64,000 bases of DNA, taken from positions 310,001-374,000 of the forward strand of contig NZ_FOSR01000002.1 of the NCBI RefSeq assembly GCF_900114325.1. Direction: 5' to 3'. Under the pieces are notes generated by a model. The model saw nothing but the letters and a program-made list of their open reading frames with translations. It had not been told where the DNA came from and searched no databases. Shown here piece by piece: positions 1-64,000 of the stretch (within the stretch, counting starts at the first letter, position 1; each line of letters opens with the position of its first letter). The position numbers were made by a program, and so were the translations under genes. This stretch comes from Rhodanobacter glycinis (GTDB lineage: Bacteria; Pseudomonadota; Gammaproteobacteria; Xanthomonadales; Rhodanobacteraceae).

Positions 1-867
1 GCCGGTCGCGCGAAGAATGATCGGCTCGATGTCATGCGCGGGCATAGGGCTAATGGAAGCCAGGAAAGCCCACTGGTCGGGGTACGGCTGGAACGTGCGA
101 TCAACGAAGACGCTGCAGCCACGGTCTCGCGATTCTTTCTGCAGCGGCAGGGCGATCAGGTTGCCGAAACCACCCTTGGGCATCGTGTCCTGGTTGGGAA
201 ATAGCCGATCGTAGGAGGTAAGCCTCAGTTGCCGGGTTCGCGCACATGCATGGCTGATGATGGCCGACCCGAGCCGCCGTGCGTCGCGCGCCGGTACAGG
301 GCCAGCGAAAAACACCCAGGCATGTGCGCCGTTGCCAGACCGCGAAACCTCCAGCGCAACAGGAACGCCCAGATCCTCGCAGGACTGTGCAAAGGCCAGG
401 ATGTCGTCCTTCCATTCCGCCTCGTCAAAATCGGCAGCCAGGAAGTGGCATGTCTCGTTGGGCATCAAGGGGTAGACGCCGACCGTATGCTTGCCTGCAA
501 GATGGTCATAGAGCACGTTGTCCAGCAGCGGAAGCAGTTGTCGATGACGGCAATCCGAGCACTTGATACGCGGTTTTTCGCAAACACCTGCGCGCCATTC
601 ATTTGCGCATGCGGGTGAATACCCGGATTTCCCCGTGGATTTGCTGGCCCATCGAACGGGATAGACATCGGTGCGCCCTCGAAACAGGCGGCGGAACAAT
701 GCCACTTTTTCCATGGTGCCAAGTGATGACGATTCGACTTCTGGCGGGATGGAGCGCACAGGCTTCGGCGGGGATGGCAATCGCCAGTCAATGCCGTTCG
801 CCTCTAGCAGTGAGACCAGTCGGGTGATTTCAGTCTGCAGTGCCGCCATGGAATCGCTGTTCGTCAT
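1..867 (-). CDS. TOTE conflict-system archaeo-eukaryotic primase protein, N-terminal part (runs off window)
   Basis: The frame is open from an ATG at 867 to the window edge, giving 289 codons of the N-terminus. The protein begins with a short helical stretch. A four-cysteine cluster (C87, C96, C103, C106; ends IKCSDC) follows and probably binds zinc. Next comes a primase-polymerase fold with the catalytic DFD motif at 146-148, SGNGAHAW at 177-184 and a conserved GGFGNLIALPLQ block near 232-243. This order matches the AEP domain of TOTE systems, where the primase is usually fused to a superfamily 2 helicase and a nuclease; those parts would lie outside the window. TOTE systems are predicted to act in conflict with phages or transposons, by analogy and not by direct proof here. 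The start has a GGTGG-type ribosome site. The gene lies 3' of tRNA-Arg on the same strand. Family recognition is firm; function is inference. Confidence 0.85.
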   Translation of the reverse strand, partial: MTNSDSMAALQTEITRLVSLLEANGIDWRLPSPPKPVRSIPPEVESSSLGTMEKVALFRRLFRGRTDVYPVRWASKSTGKSGYSPACANEWRAGVCEKPRIKCSDCRHRQLLPLLDNVLYDHLAGKHTVGVYPLMPNETCHFLAADFDEAEWKDDILAFAQSCEDLGVPVALEVSRSGNGAHAWVFFAGPVPARDARRLGSAIISHACARTRQLRLTSYDRLFPNQDTMPKGGFGNLIALPLQKESRDRGCSVFVDRTFQPYPDQWAFLASISPMPAHDIEPIILRATG

Positions 868-1204
868 GGATCATCCACCTTGCTGGCTCCCAACCGTCGC
901 AGGGCATGATACGGCGCGGGAGCACATTACAGCCTCCCTGATCGACGGAGGAAACCGCGATGTGCAGCACATTGAGTAACGATTCCCTAGTCTGAAGCCC
1001 TGTTTGGGATTCAAGCCGCGTCGACAAGGCCGGCACTTGTCTGGGGCGTGGAAAGCTATTCGCATCGTAGACAGCCGGACAGTCCTAATGGACCGAGCCA
1101 TAACGAAAAAATGGCAATTCGTGTCAGAGCCCGAGACGGCATAAAGTGTCAAAAGTGACACTTTATGGTGATTTGTCCAATCCGGATTCTGCCGGATTCC
1201 AAGA
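868..1204. other. Intergenic region between tRNA-Arg and TOTE gene
   Basis: No credible coding frame is seen in these 337 bases. They hold a perfect 11-bp-arm palindrome at 1141-1166, annotated separately. If the TOTE gene belongs to an island integrated at the tRNA, this stretch would be its left edge. No integrase is visible here. Confidence 0.6.
1141..1166. promoter_or_regulatory. Perfect 26-bp inverted repeat
   Basis: Two perfect 11-base arms (ATAAAGTGTCA at 1141-1151 and its complement at 1156-1166) flank a 4-base spacer. It is AT-rich compared with its surroundings. It lies downstream of tRNA-Arg and about 275 bases upstream of the TOTE gene on the minus strand. It could be an operator for a dimeric regulator or a weak tRNA terminator. 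There is no proper T-run after the minus-strand stem, which disfavours a terminator. Confidence 0.6.
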
Positions 1205-1281
1205 TGGTGCGCCCGGAGGGATTCGAACCCCCGACCAATGGCTTCGGAAGCCACTACTCTATCCGGCTGAGCTACGGGCGC
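1205..1281 (-). tRNA. tRNA-Arg (anticodon CCG)
   Basis: The minus strand folds as a complete cloverleaf. The 7-bp acceptor is GCGCCCG/CGGGCGC, the D stem is GCTC/GAGT, and the anticodon stem GTGGC/GCCAT carries the loop TTCCGAA, so the anticodon is CCG. The T arm has loop TTCGAAT. Discriminator A and an encoded CCA end at 1205. The 3' end faces the TOTE gene, the usual geometry for an integration site. Confidence 0.96.
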
Positions 1282-1342
1282 ATGGTGCGGCGACCGCCGT
1301 CACGATGGGTGAACCCGGGGGGTTCACGGACGGCGGAGGCGC

Positions 1343-1348
1343 AGTATA
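1343..1348 (-). promoter_or_regulatory. Candidate -10 box for tRNA-Arg
   Basis: TATACT is read on the minus strand about 60 bases upstream of the tRNA 5' end. No good -35 is visible. A hairpin (arms GTGAACC 1309-1315 and GGTTCAC 1321-1327, with outer CCGCCGT/ACGGCGG pairing) lies in the predicted leader. Confidence 0.4.
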
Positions 1349-1360
1349 GCGAAGTTGAAG

Positions 1361-1384
1361 GGGATCGCCCATGTGGGCGATCCC
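1361..1384. other. GC-rich hairpin followed by T-rich stretch (plus orientation)
   Basis: Perfect 10-bp arms (GGGATCGCCC at 1361-1370 and its complement at 1375-1384) flank ATGT. GTTTGATTTTTT follows on the plus strand. This is terminator-like only for plus-strand transcripts, yet both flanking genes are on minus. It may instead separate the peptidase and tRNA transcription units. Confidence 0.5.
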
Positions 1385-1422
1385 GTTTGATTTTTTGTGC
1401 GTGCGAAGCGCTGTCGCAGGCG

Positions 1423-1462
1423 GCCCCTCACCCCAACCCTCTCCCCGAAGGGAGAGGGAGAC
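1423..1462. repeat. Palindromic intergenic repeat, family A (single copy)
   Basis: CCCTCACCCCAACCCTCTCCC followed by a small loop and GGGAGAGGGAG. It is one of about twelve copies in the window and sits directly after the stop of the first M61 peptidase. Confidence 0.8.
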
Positions 1463-1474
1463 AAGCTCGGGCGA

Positions 1475-3376
1475 TCAGAGGGCCTTGAGCAACGGGCCCA
1501 GGGTGTCGGGCTTGCGGGTGTCGCGGACCAGGTGCGGGTACTTCAGGCCATCGTGGTAGTCGATGCGGATGGTCTTGTACTCGTCGAAGTTCTTCACCAG
1601 CAGCTCGATCGGCTGGCTCTTGTCCTTCGCCGCGGCGGTGACCGCATCACGCAGGTCGTCGCTGCTGTAGTCGTGGCCGTTCACCGCCACGATGCTCATG
1701 CCCGGCGACAGGCCGGCCTTGAACGCGGGGCCGTCCCACAGCACGTCGCCGATCTGGCCGCCCTTGCCCACCGACACGCCCAGCGAGTAGGTGAGGTTGG
1801 CGGAGTGGCGACGCGCCTCGATGGCCTTGATCGCGTCGGATGGCTTGTCGGTGTAGACCAGCTTCCAGCCATGCGACTCGATGCCGCCGATCAGCGGGCC
1901 GTGGCCATCCAGGCGGCTGCGCAGGTAGGGCGCCCAGTCGAACGGGGCGATGCCGTTGAGCGTCTTGACCACGTCGTCGAAGGTGTACGGGTTGACCGTC
2001 CACGAGCCGTTGTCCATGCCGAAGAACGCCTTGGCGAAGTCGTCGATGGACTTCTTGCCGTGGCTGAGCTCGCGCAGCTTGCCGTCCACGTCCAGCCAGA
2101 TCATCTGGCCAGCCGAGTAGTAGTCCTCACTGGACTGGTAGTTGCGGTACGGCAGCGGCGCGCGCTGGGCGATGGTCGGATCGTTGGTGGTGTCCTGCAC
2201 GTTGCGCCAGCTGGCCAGGCCCGGGCGGCCCTTGTCGTAGGTGGCCGCCACGTAGGCCCACATGTCGTGCGCCTGCTCGGTGTCCCACAAGCCGGAACGG
2301 GCAGCGATCACGTGGCCCCAGAACTGGGTCTGGCCCTCGTACACCCACAACAGGGTGTCGCCCATCGGCACGTTGAAGTTCGGCGTGGCCAGGTCGGCAC
2401 CGCGACGGTACTTGCCGTCCCAGGAGTGGTTGAACTCGTGCGAGAACAGGTCGCGGCTCAGCGCGTTCTTCTTCCACGCGGTGAAGAAATCGGGCGAGGT
2501 ACCGTCCTCGCTGGAACGATGGTGCTCCAGGCCGTTGCCGCTCATCTTGTCGCTGAGCGAGACCAGGAAGTCGTAATGGTTGTAGTGGTGCGCACCGTAC
2601 AGCTTGTACATCTGCTGCACCATGTTGCGGAACAGCTTGACCTGCTCGGGCGTGACTTCCAGGTCCTTCGCTGCGTCGGCGACGATGTCCATGTGCACCG
2701 GCGCCTTGGCGCCCGGGTCCAGGTCGATGCGCTTGAAGTACTTGCCGGCATAGATCGGCGAGTCGACCAGGTCGTCGTAGTTGATCGGCTTGTAGTGCAC
2801 GGTGTTGCCGTCGCGCGAAGCCACGTCCAGCGCGGTGCCGGCCTGCCAGCCGGCCGGGAAGGTGACGCTGGGCTGCGTCTGCACCTGCTTGGCGTAGTAG
2901 CCGGCGGGATACAGCGACACCGTGTTCCACTGCAGGTTGAGCATTTCCGGCGTCATCACCACGCGGCCTTCGCGGGTGCTCTGCGGCGACAGGAACTGGA
3001 AGTCCACTTCAACCGAGCTGGCGCCCTGCGGCACGTCGATCTGGAAAGCGTAGACGTTGTACGGATCGCGCTTCCAGGTCAGCGTCTTGCCGTTGGCCTT
3101 CACCACCAGACCGGCCAGCTTGTCGATCGGACCGGTGGGCGAATGGTGCCCGGGAATCCACTGCGGATAAAGCAGGGTCAGCGGGCCGGGCACGGCCGGC
3201 ACCACTTCATGCACGCGGAAGATGCGATGGGCGAGATCGGTGGCGTCGACGTGGATCTGCAGCGCACCGGGGGTGTACGGCGTGTTCTGCGGTGCCGGCA
3301 CGTCGGCGTGGCTGGGAAGGGCAACGAGACCGAACCCGGCGGCAACCAGGGCGGCAAGAAGTGGCGTGGCTTTCAA
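1475..3376 (-). CDS. M61 family metallopeptidase with C-terminal PDZ domain (copy 1)
   Basis: This is an exported glycyl-aminopeptidase-like protease. A signal peptide (KATPLLAALVAAGFG...SHA) is followed by the M61 N-terminal beta domain. The zinc-binding HEFNHSW lies near residues 309-315 and the downstream glutamate in WVYEGQTQFW near 345. A PDZ domain (about 529-580, GPAFKAGLSPGMSIVAVNG) follows. I chose the TTG at 3376 because AGGAGA sits 6-7 bases upstream and translation then begins right at the signal peptide; an in-frame ATG at 3406 gives ten more residues without a clear ribosome site. The next gene upstream is a paralogue of the same length and architecture. M61 enzymes cleave peptides with N-terminal Gly or Ala; the substrate here is unknown. 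Confidence 0.9.
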   Translation of the reverse strand: MKATPLLAALVAAGFGLVALPSHADVPAPQNTPYTPGALQIHVDATDLAHRIFRVHEVVPAVPGPLTLLYPQWIPGHHSPTGPIDKLAGLVVKANGKTLTWKRDPYNVYAFQIDVPQGASSVEVDFQFLSPQSTREGRVVMTPEMLNLQWNTVSLYPAGYYAKQVQTQPSVTFPAGWQAGTALDVASRDGNTVHYKPINYDDLVDSPIYAGKYFKRIDLDPGAKAPVHMDIVADAAKDLEVTPEQVKLFRNMVQQMYKLYGAHHYNHYDFLVSLSDKMSGNGLEHHRSSEDGTSPDFFTAWKKNALSRDLFSHEFNHSWDGKYRRGADLATPNFNVPMGDTLLWVYEGQTQFWGHVIAARSGLWDTEQAHDMWAYVAATYDKGRPGLASWRNVQDTTNDPTIAQRAPLPYRNYQSSEDYYSAGQMIWLDVDGKLRELSHGKKSIDDFAKAFFGMDNGSWTVNPYTFDDVVKTLNGIAPFDWAPYLRSRLDGHGPLIGGIESHGWKLVYTDKPSDAIKAIEARRHSANLTYSLGVSVGKGGQIGDVLWDGPAFKAGLSPGMSIVAVNGHDYSSDDLRDAVTAAAKDKSQPIELLVKNFDEYKTIRIDYHDGLKYPHLVRDTRKPDTLGPLLKAL

Positions 3377-3436
3377 GGGACTCTCCTGACAACGAACCCA
3401 TCGCAAAAGATTGCGACGGCAGACAAGGGTCCGATG

Positions 3437-3460
3437 CTAGCCCGCGCCTGAGCGCGGGCT
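3437..3460. other. Perfect inverted repeat between tandem peptidase genes
   Basis: AGCCCGCGC, CTGA, then the exact complement. It lies downstream of copy 2 and upstream of copy 1, so it could end the first transcript. There is no T-run. Confidence 0.45.
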
Positions 3461-3518
3461 CCCCTGCCAGAGGTCATGTACAGGACGAGCTGGCGGCCGG
3501 CGCACCGGCCGCCGAGGT

Positions 3519-5447
3519 TCATTTCTTCAGCGGTGCCACGATGGCCCCGATCAGGTCCTTGCCACCGGCACGCACCAGGTGCGGATAGCGCAGGCCACCG
3601 TGGTAGTCGATCGACACCGTGTTGTAGACGTCGATGTTCTTCACCAGCAGGGTGATCGGTGCGTCGCCGGTCTTGGCCGCCTTCACCGCGTCCTTCAGAC
3701 GCTCGGACGAGAAGTCCTTGCCGTCCACCGCCACGATGGTCAGCCCCGGCACCAGGCCGGCCTTGAATGCCGGACCGTTCCACTGCACGTCGTAGATGCT
3801 GCCGCTACTGGAAGCGGACAGGCCGATCGAATAGGCCATGTTGGCGCCGTGGCGGATGCTTTCCATCGCCTTGGTCGCGGCATTCGGCTTGTCGGTGTAG
3901 ACCAGCTTCCAGCCACCGCGGTCGATGCCCTTCTCCGGCAGGTTCGGACCGGTGTAATCCAGTCGCGCCCGCAGGAACGTTGCCCAGTCGAACGGCTGCA
4001 CCTGATTGAGCGTGTGGATCACGTCGTCGAAGGTGTAGGTCTTGGTGACGTAGCTGCCGTTGTCCATGCCGTAGAAGGCGCGCGCGAAATCATCCAGCGA
4101 ATGCTTGCCGCCGCTGAGTTCGCGGATCTTGGTATCCACGTCCAGCCACAGCAACTGGCCTTCCGGATAGAAATCGGTGCCGCGGCGCCAGTTGGCCCAG
4201 CCGCCACCGCCGTAATAGGTCAGCGGCGCGGCGTCGGCGGTGTCCTGCAGCGAACGCCAGGCGCGACCGGTGCGCGCGCTCATCGCCGCGTCCATGTTGG
4301 CCATGACATCGCGGTATTGCGCCGGTGTCCACAGGCCCGAGCGCGCGGTGAGCACGCTGCACCAGTAATCGGTGAGGCCCTCGTACACCCACAGCAGGTC
4401 GTCCTGTTCCTTCACGTTGAAGTTGGGCGTCCACAAATCGGCCGGACGGCGGAACTTGCCGTTCCACGAGTGCACGTACTCGTGCGTCATCAGGCTCGCC
4501 GCCAGCGTGTGCATGTCGTCGTTGGTGAAGAAGTCGGCGGGCAGGCGATCATCGCTCGACTGGTGATGCTCCAGTCCGAAGTGGCCGGTGTGGTCGGACA
4601 GCGTGAGCAGGAAGTCGTAGTGGTCGTAATGGTGCGAGCCGAACAGCAGGCCGGTCTGCTTCACCATCGAGCGCTGTTCGTCAAGCTGCTTGGTGGTCAG
4701 CTTCACGTCGTCGGCCGCGTCGCCCACCACGTTCAGATGCACCGGTACCTTGGCGCCGGGCGCCAGGTCGACGCGGTCGAAATGCGTGCCGGCGATCAGC
4801 GGCGAATCGACGAAGTTGTTGAAGGTCACCGGCTTGAAGGTGATGGCGTTGCCGGCCTGGCTTTCCACCTGCAGCGCCGTGCCGAACTTCCAGCCTTGCG
4901 GCAATTCCACGGTCGGCTGGATGTGGATCTGGCTGGAATAATGCCCGGCCGGATAGAAGGCCACCTGGTTGAATTCCACGTCCACGAAATTCGGCGTGGA
5001 CGAGGCGCTGGCGCCGAACAGGCTGCCCTGCCCCGGTGCCGGCGACAGGAACTGGAACGACACGTCGAGCTGGCTCACGCCCGCGGGTACGTCAAGGTTG
5101 ATCGCGAACATGTCGCGCAGGTCGCGCCGCCACGGCAACTGCTTGCCGTTGGCTGTGATGATCAGGCCGGCGACGTTCTGGATCGGGCCGGATGGCGCAT
5201 GCTCGCCGGGGATCCACTCCGGATACAGCAGCGTGAACGGGCCGGACGTCACCGGAATCGTTTCGTGCACGCGGAAGATCCGCTTCGCCGCATCGGTGAG
5301 ATCGACCTTGACCGCCAGCGTGCCCGGATACGGCTGGTCCACCGGCGCCGGCCGCGAGGCATCCTGCGCGAACGATGCCGCAGACAACGACAAGGCCCCG
5401 ATCACCGCGGCGGCGATCAGGCTGGAACGAAAGGCAGGGATTTTCAC
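3519..5447 (-). CDS. M61 family metallopeptidase with C-terminal PDZ domain (copy 2)
   Basis: A paralogue of the downstream gene with the same layout. It has a signal peptide (MKIPAFRSSLIAAAVIGALSL...FAQ) and an N-terminal beta domain. The catalytic HEYVHSW lies near residue 322 with a third zinc ligand in WVYEGLTDYW near 354. The PDZ segment GPAFKAGLVPGLTIVAVDG lies near 540-590. The zinc and PDZ motifs are well conserved between the two copies while the rest has drifted, which suggests an old tandem duplication. About 140 bases separate this stop from the start of copy 1. A block upstream of each gene is also conserved (3412-3478 and 5521-5589), so promoter sequence was duplicated too. It is predicted to be periplasmic or secreted. 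Confidence 0.92.
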   Translation of the reverse strand: MKIPAFRSSLIAAAVIGALSLSAASFAQDASRPAPVDQPYPGTLAVKVDLTDAAKRIFRVHETIPVTSGPFTLLYPEWIPGEHAPSGPIQNVAGLIITANGKQLPWRRDLRDMFAINLDVPAGVSQLDVSFQFLSPAPGQGSLFGASASSTPNFVDVEFNQVAFYPAGHYSSQIHIQPTVELPQGWKFGTALQVESQAGNAITFKPVTFNNFVDSPLIAGTHFDRVDLAPGAKVPVHLNVVGDAADDVKLTTKQLDEQRSMVKQTGLLFGSHHYDHYDFLLTLSDHTGHFGLEHHQSSDDRLPADFFTNDDMHTLAASLMTHEYVHSWNGKFRRPADLWTPNFNVKEQDDLLWVYEGLTDYWCSVLTARSGLWTPAQYRDVMANMDAAMSARTGRAWRSLQDTADAAPLTYYGGGGWANWRRGTDFYPEGQLLWLDVDTKIRELSGGKHSLDDFARAFYGMDNGSYVTKTYTFDDVIHTLNQVQPFDWATFLRARLDYTGPNLPEKGIDRGGWKLVYTDKPNAATKAMESIRHGANMAYSIGLSASSSGSIYDVQWNGPAFKAGLVPGLTIVAVDGKDFSSERLKDAVKAAKTGDAPITLLVKNIDVYNTVSIDYHGGLRYPHLVRAGGKDLIGAIVAPLKK

Positions 5448-5520
5448 GCAGGGACTCCGGGCGGGTGGCGGCTCGCGCGGACATCCGCGTTACCGGCAAG
5501 GAATGCATCGGACGCCGCGA

Positions 5521-5589
5521 AGCGACGGCCGACAGTGGCCGGACGATGGTAGATCGAAGGTCACGCCGCTTACCCTGCCAGAGGTCATG
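5521..5589 (-). promoter_or_regulatory. Upstream block shared by both M61 peptidase genes
   Basis: GCGACGGC, GACA, a TAG/ATG-rich core and CTGCCAGAGGTCATG (5575-5589) recur at 3412-3478 upstream of the second peptidase with almost the same spacing (52-53 bases between the ends). It probably contains the promoters. No canonical -35 is seen. Confidence 0.5.
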
Positions 5590-5684
5590 GCGATACATCG
5601 CAGGGTCTTGCGTCGAGGCGTCCGTGCCGAACGTCCCGCATTGAAACTGACCGCCAACCGCAAGGATCACGGCCGGTGCCGACG

Positions 5685-6797
5685 CTAGACACCCGCCCCG
5701 GCAACAGCACGCGCCGTGGTCGCCAGCCTCAGGCGCCAACGTCGAATCGGCCGCTCGATGATGTGCAGTGAGAACGCTGCCCACAGCAAGGTGGCGACCA
5801 GGGCCAATGCCAGTGCCGGCAGGAATGGAATGATGCCTTGCTGTACCAGCTGAAATGCCCACAGCAGCATGCTCAGGTGCACCAGATAAATCGCATACGT
5901 TGCATCACTCAACCACGCCCAGCAGGCACAGACCCGCGCCGACGCATGGCGCAATCCCAGCAACATCGGCACCAGCAGTGCCACGCCCAACTGCAGCGCG
6001 TCGAACACGAAGGTGCGCGCAAACCAGCCGCGCAACTCAAACCCGCGCACGATCAGCGTCCACCAGAGCAACACGCCCACAAGCACGGCCGCGCCAGCCA
6101 GACCCAGCGCGATCCGGTGACGATCCAGCCATGGCATACGCCGCACGGCCACCGCCATGACCACACCGCTGGCAATCGCATCCAGCCGCAACAGCGCGAT
6201 CTTGCGCACCCATGCATCCCATGGCAATCCTGTCGGCATGCAAGCGCGTGCCAGCAACGGCAGCACGAGGAACCCCACCAGCACCGCGTACAGGCCACGC
6301 ATGCCCCAACGCGCTGCAGCCGCCAATGACAGCGCGCCAAAGGCCAGGTAGAACCACACCTCGATCGCCAGCGACCAGGACACGCCAAACCAATTGTCGC
6401 CCGACATCGGCCAGGCGAAATTCTGTGTCAGCGTGAAGTAATGCATGAACATGCCCGCAGCCATCGGATGCGTGGGTGGATCCACCAGCGCCAGCACGAT
6501 CAGCCACAGCAAGTACGTCGGCAGCACGCGCAGCAGGCGGCGCAAAGTGAAGCCACGCCAGGCTCGAAAGCCTGGACCAGCCTCGACGATGCGCAGGAGC
6601 ATGCCGCCGATCAGATAGCCGCTCAGCACGAAGAACCCGGCAAGCCCGAAGGGACCGGCGACGAACATCAGGTCCGCATGGGGAAGGTGCCAGTGCACCG
6701 CAGCGAACAGACCGAAATGCGATAACAGCACGCAGGCGGTGGCGGCCACCCGCAATACATCCAGCCCGAGACTACGCCGCGCTTGCCCGTCCACCAT
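5685..6797 (-). CDS. Acyltransferase 3 family membrane protein (OafA/YrhL type)
   Basis: A multi-pass inner-membrane O-acyltransferase of about 370 residues. The N-terminus (SLGLDVLRVAATACVLLSHF) carries the family's Arg and catalytic-type His in the first membrane helix. GFFVLSGYLIG and the SWSLAIEVWFY block follow, then about ten hydrophobic helices. Such proteins transfer acetyl or other acyl groups to cell-surface sugars; the substrate cannot be read from sequence. I placed the start at the ATG at 6797 (MVDGQARRSLG), since the upstream in-frame stretch to 6908 looks non-coding. It stands alone between the peptidases and a permease gene. Confidence 0.88.
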   Translation of the reverse strand: MVDGQARRSLGLDVLRVAATACVLLSHFGLFAAVHWHLPHADLMFVAGPFGLAGFFVLSGYLIGGMLLRIVEAGPGFRAWRGFTLRRLLRVLPTYLLWLIVLALVDPPTHPMAAGMFMHYFTLTQNFAWPMSGDNWFGVSWSLAIEVWFYLAFGALSLAAAARWGMRGLYAVLVGFLVLPLLARACMPTGLPWDAWVRKIALLRLDAIASGVVMAVAVRRMPWLDRHRIALGLAGAAVLVGVLLWWTLIVRGFELRGWFARTFVFDALQLGVALLVPMLLGLRHASARVCACWAWLSDATYAIYLVHLSMLLWAFQLVQQGIIPFLPALALALVATLLWAAFSLHIIERPIRRWRLRLATTARAVAGAGV

Positions 6798-6991
6798 GCC
6801 CCCGCCCTTGTCGTGCTGCACTGCCCGGCAGGGTAGCGCAAGCGACGCAGAAGACGGCAGACCCGGCGAAGCCCGATGCCCACCACAATCGTTCCGCACC
6901 TCCAACACGCGGATTCGGACAACCGTTACCAGAAGCGCCGGCTCCGGACCTTCGGCTCAACGACACGATGCCCGGAGGCTTTCCATACGCT

Positions 6992-7026
6992 AAACGCCCC
7001 GAGTGAGTGGACACCTCGGGGCGTTT
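6992..7026 (-). terminator. Hairpin terminator after the APC permease gene
   Basis: Perfect 12-base arms (AAACGCCCCGAG and its complement at 7015-7026) enclose an 11-base loop. It is read on minus about 55 bases after the permease stop. The stem ends in GTTT but a longer T-run is missing. Confidence 0.65.
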
Positions 7027-7078
7027 GGCGTGCGTTCGACGCATGCTTGCTACAGGCATGCAAACGAACTGGACGCTA

Positions 7079-8554
7079 TCAATCATCCACCTTGCTGTGC
7101 CGTATGCCGTAGCAGAAGTAGATCACGCAACCCAGCACCATCCAGATCACGAAGCGCTCGAAGGTGATCGCCGGCAGGCCGCCGATGCGGTGCCAGCCAT
7201 GAACGCCCATCCACGGCACGCCGAAGATCAGCAGCAGCGAGAACAGCACGCCCAGCGGCGAGATGATCCAGATGGCCGGGGTGCGGAAGGCGCGCTTGAT
7301 CTGCGGCTTGCGCACACGCAGGATCAACACCGCCGTGCAGATCACGATGAAGGCCGACAGCGTGCCGATGTTGACCAGCTCGGCCACCTCGCCGATCGGC
7401 AGCAGGCCGGCGACCACCGCGATGAACACACCGAGGATCATGGTCGGCCGATGCGGCGTGCCGTACTTCGGATGGATCTTGGCGAACCATGTCGGCAGCA
7501 GGCCATCGCGTGCCAATGCGAACCAGATGCGCGCCGCACCCAGCATGAAAGCGAACAGCACGCTGGTGATGCCGGCAATCGCCGCGACATTGATCACGCC
7601 ACGCACCCAGTTGAGGTGCAGCGCCTTGAACGCCGCATCCACCGGGGCCGGGCTGTTCAATTCGGGATACGGCACCATGCCGGTGAGCACCATCGACACC
7701 GCCAGGTACAGCACCATCGACACCACCAGCGACAGCAGCACGGCGCGCGGCAGGTCGCGCTGCGGATTGCGCGATTCCTCGGCGGCCGTGGTCAGCGTGT
7801 CGTAACCGAATACCGCGAAGAACACCACGCTGGAAGCGGTCAGCACGCCGCTCCAGCCGAAATGCGTTTCGCCATCCGCACCGCTGGTCGCGGCGGGAAT
7901 GAACGGGTGCCAGTTGGCCGTGTCGACATAGAACGCGCCGACGCCGATCACCAGGACCACGCCGATCACCTTGATCGCCACGATCGCGGTATTCGCACGC
8001 GCGCCCCATTCGGTTTTCACCGTCAGCATCCACGCGATCAGCAACGAAATGCCCGCAGCGATCACGTTGAACACGTGGCCGTCGCCCGAACCCGGCGCAC
8101 CTTGTGCCCATGCGGGCAGCGAAAGTCCGGTGAGCTGCAACAGCAAGGCCTGCACGTAGCCGGACCAGCCGATCGCCACCACCGCCACGATCAAGGCGTA
8201 CTCCAGCAGCAGATCCCAGCCGATGATCCATGCCACCAGTTCGCCCAACACCGCATACCCATAGGTATAGGCGCTGCCGGTGACCGGGATCATTCCCGAA
8301 AATTCCGCATAGGACAGCGCCGCGCAGGCACTGCCGACACCGGCGATCAGGAACGACAGCACCACCGCGGGGCCCGCGTTGGCCGCGGCCTGCTGGCCGG
8401 CCAGCACGAACACGCCGACGCCGATGATCGCGCCGATACCGATGGCGGTAAGCTGCCACAAGCCCAGTACGCGCCTGAAGTCACCGCGTTGGCCAGCCTC
8501 CGATTGCAACTGCTCGACGGACTTGTGGCGCAACGCCCGGCTCAGGAAAGTCAT
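7079..8554 (-). CDS. APC superfamily amino-acid permease (cationic amino acid transporter type)
   Basis: An inner-membrane amino-acid/polyamine/organocation transporter of about 491 residues with roughly twelve to fourteen helices. The helix-1 signature GLWQLTAIGIGAIIGVGVFV is the unwound substrate-binding segment, and AALSYAEFSGMIPVTGSAYT follows. Later blocks (GYDTLTTAAEESRNPQRDLP) match the YfnA/CAT branch. The start at 8554 (MTFLSRALRHKS) is chosen for the GGGGAGAAG ribosome site just upstream; an in-frame alternative at 8587 adds eleven residues. The transported amino acid is unknown. It is followed by its own hairpin terminator. Confidence 0.9.
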   Translation of the reverse strand: MTFLSRALRHKSVEQLQSEAGQRGDFRRVLGLWQLTAIGIGAIIGVGVFVLAGQQAAANAGPAVVLSFLIAGVGSACAALSYAEFSGMIPVTGSAYTYGYAVLGELVAWIIGWDLLLEYALIVAVVAIGWSGYVQALLLQLTGLSLPAWAQGAPGSGDGHVFNVIAAGISLLIAWMLTVKTEWGARANTAIVAIKVIGVVLVIGVGAFYVDTANWHPFIPAATSGADGETHFGWSGVLTASSVVFFAVFGYDTLTTAAEESRNPQRDLPRAVLLSLVVSMVLYLAVSMVLTGMVPYPELNSPAPVDAAFKALHLNWVRGVINVAAIAGITSVLFAFMLGAARIWFALARDGLLPTWFAKIHPKYGTPHRPTMILGVFIAVVAGLLPIGEVAELVNIGTLSAFIVICTAVLILRVRKPQIKRAFRTPAIWIISPLGVLFSLLLIFGVPWMGVHGWHRIGGLPAITFERFVIWMVLGCVIYFCYGIRHSKVDD

Positions 8555-8917
8555 AGGCTTCTCCCCGCAAAAACAAACGCCGAGCATAACGAATGCGCGC
8601 CGATATTCCGAACCGGCCGCTCAAAGACCATGCTGCGGTGCACCCATGCAGATGTTCGCGACAAGCATCGCGTCGCGCAAAAAAGATCCATCGTCGCCGT
8701 GACGGGCGCGGTGTCGCCATCGATTCGTGGGTGACCTGCGCCTGGACCGTCGCCTACGCATGCACGACGTGATGCTGCGCGTGAAATCCCGACCGAGGCA
8801 GTTTTCATTGCCACCGCGGAAGCTCGCTTGCGGGCGATGCGCCAGGCCTCTCGGGCATGCAACGCAAGGCATCGCCCACCAGCGGGCTTCTGCATGCGTG
8901 GGTTGGGGAACGCGAAA
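8555..8917. other. 363-base gap without a gene
   Basis: The frames crossing it look like random high-GC shadows. The only structure seen is a hairpin-like pair GGGCGATGC (8833-8841) and GCATCGCCC about 28 bases later. No promoter could be assigned. Confidence 0.5.
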
Positions 8918-10201
8918 TCAGCCCGGCAACGCACCTTGCGATGACGAAGGCGGCGGCGCATGCAACCAGCCGCGTCCGCCCAGCCATGGCAACGCCAGTG
9001 CGCTGAAGCCGAACACCACCAGCATGGCCACGCCAATGCGCTCATCCAGATGGGCCACGCCGAACCAGCGCCCGCTGGCCAGCGGCACCACCGCGGCGGC
9101 CAGCACGCGCAACGCTTCCAGCCATAGTGCACTACGCCGACCTTCCAGCAACGCACCCAGCACATACAGGCCGAACACCAGCCACAACGCATAAGCCAGC
9201 GCCATCGGCCACGCCAGTTTTGGCGCCAGCCCCAGGAAGTGCATGCCCATCAGCAGCAGCAACGCGAACTGGAGCAGGCAATACGCGCGCAGCATGCGCG
9301 ACAGCGGCGGGTCGAACGCGGCATGCGCGATGTCGAATGCCGGCTTGGGGAAACGCTCAGCCACGTCGGCCGGACGCCAGCCCGGTGGACGCAGCCACAC
9401 CTGCAGCTTGTCGCGCCAGCGTTTCGCGTGCGCGGCATCCTTCGCCAGCGCCCAGTACACCTCGGCGTTCGCCCATAACGGGTTCCAGCTTTGCAGCGGC
9501 GAACGCGTGCCGTACACCGGTGGATCGGTGTCGTCTTCCTCGATGAAGGTGCCGAACAGACGATCCCACACGATAAGGATGCCGCCGTAGTTGCGGTCCA
9601 GGTAGCGCTCGTTCACCGCGTGATGCGCGCGATGGTTCGACGGCGAGCAGAACACGCGGTCGAACCAGCCCAGCTTGCCCACCTGCTCGGTGTGCACCCA
9701 GAACTGGTACAGCAGGTCGATCAGCGCAATCACCGCGAACACCTGCACCGGCCAGCCGAGCAAAGCCATCGGCAGGTAGAACACCCAAGTCAGCAGGAAA
9801 CCGGTACCGGTCTGGCGCAGCGCCGTGGTGAGGTTGTAGCGCTCGCTCTGGTGGTGCACCACGTGCGCCGCCCAGAACACCGCCACCCGATGGCTGGCAC
9901 GATGGAAAACGTAGTAGAGCAGGTCGTACAACAGCAGGCCGCTGACCCATACCCACACGCTGTCGGCCGGCAGCTGCCATGGTGCCAGATGGCGCGCGCA
10001 CCACGCATACACACCGATGCCGAAGACCTTGGTGAAGATGCCGACGACCTGCGACAGCATGCCCAGGCCAAGGCTGTTGATCGCATCATTGCCGCGATAC
10101 GTGTCGCCGCGGCCGCGCCATCGCGCCACCGCGAACTCGATCGCGATCAGCACGAAGAAACCCGGGATCGCCCAGGCCATGATGCGTTCGGGTGTGATCA
10201 T
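8918..10201 (-). CDS. Fatty acid hydroxylase / sterol desaturase family, alkylglycerol monooxygenase-like
   Basis: A membrane di-iron oxygenase of 427 residues with the three histidine boxes HRASH, HVVHH and NHRAHH. The core resembles animal alkylglycerol monooxygenase (AGMO/TMEM195) as I recall it: HVVHHQSERYNLTTALRQT, LLYQFWVHTE and NYGGILIVWDRLFGTF have near-identical counterparts there. AGMO cleaves the ether bond of alkylglycerols. A C-terminal group of hydrophobic helices (from about residue 300) is an extra membrane domain. The ATG at 10201 overlaps the stop of the YhhN gene (ATGA), so the two are co-translated. The family call is firm; ether-lipid activity is inferred from motif similarity and the neighbouring lysoplasmalogenase-like gene. 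Confidence 0.88.
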   Translation of the reverse strand: MITPERIMAWAIPGFFVLIAIEFAVARWRGRGDTYRGNDAINSLGLGMLSQVVGIFTKVFGIGVYAWCARHLAPWQLPADSVWVWVSGLLLYDLLYYVFHRASHRVAVFWAAHVVHHQSERYNLTTALRQTGTGFLLTWVFYLPMALLGWPVQVFAVIALIDLLYQFWVHTEQVGKLGWFDRVFCSPSNHRAHHAVNERYLDRNYGGILIVWDRLFGTFIEEDDTDPPVYGTRSPLQSWNPLWANAEVYWALAKDAAHAKRWRDKLQVWLRPPGWRPADVAERFPKPAFDIAHAAFDPPLSRMLRAYCLLQFALLLLMGMHFLGLAPKLAWPMALAYALWLVFGLYVLGALLEGRRSALWLEALRVLAAAVVPLASGRWFGVAHLDERIGVAMLVVFGFSALALPWLGGRGWLHAPPPSSSQGALPG

Positions 10202-10944
10202 CTCGGCTCCGCCTGCCTGCCCGTGCCCGCCGTACGATCCACCGACCGGGCCAGCAGCCACAACGCCGCATAATACGTCGCCAACACCCACAGCGCAGGC
10301 CATGGCACGCCACCGCGGAAACGGCTCCAGGCCAGCAGGGCATCGCTCAGCATGAACAACAGGCCGCCCATCGCGGCCCACCGCGCCGATGCAGCACATG
10401 GATCACCCCGCATGCCCAGCCAGCGGGCGCGACCCAACGCCTGCCCGGCCATGCTCGCCAGCACCGCCACATAGATCAGTACCGGCACCCGTAACGTCGG
10501 CGCCAGCGCCGGCCACAACTGCCACGCGACCAAGCCGCCGACGGCCAGGCAGCCGATCCACGGCCACGGCCGCGCGGCAAAACGCACGTCACTGGTGAAT
10601 GCCGTAATGAAATGGAGATGCGCGATCAGGAAACACACCAGTCCCGGCACGAACAGATCGCCCGGCAACATCAGGCAGATATCGCCGCCCAGGCAAGCCA
10701 CCAGGCCGATCAGCATGTGCCGACGGTAGCGGCCCGAAACGGGTGGCGACGCGCGCCACGCCATCACCACGATCAGTACCGTGGCCAGCGGCTTGCACAT
10801 CCAATGCAGCCAGTGCCAGCCATCGATGGCCTGCGACGACGCCAGCATCGCACCAAGGATCGCACCCAACGCCGCCAACGCCACCGGCACGGCAAACCGG
10901 GTCGATGGCGACCCCGTGCGAACGACGGGCGACGGGCTGGACAT
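10198..10944 (-). CDS. YhhN/TMEM86 family protein (lysoplasmalogenase-like)
   Basis: A 248-residue polytopic membrane protein with the YhhN pattern, including CKPLATVLIVVMAW and GLVACLGGDICLMLPGD, whose Asp residues are typical of the family, and GGLLFMLSDALLAW near the C-terminus. Characterised relatives (TMEM86A/B and a Legionella homologue) hydrolyse the vinyl-ether bond of lysoplasmalogens. The start is the ATG at 10944 (MSSPSPVVRTG); the longer upstream frame overlaps the next gene and looks non-coding. It overlaps the AGMO-like gene by four bases and lies 85 bases after a glycerophosphodiester phosphodiesterase gene on the same strand. The three genes look like one lipid-degrading unit. 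Confidence 0.85.
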   Translation of the reverse strand: MSSPSPVVRTGSPSTRFAVPVALAALGAILGAMLASSQAIDGWHWLHWMCKPLATVLIVVMAWRASPPVSGRYRRHMLIGLVACLGGDICLMLPGDLFVPGLVCFLIAHLHFITAFTSDVRFAARPWPWIGCLAVGGLVAWQLWPALAPTLRVPVLIYVAVLASMAGQALGRARWLGMRGDPCAASARWAAMGGLLFMLSDALLAWSRFRGGVPWPALWVLATYYAALWLLARSVDRTAGTGRQAEPR

Positions 10945-11029
10945 GCGATGTTCCGGGTGGACAGTTGATCCGATCTTAGCGGCAGTGCGGGTGCCATGGC
11001 TGCCGCGAAGCCACCGCCGTCGTGCGACC

Positions 11030-12064
11030 TCAGCCGCCATCCACCGCCATACGCCCCAGGCCCGGGTCGTCGCTGAAGAAGGCATCGATGCCGGCATCGA
11101 GATAGGCACGGATCTCGGCGATGCTGCCCGCCGCATTGCGCGTGGCCGGATCGTCGTCGCACCAGAAATCACGCGCCATGAACTGCTGCTCCGGGCGGAA
11201 CGTCCATACGTGGACTTCCAGCCCGGCGGCATGTGCATCGCGCACCAGCGTGGTGGGCGGCATCAGGCGGCCGCCCGGATCCAGCGGGATGACGGCACGC
11301 GTGCTCGGCCCGATCGCATCGGCATAACCGGCAATGTCACGCAAGCCGGCGGGCGTGACCATGTCGGCGTAACGCTGCGCACCACCGGCAGCCACCGCAT
11401 CAAACGGTTGCATGTCCGCCGCGTCGATCAATTGCAACAGGCGCACGTTGGCATGTTGCGCACCCAGGCGTTCGCGCAGATAGCGCAGGTTGCCGATCTC
11501 GAACGACTGGATCTCCACCGGCGCGATGCGCGTATAGCCGTGCGCGGCCAGTGCATCGAGCAGCACGTCTTCCATCGGCAAGCCGATTCCCTGGAAATAG
11601 GTGCCGTGCTTGATCTCGGGAATGAGGCCGATGCGCCGCCCGCGTACCGCTGATTCCCTGGCTACCAGCTCGACGATTTCCGTGAAGGTTGGAATCGCGA
11701 ACTGGCCATCGAAACGCGTGCCACGCAGTGCCGGCAGACGTTCGCGCGCACGCAGCGTTTTCAGTTCCGCCAGCGTGAAATCTTCGACGAACCAGTCGTC
11801 GACCATGACGCCATCGATCGATTTGCAGGTCCGGCGCGTGGCGAACTCTGGATGCGCCGCCACGTCGGTAGTGCCGCCGATGGCGTTCTCGTGGCGCGCC
11901 ACCAGCACGCCGTCGCGGGTCATCACCAGGTCCGGCTCGACCCAGTCCGCACCATCGCGAATCGCCTGCATGTACGCCGCCAGCGTGTGTTCCGGCCGCA
12001 ACGCGCTGGCGCCACGATGGGCGATGACCTGGACGCACGGGACCATCGGCTTTTCGGGAGGCAT
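11030..12064 (-). CDS. Glycerophosphodiester phosphodiesterase family protein
   Basis: A TIM-barrel GDPD of 344 residues. The catalytic blocks are VIAHRGASALRPEHTLAAY near the N-terminus, WVEPDLVMTRDGVLVARHE with the metal-binding Glu/Asp and second His, and a C-terminal VWTFRPEQ. The IDGVMVDDWFVEDFT and IPTFTEIVELV insertions resemble the GlpQ branch. It hydrolyses glycerophosphodiesters to an alcohol and glycerol 3-phosphate. No signal peptide is seen, so it is probably cytoplasmic unless the start is further upstream. MPPEKPMVPCVQ is the likely start, but there is no convincing ribosome site. It is the first gene of the possible lipid operon with the YhhN and AGMO-like genes. Confidence 0.92.
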   Translation of the reverse strand: MPPEKPMVPCVQVIAHRGASALRPEHTLAAYMQAIRDGADWVEPDLVMTRDGVLVARHENAIGGTTDVAAHPEFATRRTCKSIDGVMVDDWFVEDFTLAELKTLRARERLPALRGTRFDGQFAIPTFTEIVELVARESAVRGRRIGLIPEIKHGTYFQGIGLPMEDVLLDALAAHGYTRIAPVEIQSFEIGNLRYLRERLGAQHANVRLLQLIDAADMQPFDAVAAGGAQRYADMVTPAGLRDIAGYADAIGPSTRAVIPLDPGGRLMPPTTLVRDAHAAGLEVHVWTFRPEQQFMARDFWCDDDPATRNAAGSIAEIRAYLDAGIDAFFSDDPGLGRMAVDGG

Positions 12065-12178
12065 AGGGGCGACTCATGCACGAATGGCGACCAGCATAAC
12101 CCGCACGGCAGCCACGCACCGCCCGGAAGTACGCGCATCCGTCGCCGGCCAGATGGCCGGCGATGACACGGCATCCCG

Positions 12179-14494
12179 TCAGGGCCTGGTGGCCACCAGT
12201 GACACGCGGCCTAGCGCGTAGATGGGCCCACTGATCGGCGCGGTGTAGATCAGGCACAGCGCGTGATTACCGGTTTGCGCAGGCAGCTTCGCGGTGAGCG
12301 GGAACGTACGCGCACTGTGCGCCGGGTCGGGCAACGGCATCGAGGCCAGCACGGCGCCCTTGCAACTATCGGCATGGACCACCAGCTCGCCAAACGGCGT
12401 GGTGTGCGGGCGCGACACCACCAGCTTCTGATCGTGCGCCAGCGCGAAATTGCGTTCCAGTCGCACGCCATCCACATGGATCGCGGTCACGCCATCCATC
12501 CGTGTGGACGGGAACATCTGGCAACTGTCGAACACGTTGATGCCGTATACCGGTTGCGTCGAGGTGGCGTCGGGCATCGTCTGCACGCGCAGGCGGAAAT
12601 CGCTGCCGGGGCAGTTGGGCATGGTGTTGCCGATGCGGCTGAGCAAATGCGTGCGATCGATGATTCGCTCGCGCGGCGCGGCCAGTTCGCTGCCGTCAGG
12701 CGCGAAGGTGGCGGCATGCACCGTCAGCGGCAGTTTCGCGGTGAAAGGCGCACGGTACAGCGGCGACGCCAGCGTCGGCGCCCGGCCATCCACGGTGTAG
12801 CGCAACGCGCCGAAATCGGTCTGATCGGACAAGGTGACGGTGGCCGTCCCGCTCGCGAGTGCCGTGTTGCGGTCCACCGCGATGACCGGCGCAAACGCGC
12901 TGTCGGCCACGTTGATGTGCTGCGCACGATAGCGCGCGAATTGGGCCGGAAGCCGCGCCAGGAAACCGTTCCAGTTGCGCGCGGAAGCCGGCGACCAGTC
13001 CACCTCGCTCAAGGCATCCAGCCGCGGGAACACCGCGTGTTCCACGTGCGCCATGGCCGGCATGTGCTCGGTCCACACGTTGGCCTGCGCGCCGAGCACG
13101 TGGCTGGCCTGCGCCGGCGTCAGCACCTTCGGCACCGGCTCGAAGGCGTACACGCTCTGCAGCGTTTGCACCGGGATGCGGCCAGCATATTCGTCGGCGT
13201 GATCGCTTTGCACGCCGTCGAAATACAGTTGCGGCGAGGGCGACAACACCACGTCATGGCCGGCTTTCGCGGCCGTGATCGCGCCATCCGTGCCGCGCCA
13301 CGACATCACCGTGGCATCGGCCGGCACGTTGTTGCCTTCCAGAATTTCGTCCCAGCCGATCAGCTTGCGCCCATGAGCGGCGAGGTATTTGCCGACGCGA
13401 CCGATGAACCAGCCCTGCAGCGCATCCTCGTTCTTGATGCCCAGCGCGTGCATCTTCGCCTGTACCGCAGGCGAAGCCTTCCACTGGTCCTTGATCGCCT
13501 CGTCGCCGCCGACGTGGATGTACTTCGACGGGAACAGCGCCATCACCTCGTCGAGCACGTTGTCGATGAAGGTGAAGGTGGAATCGTCCACGTTGTACAG
13601 GTACGGATTGACGCCCCAGAGCGTCGACACCTGCGGCCGCTTGCCGGTGACGCCCAGTTGCGGATACGAGGCCACGGCGGCCTGCGCGTGGCCGGGCATG
13701 TCCAGCTCCGGCACGATGGTGATGTGGCGCGCGGCGGCGTAGGCCACCACCTGGCGGATCTGCGCCTGCGTATAGAAACCGCCGTAACGCTTCGGCTCGC
13801 CGTCATGGCCGGCGTCGGGTGGCGTGCGCCAGGCACCGATCTTCGTCAGTTCGGGATAGCGCTTGATCTGGATGCGCCAGCCCTGGTCGTCGGTGAGGTG
13901 CCAGTGGAATACATCGAGCTTGTGCTGCGCCATCTGGTCGAGCAGACGCTTGATGTCAGCCACGCTCTGGAAGTGCCGCGCGGAATCCAGCATCAGGCCA
14001 CGCCAGGCGAAGCGCGGCCAGTCGCGGATATGCAGCGCCGGCACATCCACCGCGCCTTGTGCCGCATTCGGGGTCAGCAACTGGTAAAGCGTGACCGCGC
14101 CGTAGAACAGGCCGGTGTCGTCGCGCGCGGTGATGCGGATGCCTTGCGCGGTGACGTCCAGCGCATAGCCTGCATGCTGCGCCACCGGCGCGTGCGGATC
14201 GAGCTTCAGCACGATGGCATGCGCTGTCGCGGCACCGTGCACCACATGCAAATGCAGCCCGCGCGTGCGCGCCAGCACGTCGGTGAGCCACGCCGCCGTC
14301 TGTCGTGTCGAAGCGGAGTGGTCGTCCAGCACGATCGGCGTGTGCGCATCGACGTGGAAGCGACCGTCGGCCATCGTCATCTGTGCCGGCAGCGGAATCA
14401 GCGATGGTGACGCCATCACCGGTGCGGCATGCGACGGCTGCAACGCGCCAAATAGCAGGAAAGCGCAGGCGGCGAGCAATGGGCGGAAGGTCAT
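12179..14494 (-). CDS. Beta-N-acetylhexosaminidase, glycoside hydrolase family 20
   Basis: An exported enzyme that removes terminal GlcNAc from chito-oligosaccharides, 771 residues. A signal peptide (MTFRPLLAACAFLLFGALQ...SHA) is followed by a GH20b domain and the GH20 barrel. Barrel motifs are WRGLMLDSARHF, FHWHLTDDQGWR and the catalytic Asp-Glu pair in KYIHVGGDEAIKDQW near residues 325-335. A chitobiase-type C-terminal Ig-like domain (TLSDQTDFGALRYTVDG) and a further beta-rich module with two cysteines follow. The start at 14494 has GGAGA upstream; an ATG at 14533 adds 13 residues before the signal peptide. It lies downstream of the TonB receptor, but an intrinsic terminator separates them, so it may have its own promoter. 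Confidence 0.95.
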   Translation of the reverse strand: MTFRPLLAACAFLLFGALQPSHAAPVMASPSLIPLPAQMTMADGRFHVDAHTPIVLDDHSASTRQTAAWLTDVLARTRGLHLHVVHGAATAHAIVLKLDPHAPVAQHAGYALDVTAQGIRITARDDTGLFYGAVTLYQLLTPNAAQGAVDVPALHIRDWPRFAWRGLMLDSARHFQSVADIKRLLDQMAQHKLDVFHWHLTDDQGWRIQIKRYPELTKIGAWRTPPDAGHDGEPKRYGGFYTQAQIRQVVAYAAARHITIVPELDMPGHAQAAVASYPQLGVTGKRPQVSTLWGVNPYLYNVDDSTFTFIDNVLDEVMALFPSKYIHVGGDEAIKDQWKASPAVQAKMHALGIKNEDALQGWFIGRVGKYLAAHGRKLIGWDEILEGNNVPADATVMSWRGTDGAITAAKAGHDVVLSPSPQLYFDGVQSDHADEYAGRIPVQTLQSVYAFEPVPKVLTPAQASHVLGAQANVWTEHMPAMAHVEHAVFPRLDALSEVDWSPASARNWNGFLARLPAQFARYRAQHINVADSAFAPVIAVDRNTALASGTATVTLSDQTDFGALRYTVDGRAPTLASPLYRAPFTAKLPLTVHAATFAPDGSELAAPRERIIDRTHLLSRIGNTMPNCPGSDFRLRVQTMPDATSTQPVYGINVFDSCQMFPSTRMDGVTAIHVDGVRLERNFALAHDQKLVVSRPHTTPFGELVVHADSCKGAVLASMPLPDPAHSARTFPLTAKLPAQTGNHALCLIYTAPISGPIYALGRVSLVATRP

Positions 14495-14552
14495 CGGCGG
14501 TCTCCGGCGCGGGCAGTCCAGCATGCCATGCATGACATGGCCATGCAGAAGA

Positions 14553-14586
14553 AAAAAACGGGCCCGGAAACAGCTAAGGGGCCCGT
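14553..14586 (-). terminator. Intrinsic terminator of the TonB receptor gene
   Basis: Read on minus: stem ACGGGCCC (14586-14579), a 12-base loop, then GGGCCCGT (14566-14559) with a seven-T run. It starts about 50 bases after the receptor stop and before the hexosaminidase gene. Confidence 0.9.
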
Positions 14587-14636
14587 TCGGGGAGAGAAGG
14601 CGGGCCGTCCCTGGCCCGCAATGATGCAGCGATGGA

Positions 14637-17354
14637 TCAGAACTTGAAGTGCAGGTTCAGGTAGTACTGCCGACCATTCGTGTAGAACGCATACGGCTGA
14701 CTGCCGAATGCCGGATCCTTGTAGTAGTACTTCGTCGTCGGGTTGTTGAGATTCATCGCATCGAACGACAGCGATGCCCACTTGTTGATCGTGTAGCCCA
14801 GCGACATCGACAAGTTGCCGACACCCTGCTGGTAATACTGCGAACCGTGGCTGACGGTGGCATAGAACGACGAGCGATAGGTGTAGCTGACACGCGCATT
14901 GAACTTGCTGTTCTCGAAGAAGGCCGAAACGTTACCCGTGTTCTTCGAAGTACCTTCCAGCGGCTGGTTGCCATCGGCGTGGGCGCTGGCGAACGTGTAG
15001 TTGGCTGATACGCCGAAGTTATCGCCAATCGGCTGGATGTAATTCAGCTCCACGCCCCGCACATTGCCATTGACGTTGCTTGGCACTTCGACGGTGTAGG
15101 TGGCAAACACGTCATGCCCGGCGGTGGTGCTGGCCTGGATGTCCTTGTAGGTACGCTTCACGTCCGCGAAATCGACGTAGTCCTTCAACGACATCTCGTA
15201 CACGCTGGCCGACAGCAGGCCACGCGGCATGAAATACCACTCCAGCGAGCTGTCGAAATTGGTCGAGATCAGCGGCTTGATCAACGGGTTGCCGCCCGTA
15301 CCGGTATGAGTCAGGTCATCCAGCGACACCGAGCCGGCCATCGCGGAATAATCCGGTCGAGTCAGCGTCTGCGAAGCGGCAAAGCGGAACAGCAGGTCCT
15401 CCGTCAGGTTGAACTTGATGTTCGCACTGGGCAGAAGCTTGCTGTACGAGCGCTTGATGGTGTTCCAGTAGTAAGGACCAAACGCCGAAGTGGTGATCGG
15501 GCCATTCGAGGAACTGGCCGCCGGATCGGGACTGGTGGTGGCATCGTTGATGGTTTCGCCGGTGTGTACCCAGCGCGCACCGATGTTGCCGCCCCAGCGA
15601 TCGCCCTCGAAGTTCACCTGGAAGTACGCAGCGCTGTCTTTTTCCTTCACGCTGTAGATGTCATTCCAGTAGAAGCGCGTGACCGGGTCACGATTGGCCC
15701 ACTTTGCATCGAACGCGGCCAACTGCGCCGGCGAATACATCCACACGTTGTTCGGTACCGACGCTCCCAACTGGCTGCCGAAATCACCCGGATAGCTGGA
15801 ATAAGAAGTCGGGAAGTTGGCCGGATCGGTCCAGCCTGCCAGCGGACCCTGGGCAATGTCTTCCAGGCTCTGCCGGGTATGGTCGGCATAGCGAATACCG
15901 AATTGCAGCGAGGACAGCGTTCCGTCGAAATCCTGCTCGCCATCGACTTTGAACCAGTTCTCCTTGTCCTTCACATGGATGTCCTGTTCGCCGAAGATCC
16001 AGCCGAAGGAAGGCGCCATGCCCGCGGGTGTGGTGTTGTTGGCGCCTTCGGACCAGTCGATCGGCGAGCCAAGACCGTTCATGTTCCAGCTGCCACTGCC
16101 ACCCACGTTCTCGCCAAGCTCGAGTACATTCTGGTGCGGGCTCTCGCCGGTACCATTGGTGGTGCCAGCCTCGCCCTTGAAGCTCAGCGTGTCAGAGACA
16201 TTCCAGTCGGCACTCAGGCTGACGTAGCTGGTCTTCGAATATGCACCCGGGCGGGATATCTGGTCGTAGATGCCGTAGGCCGTGGAAGTCCCCGGCGCAA
16301 GATTCGCCTTGCTGATCACATTACCGTTCAACGAGTAGCCAGGCATGATCGAACCGCCTGCGCCGAGCACGTTGCTCGTCCACAACATGTAGTTGGTGTT
16401 GATGTTGTCGGCCTGCAGCTTGGAGTAGAAGCCGTTCAGGTCCAGTGTCAGGTTGTCGGCCGGCTTCCATTCGATATCGATGGAGCCACCCTTGCGGGTG
16501 CGCTTCTGCTGGAACAAGGCGTTGCCGATTTCGTTCGGGTAATACACCGTGCGACCATCCAGCGTGGTCGGCAGATAGCCGCCCACCACTTCCTGGCCAT
16601 CGCGCTGCAGAGCGCGCTTCTCGTAGAAGCCCTCCAGCAATACGCCGAACGTGTTGTCGTCGTTCTTCCAGTTGACCAATCCGCTGAACTGCGGCTCGGT
16701 CTTGCCGGGAAGCGTGGAGTAAACGCCACCCAGAGACACCGAGCCAGTGAACGGCTTGGCGTAATCCAGCGGCTTGCGCGTAAGGATGTCCACCGTGCCG
16801 GCGCTGCCACCTTCGACCAGGCGTGCCTCGGACGTCTTGTGTACCACCACCTGACTGACGATTTCCGACGGCAGCAGGCTGTAGCTGACGCTGCGGCCTA
16901 CCGTTTGCACCTGGCTCAACACGAACCAGTCGCCCGTGCCGACACTGTGACCGTTGATCAGCGTCTGGGTCATGCTCGGATTGGTACCGCGCAAACTGAC
17001 ACGATCAGCCTCGTCAAAGGCGCCTTCGCTTGCGCTGGACGAGCTGATGTTGACGCCAGGCAACTGCGCCAGCGTATCGGCCACGTTCTTGGCCGGCAGC
17101 TTGCCGATGTCTTCGGCAGACACTACTTCAACGTGCGAATTGGCAGCCCGCTTGGTATCGAGCGACAGCTCTTCGCTGCCGCGGATACCAACGACGGTAA
17201 CCGCCGCCAGTTGCTTGATCTTGTCCTTCTGCTGCTGCGCGGTACTGGTGCTGGAATTGTCGGAAGTCGGGTTGCTGTCCTGCGCATTGAGCGCCCCCGA
17301 CAGACACAGGCCGGCGACGATGCTCGCGGCCAACAGACTCTTGCGATATGACAT
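14637..17354 (-). CDS. TonB-dependent outer-membrane receptor (TonB-Xanth-Caul type), GlcNAc/chitin locus
   Basis: An outer-membrane transporter of 905 residues. It has a signal peptide (MSYRKSLLAASIVAGLCL...NAQ), a possible TonB box in LAAVTVVGIRG, a plug domain (EDIGKLPAKNVADTLAQLPG ... VSLRGTNPSMTQTLING) and a long beta-barrel ending in aromatic FKF as usual for outer-membrane insertion. This plug signature is typical of the large Xanthomonas/Caulobacter sugar receptors. Position between a GlcNAc-type kinase gene and a hexosaminidase indicates uptake of chito-oligosaccharides or GlcNAc; that is context, not proof. A ribosome site (AGGACACC) precedes the ATG. It is followed by a strong terminator. 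Confidence 0.94.
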   Translation of the reverse strand: MSYRKSLLAASIVAGLCLSGALNAQDSNPTSDNSSTSTAQQQKDKIKQLAAVTVVGIRGSEELSLDTKRAANSHVEVVSAEDIGKLPAKNVADTLAQLPGVNISSSSASEGAFDEADRVSLRGTNPSMTQTLINGHSVGTGDWFVLSQVQTVGRSVSYSLLPSEIVSQVVVHKTSEARLVEGGSAGTVDILTRKPLDYAKPFTGSVSLGGVYSTLPGKTEPQFSGLVNWKNDDNTFGVLLEGFYEKRALQRDGQEVVGGYLPTTLDGRTVYYPNEIGNALFQQKRTRKGGSIDIEWKPADNLTLDLNGFYSKLQADNINTNYMLWTSNVLGAGGSIMPGYSLNGNVISKANLAPGTSTAYGIYDQISRPGAYSKTSYVSLSADWNVSDTLSFKGEAGTTNGTGESPHQNVLELGENVGGSGSWNMNGLGSPIDWSEGANNTTPAGMAPSFGWIFGEQDIHVKDKENWFKVDGEQDFDGTLSSLQFGIRYADHTRQSLEDIAQGPLAGWTDPANFPTSYSSYPGDFGSQLGASVPNNVWMYSPAQLAAFDAKWANRDPVTRFYWNDIYSVKEKDSAAYFQVNFEGDRWGGNIGARWVHTGETINDATTSPDPAASSSNGPITTSAFGPYYWNTIKRSYSKLLPSANIKFNLTEDLLFRFAASQTLTRPDYSAMAGSVSLDDLTHTGTGGNPLIKPLISTNFDSSLEWYFMPRGLLSASVYEMSLKDYVDFADVKRTYKDIQASTTAGHDVFATYTVEVPSNVNGNVRGVELNYIQPIGDNFGVSANYTFASAHADGNQPLEGTSKNTGNVSAFFENSKFNARVSYTYRSSFYATVSHGSQYYQQGVGNLSMSLGYTINKWASLSFDAMNLNNPTTKYYYKDPAFGSQPYAFYTNGRQYYLNLHFKF

Positions 17355-17470
17355 GGTGTCCTCCCCTCAGAGGCTAAGTCAGCAGCGGCGGCTACTCACA
17401 ACCATCCGTGCTGTGTGGCGATCTGGGCTTGCGCCCGGTTCATTGCTAAGTGCTGATTCACGCGTGCTTG

Positions 17471-18550
17471 TCACGTCCGCTCGGCGTGCCCGTCGTGGGC
17501 AATCTGGCCTTCCATGGGCTGGCCTTCCGGAGGTTGACCCTCCAGATACAGGCCCGCGGCGCCGATCACCCCGAGCTGGCCGTGCTCCATCAGTCGTACT
17601 GGTATCTGTTCCAGGTAAGGGCGCATCACGCCCTTGTTGAAGAAACGTTCGGCGAAGCGGCTCTGCAGCAGCAGCTCGCGGATTTGCGGCAGGATGCCGC
17701 CGGCGAGGAATACCCCGCCGCGCGCGCCGTACAGCAACACCAGGTCGCCCACGAAGCTGCCAAGCAGCCCGCAGAACACGTCCAGCGCCTCGACGGCGGC
17801 TTCGTCGCCGCCGGCCAATGCCGCGGCGGTGACGTCGGCCGGCCGTGCCAGCGTGGCCGGCACGTGCCGCAAGGTGCAGATCGCACGATAGAGATTGAGC
17901 AAACCCGGCCCGGACAGCGCGTGTTCGAACGACACGTACGAGCGGTCGCGGGAGAACAGGCGCAGGATCTCGATCTCGCGCTCGTTGCCCGGCGCCAGCG
18001 CGATCTGCCCGGCCTCAGTGGCCAGCACGGTGGCGTGCGGCTGACCCGGCAGCAGCACCGCCGAACCCAGCCCGGTACCCGGCCCCATCACCAGCACCGG
18101 CCCATCAACCGGCAGCGCGCGGGTCTCGATGATCGGCGTGGTGTCGGCCTGGGCGAGGAACTGGGTGGCATAGGCCACCGCCTCGAAATCGTTGATGACG
18201 GCGAGCCGCTCGATGCCCAGGCTGTCGCGTATGTCGCGGATGGACACGCGCCATGGCAGGTTGTCGTTGACGATGGCGTCGTCCAGCACGTAGCCGGCAC
18301 TGGCCACTGCGCAACGGCTGACATGGCCCACGCCAACCTGACTGACGAAATCCTGCAGCACCGCGGTCAGGCTCGGCCATTCGGCGCAGGCGTAGCGGCG
18401 GTACTCGAGCATGGTCACCGGGCGGCGGCCATCCGGATGCGGACTGACCAGGCCAATGCGCGCATGGGTGCCGCCGACGTCGGCGGCAAGAAAGGCGGGT
18501 TCCGTTGCCGGTACCGTCTGCGCATCGCTGTGATTGACAGCCTGGGCCAC
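17471..18550 (-). CDS. glk: Glucokinase-family sugar kinase, probable GlcNAc kinase (NagK-II type)
   Basis: A cytoplasmic kinase of the bacterial glucokinase family (Pfam Glucokinase), 359 residues. Visible are the phosphate-1 block FLAADVGGTHARIGLV, the sugar-binding INDFEAVAYA, the phosphate-2 block VMGPGTGLGSAVL and GVFLAGGILPQ. In Xanthomonas nag loci such kinases phosphorylate GlcNAc, and the neighbours support that role. I chose GTG at 18550 because an AGGAGG site lies 6 bases upstream; an in-frame ATG further up has no such site. The C-terminus has a short Glu-Gly-Gln repeat (EGQPPEGQPMEGQ). It is divergent from nagP, and the promoter overlaps a probable LacI operator. Confidence 0.9.
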   Translation of the reverse strand: MAQAVNHSDAQTVPATEPAFLAADVGGTHARIGLVSPHPDGRRPVTMLEYRRYACAEWPSLTAVLQDFVSQVGVGHVSRCAVASAGYVLDDAIVNDNLPWRVSIRDIRDSLGIERLAVINDFEAVAYATQFLAQADTTPIIETRALPVDGPVLVMGPGTGLGSAVLLPGQPHATVLATEAGQIALAPGNEREIEILRLFSRDRSYVSFEHALSGPGLLNLYRAICTLRHVPATLARPADVTAAALAGGDEAAVEALDVFCGLLGSFVGDLVLLYGARGGVFLAGGILPQIRELLLQSRFAERFFNKGVMRPYLEQIPVRLMEHGQLGVIGAAGLYLEGQPPEGQPMEGQIAHDGHAERT

Positions 18551-18628
18551 GCGTTCCTCCTCGATTGTCCCGTCGCGTCGCCGTTGTCTGCACGCGACCC
18601 CCATTCGATGCCGGAGTCTGGCCATGGA

Positions 18629-18643
18629 TGACAACGGTGTCAA
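18629..18643 (-). promoter_or_regulatory. Probable LacI-type operator overlapping the kinase -35
   Basis: TGACAACGGTGTCA (18629-18642) is a 14-base palindrome with one mismatch pair. On the minus strand it reads TTGACACCGTTGTCA, with TTGACA as the -35; 17 bases later CAGACT could be the -10. It matches the general form of LacI-family sites and lies in the nag locus beside a lacI-type gene. Confidence 0.6.
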
Positions 18644-18858
18644 CTTCTTTTTCGCAACCATTCGTCATAACGCTTGTGCGTTGCGGAACGGTAGACTCGT
18701 CGACCGCCACGGCGTTTCGAAAAATGCCCGTCGATCCTTATGCAGCAGGCATCACGGGCCGCTCAAGCCGCGAGCTTCGGGGTGTTGCGCCGCGCCATCA
18801 CGGCCGGCTGCCCCAGGCAGCGGATGCGCTTGCAGCATGACCAAAGTCATGGCATCAA

Positions 18859-18887
18859 TTGACAACGTTGCGCATTGCGGTCAATAA
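18859..18887 (+). promoter_or_regulatory. Probable nagP promoter with half-operator
   Basis: TTGACAACGTTG (18859-18870) repeats the left half and centre of the operator at 18629-18643. TTGACA is a good -35, but the -10 (CAATAA or AATAAA, 17-18 bases on) is weak. Confidence 0.5.
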
Positions 18888-18949
18888 AGGCCGCCGGAGC
18901 GATGGCGTCCATGGCGGGCGTTATCGGTGTTCATCACGGGGAAACGTTC

Positions 18950-20236
18950 ATGTCGTCCATTCCGCTTGCCACCGACGAGTCACGCACGTCGAACCTGTTG
19001 CCGATGATCATCATCGGCGTGCTGTTCTTCATCTTCGGCTTCGTCACCTGGCTCAACGGTCCACTGACCATCTTCGTGAAGCTGGCCTTCAACCTCGACG
19101 ATGTCAGCGCCTTCCTGGTGCCGTTTGCGTTCTACGTGTCGTATTTCGTGCTGGCGCTGCCGTCGGCGGCCGTGCTCAAGCGCACCGGCATGAAGAAAGG
19201 CATGGCGCTGGGCCTGTTCGTGATGGCCATCGGTTCGGTGCTGTTCGGCCAGTTCATCGACATGCGCAACTACCACGGTGCGCTGGTCGGCCTGTTCGTG
19301 ATCGGCGCCGGCCTGTCGCTGCTGCAGACGGCATCGAATCCGTACATCAGCATTCTCGGGCCGATCGACAGCGCGGCCCAGCGCGTGGCCTTCATGGGCA
19401 TCTGCAACAAGCTGGCCGGCTTCCTCGCCCCGTTCGTGTTCGGCGCACTGGTGCTGCACGGCATCGATGCATTGGCGCAGCAGGTCAAGGCCGCACCCAG
19501 TCCCGCCGCCGCCACCGAACTGCTCAACCATTTCGCCTCGCGGGTCTACTGGCCGTACATGATCATGGCCGCGCTGCTGGTGCTGCTGGCGATCTGGGTG
19601 GTGCGCTCCTCGCTGCCGGAGATCAAGCCGACCGGCGCCAACAGCGAGGGCCAGATCGGCCACAAGGGCGGCAGCATCTTCAGCTTCCCGCACCTGTGGC
19701 TGGGCGTGCTGTGCCTGTTCCTTTACGTGGGCGTGGAAGTGATGGCCGGCGACGCCATCGGTATCTACGGCCTGGCGCTGGGCTTGCCGCTGGACGCGAC
19801 CAAGCATTTCACCGCGTTCACCATGTTCGCGATGCTGGCCGGCTACGTGGTGGGCCTGGCCCTGATCCCGCGTTTCATCTCGCAGCAGCGTTACCTGGCG
19901 GTGTCGGCGGTGATGGGCGTGCTGTTCGCCATCGGTGCCTACGTCACCCACGGTTACGCCTCGATCGCCTTCGTCGCCGCGCTGGGCTTTGCCAACGCGA
20001 TGATGTGGCCGGCGATCTTCCCGCTGGCGATCAAGGGCCTGGGCAGCCACACCGAATTCGGCTCGGCCCTGCTGATCATGGGCATCGTGGGTGGCGCGCT
20101 GATTCCACAGGTGTTCGTGCACCTGAAGGAACACATCGATTTCCAGCTGGCGTTCCTGGTGGTGATCGTGCCGTGCTACCTGTACATCCTGTACTACGGC
20201 ATGCGCGGACACGCCGTGGGCGAGCACGTGGGCTGA
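18950..20236 (+). CDS. nagP: N-acetylglucosamine MFS transporter NagP
   Basis: A 12-helix major facilitator protein of 428 residues in the FucP/NagP branch. The first helix MIIIGVLFFIFGFVTWLNG and the following PLTIFVKLAFNL are typical of this group, and GLSLLQTASNPYI and the central loop also fit. It imports GlcNAc across the inner membrane by proton symport in known relatives. The start at 18950 (MSSIPLATDESRT) has GGGGA upstream. The lacI-type regulator, nagB-II and nagA follow on the same strand, and a divergent sugar kinase precedes it. It is probably induced by GlcNAc or GlcNAc-6-P through release of the LacI protein from the two operators upstream. Confidence 0.93.
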   Translation: MSSIPLATDESRTSNLLPMIIIGVLFFIFGFVTWLNGPLTIFVKLAFNLDDVSAFLVPFAFYVSYFVLALPSAAVLKRTGMKKGMALGLFVMAIGSVLFGQFIDMRNYHGALVGLFVIGAGLSLLQTASNPYISILGPIDSAAQRVAFMGICNKLAGFLAPFVFGALVLHGIDALAQQVKAAPSPAAATELLNHFASRVYWPYMIMAALLVLLAIWVVRSSLPEIKPTGANSEGQIGHKGGSIFSFPHLWLGVLCLFLYVGVEVMAGDAIGIYGLALGLPLDATKHFTAFTMFAMLAGYVVGLALIPRFISQQRYLAVSAVMGVLFAIGAYVTHGYASIAFVAALGFANAMMWPAIFPLAIKGLGSHTEFGSALLIMGIVGGALIPQVFVHLKEHIDFQLAFLVVIVPCYLYILYYGMRGHAVGEHVG

Positions 20237-20345
20237 TGGATCGCCATGCCGCGAGCCGCCTGCCGTTCCTCCACATTTGAACCCTGCACCTTTGAACCTC
20301 GGGGCTGGGCTACCATGTCCATCCGGATCACAGGAGTGCCCCTCG

Positions 20346-21377
20346 TTGCGCAGCCCCACCATCAAGGACGTCGCCCGTCACGCCGGCGTCTCGCTGAAAA
20401 CCGTGTCGCGGGTGATCAATCACGAGCCGGCGGTGCGCAGCGAAACGCGCGAGAAGGTGGAGCGGGCGATCGCGCAACTCGGCTATCGCCCCGATCCGTC
20501 GGCGCGCAGCCTGCGCAGCACGCATTCGTTCGCGATCGGGCTGGTCTACGACAACCCGAACGCGCACTACGTGATCGACATGCAGAACGGCGTGCTGTCG
20601 GCCTGCCGCGAACGCGGCTTCGGCCTGCAGATCCATCCTTGCGATTCCAGCTCGCCGAAGCTGGCCGAGGAACTGGTGTCGCTGGTCAAGCGCGCGCGCC
20701 TGGCCGGGCTGGTGCTGGCGCCACCGATGTCGGAACAGGCCGGACTGATCGCCACGCTGAAGGCCAACGACGTCACCTTCGTGCGCATCATCTCCTCGCG
20801 CGAGGACCCGCGCGACGGCTCGCCCTGCGTCTTCATCGACGACCGCCATGCGGCCTACGCGATCACCGAACACCTGATCCAGCTCGGCCACACGCGCATC
20901 GGTTTCCTGTGGGGCGAGCCGCACCATCGTTCCAGCCCGGAGCGCTACCAGGGCTACGCGGATGCACTGAAGGACTACGGCATCGCGCTGAACAAGAAAC
21001 TGGTGCTGCCGGGTCGCTACGCCTTCGACGACGGTTTCCGCGGCGCCCGCAAATTGCTGGCGCTGAAGGACAAGGAACGCCCCACCGCGATCTTCGGCAG
21101 CAACGACGAGATTGCCGCCGGCGTGCTGGCCGCCGCGCGCTCGACCGGGCTGGACGTGCCGTGGGATCTGTCGATCGCCGGCTTCGAGGACAGCCCGTTC
21201 TCCAAGCAGGCATGGCCGGCACTGACCACCGCGCGGCAGTCGACCGAGGAAGTCGGCCGCCACGCCGCGCTGCGCCTGATGCGCAGCCTGCAGCAGCCGG
21301 AAGCCGGCGACGCCAACGAGGGCTTCATGCCCGAACTGGTGGTACGCGGATCTACCGCGCCGCCGCGGCAGGGCTGA
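20346..21377 (+). CDS. LacI-family transcriptional regulator of the nag locus
   Basis: A 343-residue repressor. The N-terminal helix-turn-helix is TIKDVARHAGVSLKTVSRVI, followed by the hinge segment with YRPDPSARSLRS. The periplasmic-binding-protein-like effector domain follows, with ending blocks GSNDEIAAGVLAAARS and DLSIAGFEDSPFS. The start is TTG at 20346, because AGGAG lies 9 bases upstream and the first residues are then RSPTIKDV as in relatives; the upstream in-frame TTG at 20277 lacks a ribosome site. It probably binds the TGACA-centred sites upstream of the kinase and nagP. In Xanthomonas the equivalent regulator is called NagQ; orthology here is likely but not proven. Confidence 0.92.
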   Translation: MRSPTIKDVARHAGVSLKTVSRVINHEPAVRSETREKVERAIAQLGYRPDPSARSLRSTHSFAIGLVYDNPNAHYVIDMQNGVLSACRERGFGLQIHPCDSSSPKLAEELVSLVKRARLAGLVLAPPMSEQAGLIATLKANDVTFVRIISSREDPRDGSPCVFIDDRHAAYAITEHLIQLGHTRIGFLWGEPHHRSSPERYQGYADALKDYGIALNKKLVLPGRYAFDDGFRGARKLLALKDKERPTAIFGSNDEIAAGVLAAARSTGLDVPWDLSIAGFEDSPFSKQAWPALTTARQSTEEVGRHAALRLMRSLQQPEAGDANEGFMPELVVRGSTAPPRQG

Positions 21378-21434
21378 GCTCCGCCCACCGCCTTTCTCCC
21401 GCTCCCCTTCGGGAGCCTCGGAAAACCCCATCTT

Positions 21435-21550
21435 GCTCGTCATTCCTGCGGCTCTCAACAGCCGAAGGGCTGGTCAAGCAGGAATCCAGCGCCTTTGCTT
21501 TTCAATGCTTTGAAGGCACTGGGCCCCAGCTTTCGCTGGGGCGACGAAGG
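21435..21550. repeat. GTCATTCC-type inverted repeats, downstream of the LacI gene
   Basis: CTCGTCATTCCTGC at 21435 and GCAGGAATCCAGC ending near 21490 bracket one unit. A second hairpin GGCCCCAGC, TTTC, GCTGGGGC (about 21522-21542) follows. Similar units are at 39238-39267 and inside the element at 50353-50671. Confidence 0.6.
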
Positions 21551-21581
21551 TTTTTCGAGATTCTCACTGGCGACGCTGCTA

Positions 21582-21629
21582 CGAGCACCCACCCCTCACC
21601 TCAATCCTCTCCCCGAAGGGGAGAGGAAG
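21582..21629. repeat. Palindromic intergenic repeat, family A (single copy)
   Basis: CGAGCACCCACCCCTCACC, then CCTCTCCCC, GAA, GGGGAGAGG. It lies just upstream of nagB-II within the nag gene string. Confidence 0.8.
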
Positions 21630-21684
21630 CCGCGCTATTCGGGCACGCCACGTCTGGCGTGCCGCCGACCTTCCCGGAGTCCCC

Positions 21685-22719
21685 ATGAAGTCCCCCAGCG
21701 ACACCCTGATGTACCGCGAGGCGGAGGAAACCGCCGCCGTGGTCGAGCGCCAGCTTGCCCGCAACGCCGACACGCTGGCCGCACTCGGCCAGCGGCTGCG
21801 CACGCAGCCGCCGCGCTTCATCGTCACCTGCGCACGCGGCAGTTCCGACCACGCCGCCGCCTACGCCAAGTACGTGTTCGAGACGCGGTTGGGCCTGGTC
21901 ACCGCCTCGGCGTCGCCGTCGATCTCGTCGATCTACGACGCCGACCTGAAGCTGGACGGCGCGCTGTTCATCGCCATCTCACAGTCGGGCAAGAGTCCCG
22001 ACCTGCTGCGCAGCGCGCAGGCCGCCAAGGACGCCGGCGCGCAGGTGCTGGCGCTGGTCAACGTGGAAGATTCGCCGCTGGCCGCGCTGGCCGATACCTT
22101 CATTCCGCTGCACGCCGGACCCGAGCGCAGCGTGGCCGCCACCAAGAGCTACCTCGCCACGCTGGCCGCCGTGCTGCAACTGGTCGCGCACTGGAGCGAC
22201 GACGCCACCCTGCACGACGTGATTGCACGCCTGCCCGACGACTTGCGCCGCGGCTGGAACGGTGACTGGAGCGCGCTTGCCGACGGCCTGCGCAACGCGA
22301 CCAACCTGTTCGTGGTGGGCCGCGGCTACGGCTTTGGTGCCGCGCTGGAAGCGGCGCTGAAGCTCAAGGAAACCTGCGGCCTGCATGCCGAAGCGTTCAG
22401 CGCGGCGGAAGTGAAACACGGCCCGATGGCACTGGTCGGCAACGGCTTTCCGCTGCTGTTCTTCGCGCAGGACGACGGCACCCAGGACAACACCCTGGCC
22501 GTGGCCGAAGAGTTCCGCGCACGCGGTGCGCGCGTATTCGTTGCCGCGCCTGGCGCCAGCGGCATCGACACCTTGCCGCTGCCGGCCAACATCGCGCCCA
22601 TCGTCATCCCGTTGCTGGCGGTGCAAAGCTTCTACCGCGCCGCCAGTGCGCTGTCGCTGGCACGCGGCTACGATCCGGATGTGCCGCCGCATCTCAACAA
22701 GGTCACGGAGACGGTGTGA
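21685..22719 (+). CDS. nagB-II: SIS-domain glucosamine-6-phosphate deaminase NagB-II
   Basis: A cytoplasmic protein of 344 residues with two tandem SIS (sugar isomerase) domains. Visible blocks are FIVTCARGSSDHAAAYAKYV, FIAISQSGKSPDLL, GPERSVAATKSYL and, in the second half, VGRGYGFGAALEAALKLKE and EVKHGPMAL. This is the isomerase half of GlmS without the glutaminase, the type shown in Shewanella and Xanthomonas nag loci to convert glucosamine-6-P to fructose-6-P and ammonia. GGAG lies 5 bases before the ATG. The stop overlaps the start of nagA, so the two are coupled. Confidence 0.94.
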   Translation: MKSPSDTLMYREAEETAAVVERQLARNADTLAALGQRLRTQPPRFIVTCARGSSDHAAAYAKYVFETRLGLVTASASPSISSIYDADLKLDGALFIAISQSGKSPDLLRSAQAAKDAGAQVLALVNVEDSPLAALADTFIPLHAGPERSVAATKSYLATLAAVLQLVAHWSDDATLHDVIARLPDDLRRGWNGDWSALADGLRNATNLFVVGRGYGFGAALEAALKLKETCGLHAEAFSAAEVKHGPMALVGNGFPLLFFAQDDGTQDNTLAVAEEFRARGARVFVAAPGASGIDTLPLPANIAPIVIPLLAVQSFYRAASALSLARGYDPDVPPHLNKVTETV

Positions 22720-23879
22720 TGGAAACTGCTGCGACGATTGCCCTCGTCAACGGCCGCGTGCTCGGCGACCACGGCCCGCGCGAAGGACTGGCCGTGCTGG
22801 TCGAAGGCGAGCGCATTGCCGCCATCGTGGCGCAGGATGACCCATGCGTCGCCAGCGCGACATCGCATGACCTCGGCGGCCACCTGCTGCTGCCCGGCTT
22901 CATCGACGTGCAGGTCAACGGCGGCGGCGGCCTGCTGTTCAACGACGCACCCACGGTGGACACCTTGCGCGGCATCGCCGCCGCGCACCGCACTTTCGGC
23001 ACCACCGGACTGCTGCCGACCCTGATCACCGACACGGCCGAGAAGATGCATGCCGCGCTGGATGCGGTGGACGCGGCGATCGAACAGCGCGTGCCTGGCA
23101 TCCTCGGCATCCACCTGGAAGGTCCGTTCCTCGCTCCCGCGCGCAAGGGCATCCACGACGCGCGCCTGTTCCGTCATCCCGATGCCGACGATCTTGCGAT
23201 GCTCGCGGCGAAACATCGCGGCCGGATCATGCTGACACTGGCGCCGGAACAGGTGTCGACCGAGGTCATCCGCACGCTCAGCGAAGCCGGCGTGATCGTC
23301 GTCGCCGGCCACACCGCCGCCGACTACGCCACCACCCGCGCCGCACTCGACGCCGGCATCTGCGGCTTCACCCATCTGTACAACGCGATGACCCCGCTGG
23401 GCAGTCGCGAACCCGGCGTGGTCGGCGCTGCACTGGACGATCCGCACAGTTGGTGCGGCCTGATCGTCGACGGCCATCACGTCCACCCCGCCAGCTTGCG
23501 CGTGGCCATCGCCGCCAAGGCGCGCGGCAAGTGCGTGCTGGTCACCGACGCGATGCCGCCGGTGGGCTCGGACGATCCGTCCTACACGCTCAACGGCCAG
23601 ACCATCGTCGCCCGCGACGGCATCTGCCAGAGCGAGGCCGGCGTACTGGCCGGCTCCGCACTGGACATGGCCACCGGCGTACGCAACCTGGTCGAGATGG
23701 TCGGCCTGCCGCTGGCCGAAGCCTCGCGCATGGCCAGTGCCTATCCCGCCGCCTGGCTTGGACTCGGGCGCACGCATGGACGCCTCGCAGCCGGCTACCG
23801 GGCGGATTTCGCGGTGCTGGATGATGCGCTGGTTGCGCGCGAGACGTGGATCGGTGGCGTGGCCCACCCGATCGACTGA
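22719..23879 (+). CDS. nagA: N-acetylglucosamine-6-phosphate deacetylase
   Basis: An amidohydrolase of 386 residues that removes acetate from GlcNAc-6-P. Metal and active-site residues are visible in GIHLEGPFLAPARKGIHD (Glu near 132), VVAGHTAADY (His near 197), GFTHLYNAMTPLGSREPG (His near 217) and the catalytic Asp in VTDAMPPVG (near 275). The substrate loop LVDGHHVHP is also present. The ATG at 22719 overlaps the nagB-II stop (TGATG) with GGAG 8 bases upstream; a GTG one codon earlier is possible. It is the last gene of the plus-strand nag string and is followed by a repeat pair. Confidence 0.96.
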   Translation: METAATIALVNGRVLGDHGPREGLAVLVEGERIAAIVAQDDPCVASATSHDLGGHLLLPGFIDVQVNGGGGLLFNDAPTVDTLRGIAAAHRTFGTTGLLPTLITDTAEKMHAALDAVDAAIEQRVPGILGIHLEGPFLAPARKGIHDARLFRHPDADDLAMLAAKHRGRIMLTLAPEQVSTEVIRTLSEAGVIVVAGHTAADYATTRAALDAGICGFTHLYNAMTPLGSREPGVVGAALDDPHSWCGLIVDGHHVHPASLRVAIAAKARGKCVLVTDAMPPVGSDDPSYTLNGQTIVARDGICQSEAGVLAGSALDMATGVRNLVEMVGLPLAEASRMASAYPAAWLGLGRTHGRLAAGYRADFAVLDDALVARETWIGGVAHPID

Positions 23880-23954
23880 CTTTCAGTCTGCGGCGTGCGT
23901 TCGCGGTCATGCAGCGCATGCTTGCCCATCCTCTTCAAGGGAACGCAACGTATG

Positions 23955-24132
23955 ACTCCCTCCCCTGCATGCAGGGGAGAGGGTTGGGGCGGGGTGCTTT
24001 TGACGCCTGCTCTGTCAGTTGCGACAAGAGCAAAAAAAAACGGAAATGAAGTCTGGCGCGAGCACCCGCCCCTCACCCCAACCCTCCTCCACCCGCAAGG
24101 GGACTCCCTTCGGTCGCCGGCGGGGAGAGGGC
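23955..24132. repeat. Pair of family A repeats in inverted orientation
   Basis: One copy on the reverse orientation (about 23955-23998, CCCTCCCCTGCATGCAGGGGA then TTGGGGCGGGG) and one forward (24059-24132, GCGAGCACCCGCCCCTCACC and a longer loop ending GGGGAGAGGG) flank 60 bases with a nine-A run. They sit between convergent nagA and the sulfatase-fold gene, where they could act as a two-way terminator. Confidence 0.75.
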
Positions 24133-24145
24133 GCCAAATGCCTCG

Positions 24146-25876
24146 CTACTCCTCGTACACGTGCAACTTCCCGAATATCCACGCGTGATACGACGCCAGC
24201 AGCGCCTTGTCCGGGCAATCGTCGTAGCGCCCGTCGCAACGCTCGCGCAACACCTTCTGCGCGGCGAAATACGGGTCCAGCGGCAAGCCCGCGGCTTGCA
24301 GCACCATGCCTGGCAGATAGGCGATGTCGAGCATCGGGTAGCCGGGTAGCGGCGGCCCGGCCACGTTGCTCTTGATCATGTAATAGGTGAGGTAATCGCG
24401 ATACGGCACCAGCGCCGGCGGCAGCGTGCGCGGCAAGGTCGACATCAGGCTGTCGAACGAGGGCTGGTGGTCGCCGAAGTGCACCAGCACGGTGGGCCGG
24501 GCGCGATCGAGGAAGTCGTGTTCCAGCCCGGCCATCGCCACGTCCGAGTCGTGCAGGCGCGCAAGATAGGTGTCGAAATTCAGCGCCGCATCCGCCGGCA
24601 GACCCTGCAGCAGGTTCTGGAACGGCTTGGGCAGGGTGGACATCGGGTCGTCGTGCGGGCCGTGCTCGTTGATCGTCAGGATCATCACGAACACCGGTTG
24701 CCCCGGCTTGCGCAAGCCCGACGTCTCCAGCTTGTCGTAGACGCGCTTGGCCGCGGTGAACATCTGCGCGTCGGTCTCTTCCCAGTCGTCCAGGCCCAGT
24801 GCATCCGCGCCGTAGAAATGATCGATGCCGTAGGCCTTGTACGCGTCCTCGCCATTGAGGAAATCGCCGTGGGTGGGATAGATCGCCACCGTGAGGTAAC
24901 CCAGCCGCTTCAGCAGCAGCGGCAGCGAGTCGCGCATGTGCGGCGCCAGCACGTAAGGCGCGTACATGCCGCCGGGGCCGAAGATGTCCTGCGGCAAACC
25001 GGTGAGCGCGGCGAACTCGCTGACCCAGGTGCCGCCACCAAAGGTGTGCGTGCGCAGGAAGCCGTGGCCGCGGGTGCGCGCGTCGGGTTGCAGCATCGCC
25101 GGATGGCAGGCCGGTACGTTGCAATGCGTGAACGGCGCCGGATCGAAGGTACTTTCCTCCAGCACCTGCACGATGTCCGGATACTGGCTGGCCGGCACCG
25201 TGGCCTGGGCGGCCGTGGCGGTGGACTGCCAGTCGCGCTCGGCGGTGGCAGCATCAGCCATCGGCGGCAGGTGCACGCTGGAATCGCGCAGGTTGACGAA
25301 GAAATCGGTGAGCACCGCGTCGTCGGACATCTTGTCCCACGTATCGCGTGCATGCACCTGGGCGAACGGACCATTGGGCAGCAGGCAGACCCAGAACGCC
25401 GCCGCGCAGACCACCACGCCGCCCACGCGCAGCATCGCCTGCAACCCTCCGCGCCAGCGCGCGAACAAGCGGCGGTCGCCGCGCCAGGCCAGCCACAGCA
25501 GCAGCGGGATTGCCACCAGCACGGCCAGCCCCACGCTGTAGATATGCGGATAGCGCCGCAAGGTCTCGAACAGGCTGGAGCGCAGGTAGTAGACGAAGTC
25601 GGCCGGCATCAGCGGCGATTCGAGATACTCCTGCTTCATCACCGTGATCGCGCGCAACAGCAGGAACAGCCCGCCGCCGAACACCAGCGCGAACGCACGC
25701 CGCGCCGAGGCGAACAGCACCCCGCCGCTGACGCACAGCATCAGCGCGAATACGAAGCCGCGTTGTTCCGGCAGCGGTTCACGCCACGCAGTGAGCCACA
25801 CGCAGACGGCGAAGAACACCAGCGCGCAGGCCAGCGTCACGCGCGGTCGCGGAACGCGAAACGGGTTGCCCTGCAT
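24146..25876 (-). CDS. LtaS-like membrane sulfatase-fold protein (phosphoglycerol transferase type)
   Basis: A 576-residue inner-membrane protein. About five N-terminal helices (to near residue 170) carry a periplasmic alkaline-phosphatase/sulfatase fold. HTFGGGTWVSEFAALTG supplies the nucleophilic Thr (near 282) found in LtaS and OpgB, ILTINEHGPH and VLVHFGDHQPSF supply metal-binding His/Asp residues, and VLEESTFDP gives the first metal site. Relatives move phosphoglycerol or phosphoethanolamine from phospholipids onto glucans, lipids or sugars. The acceptor is unknown. It stands alone, convergent with nagA and divergent from cpdB. Confidence 0.85.
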   Translation of the reverse strand: MQGNPFRVPRPRVTLACALVFFAVCVWLTAWREPLPEQRGFVFALMLCVSGGVLFASARRAFALVFGGGLFLLLRAITVMKQEYLESPLMPADFVYYLRSSLFETLRRYPHIYSVGLAVLVAIPLLLWLAWRGDRRLFARWRGGLQAMLRVGGVVVCAAAFWVCLLPNGPFAQVHARDTWDKMSDDAVLTDFFVNLRDSSVHLPPMADAATAERDWQSTATAAQATVPASQYPDIVQVLEESTFDPAPFTHCNVPACHPAMLQPDARTRGHGFLRTHTFGGGTWVSEFAALTGLPQDIFGPGGMYAPYVLAPHMRDSLPLLLKRLGYLTVAIYPTHGDFLNGEDAYKAYGIDHFYGADALGLDDWEETDAQMFTAAKRVYDKLETSGLRKPGQPVFVMILTINEHGPHDDPMSTLPKPFQNLLQGLPADAALNFDTYLARLHDSDVAMAGLEHDFLDRARPTVLVHFGDHQPSFDSLMSTLPRTLPPALVPYRDYLTYYMIKSNVAGPPLPGYPMLDIAYLPGMVLQAAGLPLDPYFAAQKVLRERCDGRYDDCPDKALLASYHAWIFGKLHVYEE

Positions 25877-26248
25877 GTATGCCGCCCCTGTGCAGCGACG
25901 GCCGTGGTACGCGGCGCGTCATGATCGATGAGGCCGCCATTCTAGAGCGTTTGCACGGCGCCGGAGCGCGGTTCGGCAGGCACCGGCGCAGCGCGTCTGG
26001 GCCCCATTCACGTGACCGGATCGACGCGCAGGAACGGCTCCGTGCGCCAGGCTGTCGGCATGACCCTCCTGGCACGGCCGTGCCCGCCGCCGCGCACGCG
26101 TTCGGGCTTCGACTTCGGCTGCCGCGCGAGCTACGCTCCTTGCCTGCGGCGAGAAGGTTTGCCGCCATCGCAGTGGCCGTGTCGCGACATCGTGTCGTCA
26201 CTCCGATCTGCCAGATTTCACCCCCACGCCATCCTGCCGGAAGCTGTC
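25877..26248. other. 372-base divergent gap before cpdB
   Basis: It lies between two divergent starts, so it should contain promoters for both genes, but no clear -35/-10 pair is seen and no small gene is convincing. Confidence 0.4.
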
Positions 26249-28261
26249 ATGTCGCAAGGTCTCACCCGTCTCGCCGCCCTCACTGCCGCCCTGCTGCTCG
26301 CCGGCTGCGCCCGCCAGGCCACCCGGCCCGATGTCGATTCGGCACAGCTGGCCGATGGCGCGCGGGCCGATGTGGCGATTCTCGAAACCACCGACATCCA
26401 CTCCAACGTCCTCAGCTACGACTACTACAAGCAGAAGGCCGACCCGACGCTGGGCTTCGAGCGCACCGTCACGCTGATCCGTCGCGCCCGCGCCGAGTTC
26501 ACCAACACCTTCCTGTTCGATGCCGGCGACACCATCCAGGGCAGCGTGCTGGCCGACTACCAGGCCCAGGTGAAGCCGGTGACCTGCCACCAGGAACTGG
26601 CGGTGTACCGCGCGATGGACGCGGTGGGTTACGACGGCGGCACCATCGGCAACCACGAATTCAACTACGGCCTGCCGTTCCTGTCGCAGGTCACCGGCAC
26701 GCCGATGAACGTGGATGGCGTGCCCGCCGAGCATTGCGCCGGCCCGCACTTTCCGCTGGTGCTGTCCAACGTGGTCAGCACGCGCGACGGCAAGCCGATC
26801 TTCAAGCCGTGGACGATGATCCACCGCCAGATCGCCGCGTATACGCCGGACGGCAGCGAGCTCAGTGTGCCGTTGAAGATTGCCATCATCGGCTTCGCGC
26901 CACCGCCGATCATGCAGTGGGACCAGCACAACCTGGAAGGCAAGGTGACCACCACCGGCGTGGTCGAGGCTGCGCAGAAATACATGCCGCAGATCGAGGC
27001 GCAGCACCCGGACCTGGTCATCGCCATCCTGCACGGCGGCCTCGACACCGCGCCGTACACGTCGACCATGGAGAACGGCGGCTGGTACCTCGCCGGCGTG
27101 CCTGGCATCGACGTGCTGCTGCTCGGCCACATGCACACCGATTTCCCCGGCCCACGCTTCGCGCACATGAAGGACGTGGATGACAGCAAGGGCTTCGTGC
27201 GCGGCGTACCGGCGGTGATGGGCGGCTTCTTCGGCAAGGACCTGGGCGTGATCAAGCTGGCGCTGGACCGCGAGCATGGCCGTTGGGTGATCGACAAGAG
27301 CCAGACCCGCAGCGAAGTGCGGCCGATCTGCAGCAAGCCCGGCGATGCCGGCAGCTGCGTGCCAGCCGATCCGTCGATCGCGCCGCTGATCAGCAATGTG
27401 CAGAAGTCCGCGGTGGCCTACGTCAACACGCCGATCGGCAGCAGCCGCGTGCGCCTGTCCAGTTACTTCGTCGACGAGGGCGACATGACCGCGCTGGCCG
27501 CGGTCAACGCCGCCCAGCTCGACTATGCGCGGCGCGAATTGCCGCGCCTGCACCCGGAACTGGCGCACGTACCGCTGCTGGCCGCGGCCGCCGCGTTCCG
27601 CACCGGCTTCGGCGGCCCCGACGACTACACCGACGTGAAGCCCGGCCCGCTCACCTTGCGCAGCGCCGCCGACCTGTACTTCTACCCGAACACCCTGGCC
27701 GCGGTGAAAACCGATGGTGCCGGCGTGAAAGCGTGGCTGGAGAAATCGGCCGAACGCTTCCAGCGCATCGATCCGTCGAAAACCGGTCCGCAGGAATTGA
27801 TCAACACGCACTTCGCCGGCTTCAACTTCGACCAGATCCAGGGCGGCGGCCTGCACTACGTCATCGACGTGACCCAGCCGGTGGGCCAGCGCATCGTCTC
27901 GCTCACATGGAAGGGCAAGCCGGTCAAGCCGGACCAGCCGTTCGTGGTGGTCACCAACAACTACCGCGCCAGCGGCGGCGGCCACTTCCCCGGCCTCGAC
28001 GGCAGCAGCATCGTGCTGGCCGCACCGGACGGCACCCGCGAGATCGTGGCCAAGTGGCTGCAACGCCACCCCGACCTCGGCGCGCACCACCTGCCCGTCC
28101 GCTCGTGGCATTTCGCCCAGATCAAGACACACGGCCCGGTGCTGTTCACCACCGCCAGCGGCAAGCAGCACGTGGCCCGCGGCGACGGCCTCACCGACAT
28201 CCGCCAGATCAAGGACAACGGCGACGGCACCGCTGTCTACGCGATCGACTTGTCACACTGA
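26249..28261 (+). CDS. cpdB: 2',3'-cyclic-nucleotide 2'-phosphodiesterase/3'-nucleotidase, lipoprotein
   Basis: A periplasmic calcineurin-type nucleotidase of 670 residues. The N-terminus is a lipoprotein signal (AALTAALLLAGC), so it is probably membrane anchored, unlike the soluble E. coli CpdB. Metallophosphatase motifs are LETTDIHSN, FDAGDTIQGS, IGNHEFNYG, ILHGGLD and GHMHTDFPGP. The C-terminal nucleotide-binding domain has VVTNNYRASGGGHFPG, close to CpdB. It hydrolyses 2',3'-cyclic nucleotides and 3'-nucleotides for phosphate and nucleoside recovery. The start at 26249 is chosen because it begins the lipoprotein signal; the upstream open frame is not protein-like. Confidence 0.93.
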   Translation: MSQGLTRLAALTAALLLAGCARQATRPDVDSAQLADGARADVAILETTDIHSNVLSYDYYKQKADPTLGFERTVTLIRRARAEFTNTFLFDAGDTIQGSVLADYQAQVKPVTCHQELAVYRAMDAVGYDGGTIGNHEFNYGLPFLSQVTGTPMNVDGVPAEHCAGPHFPLVLSNVVSTRDGKPIFKPWTMIHRQIAAYTPDGSELSVPLKIAIIGFAPPPIMQWDQHNLEGKVTTTGVVEAAQKYMPQIEAQHPDLVIAILHGGLDTAPYTSTMENGGWYLAGVPGIDVLLLGHMHTDFPGPRFAHMKDVDDSKGFVRGVPAVMGGFFGKDLGVIKLALDREHGRWVIDKSQTRSEVRPICSKPGDAGSCVPADPSIAPLISNVQKSAVAYVNTPIGSSRVRLSSYFVDEGDMTALAAVNAAQLDYARRELPRLHPELAHVPLLAAAAAFRTGFGGPDDYTDVKPGPLTLRSAADLYFYPNTLAAVKTDGAGVKAWLEKSAERFQRIDPSKTGPQELINTHFAGFNFDQIQGGGLHYVIDVTQPVGQRIVSLTWKGKPVKPDQPFVVVTNNYRASGGGHFPGLDGSSIVLAAPDGTREIVAKWLQRHPDLGAHHLPVRSWHFAQIKTHGPVLFTTASGKQHVARGDGLTDIRQIKDNGDGTAVYAIDLSH

Positions 28262-28270
28262 AACTTTTAC

Positions 28271-28393
28271 CTCCTCTTCCCTTTGGGGAGAGGACCGAGG
28301 TGAGGGGCGGGTGCTCGCAAAAACACTTCGTTGGTAAGGCTCTCGCAAGGCCGACCCTCACCCCAACCCTCTCCCCGGAGGGGAGAGGGAGAA
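28271..28393. repeat. Pair of family A repeats between cpdB and the thr promoter
   Basis: Reverse copy at 28271-28318 (CTCTTCCC, TTTG, GGGAGAGG, then ACCGAGGTGAGGGGCGGGTG) and forward copy at 28355-28393 (CCCTCACCCCAACCCTCTCC, then GGGGAGAGGGAG). The pair is followed about 80 bases later by the thr promoter. Confidence 0.8.
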
Positions 28394-28474
28394 GACTGTC
28401 GGCATTCATATGGACATCCATACGTCCAGCACCGAAACACGCGGCAACCGCCCACCCATATTCCACAAAGTCTA

Positions 28475-28504
28475 TTGACAGCCGCCCAAGCCGCCCCGTA
28501 GTCT
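28475..28504 (+). promoter_or_regulatory. Promoter of the thr operon
   Basis: TTGACA at 28475-28480, an 18-base spacer, then TAGTCT at 28499-28504. Only 8 bases separate the -10 from the thrL ATG, so the transcript probably begins at or within 1-3 bases of that ATG. Confidence 0.7.
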
Positions 28505-28512
28505 CCAAAGCC

Positions 28513-28671
28513 ATGTCGCCCTTCTTCGCACTCGCACGCACGCATTTCGCCCCGGTTTCCACCGGGCGCGCGTCGTTGTTCGCGGGCGGCACGACGGCAT
28601 CCATCATCGCCACGATTATTACCACCGGCACCGGTACGACCGGTTCCGGGTGGGTGTCCGTGCGCGACTAG
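28513..28671 (+). CDS. thrL: thr operon leader peptide
   Basis: A 52-residue frame just upstream of hom-thrB-thrC. The stretch TTASIIATIITTGTGTTG (residues 27-44) has nine Thr and four Ile residues, like the E. coli Thr leader, whose attenuation reads charged tRNA-Thr and tRNA-Ile. After the stop, a strong hairpin (GGCCCCGCC at 28688 with GGCGGGCC ending near 28713) and a competing pairing of GGCCCCG with CGGGGCC (28739-28745, next to the hom ribosome site) can be drawn. No T-run follows, so control may be by Rho or by hiding the ribosome site. The promoter is so close to the ATG that the leader mRNA is probably leaderless. Confidence 0.82.
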   Translation: MSPFFALARTHFAPVSTGRASLFAGGTTASIIATIITTGTGTTGSGWVSVRD

Positions 28672-28762
28672 CTTCATCACTCGCAACGGCCCCGCCCTCG
28701 ATGAGGCGGGCCGGCGCACACCGACACCGCCAAGCGAAACGGGGCCTCTACCGGAGGTCACT

Positions 28763-29917
28763 GTGAACATCTGCGCTTCACCGCTCGCCGAACACCCGAA
28801 CCCGCTCCCGCCGGCCCTGGCGCTGCCCACGCGTACCCCGCGCCAGCGCACGCTTGCGGTCGGTGTGGTTGGCCCCGGCCGGGTCGGCAGCGCGTTGCTC
28901 GAACAGCTCCGGGCGGCGCAACCCCGGTTGGCCCGCGATTCGGGGCTGGACTTGCGCCTGTGTGGCGTCGTCGCCAGCAAACGCATGTGGCTGGATTGCG
29001 ACGACCCGGAACTCAACGCACGCCACCACAGCGCGCAGACCTGGCGCCCCAGCGACCTCGACGAATTCGCCGCGCACGTGCGCGGCAACGAAGGCCGCCA
29101 TGCGCTGCTGGTCGATTGCAGCGCCAATCCCGCGGTGGCCGCGCATTACCCGCACTGGCTGGCTTCGGGCATCCACGTGGTGACGCCGAACAAACTGGCC
29201 GGCAGCGGCGACCTGGCCCAGTGGCGAGCGATCCGCGCCGCCTGCACTCATGGCGCACGCTTTCGCTACGAGGCCACGGTCTGCGCCGGCCTGCCGGTGG
29301 TGCAGACCCTGCGTGACCTGCTCGACACCGGCGACCGCATGCTGTCGATCGAAGGCATGTTCTCCGGCACGCTGGCATGGCTGTACAACCGCCACGACGG
29401 CCAGCTGCCGTTCTCCACACTGCTGCGCGAAGCGCATGCGCTGGGCTATACCGAGCCGGACCCGCGTACCGACTTGTCCGGCATCGACGTGGCGCGCAAG
29501 CTGGTGATCCTGGCCCGCGAGGCGGGCCTGCCGCTGTCGCTGGAGGACGTGGAAGTGGAAAGCCTGGTGCCGCCGGCGCTGGCCGCGCTGCCGCTGGATG
29601 CCTTCATGCAACGTGCGCATGAACTCGATGCGCCGATGGCCGCGCGCCTGGCCAGCGCGCACACCGCCGGCGGCGTATTGCGCCATGTCGCCAGCCTCGA
29701 CCATGCCGGCCGCGCACGCGTGCGATTGGCGGTGCTGCCATCCAGCCACGCTTTTGCGCATACGCGCCTGACCGACAACATCGTGCAGTTCCGCACCGAG
29801 CGCTACCGCGACAACCCGCTGCTGGTGCAAGGCCCCGGCGCAGGCCCGGAAGTGACCGCCGCCGGCGTGTTCGCCGACATGTTGCGCATCGCCGAATCGC
29901 TGGCGGTGCACGCATGA
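28763..29917 (+). CDS. hom: Homoserine dehydrogenase
   Basis: It reduces aspartate semialdehyde to homoserine. The protein has 384 residues. The Rossmann motif [16 protein letters not shown] lies near residues 33-48. The substrate region [12 protein letters not shown], the [18 protein letters not shown] block and [10 protein letters not shown] ... [21 protein letters not shown] follow, the last being the catalytic Glu/Asp/Lys stretch. It resembles the C-terminal half of E. coli ThrA but has no aspartokinase half and no obvious ACT domain. Translation starts at GTG 28763 with GGAGG 5 bases upstream. Its stop overlaps the ATG of thrB. Regulation is expected through the thrL leader. Confidence 0.95.
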
Positions 29918-30912
29918 GCAGCCCAGCCGTGGACGCCGTGCTGGCCACTCCCGCTCCCGCGGCCGCCGCACGTACCGATGTGGCGCGCGCCTTCGCCCCC
30001 GCCAGCGTGGGCAACGTGGCGGTGGGTTTCGACATCCTCGGCCACAGCATGGTCGAGGCCGGTGATCGCGCCGAAGTGCGCCGCCTCGCCGAGCCGGAGG
30101 TGCGCATCGCCGCCATCCGCGGCTGCGTCGCCGACCTGCCGCTGGAGCCGCACAAGAACACCGCCGGCGCGGCCCTGCTGGCGATGCGCGAAGCGCTGGA
30201 CCTGCCTTTCGGTTTCGAACTGACCCTGCACAAGGGCATCGCGCTGGGTTCCGGCATGGGCGGCTCGGCCGCGTCCTGCGTGGCCGCCCTGGTGGCCGCC
30301 AATGCCTTGCTGGAACAGCCGTTGTCGCGCGAGGCGCTGTACCGCTTTGCGCTGGAAGGCGAGGCCGTGGCCAGCGGCAGCCGGCATGGCGACAACCTCG
30401 GCCCGATGCTGCTCGGCGGCCTGGTGCTGGCCACGCACGAACGCCTGCTGCGCATCCCCGTGCCGCCTGCATGGCATTGCGCGCTGGTGCATCCGCACTG
30501 CGTGCTGGAAACGCGCAAGGCGCGCGCGGCACTGGCGGGGAATTACGCGCTCGGCGAATTCGTGGCGCAAAGCGCCAACCTCGCCCTGCTGCTGGCCGGT
30601 TGTTTCCGCGGTGATGCCGCGCTGGTGCGCGAAGGGCTGAAGGACGTGCTGGTGGAACCGCGCCGCGCCCCGCTGGTGCCGGGTTTCATCCGCGTGAAAC
30701 AGGCAGCGCTGGATCATCACGCCTTCGGCGCCAGCATCTCCGGTGGCGGCCCCAGCGTGTTCGGCTGGTACGCCTGCCGTGCCGACGCCGATGCGGCGGC
30801 CAGCGCCATGCGCGCCGCTTTCGCCGAGGCCGGACTGGACAGCGACACCTTCGTCGCCCCGGTCGACGGCCCTGCTGCCACCCTTGTTGATGCCTTGCCG
30901 GACGAAGCCTGA
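29914..30912 (+). CDS. thrB: Homoserine kinase
   Basis: A GHMP-family kinase of 332 residues that phosphorylates homoserine. The N-terminal block [20 protein letters not shown], the phosphate-binding loop [19 protein letters not shown] and the C-terminal [13 protein letters not shown] are all present. The usual ThrB length is about 310, and the first 20 residues here look like a short extra tail. The ATG overlaps the hom stop (ATGA), and the stop is one base from the thrC start, so the three genes are tightly coupled. Confidence 0.96.
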
Positions 30913-30913
30913 C

Positions 30914-32230
30914 ATGACCGAACCCCTGCTTTACCTCAGCACCCGCGGCCGCAGTCCCGCCGTGGGCATCAGTGGTGCCATTGCCGCCGGACTGGCTCCG
31001 GACGGCGGCCTGTACGTGCCCGAAGCACTGCCGCGGCTCTCGCCTGACGCGTTCGATCCAGGCGGCACGCTGGCCGATACCGCCGCCACCTTGCTGGCGC
31101 CGTTCTTCGTCGGCGACCCGCTCGCGCAGGCGCTCCCCGCGATCTGCAAGGAAGCACTGGACTTCGACACCCCGCTGCGTCCGCTGCCGCATCGCGACGC
31201 GCACATGCTGGAGCTGTTCCACGGCCCCACCGCTGCGTTCAAGGACGTCGGCGCACGCTTCCTCGCCGCCTGCCTGCGCCGCCTGCCGCGAAAGGACGAA
31301 CGCCCGCTGACCATCCTCGTGGCCACGTCCGGCGACACCGGCGCCGCGGTGGGTGCCGCGTTCCATCACCAGCCGAACGTGCGTGTGGTGATTCTGTATC
31401 CGGACGGCCTGGTTTCGCCGCGCCAGGCGCACCAGCTCGGCTGCTTCGGCGACAACGTGCTGGCATTGCGCGTGCAGGGCCGCTTCGACGATTGCCAGCG
31501 CATGGTGAAAGCCGCGCTCAACGATGCCGAACTGCAGGCCGAACGCCCGCTCAGCTCCGCCAACAGCATCAGCCTTGGCCGCCTGCTGCCGCAGATGAGC
31601 TACTACGCGCATGCTTCACTGGCGTGGTGGAACGAACATCACACGCCGCTCAACTTCATCATTCCCACCGGCAATCTCGGCAACGCGCTGGCGGCGCTGT
31701 GGGTGCGCGAGATCGGCCTGCCGGTCGGCGAGGTCTGCCTGGCCTGCAACGCCAACGCCACCTTGCCCGAATTCTTCAGCGGCGCCGATTACCGTCCGCG
31801 CGACGCCATCGCCACCCTGGCCAACGCCATGGATGTCGGTGCCCCCAGCAATTTCGAACGCTTGCGCTGGACCTTCCCGCACGCCCACGAACTGCGCGCG
31901 CAGACCCAGGCGATGAGCGTGGACGACGCCACCATTCGCCGCACGCTCACCCGGCACGCACGCGAATATGGCGAAGTGTTCTGCCCGCACACCGCCACCG
32001 CCATGCACCTGCTCGACCGCCTGCGCGACGCCGGCAACACCGCGCCCTGGGCCGTCGTTTCCACCGCGCATCCGGCGAAATTCGAAAGCGTGGTGGAACC
32101 GCTTGCCGATCGCGCCGTCCCGGTACCTCCTGCCCTCGCCGCCATGTTGCAACGTTCCGCCAGCGCCGAGCCGATGGCGGCGGACGACGAGGCGTTGAAG
32201 CGGTGGCTGCGGGAGCCTGCCTATGCATGA
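30914..32230 (+). CDS. thrC: Threonine synthase
   Basis: A PLP enzyme of 438 residues that converts O-phosphohomoserine to threonine. Family features are YLSTRGRSPAVGISGAIAAG at the start, the PLP-lysine in FHGPTAAFKDVGARFLAA, VATSGDTGAAVGAAF, the phosphate loop FIIPTGNLGNALAA and NAMDVGAPSNFER. The ATG at 30914 is one base after the thrB stop. It is the last gene of the thr operon; no terminator with a T-run is visible after it. Confidence 0.96.
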   Translation: MTEPLLYLSTRGRSPAVGISGAIAAGLAPDGGLYVPEALPRLSPDAFDPGGTLADTAATLLAPFFVGDPLAQALPAICKEALDFDTPLRPLPHRDAHMLELFHGPTAAFKDVGARFLAACLRRLPRKDERPLTILVATSGDTGAAVGAAFHHQPNVRVVILYPDGLVSPRQAHQLGCFGDNVLALRVQGRFDDCQRMVKAALNDAELQAERPLSSANSISLGRLLPQMSYYAHASLAWWNEHHTPLNFIIPTGNLGNALAALWVREIGLPVGEVCLACNANATLPEFFSGADYRPRDAIATLANAMDVGAPSNFERLRWTFPHAHELRAQTQAMSVDDATIRRTLTRHAREYGEVFCPHTATAMHLLDRLRDAGNTAPWAVVSTAHPAKFESVVEPLADRAVPVPPALAAMLQRSASAEPMAADDEALKRWLREPAYA

Positions 32231-32418
32231 GCATGGCCTGCACCGGCCGGCGGGTGACTTCCGGCAGCTACCGGTTGCGTGCAGAGCTGGCGCATCATCC
32301 GCCTTGATCCGCTGAAGCATTTCCGGGCCGCAGCGAATCGCCGCCCCGACCGTGGGGCGGCACGGAAAGACGGGTGTCCCGGCGCGCACCGATTGACTCA
32401 AGCCTCCAGGGGAAAACG

Positions 32419-33048
32419 ATGAAGCTCATCGGCATGCTGGACTCACCGTACGTCCGCCGGGTCGCCATCTCGCTGTCTTTGCTGGGACTTCGCTTCGAGC
32501 ACCAGCCGCTCTCGGTGTTCCGCGACTTCGCCGGGTTCGAAAAGATCAATCCCGTCGTCAAGGCACCGACCCTCGTCTGCGACGACGGCGAGGTGTTGAT
32601 GGACTCCACCCTGATCATCCAGTACGCCGAGGCAGTGGCGCGTCCCAGGTCGCTATTCCCCTTGGCGCCCGCGGCGCTCCAGCACGATCTGCATCTCCTC
32701 GGCCTGGCGCTGGCGGCGACCGAGAAAAGCGTGCAACTGGTCTACGAGCGTGAATTGCGGCCCGCGGAGAAGCGGCACCAGCCCTGGGTCTCCCGCGTGA
32801 CCGGCCAGTTGCTGTCCGCCTACCGCGAACTTGAACGCGAGTTCGCCCATGGCGCCCATCCCGTCGACAGCGTAACGATCCGGCAGGCTGGCGTGGCCGT
32901 GGGCGTGGCTTGGTACTTCACCCAGCGCATGCTTCCGGGGACGGTTCCGGTCGAGTCGTGCCCTTCCCTGGCGGCATTCTCCGCAAGCGCCGAATCGCTG
33001 CCCGAATTCAGGGCAGCCCCCTACGGCGACGGCACCTGCCAGCCATGA
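32419..33048 (+). CDS. Glutathione S-transferase family protein
   Basis: A 209-residue protein with the N-terminal thioredoxin-like GST domain (KLIGMLDSPYVRRVAISLSL ... NPVVKAPTLVCDDGEVLMDSTLIIQY) and an all-helical C-terminal domain. The ser/tyr-rich SPYVRR motif with the conserved cis-Pro in KAPTL and the Asp-Ser of DST bind glutathione in relatives. AGGGGA precedes the ATG at 32419; an in-frame start 45 bases upstream has no ribosome site. The substrate is unknown. It is probably transcribed alone. Confidence 0.9.
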   Translation: MKLIGMLDSPYVRRVAISLSLLGLRFEHQPLSVFRDFAGFEKINPVVKAPTLVCDDGEVLMDSTLIIQYAEAVARPRSLFPLAPAALQHDLHLLGLALAATEKSVQLVYERELRPAEKRHQPWVSRVTGQLLSAYRELEREFAHGAHPVDSVTIRQAGVAVGVAWYFTQRMLPGTVPVESCPSLAAFSASAESLPEFRAAPYGDGTCQP

Positions 33049-33094
33049 CGAGCCACGGGTGCGGAAGCCGCCATCCGCCCGGCCCACAAGCCCA

Positions 33095-33784
33095 TCACCC
33101 GCCGTCGGCGTTTCGCTCGAGCACGGCCACGTTTACCTCGCAACGCAGGCGAAAGCCCAGTGCTTCGTAAAGGCGAATTGCTGTCGTGTTGCTCTGCCAG
33201 GCGTGCAGGAAGGCCGTGTCGCCGCGTGCCGCGATCGCCGCGGCGACATGTCGCGACAAGCGGCTGGCCAGGCCGCGTCCGCGGAAATCCGGATGCGTGC
33301 ATACCGCGCTGACTTCGGTATAGCCCGGAAAGCGGAAGCGTTCACCGGCCATGGCGGCGAGCCGTCCGTCGATGCGGATACCGACGAACTGCCCCATGCG
33401 ATGGGTGTCACGAAGGAACGGCCCCGGCTGGGTCAGCGTGGCCAGCGCCAGCATCTCCTCCGCGTCCGCGTCGCCCAGCGCGATCAACCGATCCGGACCT
33501 GGAAGGGTCTCGATCCGCTCGGCAGCCACCATCTGCACGCCGACCGCGGTCTTGACTACCGTCACGCCGGAAGGAATGCCTATTTCGGGCACCTGCAGGA
33601 TGAACACCGGTTGGGCGGGGCGGAGCAGCCGGGCCAGCGCGTCGAGCGAGACGTCGTCGTCATCGCACGCCGAAGCGAACCGGTTGATCTCCGGCCGATA
33701 GCATTTGGCCTTGGCATCACCCTGCGCAAGGTGGGCATGCGCACTGGTCAGGCTGGCCCAGACGGGGCGGTCGAGCTGATTCAT
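33095..33784 (-). CDS. GNAT family N-acetyltransferase
   Basis: A 229-residue acetyltransferase. The C-terminal half has the acetyl-CoA site VSAVCTHPDFRGRGLASRLS, the helix and strand HVAAAIAARGDTAFLHAW and the closing SNTTAIRLYEALGFRLR. The N-terminal half (MNQLDRPVWASLTSAHAHLA) resembles a partial duplicated GNAT fold as in the DUF/FR47-like branch. The start at 33784 is the first ATG that gives a normal-length protein; the frame stays open a long way upstream but that part overlaps the leu leader region and is not protein-like. The substrate is unknown. Confidence 0.82.
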   Translation of the reverse strand: MNQLDRPVWASLTSAHAHLAQGDAKAKCYRPEINRFASACDDDDVSLDALARLLRPAQPVFILQVPEIGIPSGVTVVKTAVGVQMVAAERIETLPGPDRLIALGDADAEEMLALATLTQPGPFLRDTHRMGQFVGIRIDGRLAAMAGERFRFPGYTEVSAVCTHPDFRGRGLASRLSRHVAAAIAARGDTAFLHAWQSNTTAIRLYEALGFRLRCEVNVAVLERNADGG

Positions 33785-34130
33785 CCCACACCACTCGCTG
33801 ATCTGAAAACCGTCGTCCCAAGATACTTCACCTGCGCCGTGCATGGCACGCCGACCGTCCCGAAGCGCCCGCCCCGCCTCAGCCAGGCGCCCCCATGCGG
33901 ACCCGCCCGGATGCTTGTTCCGCCGGCATGGAAGACACTCATCACGGCAGGTGTCGAGCCCCCGAAAACTTGCGCAGGCATTCGCACAACGTGGCAGATC
34001 GCCTTGCGTCCGCGTGATCACGATTCGTTCGAGTGACGCCGGTCGCAAAACCATATGGACGGCCAGCCGTCCGTACGCGTACGTATCCGACCCCGGCCAG
34101 ACATCGGAAAAATCGTCATGAAGAAAATGT
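33785..34130. other. 346-base gap between GNAT gene and leu promoter
   Basis: No convincing gene. The only structure noted is the palindrome GTACGCGTAC near 34073-34082, about 50 bases upstream of the leu -35, which could be a binding site. Confidence 0.4.
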
Positions 34131-34159
34131 TTGACAAGCCTTCGACACTGCCGTAGGTT
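34131..34159 (+). promoter_or_regulatory. Promoter of the leu-ilv operon
   Basis: TTGACA at 34131-34136, a 17-base spacer, then TAGGTT at 34154-34159. The leader ATG begins only 7 bases later, so the start of transcription falls on or next to the start codon. Confidence 0.75.
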
Positions 34160-34166
34160 CAATCGC

Positions 34167-34304
34167 ATGTCGCAGCGCAACAGCCACCGTCGCATCGCCG
34201 AATCGAATCGCCTCCTGGCGATTACCGGCCTGCTGCGGCTTCGCGGCACGCTCCTTCTTGCCCTTGTACTCGTACTCCTCATTACCAACGGAGGTGCGGG
34301 CTGA
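34167..34304 (+). CDS. leuL: leu-ilv operon leader peptide
   Basis: A 45-residue frame with the run TLLLALVLVLLITN near its end (residues 28-41): seven Leu, two Val and one Ile. Several Leu codons are CTT or CTC, which are rare in the GC-rich genes nearby. GTGCGGG (34294-34300), in the last codons, is exactly complementary to CCCGCAC (34354-34360), the left arm of the terminator. A ribosome stalled at the Leu/Val codons would leave this segment free to form the antiterminator; a ribosome reaching the stop would cover it. This is classical attenuation and fits an operon for all three branched-chain amino acids. The ATG is at the expected transcription start, so the mRNA is probably leaderless. 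Confidence 0.9.
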   Translation: MSQRNSHRRIAESNRLLAITGLLRLRGTLLLALVLVLLITNGGAG

Positions 34305-34350
34305 GGGCATGTGTCCAGGTAAATAGAAACAAACCTGAAGACTCCCAAAG

Positions 34351-34383
34351 AACCCCGCACCAGAAATGGAGCGGGGTTTTTTG
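34351..34383 (+). terminator. Attenuator terminator of the leu-ilv operon
   Basis: AACCCCGC (34351-34358), a 12-base loop, GCGGGGTT (34371-34378) and a run of six T (34377-34382). It lies between leuL and leuA. The left arm can pair instead with GTGCGGG in the leader frame. Confidence 0.93.
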
Positions 34384-34415
34384 TTGCCCTCGGCATCGCC
34401 TCACACAGCGGAGCC

Positions 34416-36025
<1,610 letters not shown>

Positions 36026-36029
<4 letters not shown>

Positions 36030-37023
36030 ACACGCCCTTCCTCTGGCACAACGGCCGCATCAAGCCGTGGAGTGAAGCCAACACCCACGTCAGCACGCAC
36101 GCCCTGCACTATGGCTCCTCGGTGTTCGAGGGCGAGCGCGTGTATGCCACGCCCGATGGACCGGCCTATTTCCGCCTGGCCGACCACACCCGGCGACTGT
36201 TCGAATCGGCCAAGGTGTACGAGATCGAGATCGGTTACAGCGAGGCGGAGATCAACGCCGCCAGCCTGGAACTGATCCGCGCCAACAGCATGAAGTCCGC
36301 CTACGTGCGGCCGATCGTGTTCCGTGGCGCCGGCGGCCTGGGCGTGCTGCCGAAGGACGGCGCGCCGGTGGAAGTGGCCTTGATGGCGATGGAATGGGGC
36401 GCGTACCTGGGTGAAGCCGCCGAACGCGGCGCCGACGTGTGCGTGTCGTCATGGCACCGCCCTGCACCAAACACCATCCCGAGCTGGGCCAAGGCTGGCG
36501 GCAACTATCTCAACAGCCAGTTGATCGGACTGGAAGCGCGCCGCAACGGTTACGACGAAGGCATCGCGCTGGGCCACAACGGCCTGCTCAGCGAAGGCGC
36601 CGGCGAAAACCTGTTCCTGGTCAAGCGCGGCAAGTTGCTCACGCCGCCGTCCAGCGCCGGCATCCTGGCCGGGATCACCCGCGACACGGTCATCACCCTG
36701 GCCGCCGAACTGGGCATCCCGGTGGAAGAGCGCGACCTGCCGCGCGAGGCGCTGTACACCGCCGACGAAGTGTTCATGACCGGCTCGGCTGCCGAGATCA
36801 CCCCGGTGCGCTCGGTGGATCGCAAACCCGTGGGCAGCGGCAAGCCCGGGCCGGTGACGCGCGGCCTGCAGGAAAGCTTCTTCGGCTTGTTCAATGGCAG
36901 CACGCGCGATCGCTGGGGCTGGCTGAGTTTTGTTCATGCGGTCGTCCCTGACCGCGAAAGTCAAGAAGCGGGCATCCATGCCCGCACTCCTCATCAACAG
37001 CCGGCTTCTTTGGAGGCTTCTGC

Positions 37024-37027
<4 letters not shown>
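36026..37027 (+). CDS. ilvE: Branched-chain amino acid aminotransferase
   Basis: A class IV PLP aminotransferase of 333 residues doing the last step of Ile, Val and Leu synthesis. Motifs: [20 protein letters not shown], the catalytic-lysine region [19 protein letters not shown], the cofactor loop [25 protein letters not shown] and [10 protein letters not shown]. The usual protein ends near WGWL plus a few residues. Here about 30 extra residues follow (from SFVHAVV), encoded over a small palindrome (GCGGGCAT, CC, ATGCCCGC at 36968-36985), so a repeat has lengthened the 3' end. It overlaps leuA upstream and leuC downstream by four bases each. Confidence 0.95.
36968..36985. repeat. Palindrome inside the 3' end of ilvE
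   Basis: GCGGGCATCCATGCCCGC lies in the part coding for the unusual C-terminal tail, about 40 bases before the leuC start. Confidence 0.6.
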
Positions 37028-38439
<1,412 letters not shown>

Positions 38440-38458
38440 ACATCCGTGCCGCCGCTTT

Positions 38459-38596
38459 TCTTCCTCTCCCCGCCGGGGAGAGGACCGAGGTGAGGGGCCA
38501 AGCTCGCGGAAGCTTTGCATCGAAGCGCGCTCCGATCAGCGACTTCGCGAGCACCCGCCCCTCGCCCCAACCCTCTCCCCAGCGGGGAGAGGGAGC
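38459..38596. repeat. Pair of family A repeats between leuC and leuD
   Basis: Reverse copy 38459-38508 (CCTCTCCCC, GCC, GGGGAGAGG, ACCGAGGTGAGGGGCC) and forward copy 38546-38596 (GCGAGCACCCGCCCCTCG, AACCCTCTCCCC, AGC, GGGGAGAGGGAG). They are inserted within the operon, filling most of the gap. Confidence 0.85.
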
Positions 38597-38623
38597 GAAC
38601 GCAACAAGCGAGGAATTTCACTG

Positions 38624-39208
38624 ATGCAGCCCATCACCCGCATCCACTCCCGCACCGCCGTGCTGGCGGACGAGAACATCGACACCGACCGCATCATCCC
38701 GGCGCGTTTTCTCACCACCACCACGCGCGAAGGTCTGGGCAAGCTGTGCTTCAACGACTGGCGCTACCAGGCCGATGGCAGCGACAACCCGGCGTTTCCG
38801 CTGAACCAGCCGGCAGCCGGCGGCTGCGCGATCCTGGTCGCGGGGCGCAACTTCGGCTGCGGTTCCTCGCGCGAGCATGCGCCGTGGGCGCTGCTGGATT
38901 ACGGCATCAAGGCGGTGCTGTGCAGCGAAATCGCGGACATCTTCCGCGGCAACGCGCTGAAGAACGGTCTGCTCGCCATCATCATCGATGAGGCCGAGCA
39001 CCGCTGGCTGCTGGACCACCCCGGCACCGAGCTGGCCATCGACGTGCGCGAGCAGGCGATCGAGCTGCCCGACGGCGGTCGCATCCGCTTCGAGCTGGAA
39101 CCGTTCGCGCGCCACTGCCTGCTCAACGGCGTGGATCAGCTCGGCTTCCTGCAGCAGCACGCCGATGCGATCGAGGCGTTCGAAGCGCGCGTCGAGAAGG
39201 CCGCATGA
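38624..39208 (+). CDS. leuD: 3-isopropylmalate dehydratase small subunit
   Basis: A swivel-domain subunit of 194 residues partnering LeuC. Motifs: DENIDTDRIIPARFL, FGCGSSREHAPWALLDYG and FRGNALKNGLLAI. A ribosome site (GAGGAA) lies 8 bases before the ATG, directly after the repeat pair. It is 91 bases upstream of leuB. Confidence 0.97.
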   Translation: MQPITRIHSRTAVLADENIDTDRIIPARFLTTTTREGLGKLCFNDWRYQADGSDNPAFPLNQPAAGGCAILVAGRNFGCGSSREHAPWALLDYGIKAVLCSEIADIFRGNALKNGLLAIIIDEAEHRWLLDHPGTELAIDVREQAIELPDGGRIRFELEPFARHCLLNGVDQLGFLQQHADAIEAFEARVEKAA

Positions 39209-39237
39209 AACACCGCACCTACCCCACCTCTCCTCAC

Positions 39238-39267
39238 CGTCACCCCAGCGTTCGCTGGGATGACCGC
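39238..39267. repeat. Small hairpin repeat between leuD and leuB
   Basis: GTCACCCCAGCG, TT, CGCTGGGATGAC. It is related to the GTCATTCC-type repeats at 21435-21550 and 50443-50536. Confidence 0.65.
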
Positions 39268-39299
39268 CGTTTTACAGCTTCCACCAAGGAATTCCACGC

Positions 39300-40397
39300 A
39301 TGAAAGCCCGTATCGTCACCCTGCCCGGCGATGGTGTCGGCCCGGAAGTCACCGCTGCCGCCGTCGCCGTGCTGCAAGCTGTCGCCGCGCACTATGCGCA
39401 CGATTTCAGCTTCGACGAACAGTTGATCGGCGGTGCCGCCATCGACGCCACCGGCGAACCGTTGCCCGCCGCCACGCTGGCCGCGTGCAAGAACGCCGAC
39501 GCACTGCTGCTGGGTGCGGTGGGCGGGCCGAAATGGTCCGACCCGAACGCCCCGGTGCGTCCGGAGCAAGGTCTGCTTGGCCTGCGCGCCGCGCTGGGCG
39601 TCTACGCCAACCTGCGTCCGCTGACCGTGCATCCCGCGCTGGCCTCGCTGTCGCCGCTGAAGAACGAGAAGCTGCACAACGTTGACGTGCTGTTCGTGCG
39701 CGAACTGACCGGCGGCGCCTACTTCGGCGCGAAGACCCGCACCGCCGACACCGCCACCGACGAATGCAAATACACCGTGGCCGAAGTCGAGCGCGTGACG
39801 CGGCGTGCGTTCGAACTGGCGCGCGGCCGCCGCCAGCACGTCACCTCGGTGGACAAGGCCAACGTGCTGGAAACCTCGCGCTTGTGGCGCAGCACGGTCA
39901 TCCGGGTGGCCGCCGAGTACCCGGACGTGAAGCTGGAGCACCAGTTGGTCGATTCGATGGCGATGCTGTTGCTGACCCAGCCGAACCGCTACGACGTGGT
40001 GGTCACCGAGAACCTGTTCGGCGACATCCTCACCGACGAAGCCGCCGCGCTGGCCGGCTCGCTGGGCCTGCTGCCATCCGCCTCGCTGGGCGAGGGCCGC
40101 AAGGGCCTGTACGAGCCGATCCATGGCTCGGCCCCGGACATCGCCGGCAAGGGCGTCGCCAATCCGGTCGGCACCATCCTCTCGGTCGCCTTGCTGCTGC
40201 GTCACTCGCTGCAACTGGAAGCCGAGGCGCAGGCGGTGGAAGCGGCGGTCGATCACGTATTGCAGCACGGCCCGCACAGCCGCGACATCGGTGGCGACGC
40301 CGGCACCGACGCGGTGCGCGATGCCGTGCTGGCCGCGCTGAACGATCACGCCAACAGCAGCAATGCCTCTGCCGATCGCGAGCGCGCATGCGGCTGA
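39300..40397 (+). CDS. leuB: 3-isopropylmalate dehydrogenase
   Basis: An NAD-dependent oxidative decarboxylase of 365 residues. The N-terminal [15 protein letters not shown], the substrate segment [21 protein letters not shown], the [11 protein letters not shown] metal region, [20 protein letters not shown] and the cofactor loop [19 protein letters not shown] are all present. It follows leuD and a small hairpin repeat. The 154 bases after it, before ilvC, include a TTTTTTT run at 40438-40444 but no clear stem. Confidence 0.97.
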
Positions 40398-40551
40398 CAC
40401 CACACCCCTTACCCCGCGGACACAGGGACGTGACCGCTTTTTTTATTCGAACACGCACGAAGCAGCTCGTTCCACCGTCATTGAAGACCTTACCTGTGGC
40501 CGTCCATGCGGCCAGAAACCAACCAGCCAACGTTACCGAAGGAGTTACCGC

Positions 40552-41562
40552 ATGAGCACCACCAACGACACGCTAGCCAACGCCCGCATCGCTGTCCTGG
40601 GCTATGGCAGCCAGGGCCGCGCGCATGCGCTCAACCTGAAAGACTCCGGCCTCGACGTCGTGGTCGGCGTGCGCAAGGGCGGCCCCTCGTGGAACCGCGC
40701 CTACACCGACGGCTTTGCCGTGGCGGAACCGGCCGAAGCCGTGCGCGGCGCCGACCTGGTCGCCGTTCTCACCCCCGACATGGTGCAGCCGGCCGTCTAC
40801 AAGGAGGCGATCGAGCCGAACATCAAGCCCGGCGCCGCGCTGCTGTTCGCGCACGGCTTCAATGTGCACTTCAAGCAGATCGAGCCGCGCAAGGACATCG
40901 ACGTGATCCTGGTCGCGCCGAAGGGTCCGGGCGCGCTGGTGCGCAGCGAGTACGAGCGCGGCCGCGGCGTGCCGTGCATCTGGGCCGTGCACCAGGATGC
41001 CAGTGGCCAGGCCGAGGCGAAGACCAAGGCGTATGCCGACGGCATCGGCGGCGGCCGCGCGATGATCATCAAGACCGACTTCAAGGAAGAGACCGAGACC
41101 GACCTGTTCGGTGAGCAGGCCGTGCTGTGCGGCGGCGCCAGCTCGCTGGTGCAGGCTGGCTTCGAGACCCTGATCGAGGCGGGCTACCAGCCGGAAATCG
41201 CCTATTACGAGGTGTTCCACGAACTGAAGCTGATCGTGGACCTGTTCTACGAAGGCGGCATCGCGAAGATGCTGGAGTTCATCTCCGAAACCGCGCAGTA
41301 CGGCGACTACGTCAGCGGCCCGCGGGTGATCGACGCCAGCGTGAAGGCGCGCATGAAGGACGTGCTGAAGGACATCCAGGACGGCACCTTCGCCAGGAAC
41401 TGGACCGCCGAATACCAGGCCGGCCTGCCCAACTACAAGAAGTACAAGCAGGCCGACCTCGATCACCCGATCGAGGCAGTCGGCGCCAAGTTGCGCGCTC
41501 GCATGACCTGGCTGCACCCGACCACCGCCGCGCCGGCGGAGTCGCTGAAGAAGGCCGGCTGA
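40552..41562 (+). CDS. ilvC: Ketol-acid reductoisomerase
   Basis: A class I enzyme of 336 residues for Ile and Val synthesis. The NADPH-binding loop is [20 protein letters not shown]. The metal-binding knot domain has [21 protein letters not shown] and [19 protein letters not shown]. An AAGGAG ribosome site lies 7 bases before ATG 40552; the upstream in-frame stretch is not coding. It may have its own promoter in the 154-base gap, but I could not identify one. Confidence 0.96.
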
Positions 41563-41633
41563 AACCGGCATCAGGCCGCGCGTGCATGAGGCCGCGCGGC
41601 CCGCTTTACCCATCCACGAAGACGAGGTTCGCC

Positions 41634-41975
41634 ATGAAACGTTTCCATATCGCCCTGGCCGTCGCTGACCTGGACGCCTCCATCGCCGATTACAGCGCCC
41701 GCCTGGGCCAGAAGCCGCAGGCCGTGGTGAACGGAACCTACGCCATGTGGCGCACCGAGCAGCTCAACTTCTCGATCCGCCAGGAACCCGCGCAGGCCGG
41801 CCGCATCTGCCAGCTCGGTTTCGAAGACGATGCCGCACAAACCTTCTCCAGCAGCACCGACGTCAACGACATCGAGTGGCAGCGCTTCTCCACGCTGGAA
41901 CAGGACCTTCGCATCATCACCACCTTCGGCGTGCCCGTGCATCCCGCCGTCCAGCACGAGCTGATCCGCAATTGA
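41634..41975 (+). CDS. Small VOC (glyoxalase/bleomycin-resistance fold) protein inside the ilv operon
   Basis: A 113-residue protein starting MKRFHIALAVADLDASIADY, with the paired beta-alpha-beta-beta-beta pattern of the VOC superfamily and the closing DPDG-less tail. Its metal ligands are uncertain: His5 is present but the other usual ligands are not obvious. It sits 71 bases after ilvC and 128 before ilvG on the same strand, with GAGG before the start. It resembles small single-domain VOC proteins such as ArsI-type relatives, but I assign no reaction. A role in branched-chain metabolism is only suggested by position. Confidence 0.75.
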   Translation: MKRFHIALAVADLDASIADYSARLGQKPQAVVNGTYAMWRTEQLNFSIRQEPAQAGRICQLGFEDDAAQTFSSSTDVNDIEWQRFSTLEQDLRIITTFGVPVHPAVQHELIRN

Positions 41976-42103
41976 AGCATCGGTCGGCACCCGCTCGCTG
42001 GCCGGCATGTCCGGCCGCGCGGTCCGACAGATAGCCCACCGGCACGGCCTTTCAAGACCCGTGCCCGACCTGCCGGTCCGCCCGGCGCATTCAGGAACCC
42101 ATC

Positions 42104-43978
42104 GTGACCACATCAACGCTGACAGCCCCCGCTGCCTCCTCCATCGCCACCGACCACCACCCCCTCGCCAGCCAGCCGATGAGCGGCGCCGAGGTGGTCG
42201 TACAGGTACTGGCCGACGAAGGGTGCAGTGTGCTGTTCGGCTATTCCGGCGGCGCGATCCTGCCGGTGTACGACGCGGTGTTCCGCTACAACGCGGAACA
42301 CGCCGGCCCCGACGGCCGCGAAGCGATGCCGCTGGTGGTGCCGGCCAACGAACAGGGTGCCGGCTTCATGGCCTCCGGTTACGCGCGCGCCTCGGGCAAG
42401 GTGGGTGTGGCCGTGGTTACCTCCGGCCCCGGCGCCACCAACATGGTCACCCCGGTGCGTGACTCGATGGCCGATTCGATCCCGCTGGTGGTGATCTGCG
42501 GACAGGTGCCCACCACCTCACTGGGCAGCGACGCATTCCAGGAAGCCCCCATCAGCAACATCATGGGCGCCTGCGCCAAGCACGTGTTCCTGGTCACCGA
42601 TGCACAGACGCTGGAAGCCACCTTGCGCACCGCCTTCGAGATCGCTCGCAGCGGCCGCCCCGGCCCGGTGGTGGTGGACATTCCGAAGAACGTGCAGAAC
42701 GCCGAACTGCATTTCGACGGGCAATGCCGCCTGCCGATTCCCGGCTATCGCACACGCCTGCATGCGGTGGAATCGGCGCGTCTGGACGACGATGCCTGCG
42801 CCAGCTTCTTCGCCGCACTGGCCCTGGCAAAACGCCCGCTGATCTACGCCGGCGGCGGTGTCATCGCCGCCAGCGCGGCACCGGCATTGCGCGCATTTTC
42901 CGAAGCCTTCGGCATCCCGGTAACCACCACGCTGATGGGCCTGGGCGCGGTCGATACCACCACGCCGCTGGCGCTGCACATGCTGGGCATGCACGGCACC
43001 GCCTACGCCAACTACGCGGTGGACGACTGCGACTTCGTGTTCACCCTCGGCGCCCGCTTCGACGACCGCGTGGCCGGCGTGCCGGACAAGTTCGCCCCCA
43101 GCGCGAAGTTCATCGCGCAGCTGGACATCGACCCCGCGGAAATCGGCAAGGTGAAAGCGGTGGACTGGCATCACGTCGGCCCGCTCGCCGCCGCGCTGGA
43201 GCGGCTGACCCACTACGGCATCACCCACGGTGCACGTCCGGCGTCGGACGAATGGCATGCGCACGTCGCCGCGCTCAAGCACACCCACGCGATGAACTAC
43301 GACCGCGACAGCGCGCTGATCCAGCCCTACGCGGTGATCGAGGAAATCAATCGCCACACGCAGGGCCGCGCCATCATCAGCACCGGCGTCGGCCAGCACC
43401 AGATGTGGGCCGCGCAGTACTTCGATTTCCGCCAGCCGCGCCAATGGCTCACCTCCGGCTCGATGGGCACGATGGGTTTCGGCCTGCCCGCGGCGATCGG
43501 CGCGCAGTTCGCGCGACCCGATGCGCTGGTCATCGACATCGACGGCGATTCCAGCATCCGCATGAACCTGGGCGAGATGGAAACCGTCACCACCTATGGC
43601 CTGCCGCTGAAGGTGGTAGTGCTCAACAACGTCGGCGACGGCATGGTGCGGCAGTGGCAGAAGCTGTACTTCAAGGGCCGCTTCAGCGCCAGCGACCGCA
43701 GCCTGCATCGCAAGGATTTCATCAAGGCCGCCGAGGCCGACGGCTTCGCGTGGGCGCGTCGACTGGACGACAAGTCGGCGCTGGCCTCCACCATCGCCGA
43801 ATTCCTCGCCTTCGACGGCCCGGCCTTCCTGGAAGTGATGATCGACCCCGATGCCGGCGTCTACCCGATGGTGGGGCCGGGGGCCACTTACGCACAAATG
43901 ATTACCGGTGACTTCATCGCTTCGCGCGGCGAGATACCGGCCGACACGAACGAGGTTCCCTCGACATCCATGTTCTGA
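42104..43978 (+). CDS. ilvG: Acetolactate synthase large subunit
   Basis: A ThDP enzyme of 624 residues condensing pyruvate with pyruvate or 2-ketobutyrate. The catalytic Glu is in VVPANEQGAGFMASGYARA. The FAD-binding middle domain has ALHMLGMHGTAYANYAVDDC and FTLGARFDDRVAG. The ThDP site GDSSIRMNLGEMETVTTY ends at VVLNN. The start is GTG at 42104 (AGGA upstream), giving about 25 residues more than the core, which begins near MSGAEVVV. The partner small subunit ilvM lies 158 bases downstream beyond a repeat pair. Confidence 0.95.
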   Translation: MTTSTLTAPAASSIATDHHPLASQPMSGAEVVVQVLADEGCSVLFGYSGGAILPVYDAVFRYNAEHAGPDGREAMPLVVPANEQGAGFMASGYARASGKVGVAVVTSGPGATNMVTPVRDSMADSIPLVVICGQVPTTSLGSDAFQEAPISNIMGACAKHVFLVTDAQTLEATLRTAFEIARSGRPGPVVVDIPKNVQNAELHFDGQCRLPIPGYRTRLHAVESARLDDDACASFFAALALAKRPLIYAGGGVIAASAAPALRAFSEAFGIPVTTTLMGLGAVDTTTPLALHMLGMHGTAYANYAVDDCDFVFTLGARFDDRVAGVPDKFAPSAKFIAQLDIDPAEIGKVKAVDWHHVGPLAAALERLTHYGITHGARPASDEWHAHVAALKHTHAMNYDRDSALIQPYAVIEEINRHTQGRAIISTGVGQHQMWAAQYFDFRQPRQWLTSGSMGTMGFGLPAAIGAQFARPDALVIDIDGDSSIRMNLGEMETVTTYGLPLKVVVLNNVGDGMVRQWQKLYFKGRFSASDRSLHRKDFIKAAEADGFAWARRLDDKSALASTIAEFLAFDGPAFLEVMIDPDAGVYPMVGPGATYAQMITGDFIASRGEIPADTNEVPSTSMF

Positions 43979-43985
43979 GCTTTTT

Positions 43986-44107
43986 TCCTTCTCCCCTCTG
44001 GGAGAAGGTGGTCCGAAGGGCCGGATGAGGGTTCGGCGAAGTCTCGACGTTTCGCTCCGACCGTACCCTCACCCGCCTGCCGGCACCCTCTCCCAATGGG
44101 AGAGAGA
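43986..44107. repeat. Pair of family A (variant) repeats between ilvG and ilvM
   Basis: Reverse copy 43986-44037 (CCTTCTCCC, CTC, GGGAGAAGG, TGGTCCGAAGGGCCGGATG) and forward copy 44065-44107 (CCCTCACCCGCCTGCCGGC, CCTCTCCC, AAT, GGGAGAGA). The first is the GGTCCGAAGGGCC variant also seen at 52768-52828. Confidence 0.8.
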
Positions 44108-44136
44108 TTCACTACCGAACGATTCGGAGGATTGCC

Positions 44137-44415
44137 ATGAAACACACCTTGTCCCTGTTGTTGCAGAACGAATCCGGCGCGCTGGTACGCGTGGCCGGCC
44201 TGTTTGCCGCGCGTCATTGCAATATCGATGCGCTGACCGTCGCCGCCACCCATGATCCGTCGGTGTCGCAGCTGACCCTGGTGCTGCACGGCAGTGCCTC
44301 GGTGCTGGACCAGATCGTGCGGCAGACGCGCAAGCTGGTCGACGTGATCGACGTCAACACGCTGTCGCTGATCGGTGACGACAGCGCCCCCTTGGCGCTG
44401 GCCGCCCAGCCTTGA
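44137..44415 (+). CDS. ilvM: Acetolactate synthase small (regulatory) subunit
   Basis: A single ACT-domain protein of 92 residues (LSLLLQNESGALVRVAGLFA ... NIDALTVA). This short form lacks the C-terminal domain of IlvN/IlvH and fits IlvM-type subunits. It regulates and activates IlvG. A GGAGG ribosome site precedes the ATG. The stop overlaps the probable TTG start of ilvA. Confidence 0.92.
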   Translation: MKHTLSLLLQNESGALVRVAGLFAARHCNIDALTVAATHDPSVSQLTLVLHGSASVLDQIVRQTRKLVDVIDVNTLSLIGDDSAPLALAAQP

Positions 44416-45980
44416 ACGCACGGCTCGCCGAACAAGCCACCGCCGATGCAGTCGCGACCGATCGCGAGCTGCTGCAGCGCGCGCAAGCCTCACGCGTCTA
44501 CGACGTGGCTCACGAGACCGCGCTGGATGACGCGCCATTGCTGTCCGCCCGACTCGGCGCGCGCGTATTGCTGAAGCGCGAAGACCAGCAGCCGGTGTTC
44601 TCGTTCAAGTTGCGCGGCGCCTACAACCGCATGGTGCAACTGGATGCGGCGCAACGCGCGTGCGGCGTGGTGGCCGCTTCGGCCGGCAACCATGCGCAAG
44701 GCGTGGCCCTGGCCGCGGCGAAGCTCGGCATTCGCGCCGTCATCGTGATGCCGGTCACCGCGCCGCAGGTGAAAATCGACGCGGTGCGCCGCCTCGGCGG
44801 CGACTTCGTGGAAGTGATGCTGGCCGGCGATTCCTACAGCGACGCACAAGAAGCCGCTGCACGTGTGCAGGCCGAACGCGGCAGCGTGTTCGTGCACCCC
44901 TTCGACGACCTCGACGTGATTGCCGGGCAAGCCACGGTTGGCCTGGAACTGCTTCGCCAATGCCCGAATAACCTGCACGCGGTGTTCGTGCCGGTGGGCG
45001 GTGGCGGCCTGCTTTCCGGCATCGCCGCGTGCATCAAGGCGCAACGTCCCGGGGTGAAGGTGATCGGCGTGCAGGCGACCGATTCGGACGCGATGGCACG
45101 CTCGCTGGAAAGCGGCGAACGCGCGCTGCTGAACGAAGTCGGCCTGTTCGCCGACGGCACCGCGGTGAAGCAGGTCGGTGCGCTCACCTTCGCGTTGTGC
45201 CAGCGCCACGTGGACGCCATGCTGCGCGTGGACACCGACGCCATCTGTGCCGCCATCCGCGACGTCTACCAGGAAACCCGCTGCGTGCCCGAACCCTCCG
45301 GTGCGCTGGCACTGGCAGGACTCAAGCAATATGCCGCCGCGCACGGCGACATCGACGGCGCGCTGGTCGCGGTGGTTTCCGGCGCCAACATGAATTTCGA
45401 TCGCCTGCGCTTCGTCGCCGAACGGGCCGAAGTGGGCGAACAGCGCGAAGCGGTGTTCGCGGTGACGATCCCCGAGGAACGCGGCAGTTTCCGCCGCTTC
45501 TGCGCCGCGCTTGGCCAGCACAGCATCACCGAATTCAATTACCGCATCGGTGACGCCACCCGCGCGCACCTGTTCGTGGGCATTCAGACCACCGGCCGCA
45601 ATGAACGCGAGGCGCTGGCCACCGCGTTTCGCGCGCAGGCTTTCGACGTGCTCGACCTCACCGATGACGAGCTGGCCAAGCTGCACTTGCGCCACATGAT
45701 CGGCGGCCGCTCGCCATTGGCGAACGACGAACGGATTTACCGTTTCGAATTTCCCGAACGCCCCGGCGCACTCACCCGCTTCCTCGGCCACATGCACCCG
45801 GACTGGAACATCAGCCTGTTCCACTACCGCAACCAGGGCGCCGACTACGGCCGCATCCTGGTCGGCATCCAGGTGCCCGCCGACGAGCAGCCCGCGTTCC
45901 GCCAATTCCTCGACACGCTGGGCTACCCGCACTGCGACGAAAGCGAGAATCCGGCGTACCGCCTGCTGCTGCGTGAATGA
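44412..45980 (+). CDS. ilvA: Threonine ammonia-lyase, biosynthetic
   Basis: A PLP enzyme of 522 residues making 2-ketobutyrate, the link from threonine to isoleucine. The lysine is in REDQQPVFSFKLRGAYNRM, followed by AASAGNHAQGVALAA and the glycine loop VPVGGGGLLSGIAA. Two C-terminal ACT-like domains (from about residue 340, e.g. VFAVTIPEERGSFRRFCAALG and FEFPERPGALTRFLGHM) are the isoleucine/valine feedback region of the long form. The start is TTG at 44412, overlapping the ilvM stop. It is the last gene of the operon; a GC-rich hairpin (GGGCGCCC pair, 45986-46021) follows without a T-run. Confidence 0.95.
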   Translation: MNARLAEQATADAVATDRELLQRAQASRVYDVAHETALDDAPLLSARLGARVLLKREDQQPVFSFKLRGAYNRMVQLDAAQRACGVVAASAGNHAQGVALAAAKLGIRAVIVMPVTAPQVKIDAVRRLGGDFVEVMLAGDSYSDAQEAAARVQAERGSVFVHPFDDLDVIAGQATVGLELLRQCPNNLHAVFVPVGGGGLLSGIAACIKAQRPGVKVIGVQATDSDAMARSLESGERALLNEVGLFADGTAVKQVGALTFALCQRHVDAMLRVDTDAICAAIRDVYQETRCVPEPSGALALAGLKQYAAAHGDIDGALVAVVSGANMNFDRLRFVAERAEVGEQREAVFAVTIPEERGSFRRFCAALGQHSITEFNYRIGDATRAHLFVGIQTTGRNEREALATAFRAQAFDVLDLTDDELAKLHLRHMIGGRSPLANDERIYRFEFPERPGALTRFLGHMHPDWNISLFHYRNQGADYGRILVGIQVPADEQPAFRQFLDTLGYPHCDESENPAYRLLLRE

Positions 45981-46028
45981 AGCGGGGCGCCCGACCAGCC
46001 TGCACGCAAACCGGGCGCCCGGCCCGGA

Positions 46029-46736
46029 GTGGCCCAATGGCACCTACCGGTTCCGACTCCCGTCGTGTACACCACTTCCGCGGATGTCAGCCAGGGCGAA
46101 CAACTGGACCGCGACGAATGGTTGCGGGCGTGCCACTGGACACAACGCCCGCTGGTGCTGCTGCAACCGGCCAACAAGCGGACGATGCGCTGGAACGGGG
46201 TGCGTGCAGCCGATGACGACGTCAAGTCCTGGCCGGCGGACCGCTGGGCCGCCCTCGCGCAAACCATGACGCAGGCCATGCCGCACGCACAAATCCTGTT
46301 CTGCGGGTCGCCCGCGGAAGCCGGTTATCTGCGCCAGCTCAAGGCGGCCGTGGGATCGACGACGCCGGCCATCGAAATAGCCGCACTGCCATTGGGTCGC
46401 CTCAAGGCCTTGCTCGACATCGCCCACAGCATGGTGTCCGTCGACACCGGGCCGGCGCACCTGGCGGCCGCGCTGGGCTGTCCGCTGGTGGTGCTGTTCG
46501 GCGGCCGGTCGCCACGCACGTGGGCGCCCCGCAGCGGGCGCGGTGGAGCAGTAAGCGTGGTCGGCGGCCTGCCGGAATGTCAGCGCGTGGATCAGATCCA
46601 GCTTGAAACGGTGGTCGACGCATGGCATCGATTGCCCTCACGTGGCGTGCCTGGCGCGTCCTCCACTGACAACGCCCCACGTCCTCGCCAAGGACCATCC
46701 GCGACAAGTCCGCTTGCCGTTGCCGAAGGAGCCTGA
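46029..46736 (+). pseudogene. Glycosyltransferase family 9 C-terminal fragment
   Basis: The frame codes for only the second domain of a heptosyltransferase-type GT9 protein. Typical blocks are KSWPADRWAALAQTM, ILFCGSPAEAGYLRQL and the sugar-nucleotide site MVSVDTGPAHLAAALGCPLVVLFGG. Full-length relatives have about 350 residues; the roughly 170-residue N-terminal domain is missing, and the preceding 48 bases run straight into the ilvA stop. No good ribosome site is seen for the GTG at 46029. The last 30 residues (from RGVPGASSTD) look like random tail. I read it as a remnant; a small functional protein cannot be excluded. Confidence 0.6.
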
Positions 46737-46781
46737 CCCGAGGTTTCCGCGCAGGCAGGGCCCGCCCCCCCGGGACGGACT

Positions 46782-47105
46782 TCAGTGCCCGGTGCCGGGT
46801 ACTGCCGGCGGAGTGGCTGCCGGCGTTGCCGCCTTGGGCGGCGCCGTGGTTCCGGGCGTGACTGCTGGTGATGAAGCCGTCGTGGATGACGCCGCCGGCG
46901 TCGAGGCCCAGTGCTCGCTCTGGATATCCATGCTCTTGTCCATCATGGCATTGCGCGATTTCTCGATGGCCTTGGCGGTGCCCGATGCCGGCGCGGACGA
47001 ACTTGCCGCAGGCCCGTCCGACGCTACCGGCTTGTCCCGGTTAGCGTGACAAGCCGTCAGACCAAACATCGCCACAAGGGTGAGAGTGCAGAGGATCGCC
47101 TTCAT
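46782..47105 (-). CDS. Small lipoprotein, Ala/Pro/Thr-rich
   Basis: A 107-residue protein with a lipoprotein signal (MKAILCTLTLVAMFGLTAC). A short polar region and a low-complexity Ala-Pro-Thr-Ser tail follow. I do not recognise a family. The middle stretch AKAIEKSRNAMMDKSMDIQS is the only part with a helix-like pattern. It stands alone between the GT9 remnant and ubiA on the opposite strand. Confidence 0.7.
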   Translation of the reverse strand: MKAILCTLTLVAMFGLTACHANRDKPVASDGPAASSSAPASGTAKAIEKSRNAMMDKSMDIQSEHWASTPAASSTTASSPAVTPGTTAPPKAATPAATPPAVPGTGH

Positions 47106-47307
47106 ACGCCGCTCCGATCAAGGCAAAGGCCGATCATGGCGCGGCGTAGTTGAACCGGACGTCAAGAGAGGTCGGCGAATCCGGGTGGAGCCGCTCGATG
47201 ATCACATGCGCTCATCGGACTGACCCGAAGCCGGGATCGTGCGGCACAACGCGTTTCTCCCGACAAGTCACACTGCCTCCGCCATCGGCTCACGCTACAC
47301 TTCGCCG

Positions 47308-48333
47308 ATGGCTCCTCCTCCGCGCAAGCGCCAGCGGCGCAAACCTGCATCGTCCACCCAGACCCGGCCACACGTGCGTGCGCCACGACCGGCGGCGAGA
47401 CCCGCGGGACCCGCCGACAGTTCGACCCGCGCCAGTCGCGTGCTGGACTGGCTGCTGCAGAAATTGCCACTGCGCCAGCGCGAGAAGGCGCACGACTATC
47501 TGGTGCTGACCCGCATGGATCGCCCGATCGGCGCGTTGCTGCTGCTGTGGCCGACGTGGTGGGCGCTGTGGCTGGCGGCTGACGATTTTCCACCATGGAA
47601 GTTGCTGATCATCTTCACCCTGGGCGTGTTTGCGATGCGCGCGGCCGGCTGCGCGATCAACGACTTTGCCGACCGCAAGCTGGACCCGCAGGTGGAACGC
47701 ACCGCCGGCCGGCCGATCGCCAGCGGAAGGGTGACGCCGCGCGAGGCGCTGATCGTGTTCGCCGCGTTGCTGATGTTCGCTTTCATCCTGGTGTTGTTCA
47801 CCAACAAGCTCACCGTCGAAATGTCGTTCGTCGGCGCGGCGCTGGCGGCAATCTACCCGTTCACCAAGCGCTGGACCTACCTGCCGCAAGTGGTGCTGGG
47901 CGCGGCGTTCGGCTGGTCGATCCCGATGGCATTCACCGCCGTGACGGGCACGGTGCCGCCGCTGGGATGGCTGCTGTTCATCGCCAACATCCTGTGGTCG
48001 GTGGTGTACGACACCGAGTACGCGATGGTCGACCGCGACGACGACCTGAAAGTCGGCGCCAAATCCACCGCGATCCTGTTCGGCGACGCCGACCTGCCGA
48101 TTCTCGGCATCCTGATGGCCACCCTGCTGCTGGCGATGGTCTTCGTCGGCCAGCGCGCACATCTGGGCTGGCCGTACTGGCTGGCCCTGCTGGTCGCCAC
48201 CGGCCTGTTCGCCTACCAGCTGTGGCTGATCCGCAAACGCGAACGCGGCCCCTGCCTGACTGCCTTCCGCCACAACAACTGGTGGGGCCTGGCGGTGTGG
48301 ATCGGCATCGTGCTGGCGTTGGCCATGAAGTAG
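47308..48333 (+). CDS. ubiA: 4-hydroxybenzoate polyprenyltransferase
   Basis: An inner-membrane prenyltransferase of ubiquinone synthesis, 341 residues. The two Asp-rich Mg-prenyl diphosphate motifs are [19 protein letters not shown] and [16 protein letters not shown]. About eight or nine helices follow [20 protein letters not shown]. The N-terminus has about 50 basic/proline-rich extra residues compared with E. coli UbiA. The start at 47308 ([12 protein letters not shown]) is chosen over 47239, which has no better ribosome site. It is convergent with comF. Confidence 0.95.
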
Positions 48334-48335
48334 CG

Positions 48336-48449
48336 GAAGCGAGGAGTGAGTGGAGAGAAGTGAGGAGTGAGAGAAGGCAACAGCGTGCGGCTCTGCTCAG
48401 CTTTTCTCTCACTCCTCACTCCTCACTTCTCACCGCTCACTTCTGCTTC
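48336..48449. repeat. GAGTGAG-type inverted repeat between ubiA and comF
   Basis: GAGGAGTGAG ... GAAGTGAGGAGTGAGAGAA on the left (48341-48374) and its approximate complement on the right (48403-48445) enclose about 30 bases. The right arm contains the comF stop codon. It probably serves as a shared terminator for the convergent genes. Confidence 0.7.
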
Positions 48450-49153
48450 GAAGGCGCACGCGCCAGTGCCCACACATCCACGCGTTGCACGCCGGCACGC
48501 TTGAGCACGCGGGCACATTCGGCCAGGGTGGCGCCGGTGGTCATCACGTCGTCGAGGACGGCTACGTGCGATGGCAGGGCGATGCCTTCGCGCACGGCAA
48601 AGGCGGCGCGCACGTTGCGGCGGCGCGTGACGGCATCCAGTTCGGTTTGTGCATCGGTGGCGCGAACGCGTCGCAGCACGTCGTGGCGACACGGCACACC
48701 GAGCGCCTTCGCCAGCGGTCGGGCCAACTCCAGCGCCTGGTTGTAGCCGCGCCGGCGCAAGCGGGTGCGATGCAGTGGCACCGGTACGATCAGCGCCGGC
48801 TGCTCGACCGTCAGCGGCTCGCGTTGCCACAGGGCGCCCAGCGCACGACCGGCCGCCAGCGCGGCGCCGAACTTGTAGCGCGATTCCAGCCGATCCAGTG
48901 GCCAGCCGTAACGAAATGGCGCCCATGCGGCATCCCAGGTGGGCGGATGGCGCTGGCACTGGCCGCACAGCGCAGCGGAGGTGGGCAACGGCAACGCGCA
49001 GCGGGCGCAACAATGGTGGTTGCGCGGCAACTCGGCGGCACAATCGGCGCACAGGTCGATGCCGTCATGCCCTTGCGCCCCACACAGCAGGCAGCGCGGT
49101 GGCAACAAGCCGTATCGCAGGACTTCGATCCAGCGGCGTGCCATTCCCTGCAC
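48437..49153 (-). CDS. comF: ComF family protein
   Basis: A 238-residue phosphoribosyltransferase-fold protein. The N-terminus has a zinc-finger-like set of cysteine pairs (CLLCGAQ, CADC, CCARC, CGQC). The C-terminal half has ALIVPVPLHRTRLRRRGYNQ and the PRPP motif VAVLDDVMTTGATLAECARVL. In competent bacteria ComF aids DNA uptake across the inner membrane. It is divergent from bioB, a common arrangement, with 140 bases between the starts. The stop lies in a GAGTGAG-type repeat. Confidence 0.93.
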   Translation of the reverse strand: MQGMARRWIEVLRYGLLPPRCLLCGAQGHDGIDLCADCAAELPRNHHCCARCALPLPTSAALCGQCQRHPPTWDAAWAPFRYGWPLDRLESRYKFGAALAAGRALGALWQREPLTVEQPALIVPVPLHRTRLRRRGYNQALELARPLAKALGVPCRHDVLRRVRATDAQTELDAVTRRRNVRAAFAVREGIALPSHVAVLDDVMTTGATLAECARVLKRAGVQRVDVWALARAPSKQK

Positions 49154-49211
49154 GAATCACTCCATTCGACGCGATGCACCGATGGTAGCGGGACGCATGC
49201 GTCCACGCATC

Positions 49212-49242
49212 GTCAACCTTAAATGGCATGTTGAAGTTGACA
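49212..49242. promoter_or_regulatory. Candidate operator between comF and bioB
   Basis: GTCAACCTT and AAGTTGAC form an imperfect inverted repeat around 13 bases in the divergent comF-bioB gap. The right arm contains a TTGACA (49237-49242) that could be a -35 for bioB; no good -10 is seen. It might be a biotin (BirA-type) control site, but it does not match the E. coli consensus well. Confidence 0.35.
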
Positions 49243-49293
49243 CGAAGAGGCCACGACTTCCACACTTTCGCTTTGATCCCGCGAGCATAGACA

Positions 49294-50349
49294 GTGACCG
49301 CTACCCCGACCCGCCACGACTGGACCCGCGACGAAGTGCTCGCGCTGTTCGACCTGCCGTTCAATGACTTGCTGTACCGCGCGCACACGGTGCACCAGGA
49401 AAACCACGACTCGAACGCCGTGCAGGTGTCGACCCTGCTGTCGATCAAGACCGGCGGCTGCCCCGAGGATTGCGCCTACTGCCCGCAAGCCGCGCGCTAT
49501 GACACCGGCGTGCAGGCACAGAAGCTGATGGAGATCGACGACGTGCTGGCGCGCGCGAAAGCCGCCAAGGCCGCCGGCGCCAGTCGCTTCTGCATGGGCG
49601 CGGCGTGGCGCGGGCCGAAGGACCGCGACATTCCCAAGGTCGCCGCCATCGTCAGCGCGGTGAAGGGGCTGGGCCTGGAAACCTGCGCCACGCTGGGCCT
49701 GCTTGGCGACGGTCACGCGCAGGCACTGAAGGATGCCGGGCTGGACTACTACAACCACAACATCGACACCGCGCCGGAGTTCTACGGCGAGATCATCCAC
49801 ACCCGCGAGTACCAGGACCGGCTGGAAACGCTGGGCCAGGTGCGCGACGCCGGCCTGAAGACCTGCTGCGGCGGCATCGTCGGCATGGGCGAAACGCGCG
49901 AGCAGCGCGCCGGCCTGCTGCAGGCGCTGGCCAACCTGCCCGAACACCCGCAGTCGGTGCCGATCAACCAGCTGGTGCCGGTCCCCGGTACGCCACTGGC
50001 CAACACCGACAAGCTCGACCCGTTCGAATTCGTGCGCGCGATCGCGGTGGCACGCATCCTGATGCCGCGCTCGATCGTGCGCCTGTCCGCCGGCCGCCAG
50101 CAGATGGACGATGCGGTGCAGGCGCTGTGCTTCTTCGCCGGCGCCGGCTCGATCTTCGCCGGCGACAAGCTGCTGACCACCGGCAATCCCGACGTGGCGC
50201 ACGACCACGCCCTGTTCCGCCGACTCGACCTGCATCCGCTGGACGTGGTGGAGACCTCGGGCACCGTGCACGCGGACATCCTCGATTCTGCCAGCGCCGA
50301 CGAAGCCGCCTGTTGCGGCAACAGCTGCGGTTGCGGCGCGGCGGCATGA
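49294..50349 (+). CDS. bioB: Biotin synthase
   Basis: A radical SAM enzyme of 351 residues inserting sulfur into dethiobiotin. The [4Fe-4S] motif is [49 protein letters not shown] and the C-terminal [14 protein letters not shown] fit BioB. The end is unusually Cys-rich ([12 protein letters not shown]). Translation starts at GTG 49294. A MITE-like element begins only 4 bases after the stop. Confidence 0.97.
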
Positions 50350-50352
50350 TCC

Positions 50353-50671
50353 TGCTGGCGTCATCCCTGCGGAAGTGCACTGCTGTCCGGAATAATTTTG
50401 AACCCTGTGGTTCCGCATGACTTGTACCGATACCGCACCCTCGCTCGTCATTCCGGCGCAGGCCGGAATCCAGTAGCCGTATGGCTTGGACAGGCGTGAT
50501 CGCTACTGGATCCCGGCCTGCGCCGGGATGACGAGCCGGAGAGGTGGTCGCTGCCAGAAATGGAGTCGCCCCCTTGTTGCATCTCGCGCAAACGGCGCGG
50601 GTATTCACTCTCGAAGGACATCCCAGGATTATTCCGGACAGCAGTGTGCGAAAGTGGGGATGACGCCAGCA
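50353..50671. mobile_element. 319-bp MITE-like element with 44-base terminal inverted repeats
   Basis: The left end is TGCTGGCGTCATCCC, 10 variable bases, CACTGCTGTCCGGAATAAT (50353-50396). The right end (50628-50671) is the exact reverse complement of both blocks with its own 10 bases between. Inside, 35-base inverted copies (50443-50477 and 50502-50536, two mismatches) of GTCATTCCGGCGCAGGCC type form a second palindrome. It carries no coding frame. The flanks share TCC at both ends, a possible 3-bp target duplication. It lies between the bioB stop and the bioF start. Confidence 0.75.
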
Positions 50672-50694
50672 TCCGCCGCACGGATAACCGCCCC

Positions 50695-51879
50695 ATGCCC
50701 AGATCCGAGCTTCTTCATCGACTGGCCGCCGAGACGGCCCGGCGCGAGCGTGCCGGCCTGCTGCGCCGCCTGCGCGTGGTCGAGCACGGCGACGGTCCGT
50801 GGCTGGAAACCGGCGGACGCCGCCTGCTCGGCTTCTGCAGCAACGACTACCTGGGCCTGGCACAGCATCCGCAGGTGATCGCTGCACTGAAGCGCGCCGC
50901 CGACGACGAAGGCGTGGGCAGCACCTCGGCGCATCTGATCTGCGGCCATCGGCGCGAGCACGCGATGCTGGAAGAGGCGCTGGCCGAATGGACCGGGCGC
51001 GAACACGCGCTGCTGTTCTCCACCGGCTACATGGCCAACCTCGGCACGCTGCAGGCACTGCTGCAACGTGGGGACACCTGCGTGCAGGACAAGCTCAACC
51101 ACGCCTGCCTGATCGATGGCGCGCAACTGGCCGGTGCCGAACTGAAACGCTATCCGCACGCCGACGTGGCCGGCGCCTCGCGCCAGTTGCAGAGCCGTCC
51201 GGACAGCGCCGCCCTGCTTGCCACCGATGGCGTGTTCAGCATGGATGGCGACGTGGCGCCACTGCGCGAACTGGCCGCCGTGTGCACGCGCGAAGGCGCC
51301 ACCTTGATGGTGGACGATGCCCACGGTCTGGGCGTGCTCGGCGATGACGGCGCCGGCAGCATTCGCGCCGCCGGGCTTGGCCAGCGTGAGGTGCCGGTAC
51401 TGATGGCCACACTGGGCAAGGCGCTGGGCTGCAGCGGTGCTTTCGTCGCCGGTTCGGCCGCGCTGATCGACGGCCTGCTGCAATTCGCTCGTCCGTACAT
51501 CTACACCACGGCCATGCCACCCGCGCTGGCCGCTGCTGCGCTGGCCGCAGTCACCGCCGCGCGCGAAGAAAGCTGGCGCCGCGAAAAACTCGCTGCGTTG
51601 ATCGCCCGTTTCCGCGCTGGTGCCGCCGAACTCGGCCTGGCGCTGATGCCTTCGCCCAGCGCGATCCAGCCGCTGCAACTGGGCGATGCGCAAGTTGCGC
51701 TGGATACCGCGCAGGCACTGGAGCAACGCGGTTTCCTGGTCGGTGCGATCCGTCCGCCCACCGTGCCGAAAGGCCAGGCGCGGCTGCGCATCACGCTGTC
51801 GGCCGCGCACGAAGAAGCCGATATCGACCACCTGCTGCAGGCCCTGAACGAGTTGCGCCGGATGCCCGGCGCCGGCTGA
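50695..51879 (+). CDS. bioF: 8-amino-7-oxononanoate synthase
   Basis: A PLP enzyme of 394 residues joining pimeloyl-ACP and alanine. Motifs: [38 protein letters not shown], the Asp in [13 protein letters not shown] and the PLP lysine in [18 protein letters not shown]. The ATG at 50695 follows the MITE-like element by 23 bases, so expression from upstream must pass through a long hairpin or start inside the element. No strong ribosome site is seen. Confidence 0.95.
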
Positions 51880-51904
51880 ATCCCGGCCATCGCCCCCCGC
51901 CACG

Positions 51905-51910
51905 TATAAT
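51905..51910 (+). promoter_or_regulatory. Perfect -10 hexamer upstream of trhO
   Basis: TATAAT lies 29 bases before the trhO ATG in a GC-rich stretch. No matching -35 is seen. It may give trhO-bioH-bioC a promoter separate from bioF. Confidence 0.4.
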
Positions 51911-51938
51911 CAGCCGCTTGCCTCCGCGATTTCCCCGC

Positions 51939-52838
51939 ATGTCGATCGTCAATCTCTGCGCATACAAATTCGTCGGCCTGGACGACCTCCCGGCCCTGCG
52001 CGAGCGCGTGTTCGAACGCTGCGAGGCACTGGCACTGAAAGGCACCGTATTGCTGGCACCGGAGGGCATCAACCTGTTCCTGGCCGGGTCGCGCGACGCG
52101 TTGGACGCATTCATGGCATGGCTGCGCGAAGATCCGCGCTTCGCGGATATCGAGACGAAGGAATCGCCCTCGGACACCGCGCCGTTTGGCCGTCTTCGCG
52201 TGCGCCTGAAGAAGGAAATCATCACCTTGCGCGCCCCCGCGATCCGCCCCGAAGCCGGACGCGCGCCGGCAGTGGATGCCGCCACGCTGAAACGCTGGCT
52301 CGACCAGGGCCACGATGACGACGGTCGCGAACTGCTGTTGCTGGACACGCGCAACGACTACGAAACGGACGTCGGCAAATTCCCGCAAGCCGTGGATTAT
52401 CGCCTGCCGCAGTTCACTGCCCTGCCCGCGGCCATTGCCGCCGACCGTGCCCGCTACGAAGGCAAGACCGTGGTGTCGTACTGCACCGGCGGCATTCGCT
52501 GCGAAAAGGCCGCGCTGCACATGCGCGATGCCGGCATCGAAAACGTGTTCCAGCTCGACGGCGGCGTGCTCAAGTATTTCGAGGAAACCGGCGGTGCACA
52601 TTGGGAAGGCGGCTGCTTCGTGTTCGATAACCGCGGTGCGGTGGGGCCGGATCTGCTCCCTCTCCCTGCCAGACACCAACTCCCTCTCCCCGCCGGGGAG
52701 AGGGCTGGAGTGAGGGGCCAATCTGGCGATGACTTGGCTACAAAGTCTGTTCCATTAAACATCTCCGCAAGCACCCGCCCCTCATCCGACCCTTCGGGCC
52801 ACCTTCTCCCCGACGGGGAGAAGGAAAAAGACGCATGA
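51939..52838 (+). CDS. trhO: tRNA uridine(34) hydroxylase TrhO, with repeat-encoded C-terminal tail
   Basis: A YceA/TrhO rhodanese protein of 299 residues. The N-terminal acylphosphatase-like half has [20 protein letters not shown]. The rhodanese domain has [16 protein letters not shown] and the active-site loop [18 protein letters not shown]. TrhO makes 5-hydroxyuridine at the wobble base. The last 60 or so residues (from LLPLPARHQ) are encoded by two family A repeats, not by family sequence, so the original 3' end was replaced or extended. The stop overlaps the bioH start by four bases. Its place among biotin genes is unusual. Confidence 0.93.
52681..52828. repeat. Pair of family A repeats inside the 3' end of trhO
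   Basis: Reverse copy 52681-52719 (CCTCTCCCC, GCC, GGGGAGAGG, GCTGGAGTGAGGGGCC) and forward variant copy 52768-52828 (CAAGCACCCGCCCCTCATCC, GGGCCACCTTCTCCCC, GAC, GGGGAGAAGG). Both are read through as codons. Confidence 0.85.
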
Positions 52839-53620
52839 CGCTGCACATCGAAACCCACGGCCGCGGCCCCATGCCGCTGGTGCTGTTGCACGGCTGGGCG
52901 ATGCACGGCGGACTGTTCGCGCCGCTGATCGAGGCACTGGCAGACGACTGCACCTTGTATGTGGTCGACCTGCCCGGCCACGGCTATTCGCGTGACTGCG
53001 ACCTGCCACTGGAACCCGCCACCATCATGCAAGCGGTGGCCGCAGCCACGCCGCCGGCCGTGTGGCTGGGCTGGTCGCTGGGCGGCCTCGTGGCCTTGGT
53101 CGCCGCGCTGGAACAACCGCAGCACGTGCGCGGGCTGGCCATGCTGTGTGCCACGCCAAAGTTCGTGCGCGACGACAGCTGGCCGCACGGCAATGCGCCG
53201 GCAATGGTGCGCCAGCTCGCGCAGGATCTGGAAACCGATTACCACGCCACACTGGAACGCTTCATGGCGCTGGAGGCCATGGGCAGCCCCGACCCGCGCG
53301 CCGAACTGCGGCGCCTGCGCGCGGACGCCTTCGCGCGCGGCGAGCCGAAACTGCGCGTGCTGCAGGAGGGCATTCGCCTGCTGGAAAACACCGACCTGCG
53401 CGAACGCCTGCCGCAACTGAGCGTGCCGAACCAGTGGATTGCCGGCCGCCGCGACCGGCTGGTGCATCCGCTGTCCATGCAATGGTCGGCCGACGCCGCC
53501 AACGGCGGATTCAGCGAGGTTGCGCACGCCGGCCACGCCCCCTTCTTCGGCCATGCCGATGCCGTTGCCGCGGCGTTGCAGCCGCTGCTGGCCCGCTTCA
53601 GAGCAAACCCCACGCCATGA
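52835..53620 (+). CDS. bioH: Pimeloyl-[acyl-carrier protein] methyl ester esterase
   Basis: An alpha/beta hydrolase of 261 residues that removes the methyl group from pimeloyl-ACP methyl ester. The oxyanion block [17 protein letters not shown], the nucleophile elbow [11 protein letters not shown], the acid in [11 protein letters not shown] and the His in [12 protein letters not shown] are present. It overlaps trhO upstream and bioC downstream by four bases each (ATGA), so it is translationally linked to both. Confidence 0.95.
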
Positions 53621-54498
53621 ATGATTTCCACGTCGACCACCGCCAGGTCCGTCGCCATTTCGGCGCGGCCGCGCGCAGCTACGAAAAACACGACGCGCTG
53701 CAGCGTGAAGTACAAACACTGCTGCTCGACCGGCTGGGCTTCTATCTGGAAGAGCCGGCGCGCGTGGTCGATGTCGGCGCCGGCCCCGGCCGTGGCACCG
53801 CGCTGCTGAAGAAGCGCTGGCCGAAAGCGCAAGTGATCGCACTGGACGCCGCCCTGCCGATGCTGCGCGAAGCGAAGCGCCACAGCGCCTGGCTGAAACC
53901 GTTTCAACGCATCTGTGCCGACGCCACCGCGCTGCCGCTGCCCGACCACAGCGTGGACGTGCTGCATTCCAACCTGTGCTTCCAGTGGATCGACGACCTG
54001 CCCGCGCTGTTTGGCGAGTGCGTGCGTGTGCTCAAGACCGGCGGCATGTTGACGTTCTCCACCTTCGGCCCCGACACGCTGAAGGAACTGCGTGCCGCCT
54101 GGGCCGCTGCCGATGGCCAACCGCATGTCAGCCGTTTCCTGGACATGCACGACATCGGCGATGCCATGATCAACGCCGGCCTGCGCGATCCGGTGCTGGA
54201 CGTCGACCGCTTCACCCTGACCTACAGCGAGCCGCGCAAATTGCTGGAGGAGTTGCAGGGCCTCGGCGCCACCAACGCCGATGCCTCGCGCGCACGCGGC
54301 CTCGCCGGTAAATCACGTTACCGCGCCATGCTCGAAGCCTACGAAACCATGCGCGTGGACGGCCGTATTCCCGCCACCTGGGAAGTCGTCACCGCCCACG
54401 CCTGGGGTCCGCCGCCGGGACAATCGCGCCGCATCCCGGGCGGCGGCGAGATGGCCAGTTTCTCGATCAACAGCCTGCGCGGCTCACGGCGACGCTGA
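53617..54498 (+). CDS. bioC: Malonyl-ACP O-methyltransferase
   Basis: A SAM methyltransferase of 293 residues that starts pimelate synthesis by methylating malonyl-ACP. Motifs: FGAAARSYEKHDALQREV at the N-terminus, the SAM-binding VVDVGAGPGRGTALL, VLHSNLCFQWIDDLPALFGE and GGMLTFSTFGPDTLKELRAAW, all typical of BioC. The ATG overlaps the bioH stop. It is the last biotin gene here; bioA and bioD are outside the window. Confidence 0.95.
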   Translation: MNDFHVDHRQVRRHFGAAARSYEKHDALQREVQTLLLDRLGFYLEEPARVVDVGAGPGRGTALLKKRWPKAQVIALDAALPMLREAKRHSAWLKPFQRICADATALPLPDHSVDVLHSNLCFQWIDDLPALFGECVRVLKTGGMLTFSTFGPDTLKELRAAWAAADGQPHVSRFLDMHDIGDAMINAGLRDPVLDVDRFTLTYSEPRKLLEELQGLGATNADASRARGLAGKSRYRAMLEAYETMRVDGRIPATWEVVTAHAWGPPPGQSRRIPGGGEMASFSINSLRGSRRR

Positions 54499-54871
54499 GT
54501 CGCGAGTGAAATAGCATCGCCCGATATTTCTTGGTCGAGTGTGGTCGCACGTTCAACACATGGCGGCTGAGCCTCTTGACGGAGCGGCGGCAACAAAAGC
54601 GGAAAAACCGAGGCTCGCCACATGTGTTTGCACGGCCCCATCAAAAGCCTTTGCATTCAACGACCTGGAGGCACGAGATATCGGCTCGCATGCGGGAAGA
54701 CACGGGTCTTCCGCATGCTCGTGTCCTGCTTTTCCTCAGCCATGAAATTCCATACATGGCATGGCACTTGCCTTAATATCTGCTGATTACTCGTGCACCA
54801 CGCCATGGGTTTCGCGACCTGGCTGCACGATGCATCCGAAGCGCGTGAATCGAAGCCAGGAGGGGGCAAGG
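54499..54871. other. 373-base gap before the Hhe-like gene
   Basis: It holds a strong hairpin: GCATGCGGGAAGAC (54689-54702) and GTCTTCCGCATGC (54706-54718), with CACGAG/CTCGTG extending it. TTAATAT near 54773 could be part of a promoter. The base composition turns less GC-rich here, consistent with the edge of acquired DNA. Confidence 0.45.
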
Positions 54872-57800
54872 ATGACGCAGGAGCAGCAGCAAGAAAGCGG
54901 GGTGCGCCAAGAGGAACCGCTTCGCATCGAAGCAACTCTTGTCACCAAGCTCAATCTGGCCGCGTTTCAGAACGCGGTCCCGGTGATCGCAAGTTTGACC
55001 ATCGTCAACGACACCGATGCCCGGATAAGTGACCTCGAACTCGCCGTCACCTCCGAGCCGACCTTCTTCCAGCCCAAAACCTGGCGAATCGATGAAATCG
55101 GCACGCACAGTCGCTATCGGGTACCTCTCCCGGATATCGCACTGGATGGCAGCCTGCTCAGCCGCCTGACCGAAGCCGAGACCGCGACAGTTTCCTTTGT
55201 GCTCCGCACTACTGATGCAGAAACTTCCGCGATGGCGAAATCCGACGTGAAGCTGGAGCTGTTGCCGCGAAACCAGTGGGGAGGCCTGTCGAGCCTGCCC
55301 GACTTGGTCGCCGCCTTCGTCCAGCCCAACGAACCTGCTGTTGAGCGCTTGCTCAAACAGGCCGCTGACGTACTGCGCAAGAGCGGCAAGAATTCGGCGC
55401 TGGATGGTTATGCAGGCGGTGCGCGACGGGTCTGGGAGCTGACTTCCGCCATCTGGAGCGCCGTCGCATCGATGAAGCTGGATTACGCCCTGCCGCCAGC
55501 CAGCTTCGAGCACTCCGGGCAGAAGGTGCGAGGCCCCGGGCAGATCGCCGAATCCGGCCTCGCCACCTGCCTGGACTCCTCCTTGCTGTTCTGCTCTGCC
55601 CTGGAACAGGCGGGACTCAATCCGCTGCTGGTATTCACACGCGGCCATGCGTTCGCTGGCGTTTGGCTCAAAGACGAACAATTCTCGACAACCGTCATCG
55701 ACGACGTGACCGCACTGCGCAAGCGGGTGCGACTCAAGGAACTGGTGCTGTTCGAGACGACCTTGATCGCCCAACATCCTGTTCCAGCTTTCTCCTACGC
55801 TGCCGAACGCGCCAACCAACAGATTGCCGAGAGCCACGACGAAACCTTCGAGCTTGCGGTCGATGTCCGCCGTGCGCGCATGCAGCGCATCAAGCCGTTG
55901 GCGAGTACCGAAGCAACGCCACGCCAGGCACAGAGCGCGCCTGCCGTCCCACCCGATGTCGAACTGGGCATCGAAGAGGCTCCCGACCTGCCCGGCGAGT
56001 TCACGGCGGCCACCAGTGTCGAACCGGCAGCACTCGATCCTAGGGATCGCCTCGCGCGCTGGCAGCGCAAGCTGCTGGACCTTTCGCTGCGCAACAACCT
56101 GCTCAACTTCAAGGAGGGCAAGCGCGCACTTCGTCTCGACGTGCCGGACCCCGGTGCGCTCGAAGACCTGCTCGCCACCAACGAAACACTGAAGCTGCTG
56201 CCGCGCCCCGATCTCATGACGGGCGCCGATCCCCGCAATCAGGCGCTATACGAGGAACGTGAACGCGAAAACGTGCAACGCCAGCACGCGCTTGATGCAC
56301 TGAGGCGGCGCGAAATCTTCGTCGGCCTCTCCCAACAGGATCTCGAAACACGCCTGATCGACCTCTATCGCACCGCGCGCACCTCGCTGCAGGAAGGTGG
56401 CGCAAACACCTTGTATGTCGCATTGGGCTTTCTGTCATGGACCCGCGACGATCGCGATGAACGACGTTACCGCGCGCCCCTGATCCTGCTTCCCGTGACA
56501 TTGCAGCGACATAACGCGCGCTCGGGCTTCACCTTCGCACTCCATGACGACGAGCCACGCTTCAATCCCACGCTGATCGAAATGCTTCGCCAGGATTTCC
56601 GTCTCGGGCTGGGTGTCGCGGAAGGCGAGCTGCCCCGGGACGATGCCGGGCTCGACGTCGACCGGATATGGCAGAGCGTCGAACACGCGATCAAGGACAT
56701 CAAAGGTTGGGAGGTCAGCCGAGAAGTCGTGCTGTCCACATTCTCCTTCGCAAAATATCTGATGTGGAAGGATCTAGCGGAACGCACCGATCAGTTGCGA
56801 GAGAACTCGGTCGTACGCCATTTGCTCGACACGCCACGCGACCACTTTGACTCGAACATCCCCTTCCCGGACACCATCCGCCTCGACAGCGACTTCAGCC
56901 CAAGCCAGGTGTTCTGCCCACTGGCTGCTGATTCGTCGCAGCTGTCGGCGATCATGGCTGCTGCACGCGGCAAGAATTTCGTCCTGATCGGGCCGCCGGG
57001 AACAGGCAAGAGCCAGACCATCGCCAATCTCATCGCGCAGTCCGTTGCCGAGGGAAAACGCGTACTGTTCGTTTCCGAAAAAATCGCGGCGCTCGATGTC
57101 GTCTATCGCCGTCTACGCGAAGTGAAACTCGGCGAATTCTGCCTCGAGCTACATTCGAGCAAAGCCCGAAAAACTGACGTCCTCGCCCAGCTGAACGCCG
57201 CATGGGAAGCCCGCGGGAAAGCCGACGCCGGTGCCTGGCAAGCCCAAGCCGAGCATCTGGCTGAATTGCGCCATACGCTGAACGGGTACGTTCAGAGCTT
57301 GCATCGCCGATACAGCAACGGCTGGTCGATCTACGATGCCATCGGGCAACTCAGTGCGAACCCTGAACTGGAAGGGCTCGGCTTTTCCTGGCCCTCGTTT
57401 GCCGCACACGATGCAACCACCATGGCGGCCATGCGCGACGTGTCCGACCGGCTGGAGGTGAATGCGCAATCCGTCGGATACGAGTCGCTCACGACACATG
57501 CCCTGGCCACTATCGGACAAGTGGAGTGGTCGCCGAGCTGGCAGCAGCGCACCGTCGACGCCGCACGAAAAGCCCTGCCTGCCGTGCGCGCCATGCAACA
57601 CTGCGTCGATCAGTTCGCGCAGGCAACTGGACTATCTTTACCACTATCGGATCGGCGGGCCGTGCAAGCGCTGGAGCAACTTGCCCGATGCTTGCCGACC
57701 GCAGCCGGCCGCGACTGGCGTTTTGCGCTGCGCCCGGATGCCCGCGTGATTGCGCAACGCCTGCAAGAAGGTCTCGAACTGATAAACCTGCATTTTGACA

Positions 57801-60800
57801 TGAGTTCGCGGCTGTCTGCGCCATGGACGGGCGAGGTCATCGACGCGTGCGAATCCGGACTGCAGTGCATTGAGAAACATCGCCAGTTGTTCGATCAACT
57901 AGCCGAGCCGTGGCCCGCGTCCACCACGGCCGGCCTGAACAAGGGATTGGCACTGATCACCCGGCTCGACCAGGCCACGAAAAACCTGTCGATGGGTTAT
58001 GCCACCGATATCGAGCACATCGACATTGCCGCCTTGCAGCAGGAATGGTCCCGTGCCGAGCAGTCGATCTGGCCCGTATCTTGGCATCTCAGGCACCGCG
58101 TCACAGCTCGCCTGTCCGCAACAACCATCGGCAAGAGCAAACCCGATGTCGCCAGAGACCTGTCAACTTGGGCCGACATTCGCGATTTGCGCTCCAAGAT
58201 CATCGCGCTCGATCCGGGGGCCGCGTCCACAGACGTCTGGAAGGCCTTGGACAGCAAGCCCCAGCATATCCGTTGTGCCTTGCGCTTCCAGTCCGCGCTA
58301 GCCAACGCTCGGCAACAGAAGACCTGGGAAGATCGCGGCTTCGAAACCATCGCCGACGGCAGCTGCGGCCAGCCTCTGCGCGCGGAACTGGCCCGTATGC
58401 GTGCGCTGCGCCTTCTGGAAAGGAAGGTGGGCAAGCTTGCCGGCCTGCAGGCTGCCACGGCATCGCTGTGGTCGGGGTTTTCAACACCCGCGGACACGCT
58501 TCGTGCCGCACTGGCATTTCAGCGCGAGCTGCGTCGATTGCGTGAGGAAGGTCACCTCGACGGGACTCACGAAGCGATCGCGCGTGGCGAAGCCGGCGAC
58601 GCCATGGCCACCGACTGGAAGCTATTGAACGAGCGCTCGCGGATCGAAAAGTCCTTGGACGAACTCGATGATCTCCGCAGCATGACGGGTGGCATCTGGA
58701 ACGGACGACACACCCATGCCGAGGATGTGGCGAACGCGCTGGACTTCCATGCGCAGATCACCGCGTCCATCGCCGGCCTCGCAGCGACACCGGAACGCCT
58801 TGGCCTGGTCAAAACGACACTCGATCACCTTCTCGGCGACGCCAACAGTCTACTGGAAGCGAGCGGCCCCATCGCCGCCGAAGCACACGCCCTGCTGACT
58901 GCAACGGAGCGGTTGCCGCAAACCCTCTCCGATCTGACTACTGTCGCCTGTTTCACCGAGAGTGGTCAGGCCCAGCTGAGTACGCTCCCACTCGATGGCG
59001 TGCTCGCGCTATGCGAGGGTATCGTCCAATCCGAACCGCGTCTTCGCGCCTGGGCCGCGTGGCGCCGCACCTGCAGTGATGCAATCAGTCTCGGTCTCGC
59101 TCCGCTTGTCTCAGGGATGGAGAGTGGCGCCGTGGGTTCGGGTAACGTACGTCGCAGTTTTGAGACCAACTATTGCCGCTGGTGGCTCAATGCGGCGGTG
59201 GACAACGAGCCGGCCATCCGGGATTTCGTCAGCGCAGAGCACGAGAAACGCATCCGGGACTTCCGTGAACTCGATGATCGATTCACGACCCTGACCCGAG
59301 ACTGGTTGCGCGCACGTCTGTGTGCCGACCTGCCCGACCAGGAAAGCGTCGACCGCGCATCAGAATGGGGAACCCTGCGCCATGAAATCAGCAAAAAATC
59401 CCGCCATCTGCCGCTGCGAGAGTTGATGTCGCGTGCGCCCACCGTGCTGACCAAGCTCACGCCCTGCCTATTGATGAGTCCGTTGTCGATTGCACAGTAC
59501 CTGCCACCGGATGCGAGCGCGTTCGACCTGGTCGTGTTCGACGAGGCGTCGCAGATTCCCGTTTGGGATGCCATCGGCGCAATCGCACGAGGCAAACAGG
59601 TCGTCATGGTCGGCGATCCCAAGCAACTGCCGCCAACATCATTTTTCGACCGCGCGGGAGCCGGAGCCGAAAGCGACGACGAGGACGTCGAAGACGATCT
59701 CGAAAGCATCCTCGACGAATGCATCGGCGCCAACCTGCCCACCCGCAATCTCAATTGGCACTATCGCAGCCGCCATGAAAGCCTGATTGCGTTCTCCAAT
59801 CAGCGGTACTATGAAAGCAAACTGGTCACGTTTCCGTCCCCGGTCACCAACGACCAGGCCGTCAGCCTGCACTCCGTGCCTGGCGTCTACGAGAAAGGCG
59901 CCTCACGCACGAACCCCATCGAGGCCAAGGCACTCGTCGCCGATATCGTCACACACCTGCGCTCACGGGATTTCAGGGAAAGCCGGTTGACCATCGGCGT
60001 CGTCACATTCAATGCCGAGCAGCAGCGCCTGATCGAGGATCTTCTCGACGAGGCGCGCCGACAGGATCCTTCGCTCGAGTCCTATTTCGAGGAAGCCGCA
60101 CTCGAACCCCTCTTCGTGAAGAATCTCGAAAGCGTCCAGGGTGACGAGCGCGACATCATGTATTTCTCGATCACCTACGGCCCGGACCGCGCCGACCTGC
60201 TTTCGATGAACTTCGGACCACTGAACCGCCAAGGCGGCGAGCGCCGACTGAACGTCGCGATCACGCGGGCTCGCCAGGAACTTCGCGTCTTCGCGAGCCT
60301 GCGCGCCGAACAAATGGACCTCGCCCGAACCAGCGCAGCGGGCGTACGCGACCTCAAGCACTTCCTCGAATTCGCGGCGCGTGGCCCCCGCGCTCTGGCC
60401 GAAGCCACGCCCGGGAGCCGGGGCGGCTACGACAGCCCCTTCGAACAAGCCGTCGCCGACGCACTGGCGAAACGCGGCTGGCGCCTGCACACCCAGATCG
60501 GTGTCTCGCAGTTCCGCATCGATCTGGGCGTGGTCGACCCAGATGCACCGGGACGCTATCTGGCCGGCATCGAGTGTGACGGCGCCACCTATCACCGCAG
60601 CGCCACAGCACGTGACCGCGACAAGCTGCGCGAGCAGGTTCTGCGTGGGCTAGGCTGGGAGATTCTGCGCATATGGTCCACCGACTGGTGGATCGATCCG
60701 GCTAACGTTGTCGAGCACATCGACAAGCGCCTGCAAGATCTTCTCGACGTGACCCGCGTACATCGCACCACGGAGACCGCACGCATCAAAGCCGAACAGG

Positions 60801-61492
60801 AGGCACGCGAGGAAGCTTCGCGACTAACCGCTGAAGCCGCCGAGCGTAATGCGGCCTCGATGGCCAACGGCTCTGAGGCCAAGCCCAATCCAGATTTGTC
60901 CGAAACCGTCGCATCCACGTCACATATCATTGAGGCTGCGTATGCGAAATCCCTTCCCGGCGAACCGGACGCTCTTGCAACGCAAGCAGACAGCGCGTAT
61001 TCCGAAGCCGATCCGAGCGAAGCCGTGAACCTCGTGGAGCCCGACAGGTTCTTCGCCGATGCTTATACGCCCTCGTTGACCCGGATGATTACTCACGTCA
61101 TCAACCATGAAGGCCCCATTCTTGATATCGTCCTCGCTCGCCGCATCGCCAGGACACATGGCTGGCTTCGTACGGGCGGACGTATCCGCGATCGCGTCAT
61201 CCACATCGCGAATCAGGCGCATCCGAGTTCAAGCGAAGACGTCGGAACCTTTTTCTGGCCTGGCGACCAAAGTCCCGGCGCCGCACTCGCTTTTCGTCGT
61301 CCCATCGACGACGACCCTGCTCGCTCGGTCGACGAAATCTGCATTCAAGAACTCGGCGCACTGGCTCGAGAAATGAGGGCCACCGGCAAACTCGGAGAAG
61401 ATGTTCTTTACGCAATGGCGCACGCACTGGGGTTGCAAAAGCTTGGCGCCGCCAACAGGAGCAGGCTGGAGAAAGCCATGCAGTTTGGCTGA
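54872..61492 (+). CDS. hheA: DUF4011-helicase-nuclease defence protein (Hhe type)
   Basis: A 2206-residue single-gene protein. From the N-terminus: a transglutaminase-like segment (Cys in GLATCLDSSLLFCSALEQAG near 232, His in GHAFAGVW near 257); DUF4011 from about 393 (LARWQRKLLDLSLRNNLLNF); a superfamily 1 helicase with Walker A GPPGTGKSQTIANL near 706, LVVFDEASQIPVWDAIGAI near 1554, VMVGDPKQLPPTSFF near 1577, SVQGDERDIMYFS, and NVAITRARQEL near 1793; a Vsr/PD-(D/E)XK-like nuclease near 1850-1940 (FRIDLGVV, GIECDGATYH); and DUF3320 near 2070-2125. This order matches the DUF4011-helicase-Vsr anti-phage proteins called Hhe. It probably unwinds and cuts invading DNA. AGGAGGGGG lies ahead of the ATG. 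Composition looks lower in GC than the neighbours, suggesting transfer. Confidence 0.85.
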   Translation: MTQEQQQESGVRQEEPLRIEATLVTKLNLAAFQNAVPVIASLTIVNDTDARISDLELAVTSEPTFFQPKTWRIDEIGTHSRYRVPLPDIALDGSLLSRLTEAETATVSFVLRTTDAETSAMAKSDVKLELLPRNQWGGLSSLPDLVAAFVQPNEPAVERLLKQAADVLRKSGKNSALDGYAGGARRVWELTSAIWSAVASMKLDYALPPASFEHSGQKVRGPGQIAESGLATCLDSSLLFCSALEQAGLNPLLVFTRGHAFAGVWLKDEQFSTTVIDDVTALRKRVRLKELVLFETTLIAQHPVPAFSYAAERANQQIAESHDETFELAVDVRRARMQRIKPLASTEATPRQAQSAPAVPPDVELGIEEAPDLPGEFTAATSVEPAALDPRDRLARWQRKLLDLSLRNNLLNFKEGKRALRLDVPDPGALEDLLATNETLKLLPRPDLMTGADPRNQALYEERERENVQRQHALDALRRREIFVGLSQQDLETRLIDLYRTARTSLQEGGANTLYVALGFLSWTRDDRDERRYRAPLILLPVTLQRHNARSGFTFALHDDEPRFNPTLIEMLRQDFRLGLGVAEGELPRDDAGLDVDRIWQSVEHAIKDIKGWEVSREVVLSTFSFAKYLMWKDLAERTDQLRENSVVRHLLDTPRDHFDSNIPFPDTIRLDSDFSPSQVFCPLAADSSQLSAIMAAARGKNFVLIGPPGTGKSQTIANLIAQSVAEGKRVLFVSEKIAALDVVYRRLREVKLGEFCLELHSSKARKTDVLAQLNAAWEARGKADAGAWQAQAEHLAELRHTLNGYVQSLHRRYSNGWSIYDAIGQLSANPELEGLGFSWPSFAAHDATTMAAMRDVSDRLEVNAQSVGYESLTTHALATIGQVEWSPSWQQRTVDAARKALPAVRAMQHCVDQFAQATGLSLPLSDRRAVQALEQLARCLPTAAGRDWRFALRPDARVIAQRLQEGLELINLHFDMSSRLSAPWTGEVIDACESGLQCIEKHRQLFDQLAEPWPASTTAGLNKGLALITRLDQATKNLSMGYATDIEHIDIAALQQEWSRAEQSIWPVSWHLRHRVTARLSATTIGKSKPDVARDLSTWADIRDLRSKIIALDPGAASTDVWKALDSKPQHIRCALRFQSALANARQQKTWEDRGFETIADGSCGQPLRAELARMRALRLLERKVGKLAGLQAATASLWSGFSTPADTLRAALAFQRELRRLREEGHLDGTHEAIARGEAGDAMATDWKLLNERSRIEKSLDELDDLRSMTGGIWNGRHTHAEDVANALDFHAQITASIAGLAATPERLGLVKTTLDHLLGDANSLLEASGPIAAEAHALLTATERLPQTLSDLTTVACFTESGQAQLSTLPLDGVLALCEGIVQSEPRLRAWAAWRRTCSDAISLGLAPLVSGMESGAVGSGNVRRSFETNYCRWWLNAAVDNEPAIRDFVSAEHEKRIRDFRELDDRFTTLTRDWLRARLCADLPDQESVDRASEWGTLRHEISKKSRHLPLRELMSRAPTVLTKLTPCLLMSPLSIAQYLPPDASAFDLVVFDEASQIPVWDAIGAIARGKQVVMVGDPKQLPPTSFFDRAGAGAESDDEDVEDDLESILDECIGANLPTRNLNWHYRSRHESLIAFSNQRYYESKLVTFPSPVTNDQAVSLHSVPGVYEKGASRTNPIEAKALVADIVTHLRSRDFRESRLTIGVVTFNAEQQRLIEDLLDEARRQDPSLESYFEEAALEPLFVKNLESVQGDERDIMYFSITYGPDRADLLSMNFGPLNRQGGERRLNVAITRARQELRVFASLRAEQMDLARTSAAGVRDLKHFLEFAARGPRALAEATPGSRGGYDSPFEQAVADALAKRGWRLHTQIGVSQFRIDLGVVDPDAPGRYLAGIECDGATYHRSATARDRDKLREQVLRGLGWEILRIWSTDWWIDPANVVEHIDKRLQDLLDVTRVHRTTETARIKAEQEAREEASRLTAEAAERNAASMANGSEAKPNPDLSETVASTSHIIEAAYAKSLPGEPDALATQADSAYSEADPSEAVNLVEPDRFFADAYTPSLTRMITHVINHEGPILDIVLARRIARTHGWLRTGGRIRDRVIHIANQAHPSSSEDVGTFFWPGDQSPGAALAFRRPIDDDPARSVDEICIQELGALAREMRATGKLGEDVLYAMAHALGLQKLGAANRSRLEKAMQFG

Positions 61493-61573
61493 CTCTATCC
61501 CCGTTATCTCTACCCCACGCGGCGTCGCCACCGAAATGCGCGTCAGCCGCCGCGGTCGAGCGGATGAGCCAAC

Positions 61574-62146
61574 TCAGCGTCCACCGGCACAAATTTTGTG
61601 CCGGAAACAACCCACAAGATGGTCGTTGATCATCCCGGTTGCCTGCATCAGCGAATAGCAGATGGTGCCGCCGACGAAGCGGAAGCCGCGTTTCTTCAGC
61701 GTCTTGCTCATGTGGTCGGACAGCGGTGTGCTGGCCGGCACCTGGCTGGATTCGCGCCAGCGGTTCACGATCGGCTTGCCGTCGACGAACGACCACAGGC
61801 AAGCGTCCAGACTGCCGAATTCGTCGATGGCCTTGAGTGCAGCCACGGCGTTGTCGCGCACCGATGACACTTTCAGGCGGTTGCGGATGATGCCGGGATC
61901 GAGCAGGCGCTTTTCCAGTTCGCGATCAGTCATCTTCGCAACGCGGGCGATGTCGAAACCATGGAACGCCTTGCGGTAGTTTTCGCGCTTGACCAGCACG
62001 GTGCGCCACGACAGTCCTGCCTGCGCCCCTTCGAGGCACAGGAATTCGAACAAGGCGTTTTCGTCGTGCAGCGGCACACCCCACTCGTGGTCGTGGTAGT
62101 CGCACATCAAGTCGTCGCCATCGGCGGCCCAGGCGCAGCGCTGCAT
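61574..62146 (-). CDS. tag: DNA-3-methyladenine glycosylase I
   Basis: A 190-residue base-excision enzyme removing 3-methyladenine. MQRCAWAADGDDLMCDYHDHEWGVP, the pocket LCLEGAQAGLSWRTVLVKR, DPGIIRNRLKV and GFRFVGGTICYSLMQATGM match E. coli Tag closely. The zinc ligands (Cys4, His17 and the C-terminal His/Cys in NDHLVGCF) are present. I chose ATG 62146 for its AAGGAGGA site; the longer frame to 62245 adds 33 non-family residues. It is divergent from the DMT transporter gene. Confidence 0.95.
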   Translation of the reverse strand: MQRCAWAADGDDLMCDYHDHEWGVPLHDENALFEFLCLEGAQAGLSWRTVLVKRENYRKAFHGFDIARVAKMTDRELEKRLLDPGIIRNRLKVSSVRDNAVAALKAIDEFGSLDACLWSFVDGKPIVNRWRESSQVPASTPLSDHMSKTLKKRGFRFVGGTICYSLMQATGMINDHLVGCFRHKICAGGR

Positions 62147-62235
62147 GCAATGTCCTCCTTCGGAGCAGGCAATGTAGCGCAGCTGCGGCGACGATGCGGA
62201 TAGACTCGTGATTTCCTTCTTCGTGATCTCGATCC

Positions 62236-63126
62236 ATGGCTTCATCGTCTTCCCCGCAGCGCACCGCCGTGCTGGCCATGCTCGTCACCATCGGCTTGTG
62301 GGCCTACAGCTGGGTGGTGATGAAGCAGGTGCTGCGTTACTCGGGGCCGTTCGATTTTTCGGCGATCCGCTACCTGCTGGGGGCGTTGGTACTGTTTGCC
62401 GCGTTGCTGGTGGCGAAGCAATCGCTGCGGCCACCACCGCTGCTGGCCACCGTGCTGATCGGCCTGGCGCAGACCACCGCGTTCCAGGGGCTGGAACAAT
62501 GGGCGCTGGTAACCGGCGGCGCCGGACGCGTGGCGCTGCTGGCCTACACCATGCCGTTCTGGGCCGTGCTGCTGGCGTGGCCCTTGCTGGCCGAGCGTCC
62601 GACCGCGCGGCACTGGCTGGGCCTCGCGCTCGCCGCGCTCGGCCTGCTCTGCATTCTCGAACCCTGGCGCGGCATGGGCAGCTGGCACAGCACGGCGCTG
62701 GCCCTGCTGGGTGGTGCGGGCTGGGCGCTGGGTACGGTGTTGAGCAAACGGATGTTCCAGCGCCATACCTGCTCGCCGCTCAGTCTCACGGCATGGCAGA
62801 TGCTGTTCGGCGGCATCGGCCTGGCGATCATCGCGCTGCTGGTGCCGCAGCGGCCGATCGAATGGAACGGGGCCTTCGTGGCCGGGCTGGCCTATTGCGT
62901 GGTGTTCGCTTCCAGCATCGCCTGGGGTTTGTGGCTGTTCGTGCTGCAACGCCTGCCCACGGCGGTGGCCAGCCTGTCCAGCCTGGGTGTGCCGATTGTC
63001 AGCGTGCTGCTGGCCTGGATCATCCTGCACGAGCAGCCGACGCTGATGGAAGGCGTCGGCATCGTCTGCATCCTGCTGGGTCTGTGCTCGGTAAGCGGTG
63101 TCGGCATACGCCGGCGCGGGCACTGA
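62236..63126 (+). CDS. DMT family (EamA) transporter
   Basis: A 296-residue inner-membrane protein with ten predicted helices in two EamA repeats (IGLWAYSWVVMKQVLRYSGP and AGWALGTVLSKRMF start the two halves). LAYTMPFWAVLLAWPLLAE and LGVPIVSVLLAWIILHEQP are the conserved repeat ends. Members export amino acids or other metabolites; the substrate is unknown. It starts 89 bases from tag on the other strand. Confidence 0.9.
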   Translation: MASSSSPQRTAVLAMLVTIGLWAYSWVVMKQVLRYSGPFDFSAIRYLLGALVLFAALLVAKQSLRPPPLLATVLIGLAQTTAFQGLEQWALVTGGAGRVALLAYTMPFWAVLLAWPLLAERPTARHWLGLALAALGLLCILEPWRGMGSWHSTALALLGGAGWALGTVLSKRMFQRHTCSPLSLTAWQMLFGGIGLAIIALLVPQRPIEWNGAFVAGLAYCVVFASSIAWGLWLFVLQRLPTAVASLSSLGVPIVSVLLAWIILHEQPTLMEGVGIVCILLGLCSVSGVGIRRRGH

Positions 63127-63192
63127 TTTTCCGTCAGTGCCGGCGCCGACTGACAGCGGTATCATGCGCCCGTCGTCCCCACGAACAACACC

Positions 63193-64000
63193 ATGTCCTC
63201 CCTGCCACAGCTTTGGCTTCACCTGGTCGACTGGCTGAGCAGTCATGCCGTCGCACCGACACTCGATTTGCTGCATCTGGGCAAGCTGTCCGGCGATCCG
63301 CGCGACATCGCCGCGTCGCTGCTGATCGCGGCGCTGCAGATCAGCATCATCGGCTTCATCTTCCGACCGCTGGAAACCTGGTTCCCCGCGGAAAAATGGA
63401 GCGATCGCAAGCTCACCCTGGTGGACCGCAACTACACGCTGATGATGCTGCTGGGCATCTTTCCGCTGTTCACCTACCTGATCCTGATGCCGTTCAGCCA
63501 TCTGTTCGGTGGTGCGGACGCGGCCACCTCCAGCACCGGCTCGCCGCTGGCGCTGACGCATTGGATGCCGTGGTTCAACAACCATCCCTACGCGCTGTTC
63601 GCAACGTATTACGTGGTCTACGACTTCGTGTACTACTGGATGCACCGCACCCAGCACGCGCTGCCCTGGTGGTGGGCGCTGCACAGCATGCACCACAGCA
63701 CGCGGCAGATGAGCTGCTGGACCAACGACCGCGGCAACCTGGTGGACGGCTTCATCCAGTCGATGATTCTCGCCGTGGTGGGCCTGGCGATGGGCGTCGA
63801 TCCGGACGAATTCGCGTGGCTGATGCTGCTGGGCGAACTGGTGCAGAACTTCTCGCACACCAATACGCGCTTCGGCTTTGGCCGCATCCTCGAACACGTC
63901 TTCGTCGACCCCAAATTCCACCGTCTGCACCACATGCTGGTCGACCCGGAACGCCCGGGCCTGCACAACTGCAATTACGGCCAGGTGCTGTCGATCTGGG
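63193..64000 (+). CDS. Sterol desaturase/fatty acid hydroxylase family protein (truncated by window end)
   Basis: The first 269 codons are open to the edge. Membrane helices near residues 35-60 and 70-100 are followed by histidine boxes HRTQH, HSMHH, the HTN region and HRLHH, in the order of membrane di-iron hydroxylases. WWWALHSMHHSTRQMSCWTN and FGRILEHVFVDPKFHRLHHM place it in a different branch from the AGMO-like gene at 8918-10201. The substrate is unknown. The C-terminus lies outside the window. Confidence 0.88.
   Translation, partial: MSSLPQLWLHLVDWLSSHAVAPTLDLLHLGKLSGDPRDIAASLLIAALQISIIGFIFRPLETWFPAEKWSDRKLTLVDRNYTLMMLLGIFPLFTYLILMPFSHLFGGADAATSSTGSPLALTHWMPWFNNHPYALFATYYVVYDFVYYWMHRTQHALPWWWALHSMHHSTRQMSCWTNDRGNLVDGFIQSMILAVVGLAMGVDPDEFAWLMLLGELVQNFSHTNTRFGFGRILEHVFVDPKFHRLHHMLVDPERPGLHNCNYGQVLSIW

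Follow-up and report, generated by a model that had tools for sequence, protein, structure and literature searches.

A probable one-gene Tn7-like mini-element carrying a TOTE-type PrimPol-helicase beside tRNA-Arg(CCG) in Rhodanobacter glycinis

The DNA adjoining a tRNA-Arg(CCG) gene of Rhodanobacter glycinis is very probably a Tn7-like transposon of the non-autonomous kind, with a single gene that codes for a TOTE-type PrimPol-SF2 helicase. The gene crosses the left edge of the window, that is, the whole stretch of 64,000 nucleotides that was analysed (G000:C14:310001-374000), and it was completed in a left extension of the contig, called L009 in the coordinates below. The element spans 2,911 bp (C14:308269-311179, corresponding to L009:16269-19179) and the TOTE gene is the sole gene within it. 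Features located in the window are collected in Table 1.

Table 1. Features of the mini-element and of its tRNA site, in window coordinates
Feature	Position	Strand	Remarks
Probable Tn7-like mini-element, part in window	1..1179	.	Inverted ends, 4-bp duplication, ends shared with transposase-bearing elements
TOTE-type PrimPol-helicase gene, 5' part	1..867	-	Open frame cut by the left edge of the window
Right end of the transposon; its 77 nt are conserved in autonomous elements	1103..1179	-	
Palindrome with 12-bp arms, inverted transposase-site-like motifs	1140..1167	.	Inside the right end
First TnsB-site-like motif, TGGACAAATCACCATAAAGTGTCA (minus-strand reading)	1156-1179	-	In the right end
Target-site duplication ATCC, right copy	1180..1183	.	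The left copy (L009:16265-16268) lies beyond the window
Spacer of 25 nt separating the element from the tRNA 3' end	1180..1204	.	
tRNA-Arg(CCG), intact, CCA encoded at the 3' end	1205..1281	-	Attachment site of the Tn7-like family
M61-type glycyl aminopeptidase gene	1475..3406	-	Host flank conserved 5' of the tRNA in relatives

Boundaries of the element and its chromosomal site

The element is delimited by an inverted pair of 24-nt sequences, 5'-TGGACAAATnnCCATAAAGTG, which lie outside the gene and are identical at 21 of 24 positions (L009:16269-16292 and 19156-19179). The two flanks, once joined, align to the tRNA flank of genome G004 over 103 bp at 83%, an alignment that consists mostly of the tRNA itself; past the junction, agreement is limited to about 31 of 43 bases. 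A terminator-like hairpin lies to the left of the element, about 3 kb from the tRNA, and in silico removal of the element brings the tRNA again beside a terminator-like sequence resembling that of relatives; the insertion would have separated the tRNA from its terminator. In the left end, a perfect palindrome with 19-bp arms (TGACACGATATGCCTGAAA and TTTCAGGCATATCGTGTCA, 1 nt apart; L009:16331-16369; fold z -7.2) possibly represents two inverted transposase sites or the terminator of the TOTE gene. A scan for sigma-70 promoters found none. The CATAAAGTG palindrome was also considered as the operator of an AbiE-type toxin-antitoxin system, a reading that was rejected because the same block forms the end of transposons with different cargo.

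As the initial annotation had described, the gene is on the same strand as, and 3' of, a complete tRNA-Arg(CCG) with encoded CCA; the distance is about 338 bp. The DNA behind this tRNA differs among the 13 same-genus genomes examined, which makes the site a hotspot, and a TOTE gene is found beside it in none of these 13 flanks. Acquisition of the region adjoining the tRNA by horizontal transfer is therefore supported, and this part of the proposal of an acquired region stands; its extent had to be revised, since what was acquired is not large, starts 25 nt past the tRNA and corresponds to a one-gene Tn7-like element of 2.9 kb. In another genome of the genus (G008), a TOTE gene 80-84% identical lies without transposon ends and adjoins an RpoH-like sigma factor gene.

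Leftward of the element lie genes for an RpiR/SIS regulator, a POT transporter, a dipeptide epimerase-like enzyme, a serine hydrolase, a TonB receptor and signalling proteins; a close homologue of the RpiR gene (74%) is present in only one of the 13 same-genus genomes, elsewhere in that genome. On the other side, a second M61-type glycyl aminopeptidase gene (window 3519-5447) is in tandem with the first, and the pair is conserved beside the tRNA in relatives. A tRNA-Gly(GCC) of 96 nt called by ARAGORN at window 56004-56099 has no Rfam support and is probably a false call.

Related elements, a second end family and target-site duplications

Among 233 genomes of the family, the right-end block occurs in the R. 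glycinis genome and in five others (G014, G032, G121, G197 and G232), in which 68-77 of 80 nt are identical to it, against a maximum of 33 in 2,000 control stretches. In four of the five, 23-25 nt separate the block from tRNA-Arg(CCG); the element of the fifth, G121, has the opposite orientation, with its other end 26 nt from the same tRNA. Insertion at a fixed distance (23-26 nt) beside a conserved gene is observed in six genomes. Outside the family, a search of 398 genomes from the same order added only two matches with 3 mismatches, both in ordinary genes without a tRNA.

Complete elements were delimited in G121 (28,012 bp) and G197 (40,255 bp). They encode TniQ (PF06527, 2e-13), a TniB/AAA protein (3e-12) and an 803-aa fusion with a TnsA-like N-terminus (PF08722, 3e-6), and a TnsA-TnsB fusion, TnsC and TniQ are encoded in G121, G197 and G232. 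TnsAB at 69% identity or more was found only in these three of the 233 genomes, and all three bear the right end; with this search as positive control, no TnsAB was found in the R. glycinis genome. The mini-element has no TnsA, TnsB, TnsC or TniQ/TnsD of its own, and we class it as non-autonomous because the transposase is missing from both element and host. Its left end aligns with the left ends of the complete elements, so that inverted, multi-site ends are recognised by homology to those of TnsAB-encoding elements, with the TnsB sites being putative. By these alignments the ends belong to a Tn7-like family homing to tRNA-Arg(CCG), whose cargo includes type I restriction-modification (R-M; HsdR, E 0, and HsdM), a GajB-like UvrD helicase, ZacB/C-like proteins and others. 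The far end was not found in G232, and the contigs of G032 and G014 stop before it. In G014, which is of the same genus and has no TnsAB match, the right end lies behind tRNA-Arg(CCG) on a contig that stops 1.4 kb further on (L057:3325-4721); it may belong to another mini-element.

A second element of the same kind was found in Rhodanobacter sp. A1T4 (L194), where a TOTE gene (80% identical) is the only gene in 3,236 bp located 24 nt past a tRNA-Met. Its ends, TGTGGC(T/G)GAAA(G/C)CATAA(G/A)TTGGCC, are of a different family from those of the R. glycinis element. Ends of the A1T4 type bound a 34-kb element of Rudaea sp. 3F27F6, which encodes TniQ (2e-13), TniB/AAA (2e-9) and an 809-aa TnsAB-like protein whose matches to TnsA, rve and Mu_C are weak and fall short of the curated cutoffs, and which carries Wadjet (JetC, E 0; JetD, 1e-143) together with TOTE. 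Two Tn7-like end families have thus acquired TOTE, and each includes one element, or a close relative of one, with TOTE as its only gene. When 88 TOTE loci were scanned for flanking inverted repeats, only the R. glycinis and A1T4 elements were top-ranked, with 16 and 15 against a background of 14; this being only slightly above background, the claim is based instead on tRNA spacing, duplication and homologous ends.

Directly after the A1T4 mini-element (L194:8440-8700), two GACACTTTCCGCTGGGAA-like copies and another GAAAGCATAGTTTGGCC motif are present, as if additional transposon ends followed one another in tandem behind tRNA-Met. The tRNA-Met attachment site of the Rudaea element (L223:1329-1581) appears to be interrupted by a group I intron (Rfam RF00028, 66.6 bits); this tRNA was missed by ARAGORN, and its 3' half and CCA are present.

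Target-site duplications are exactly 4 bp in the five delimited elements out of five: ATCC in R. glycinis, CCGG in G121, TGTC in G197, CGTG in A1T4 and CTTT in Rudaea. None of 20 mispaired flanks, used as control, matched. A 5-bp duplication is described for Tn7 and all related elements (PMC11406308), and the R. glycinis element does not show one. Since transposase-bearing relatives also have 4 bp, this length looks like a property of the branch and, if confirmed, it would set the branch apart mechanistically from other members of the Tn7 group.

The PrimPol-helicase and the likely function of the cargo

The complete TOTE gene (C14:308501-310867) is a single intact ORF of 788 codons' worth of protein (788 aa). 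Its product matches AEP-TOTE at residues 53-281 (Pfam, E 1.1e-100; 336 bits against a curated cutoff of 27), a match far beyond chance, and the same protein has the SF2 helicase domains ResIII (428-571, E 2.6e-23) and Helicase_C (645-744, E 1.3e-6). The TOTE-type primase that had been read from the 5' part of the frame, with DFD, SGNGAHAW, a four-Cys cluster and GGFGNLIALPLQK, is borne out in all its motifs, the second appearing as SRSGNGAHAW and the cysteines at positions 87, 96, 103 and 106. A helicase and a nuclease had also been anticipated in this protein: the former was recovered with the left extension, and no nuclease domain was found by Pfam in the 788 aa. Full-length relatives measure 777-903 aa, which indicates that the protein is complete and that the missing nuclease is not a matter of truncation.

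In about 80 of these full-length relatives, the Cys cluster, DxD, SxGxH, the third Asp and GGFGNLIALP are conserved at 98-100%, and likewise Walker A, DECH, TAT and motif VI. In a PDB profile search the first half of the protein matches CAPP-type Prim-Pol chains and the second half XPB, RadD and UvsW. For the predicted structure of the A1T4 homologue, the fold matches do no more than confirm the XPB/UvsW-like helicase; with a mean pLDDT of 66.5 and a pTM of 0.34, it is too poor to argue against a hidden domain. Judged from domains and motifs, the protein is an AEP-TOTE primase fused to an XPB/UvsW-like SF2 helicase with intact catalytic motifs, which suggest that it would be biochemically active.

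TOTE relatives are common, being present on 294 plasmid records and in more than 580 genome stretches. In 18 of 91 TOTE loci (e.g. L123, L124, L127 and L139), an ORF of about 183 aa shares about 8 bp with the start of TOTE; its match to DUF6155 is weak and below cutoff (E 0.004), it is absent from the R. glycinis element and it is likely to encode a partner protein of TOTE. Other upstream neighbours in the 91 loci are a 385-aa ORF (in 8) and HsdR, RhuM and a YhcG nuclease (8 each), and AbiE-like nucleotidyltransferases and toxin-antitoxin genes also recur beside TOTE genes. In G051 (L073:10886-12353), a TOTE gene about 50% identical lies directly behind what was judged by eye to be an AbiEi/AbiEii-like toxin-antitoxin pair. 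R-M is the commonest defence cargo of Tn7-like elements (PMC8649781). From its neighbourhood and from the exchange of cargo at the same site, we infer that TOTE is a conflict or defence enzyme. The literature searched contained no experiment on any TOTE protein; CAPP Prim-Pols are DNA-dependent DNA polymerases (PMC8211822), and CAPP-like Prim-Pols of the non-CRISPR type, which often include a helicase domain, reside mostly on mobile elements (PMC8211822).

Origin, implications and comparison with known systems

The position behind a tRNA gene had suggested an integrase-type genomic island with the tRNA 3' end as att site, and P4-type integrase genes behind the same tRNA-Arg(CCG) in G002 and G003 indicate that the site is used in this way too. 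For the R. glycinis region we consider such an island highly improbable: the boundary is 25 nt off the tRNA and has transposon ends and a 4-bp duplication, a nearby integrase and a second copy of the tRNA end had been predicted, and neither an integrase among the neighbours examined nor a direct repeat of the tRNA 3' end was found. A more serious rival, on the question of origin, is that the element is a dead remnant, no longer mobile, in which a full Tn7-like element lost tnsABC-tniQ and the other cargo by internal deletion; this is a sub-reading of the non-autonomous transposon and not its opposite. It is a real possibility, which we hold to be somewhat improbable: the product of an internal deletion would look identical to a mini-element, the host genome has no transposase and full elements with the same ends measure 28-40 kb, but both ends, the duplication, the complete ORF and all motifs are intact, and the second TOTE-only element, with unrelated ends, would need the same improbable deletion twice.

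As for the cargo, it could serve as an accessory of mobile elements in DNA repair or replication (plasmid or transposon replication) and not as a defence enzyme. We regard this as unlikely, since the genes that recur beside TOTE are those of type I R-M, RhuM, the YhcG nuclease, AbiE-like proteins and toxin-antitoxin systems, and since Tn7-like elements at this site carry defence genes; the presence of relatives on plasmids, the resemblance of the helicase to XPB, UvsW and RadD, and the location of CAPP-like Prim-Pols mostly on mobile elements are in its favour.

Under the preferred reading of a non-autonomous Tn7-like transposon, the ends would be recognised by the transposase of the family, acting in trans or before its loss, and TniQ would recognise the tRNA gene and direct insertion to a point about 25 nt downstream of it, so that the tRNA stays intact. 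The helicase would then open foreign DNA or translocate on it, and the PrimPol domain would prime or copy this DNA, so disturbing the replication of phages or plasmids. A broader and rather doubtful extension is that single-gene PrimPol-helicase mini-elements are recurrent satellites of the Tn7 family, which have ends only, depend on the TnsABC-TniQ of resident elements, insert at tRNA genes with a duplication of 4 bp and perhaps employ the PrimPol-helicase for defence as well as for their own spread.

Surveys that start from tnsB are blind to Tn7-like elements that lost or never had this gene, and here the ends alone suffice to delimit a one-gene cassette, giving a sharp boundary to a little-studied PrimPol-helicase. 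One likely defence gene could in this way travel without its own transposase. Moreover, the ends together with the TnsABC-TniQ of a relative would constitute a two-plasmid system for studying trans-mobilisation.

The closest known system is the Tn7-like branch with fused TnsAB in which TniQ evolved to use tRNA genes (PMC11406308) and from which the type I-B2 and I-D CASTs arose (PMC11406308, PMC10293859). The autonomous relatives of the R. glycinis element share with this branch the TnsAB fusion, TnsC and TniQ, and other likenesses are the insertion at a constant, short distance on the 3' side of a tRNA, the asymmetric ends with repeated binding-site-like motifs and the defence cargo. The R. 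glycinis element differs in having no transposase genes, a single cargo gene and a duplication of 4 instead of 5 bp, and the spacing is 22-26 nt here against the 30-33 nt reported for CyCAST homing (PMC11406308, PMC10293859). Its protein matches the AEP-TOTE family (PF22548) over full length and keeps all AEP motifs and the Cys cluster, whereas the gene stands alone, without the partner ORF of about 183 aa, and no nuclease domain was found. With the helicase-fused CRISPR-associated Prim-Pol (CAPP_A; chains 7nqd/7nqf/7p9j) it shares a related core (profile E 2e-17) and the order of PrimPol followed by helicase, but its 78.8 bits are below the NCBIfam equivalog cutoff of 200, and the neighbours translated from the 18 kb on the left side of the tRNA include no CRISPR-Cas genes. 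XPB/Rad25 and T4 UvsW share the SF2 core and give the C-terminal half its best matches in both sequence and fold; in contrast to them, the helicase described here is fused to a primase and scores far below the equivalog cutoffs (68 against 610 for XPB).
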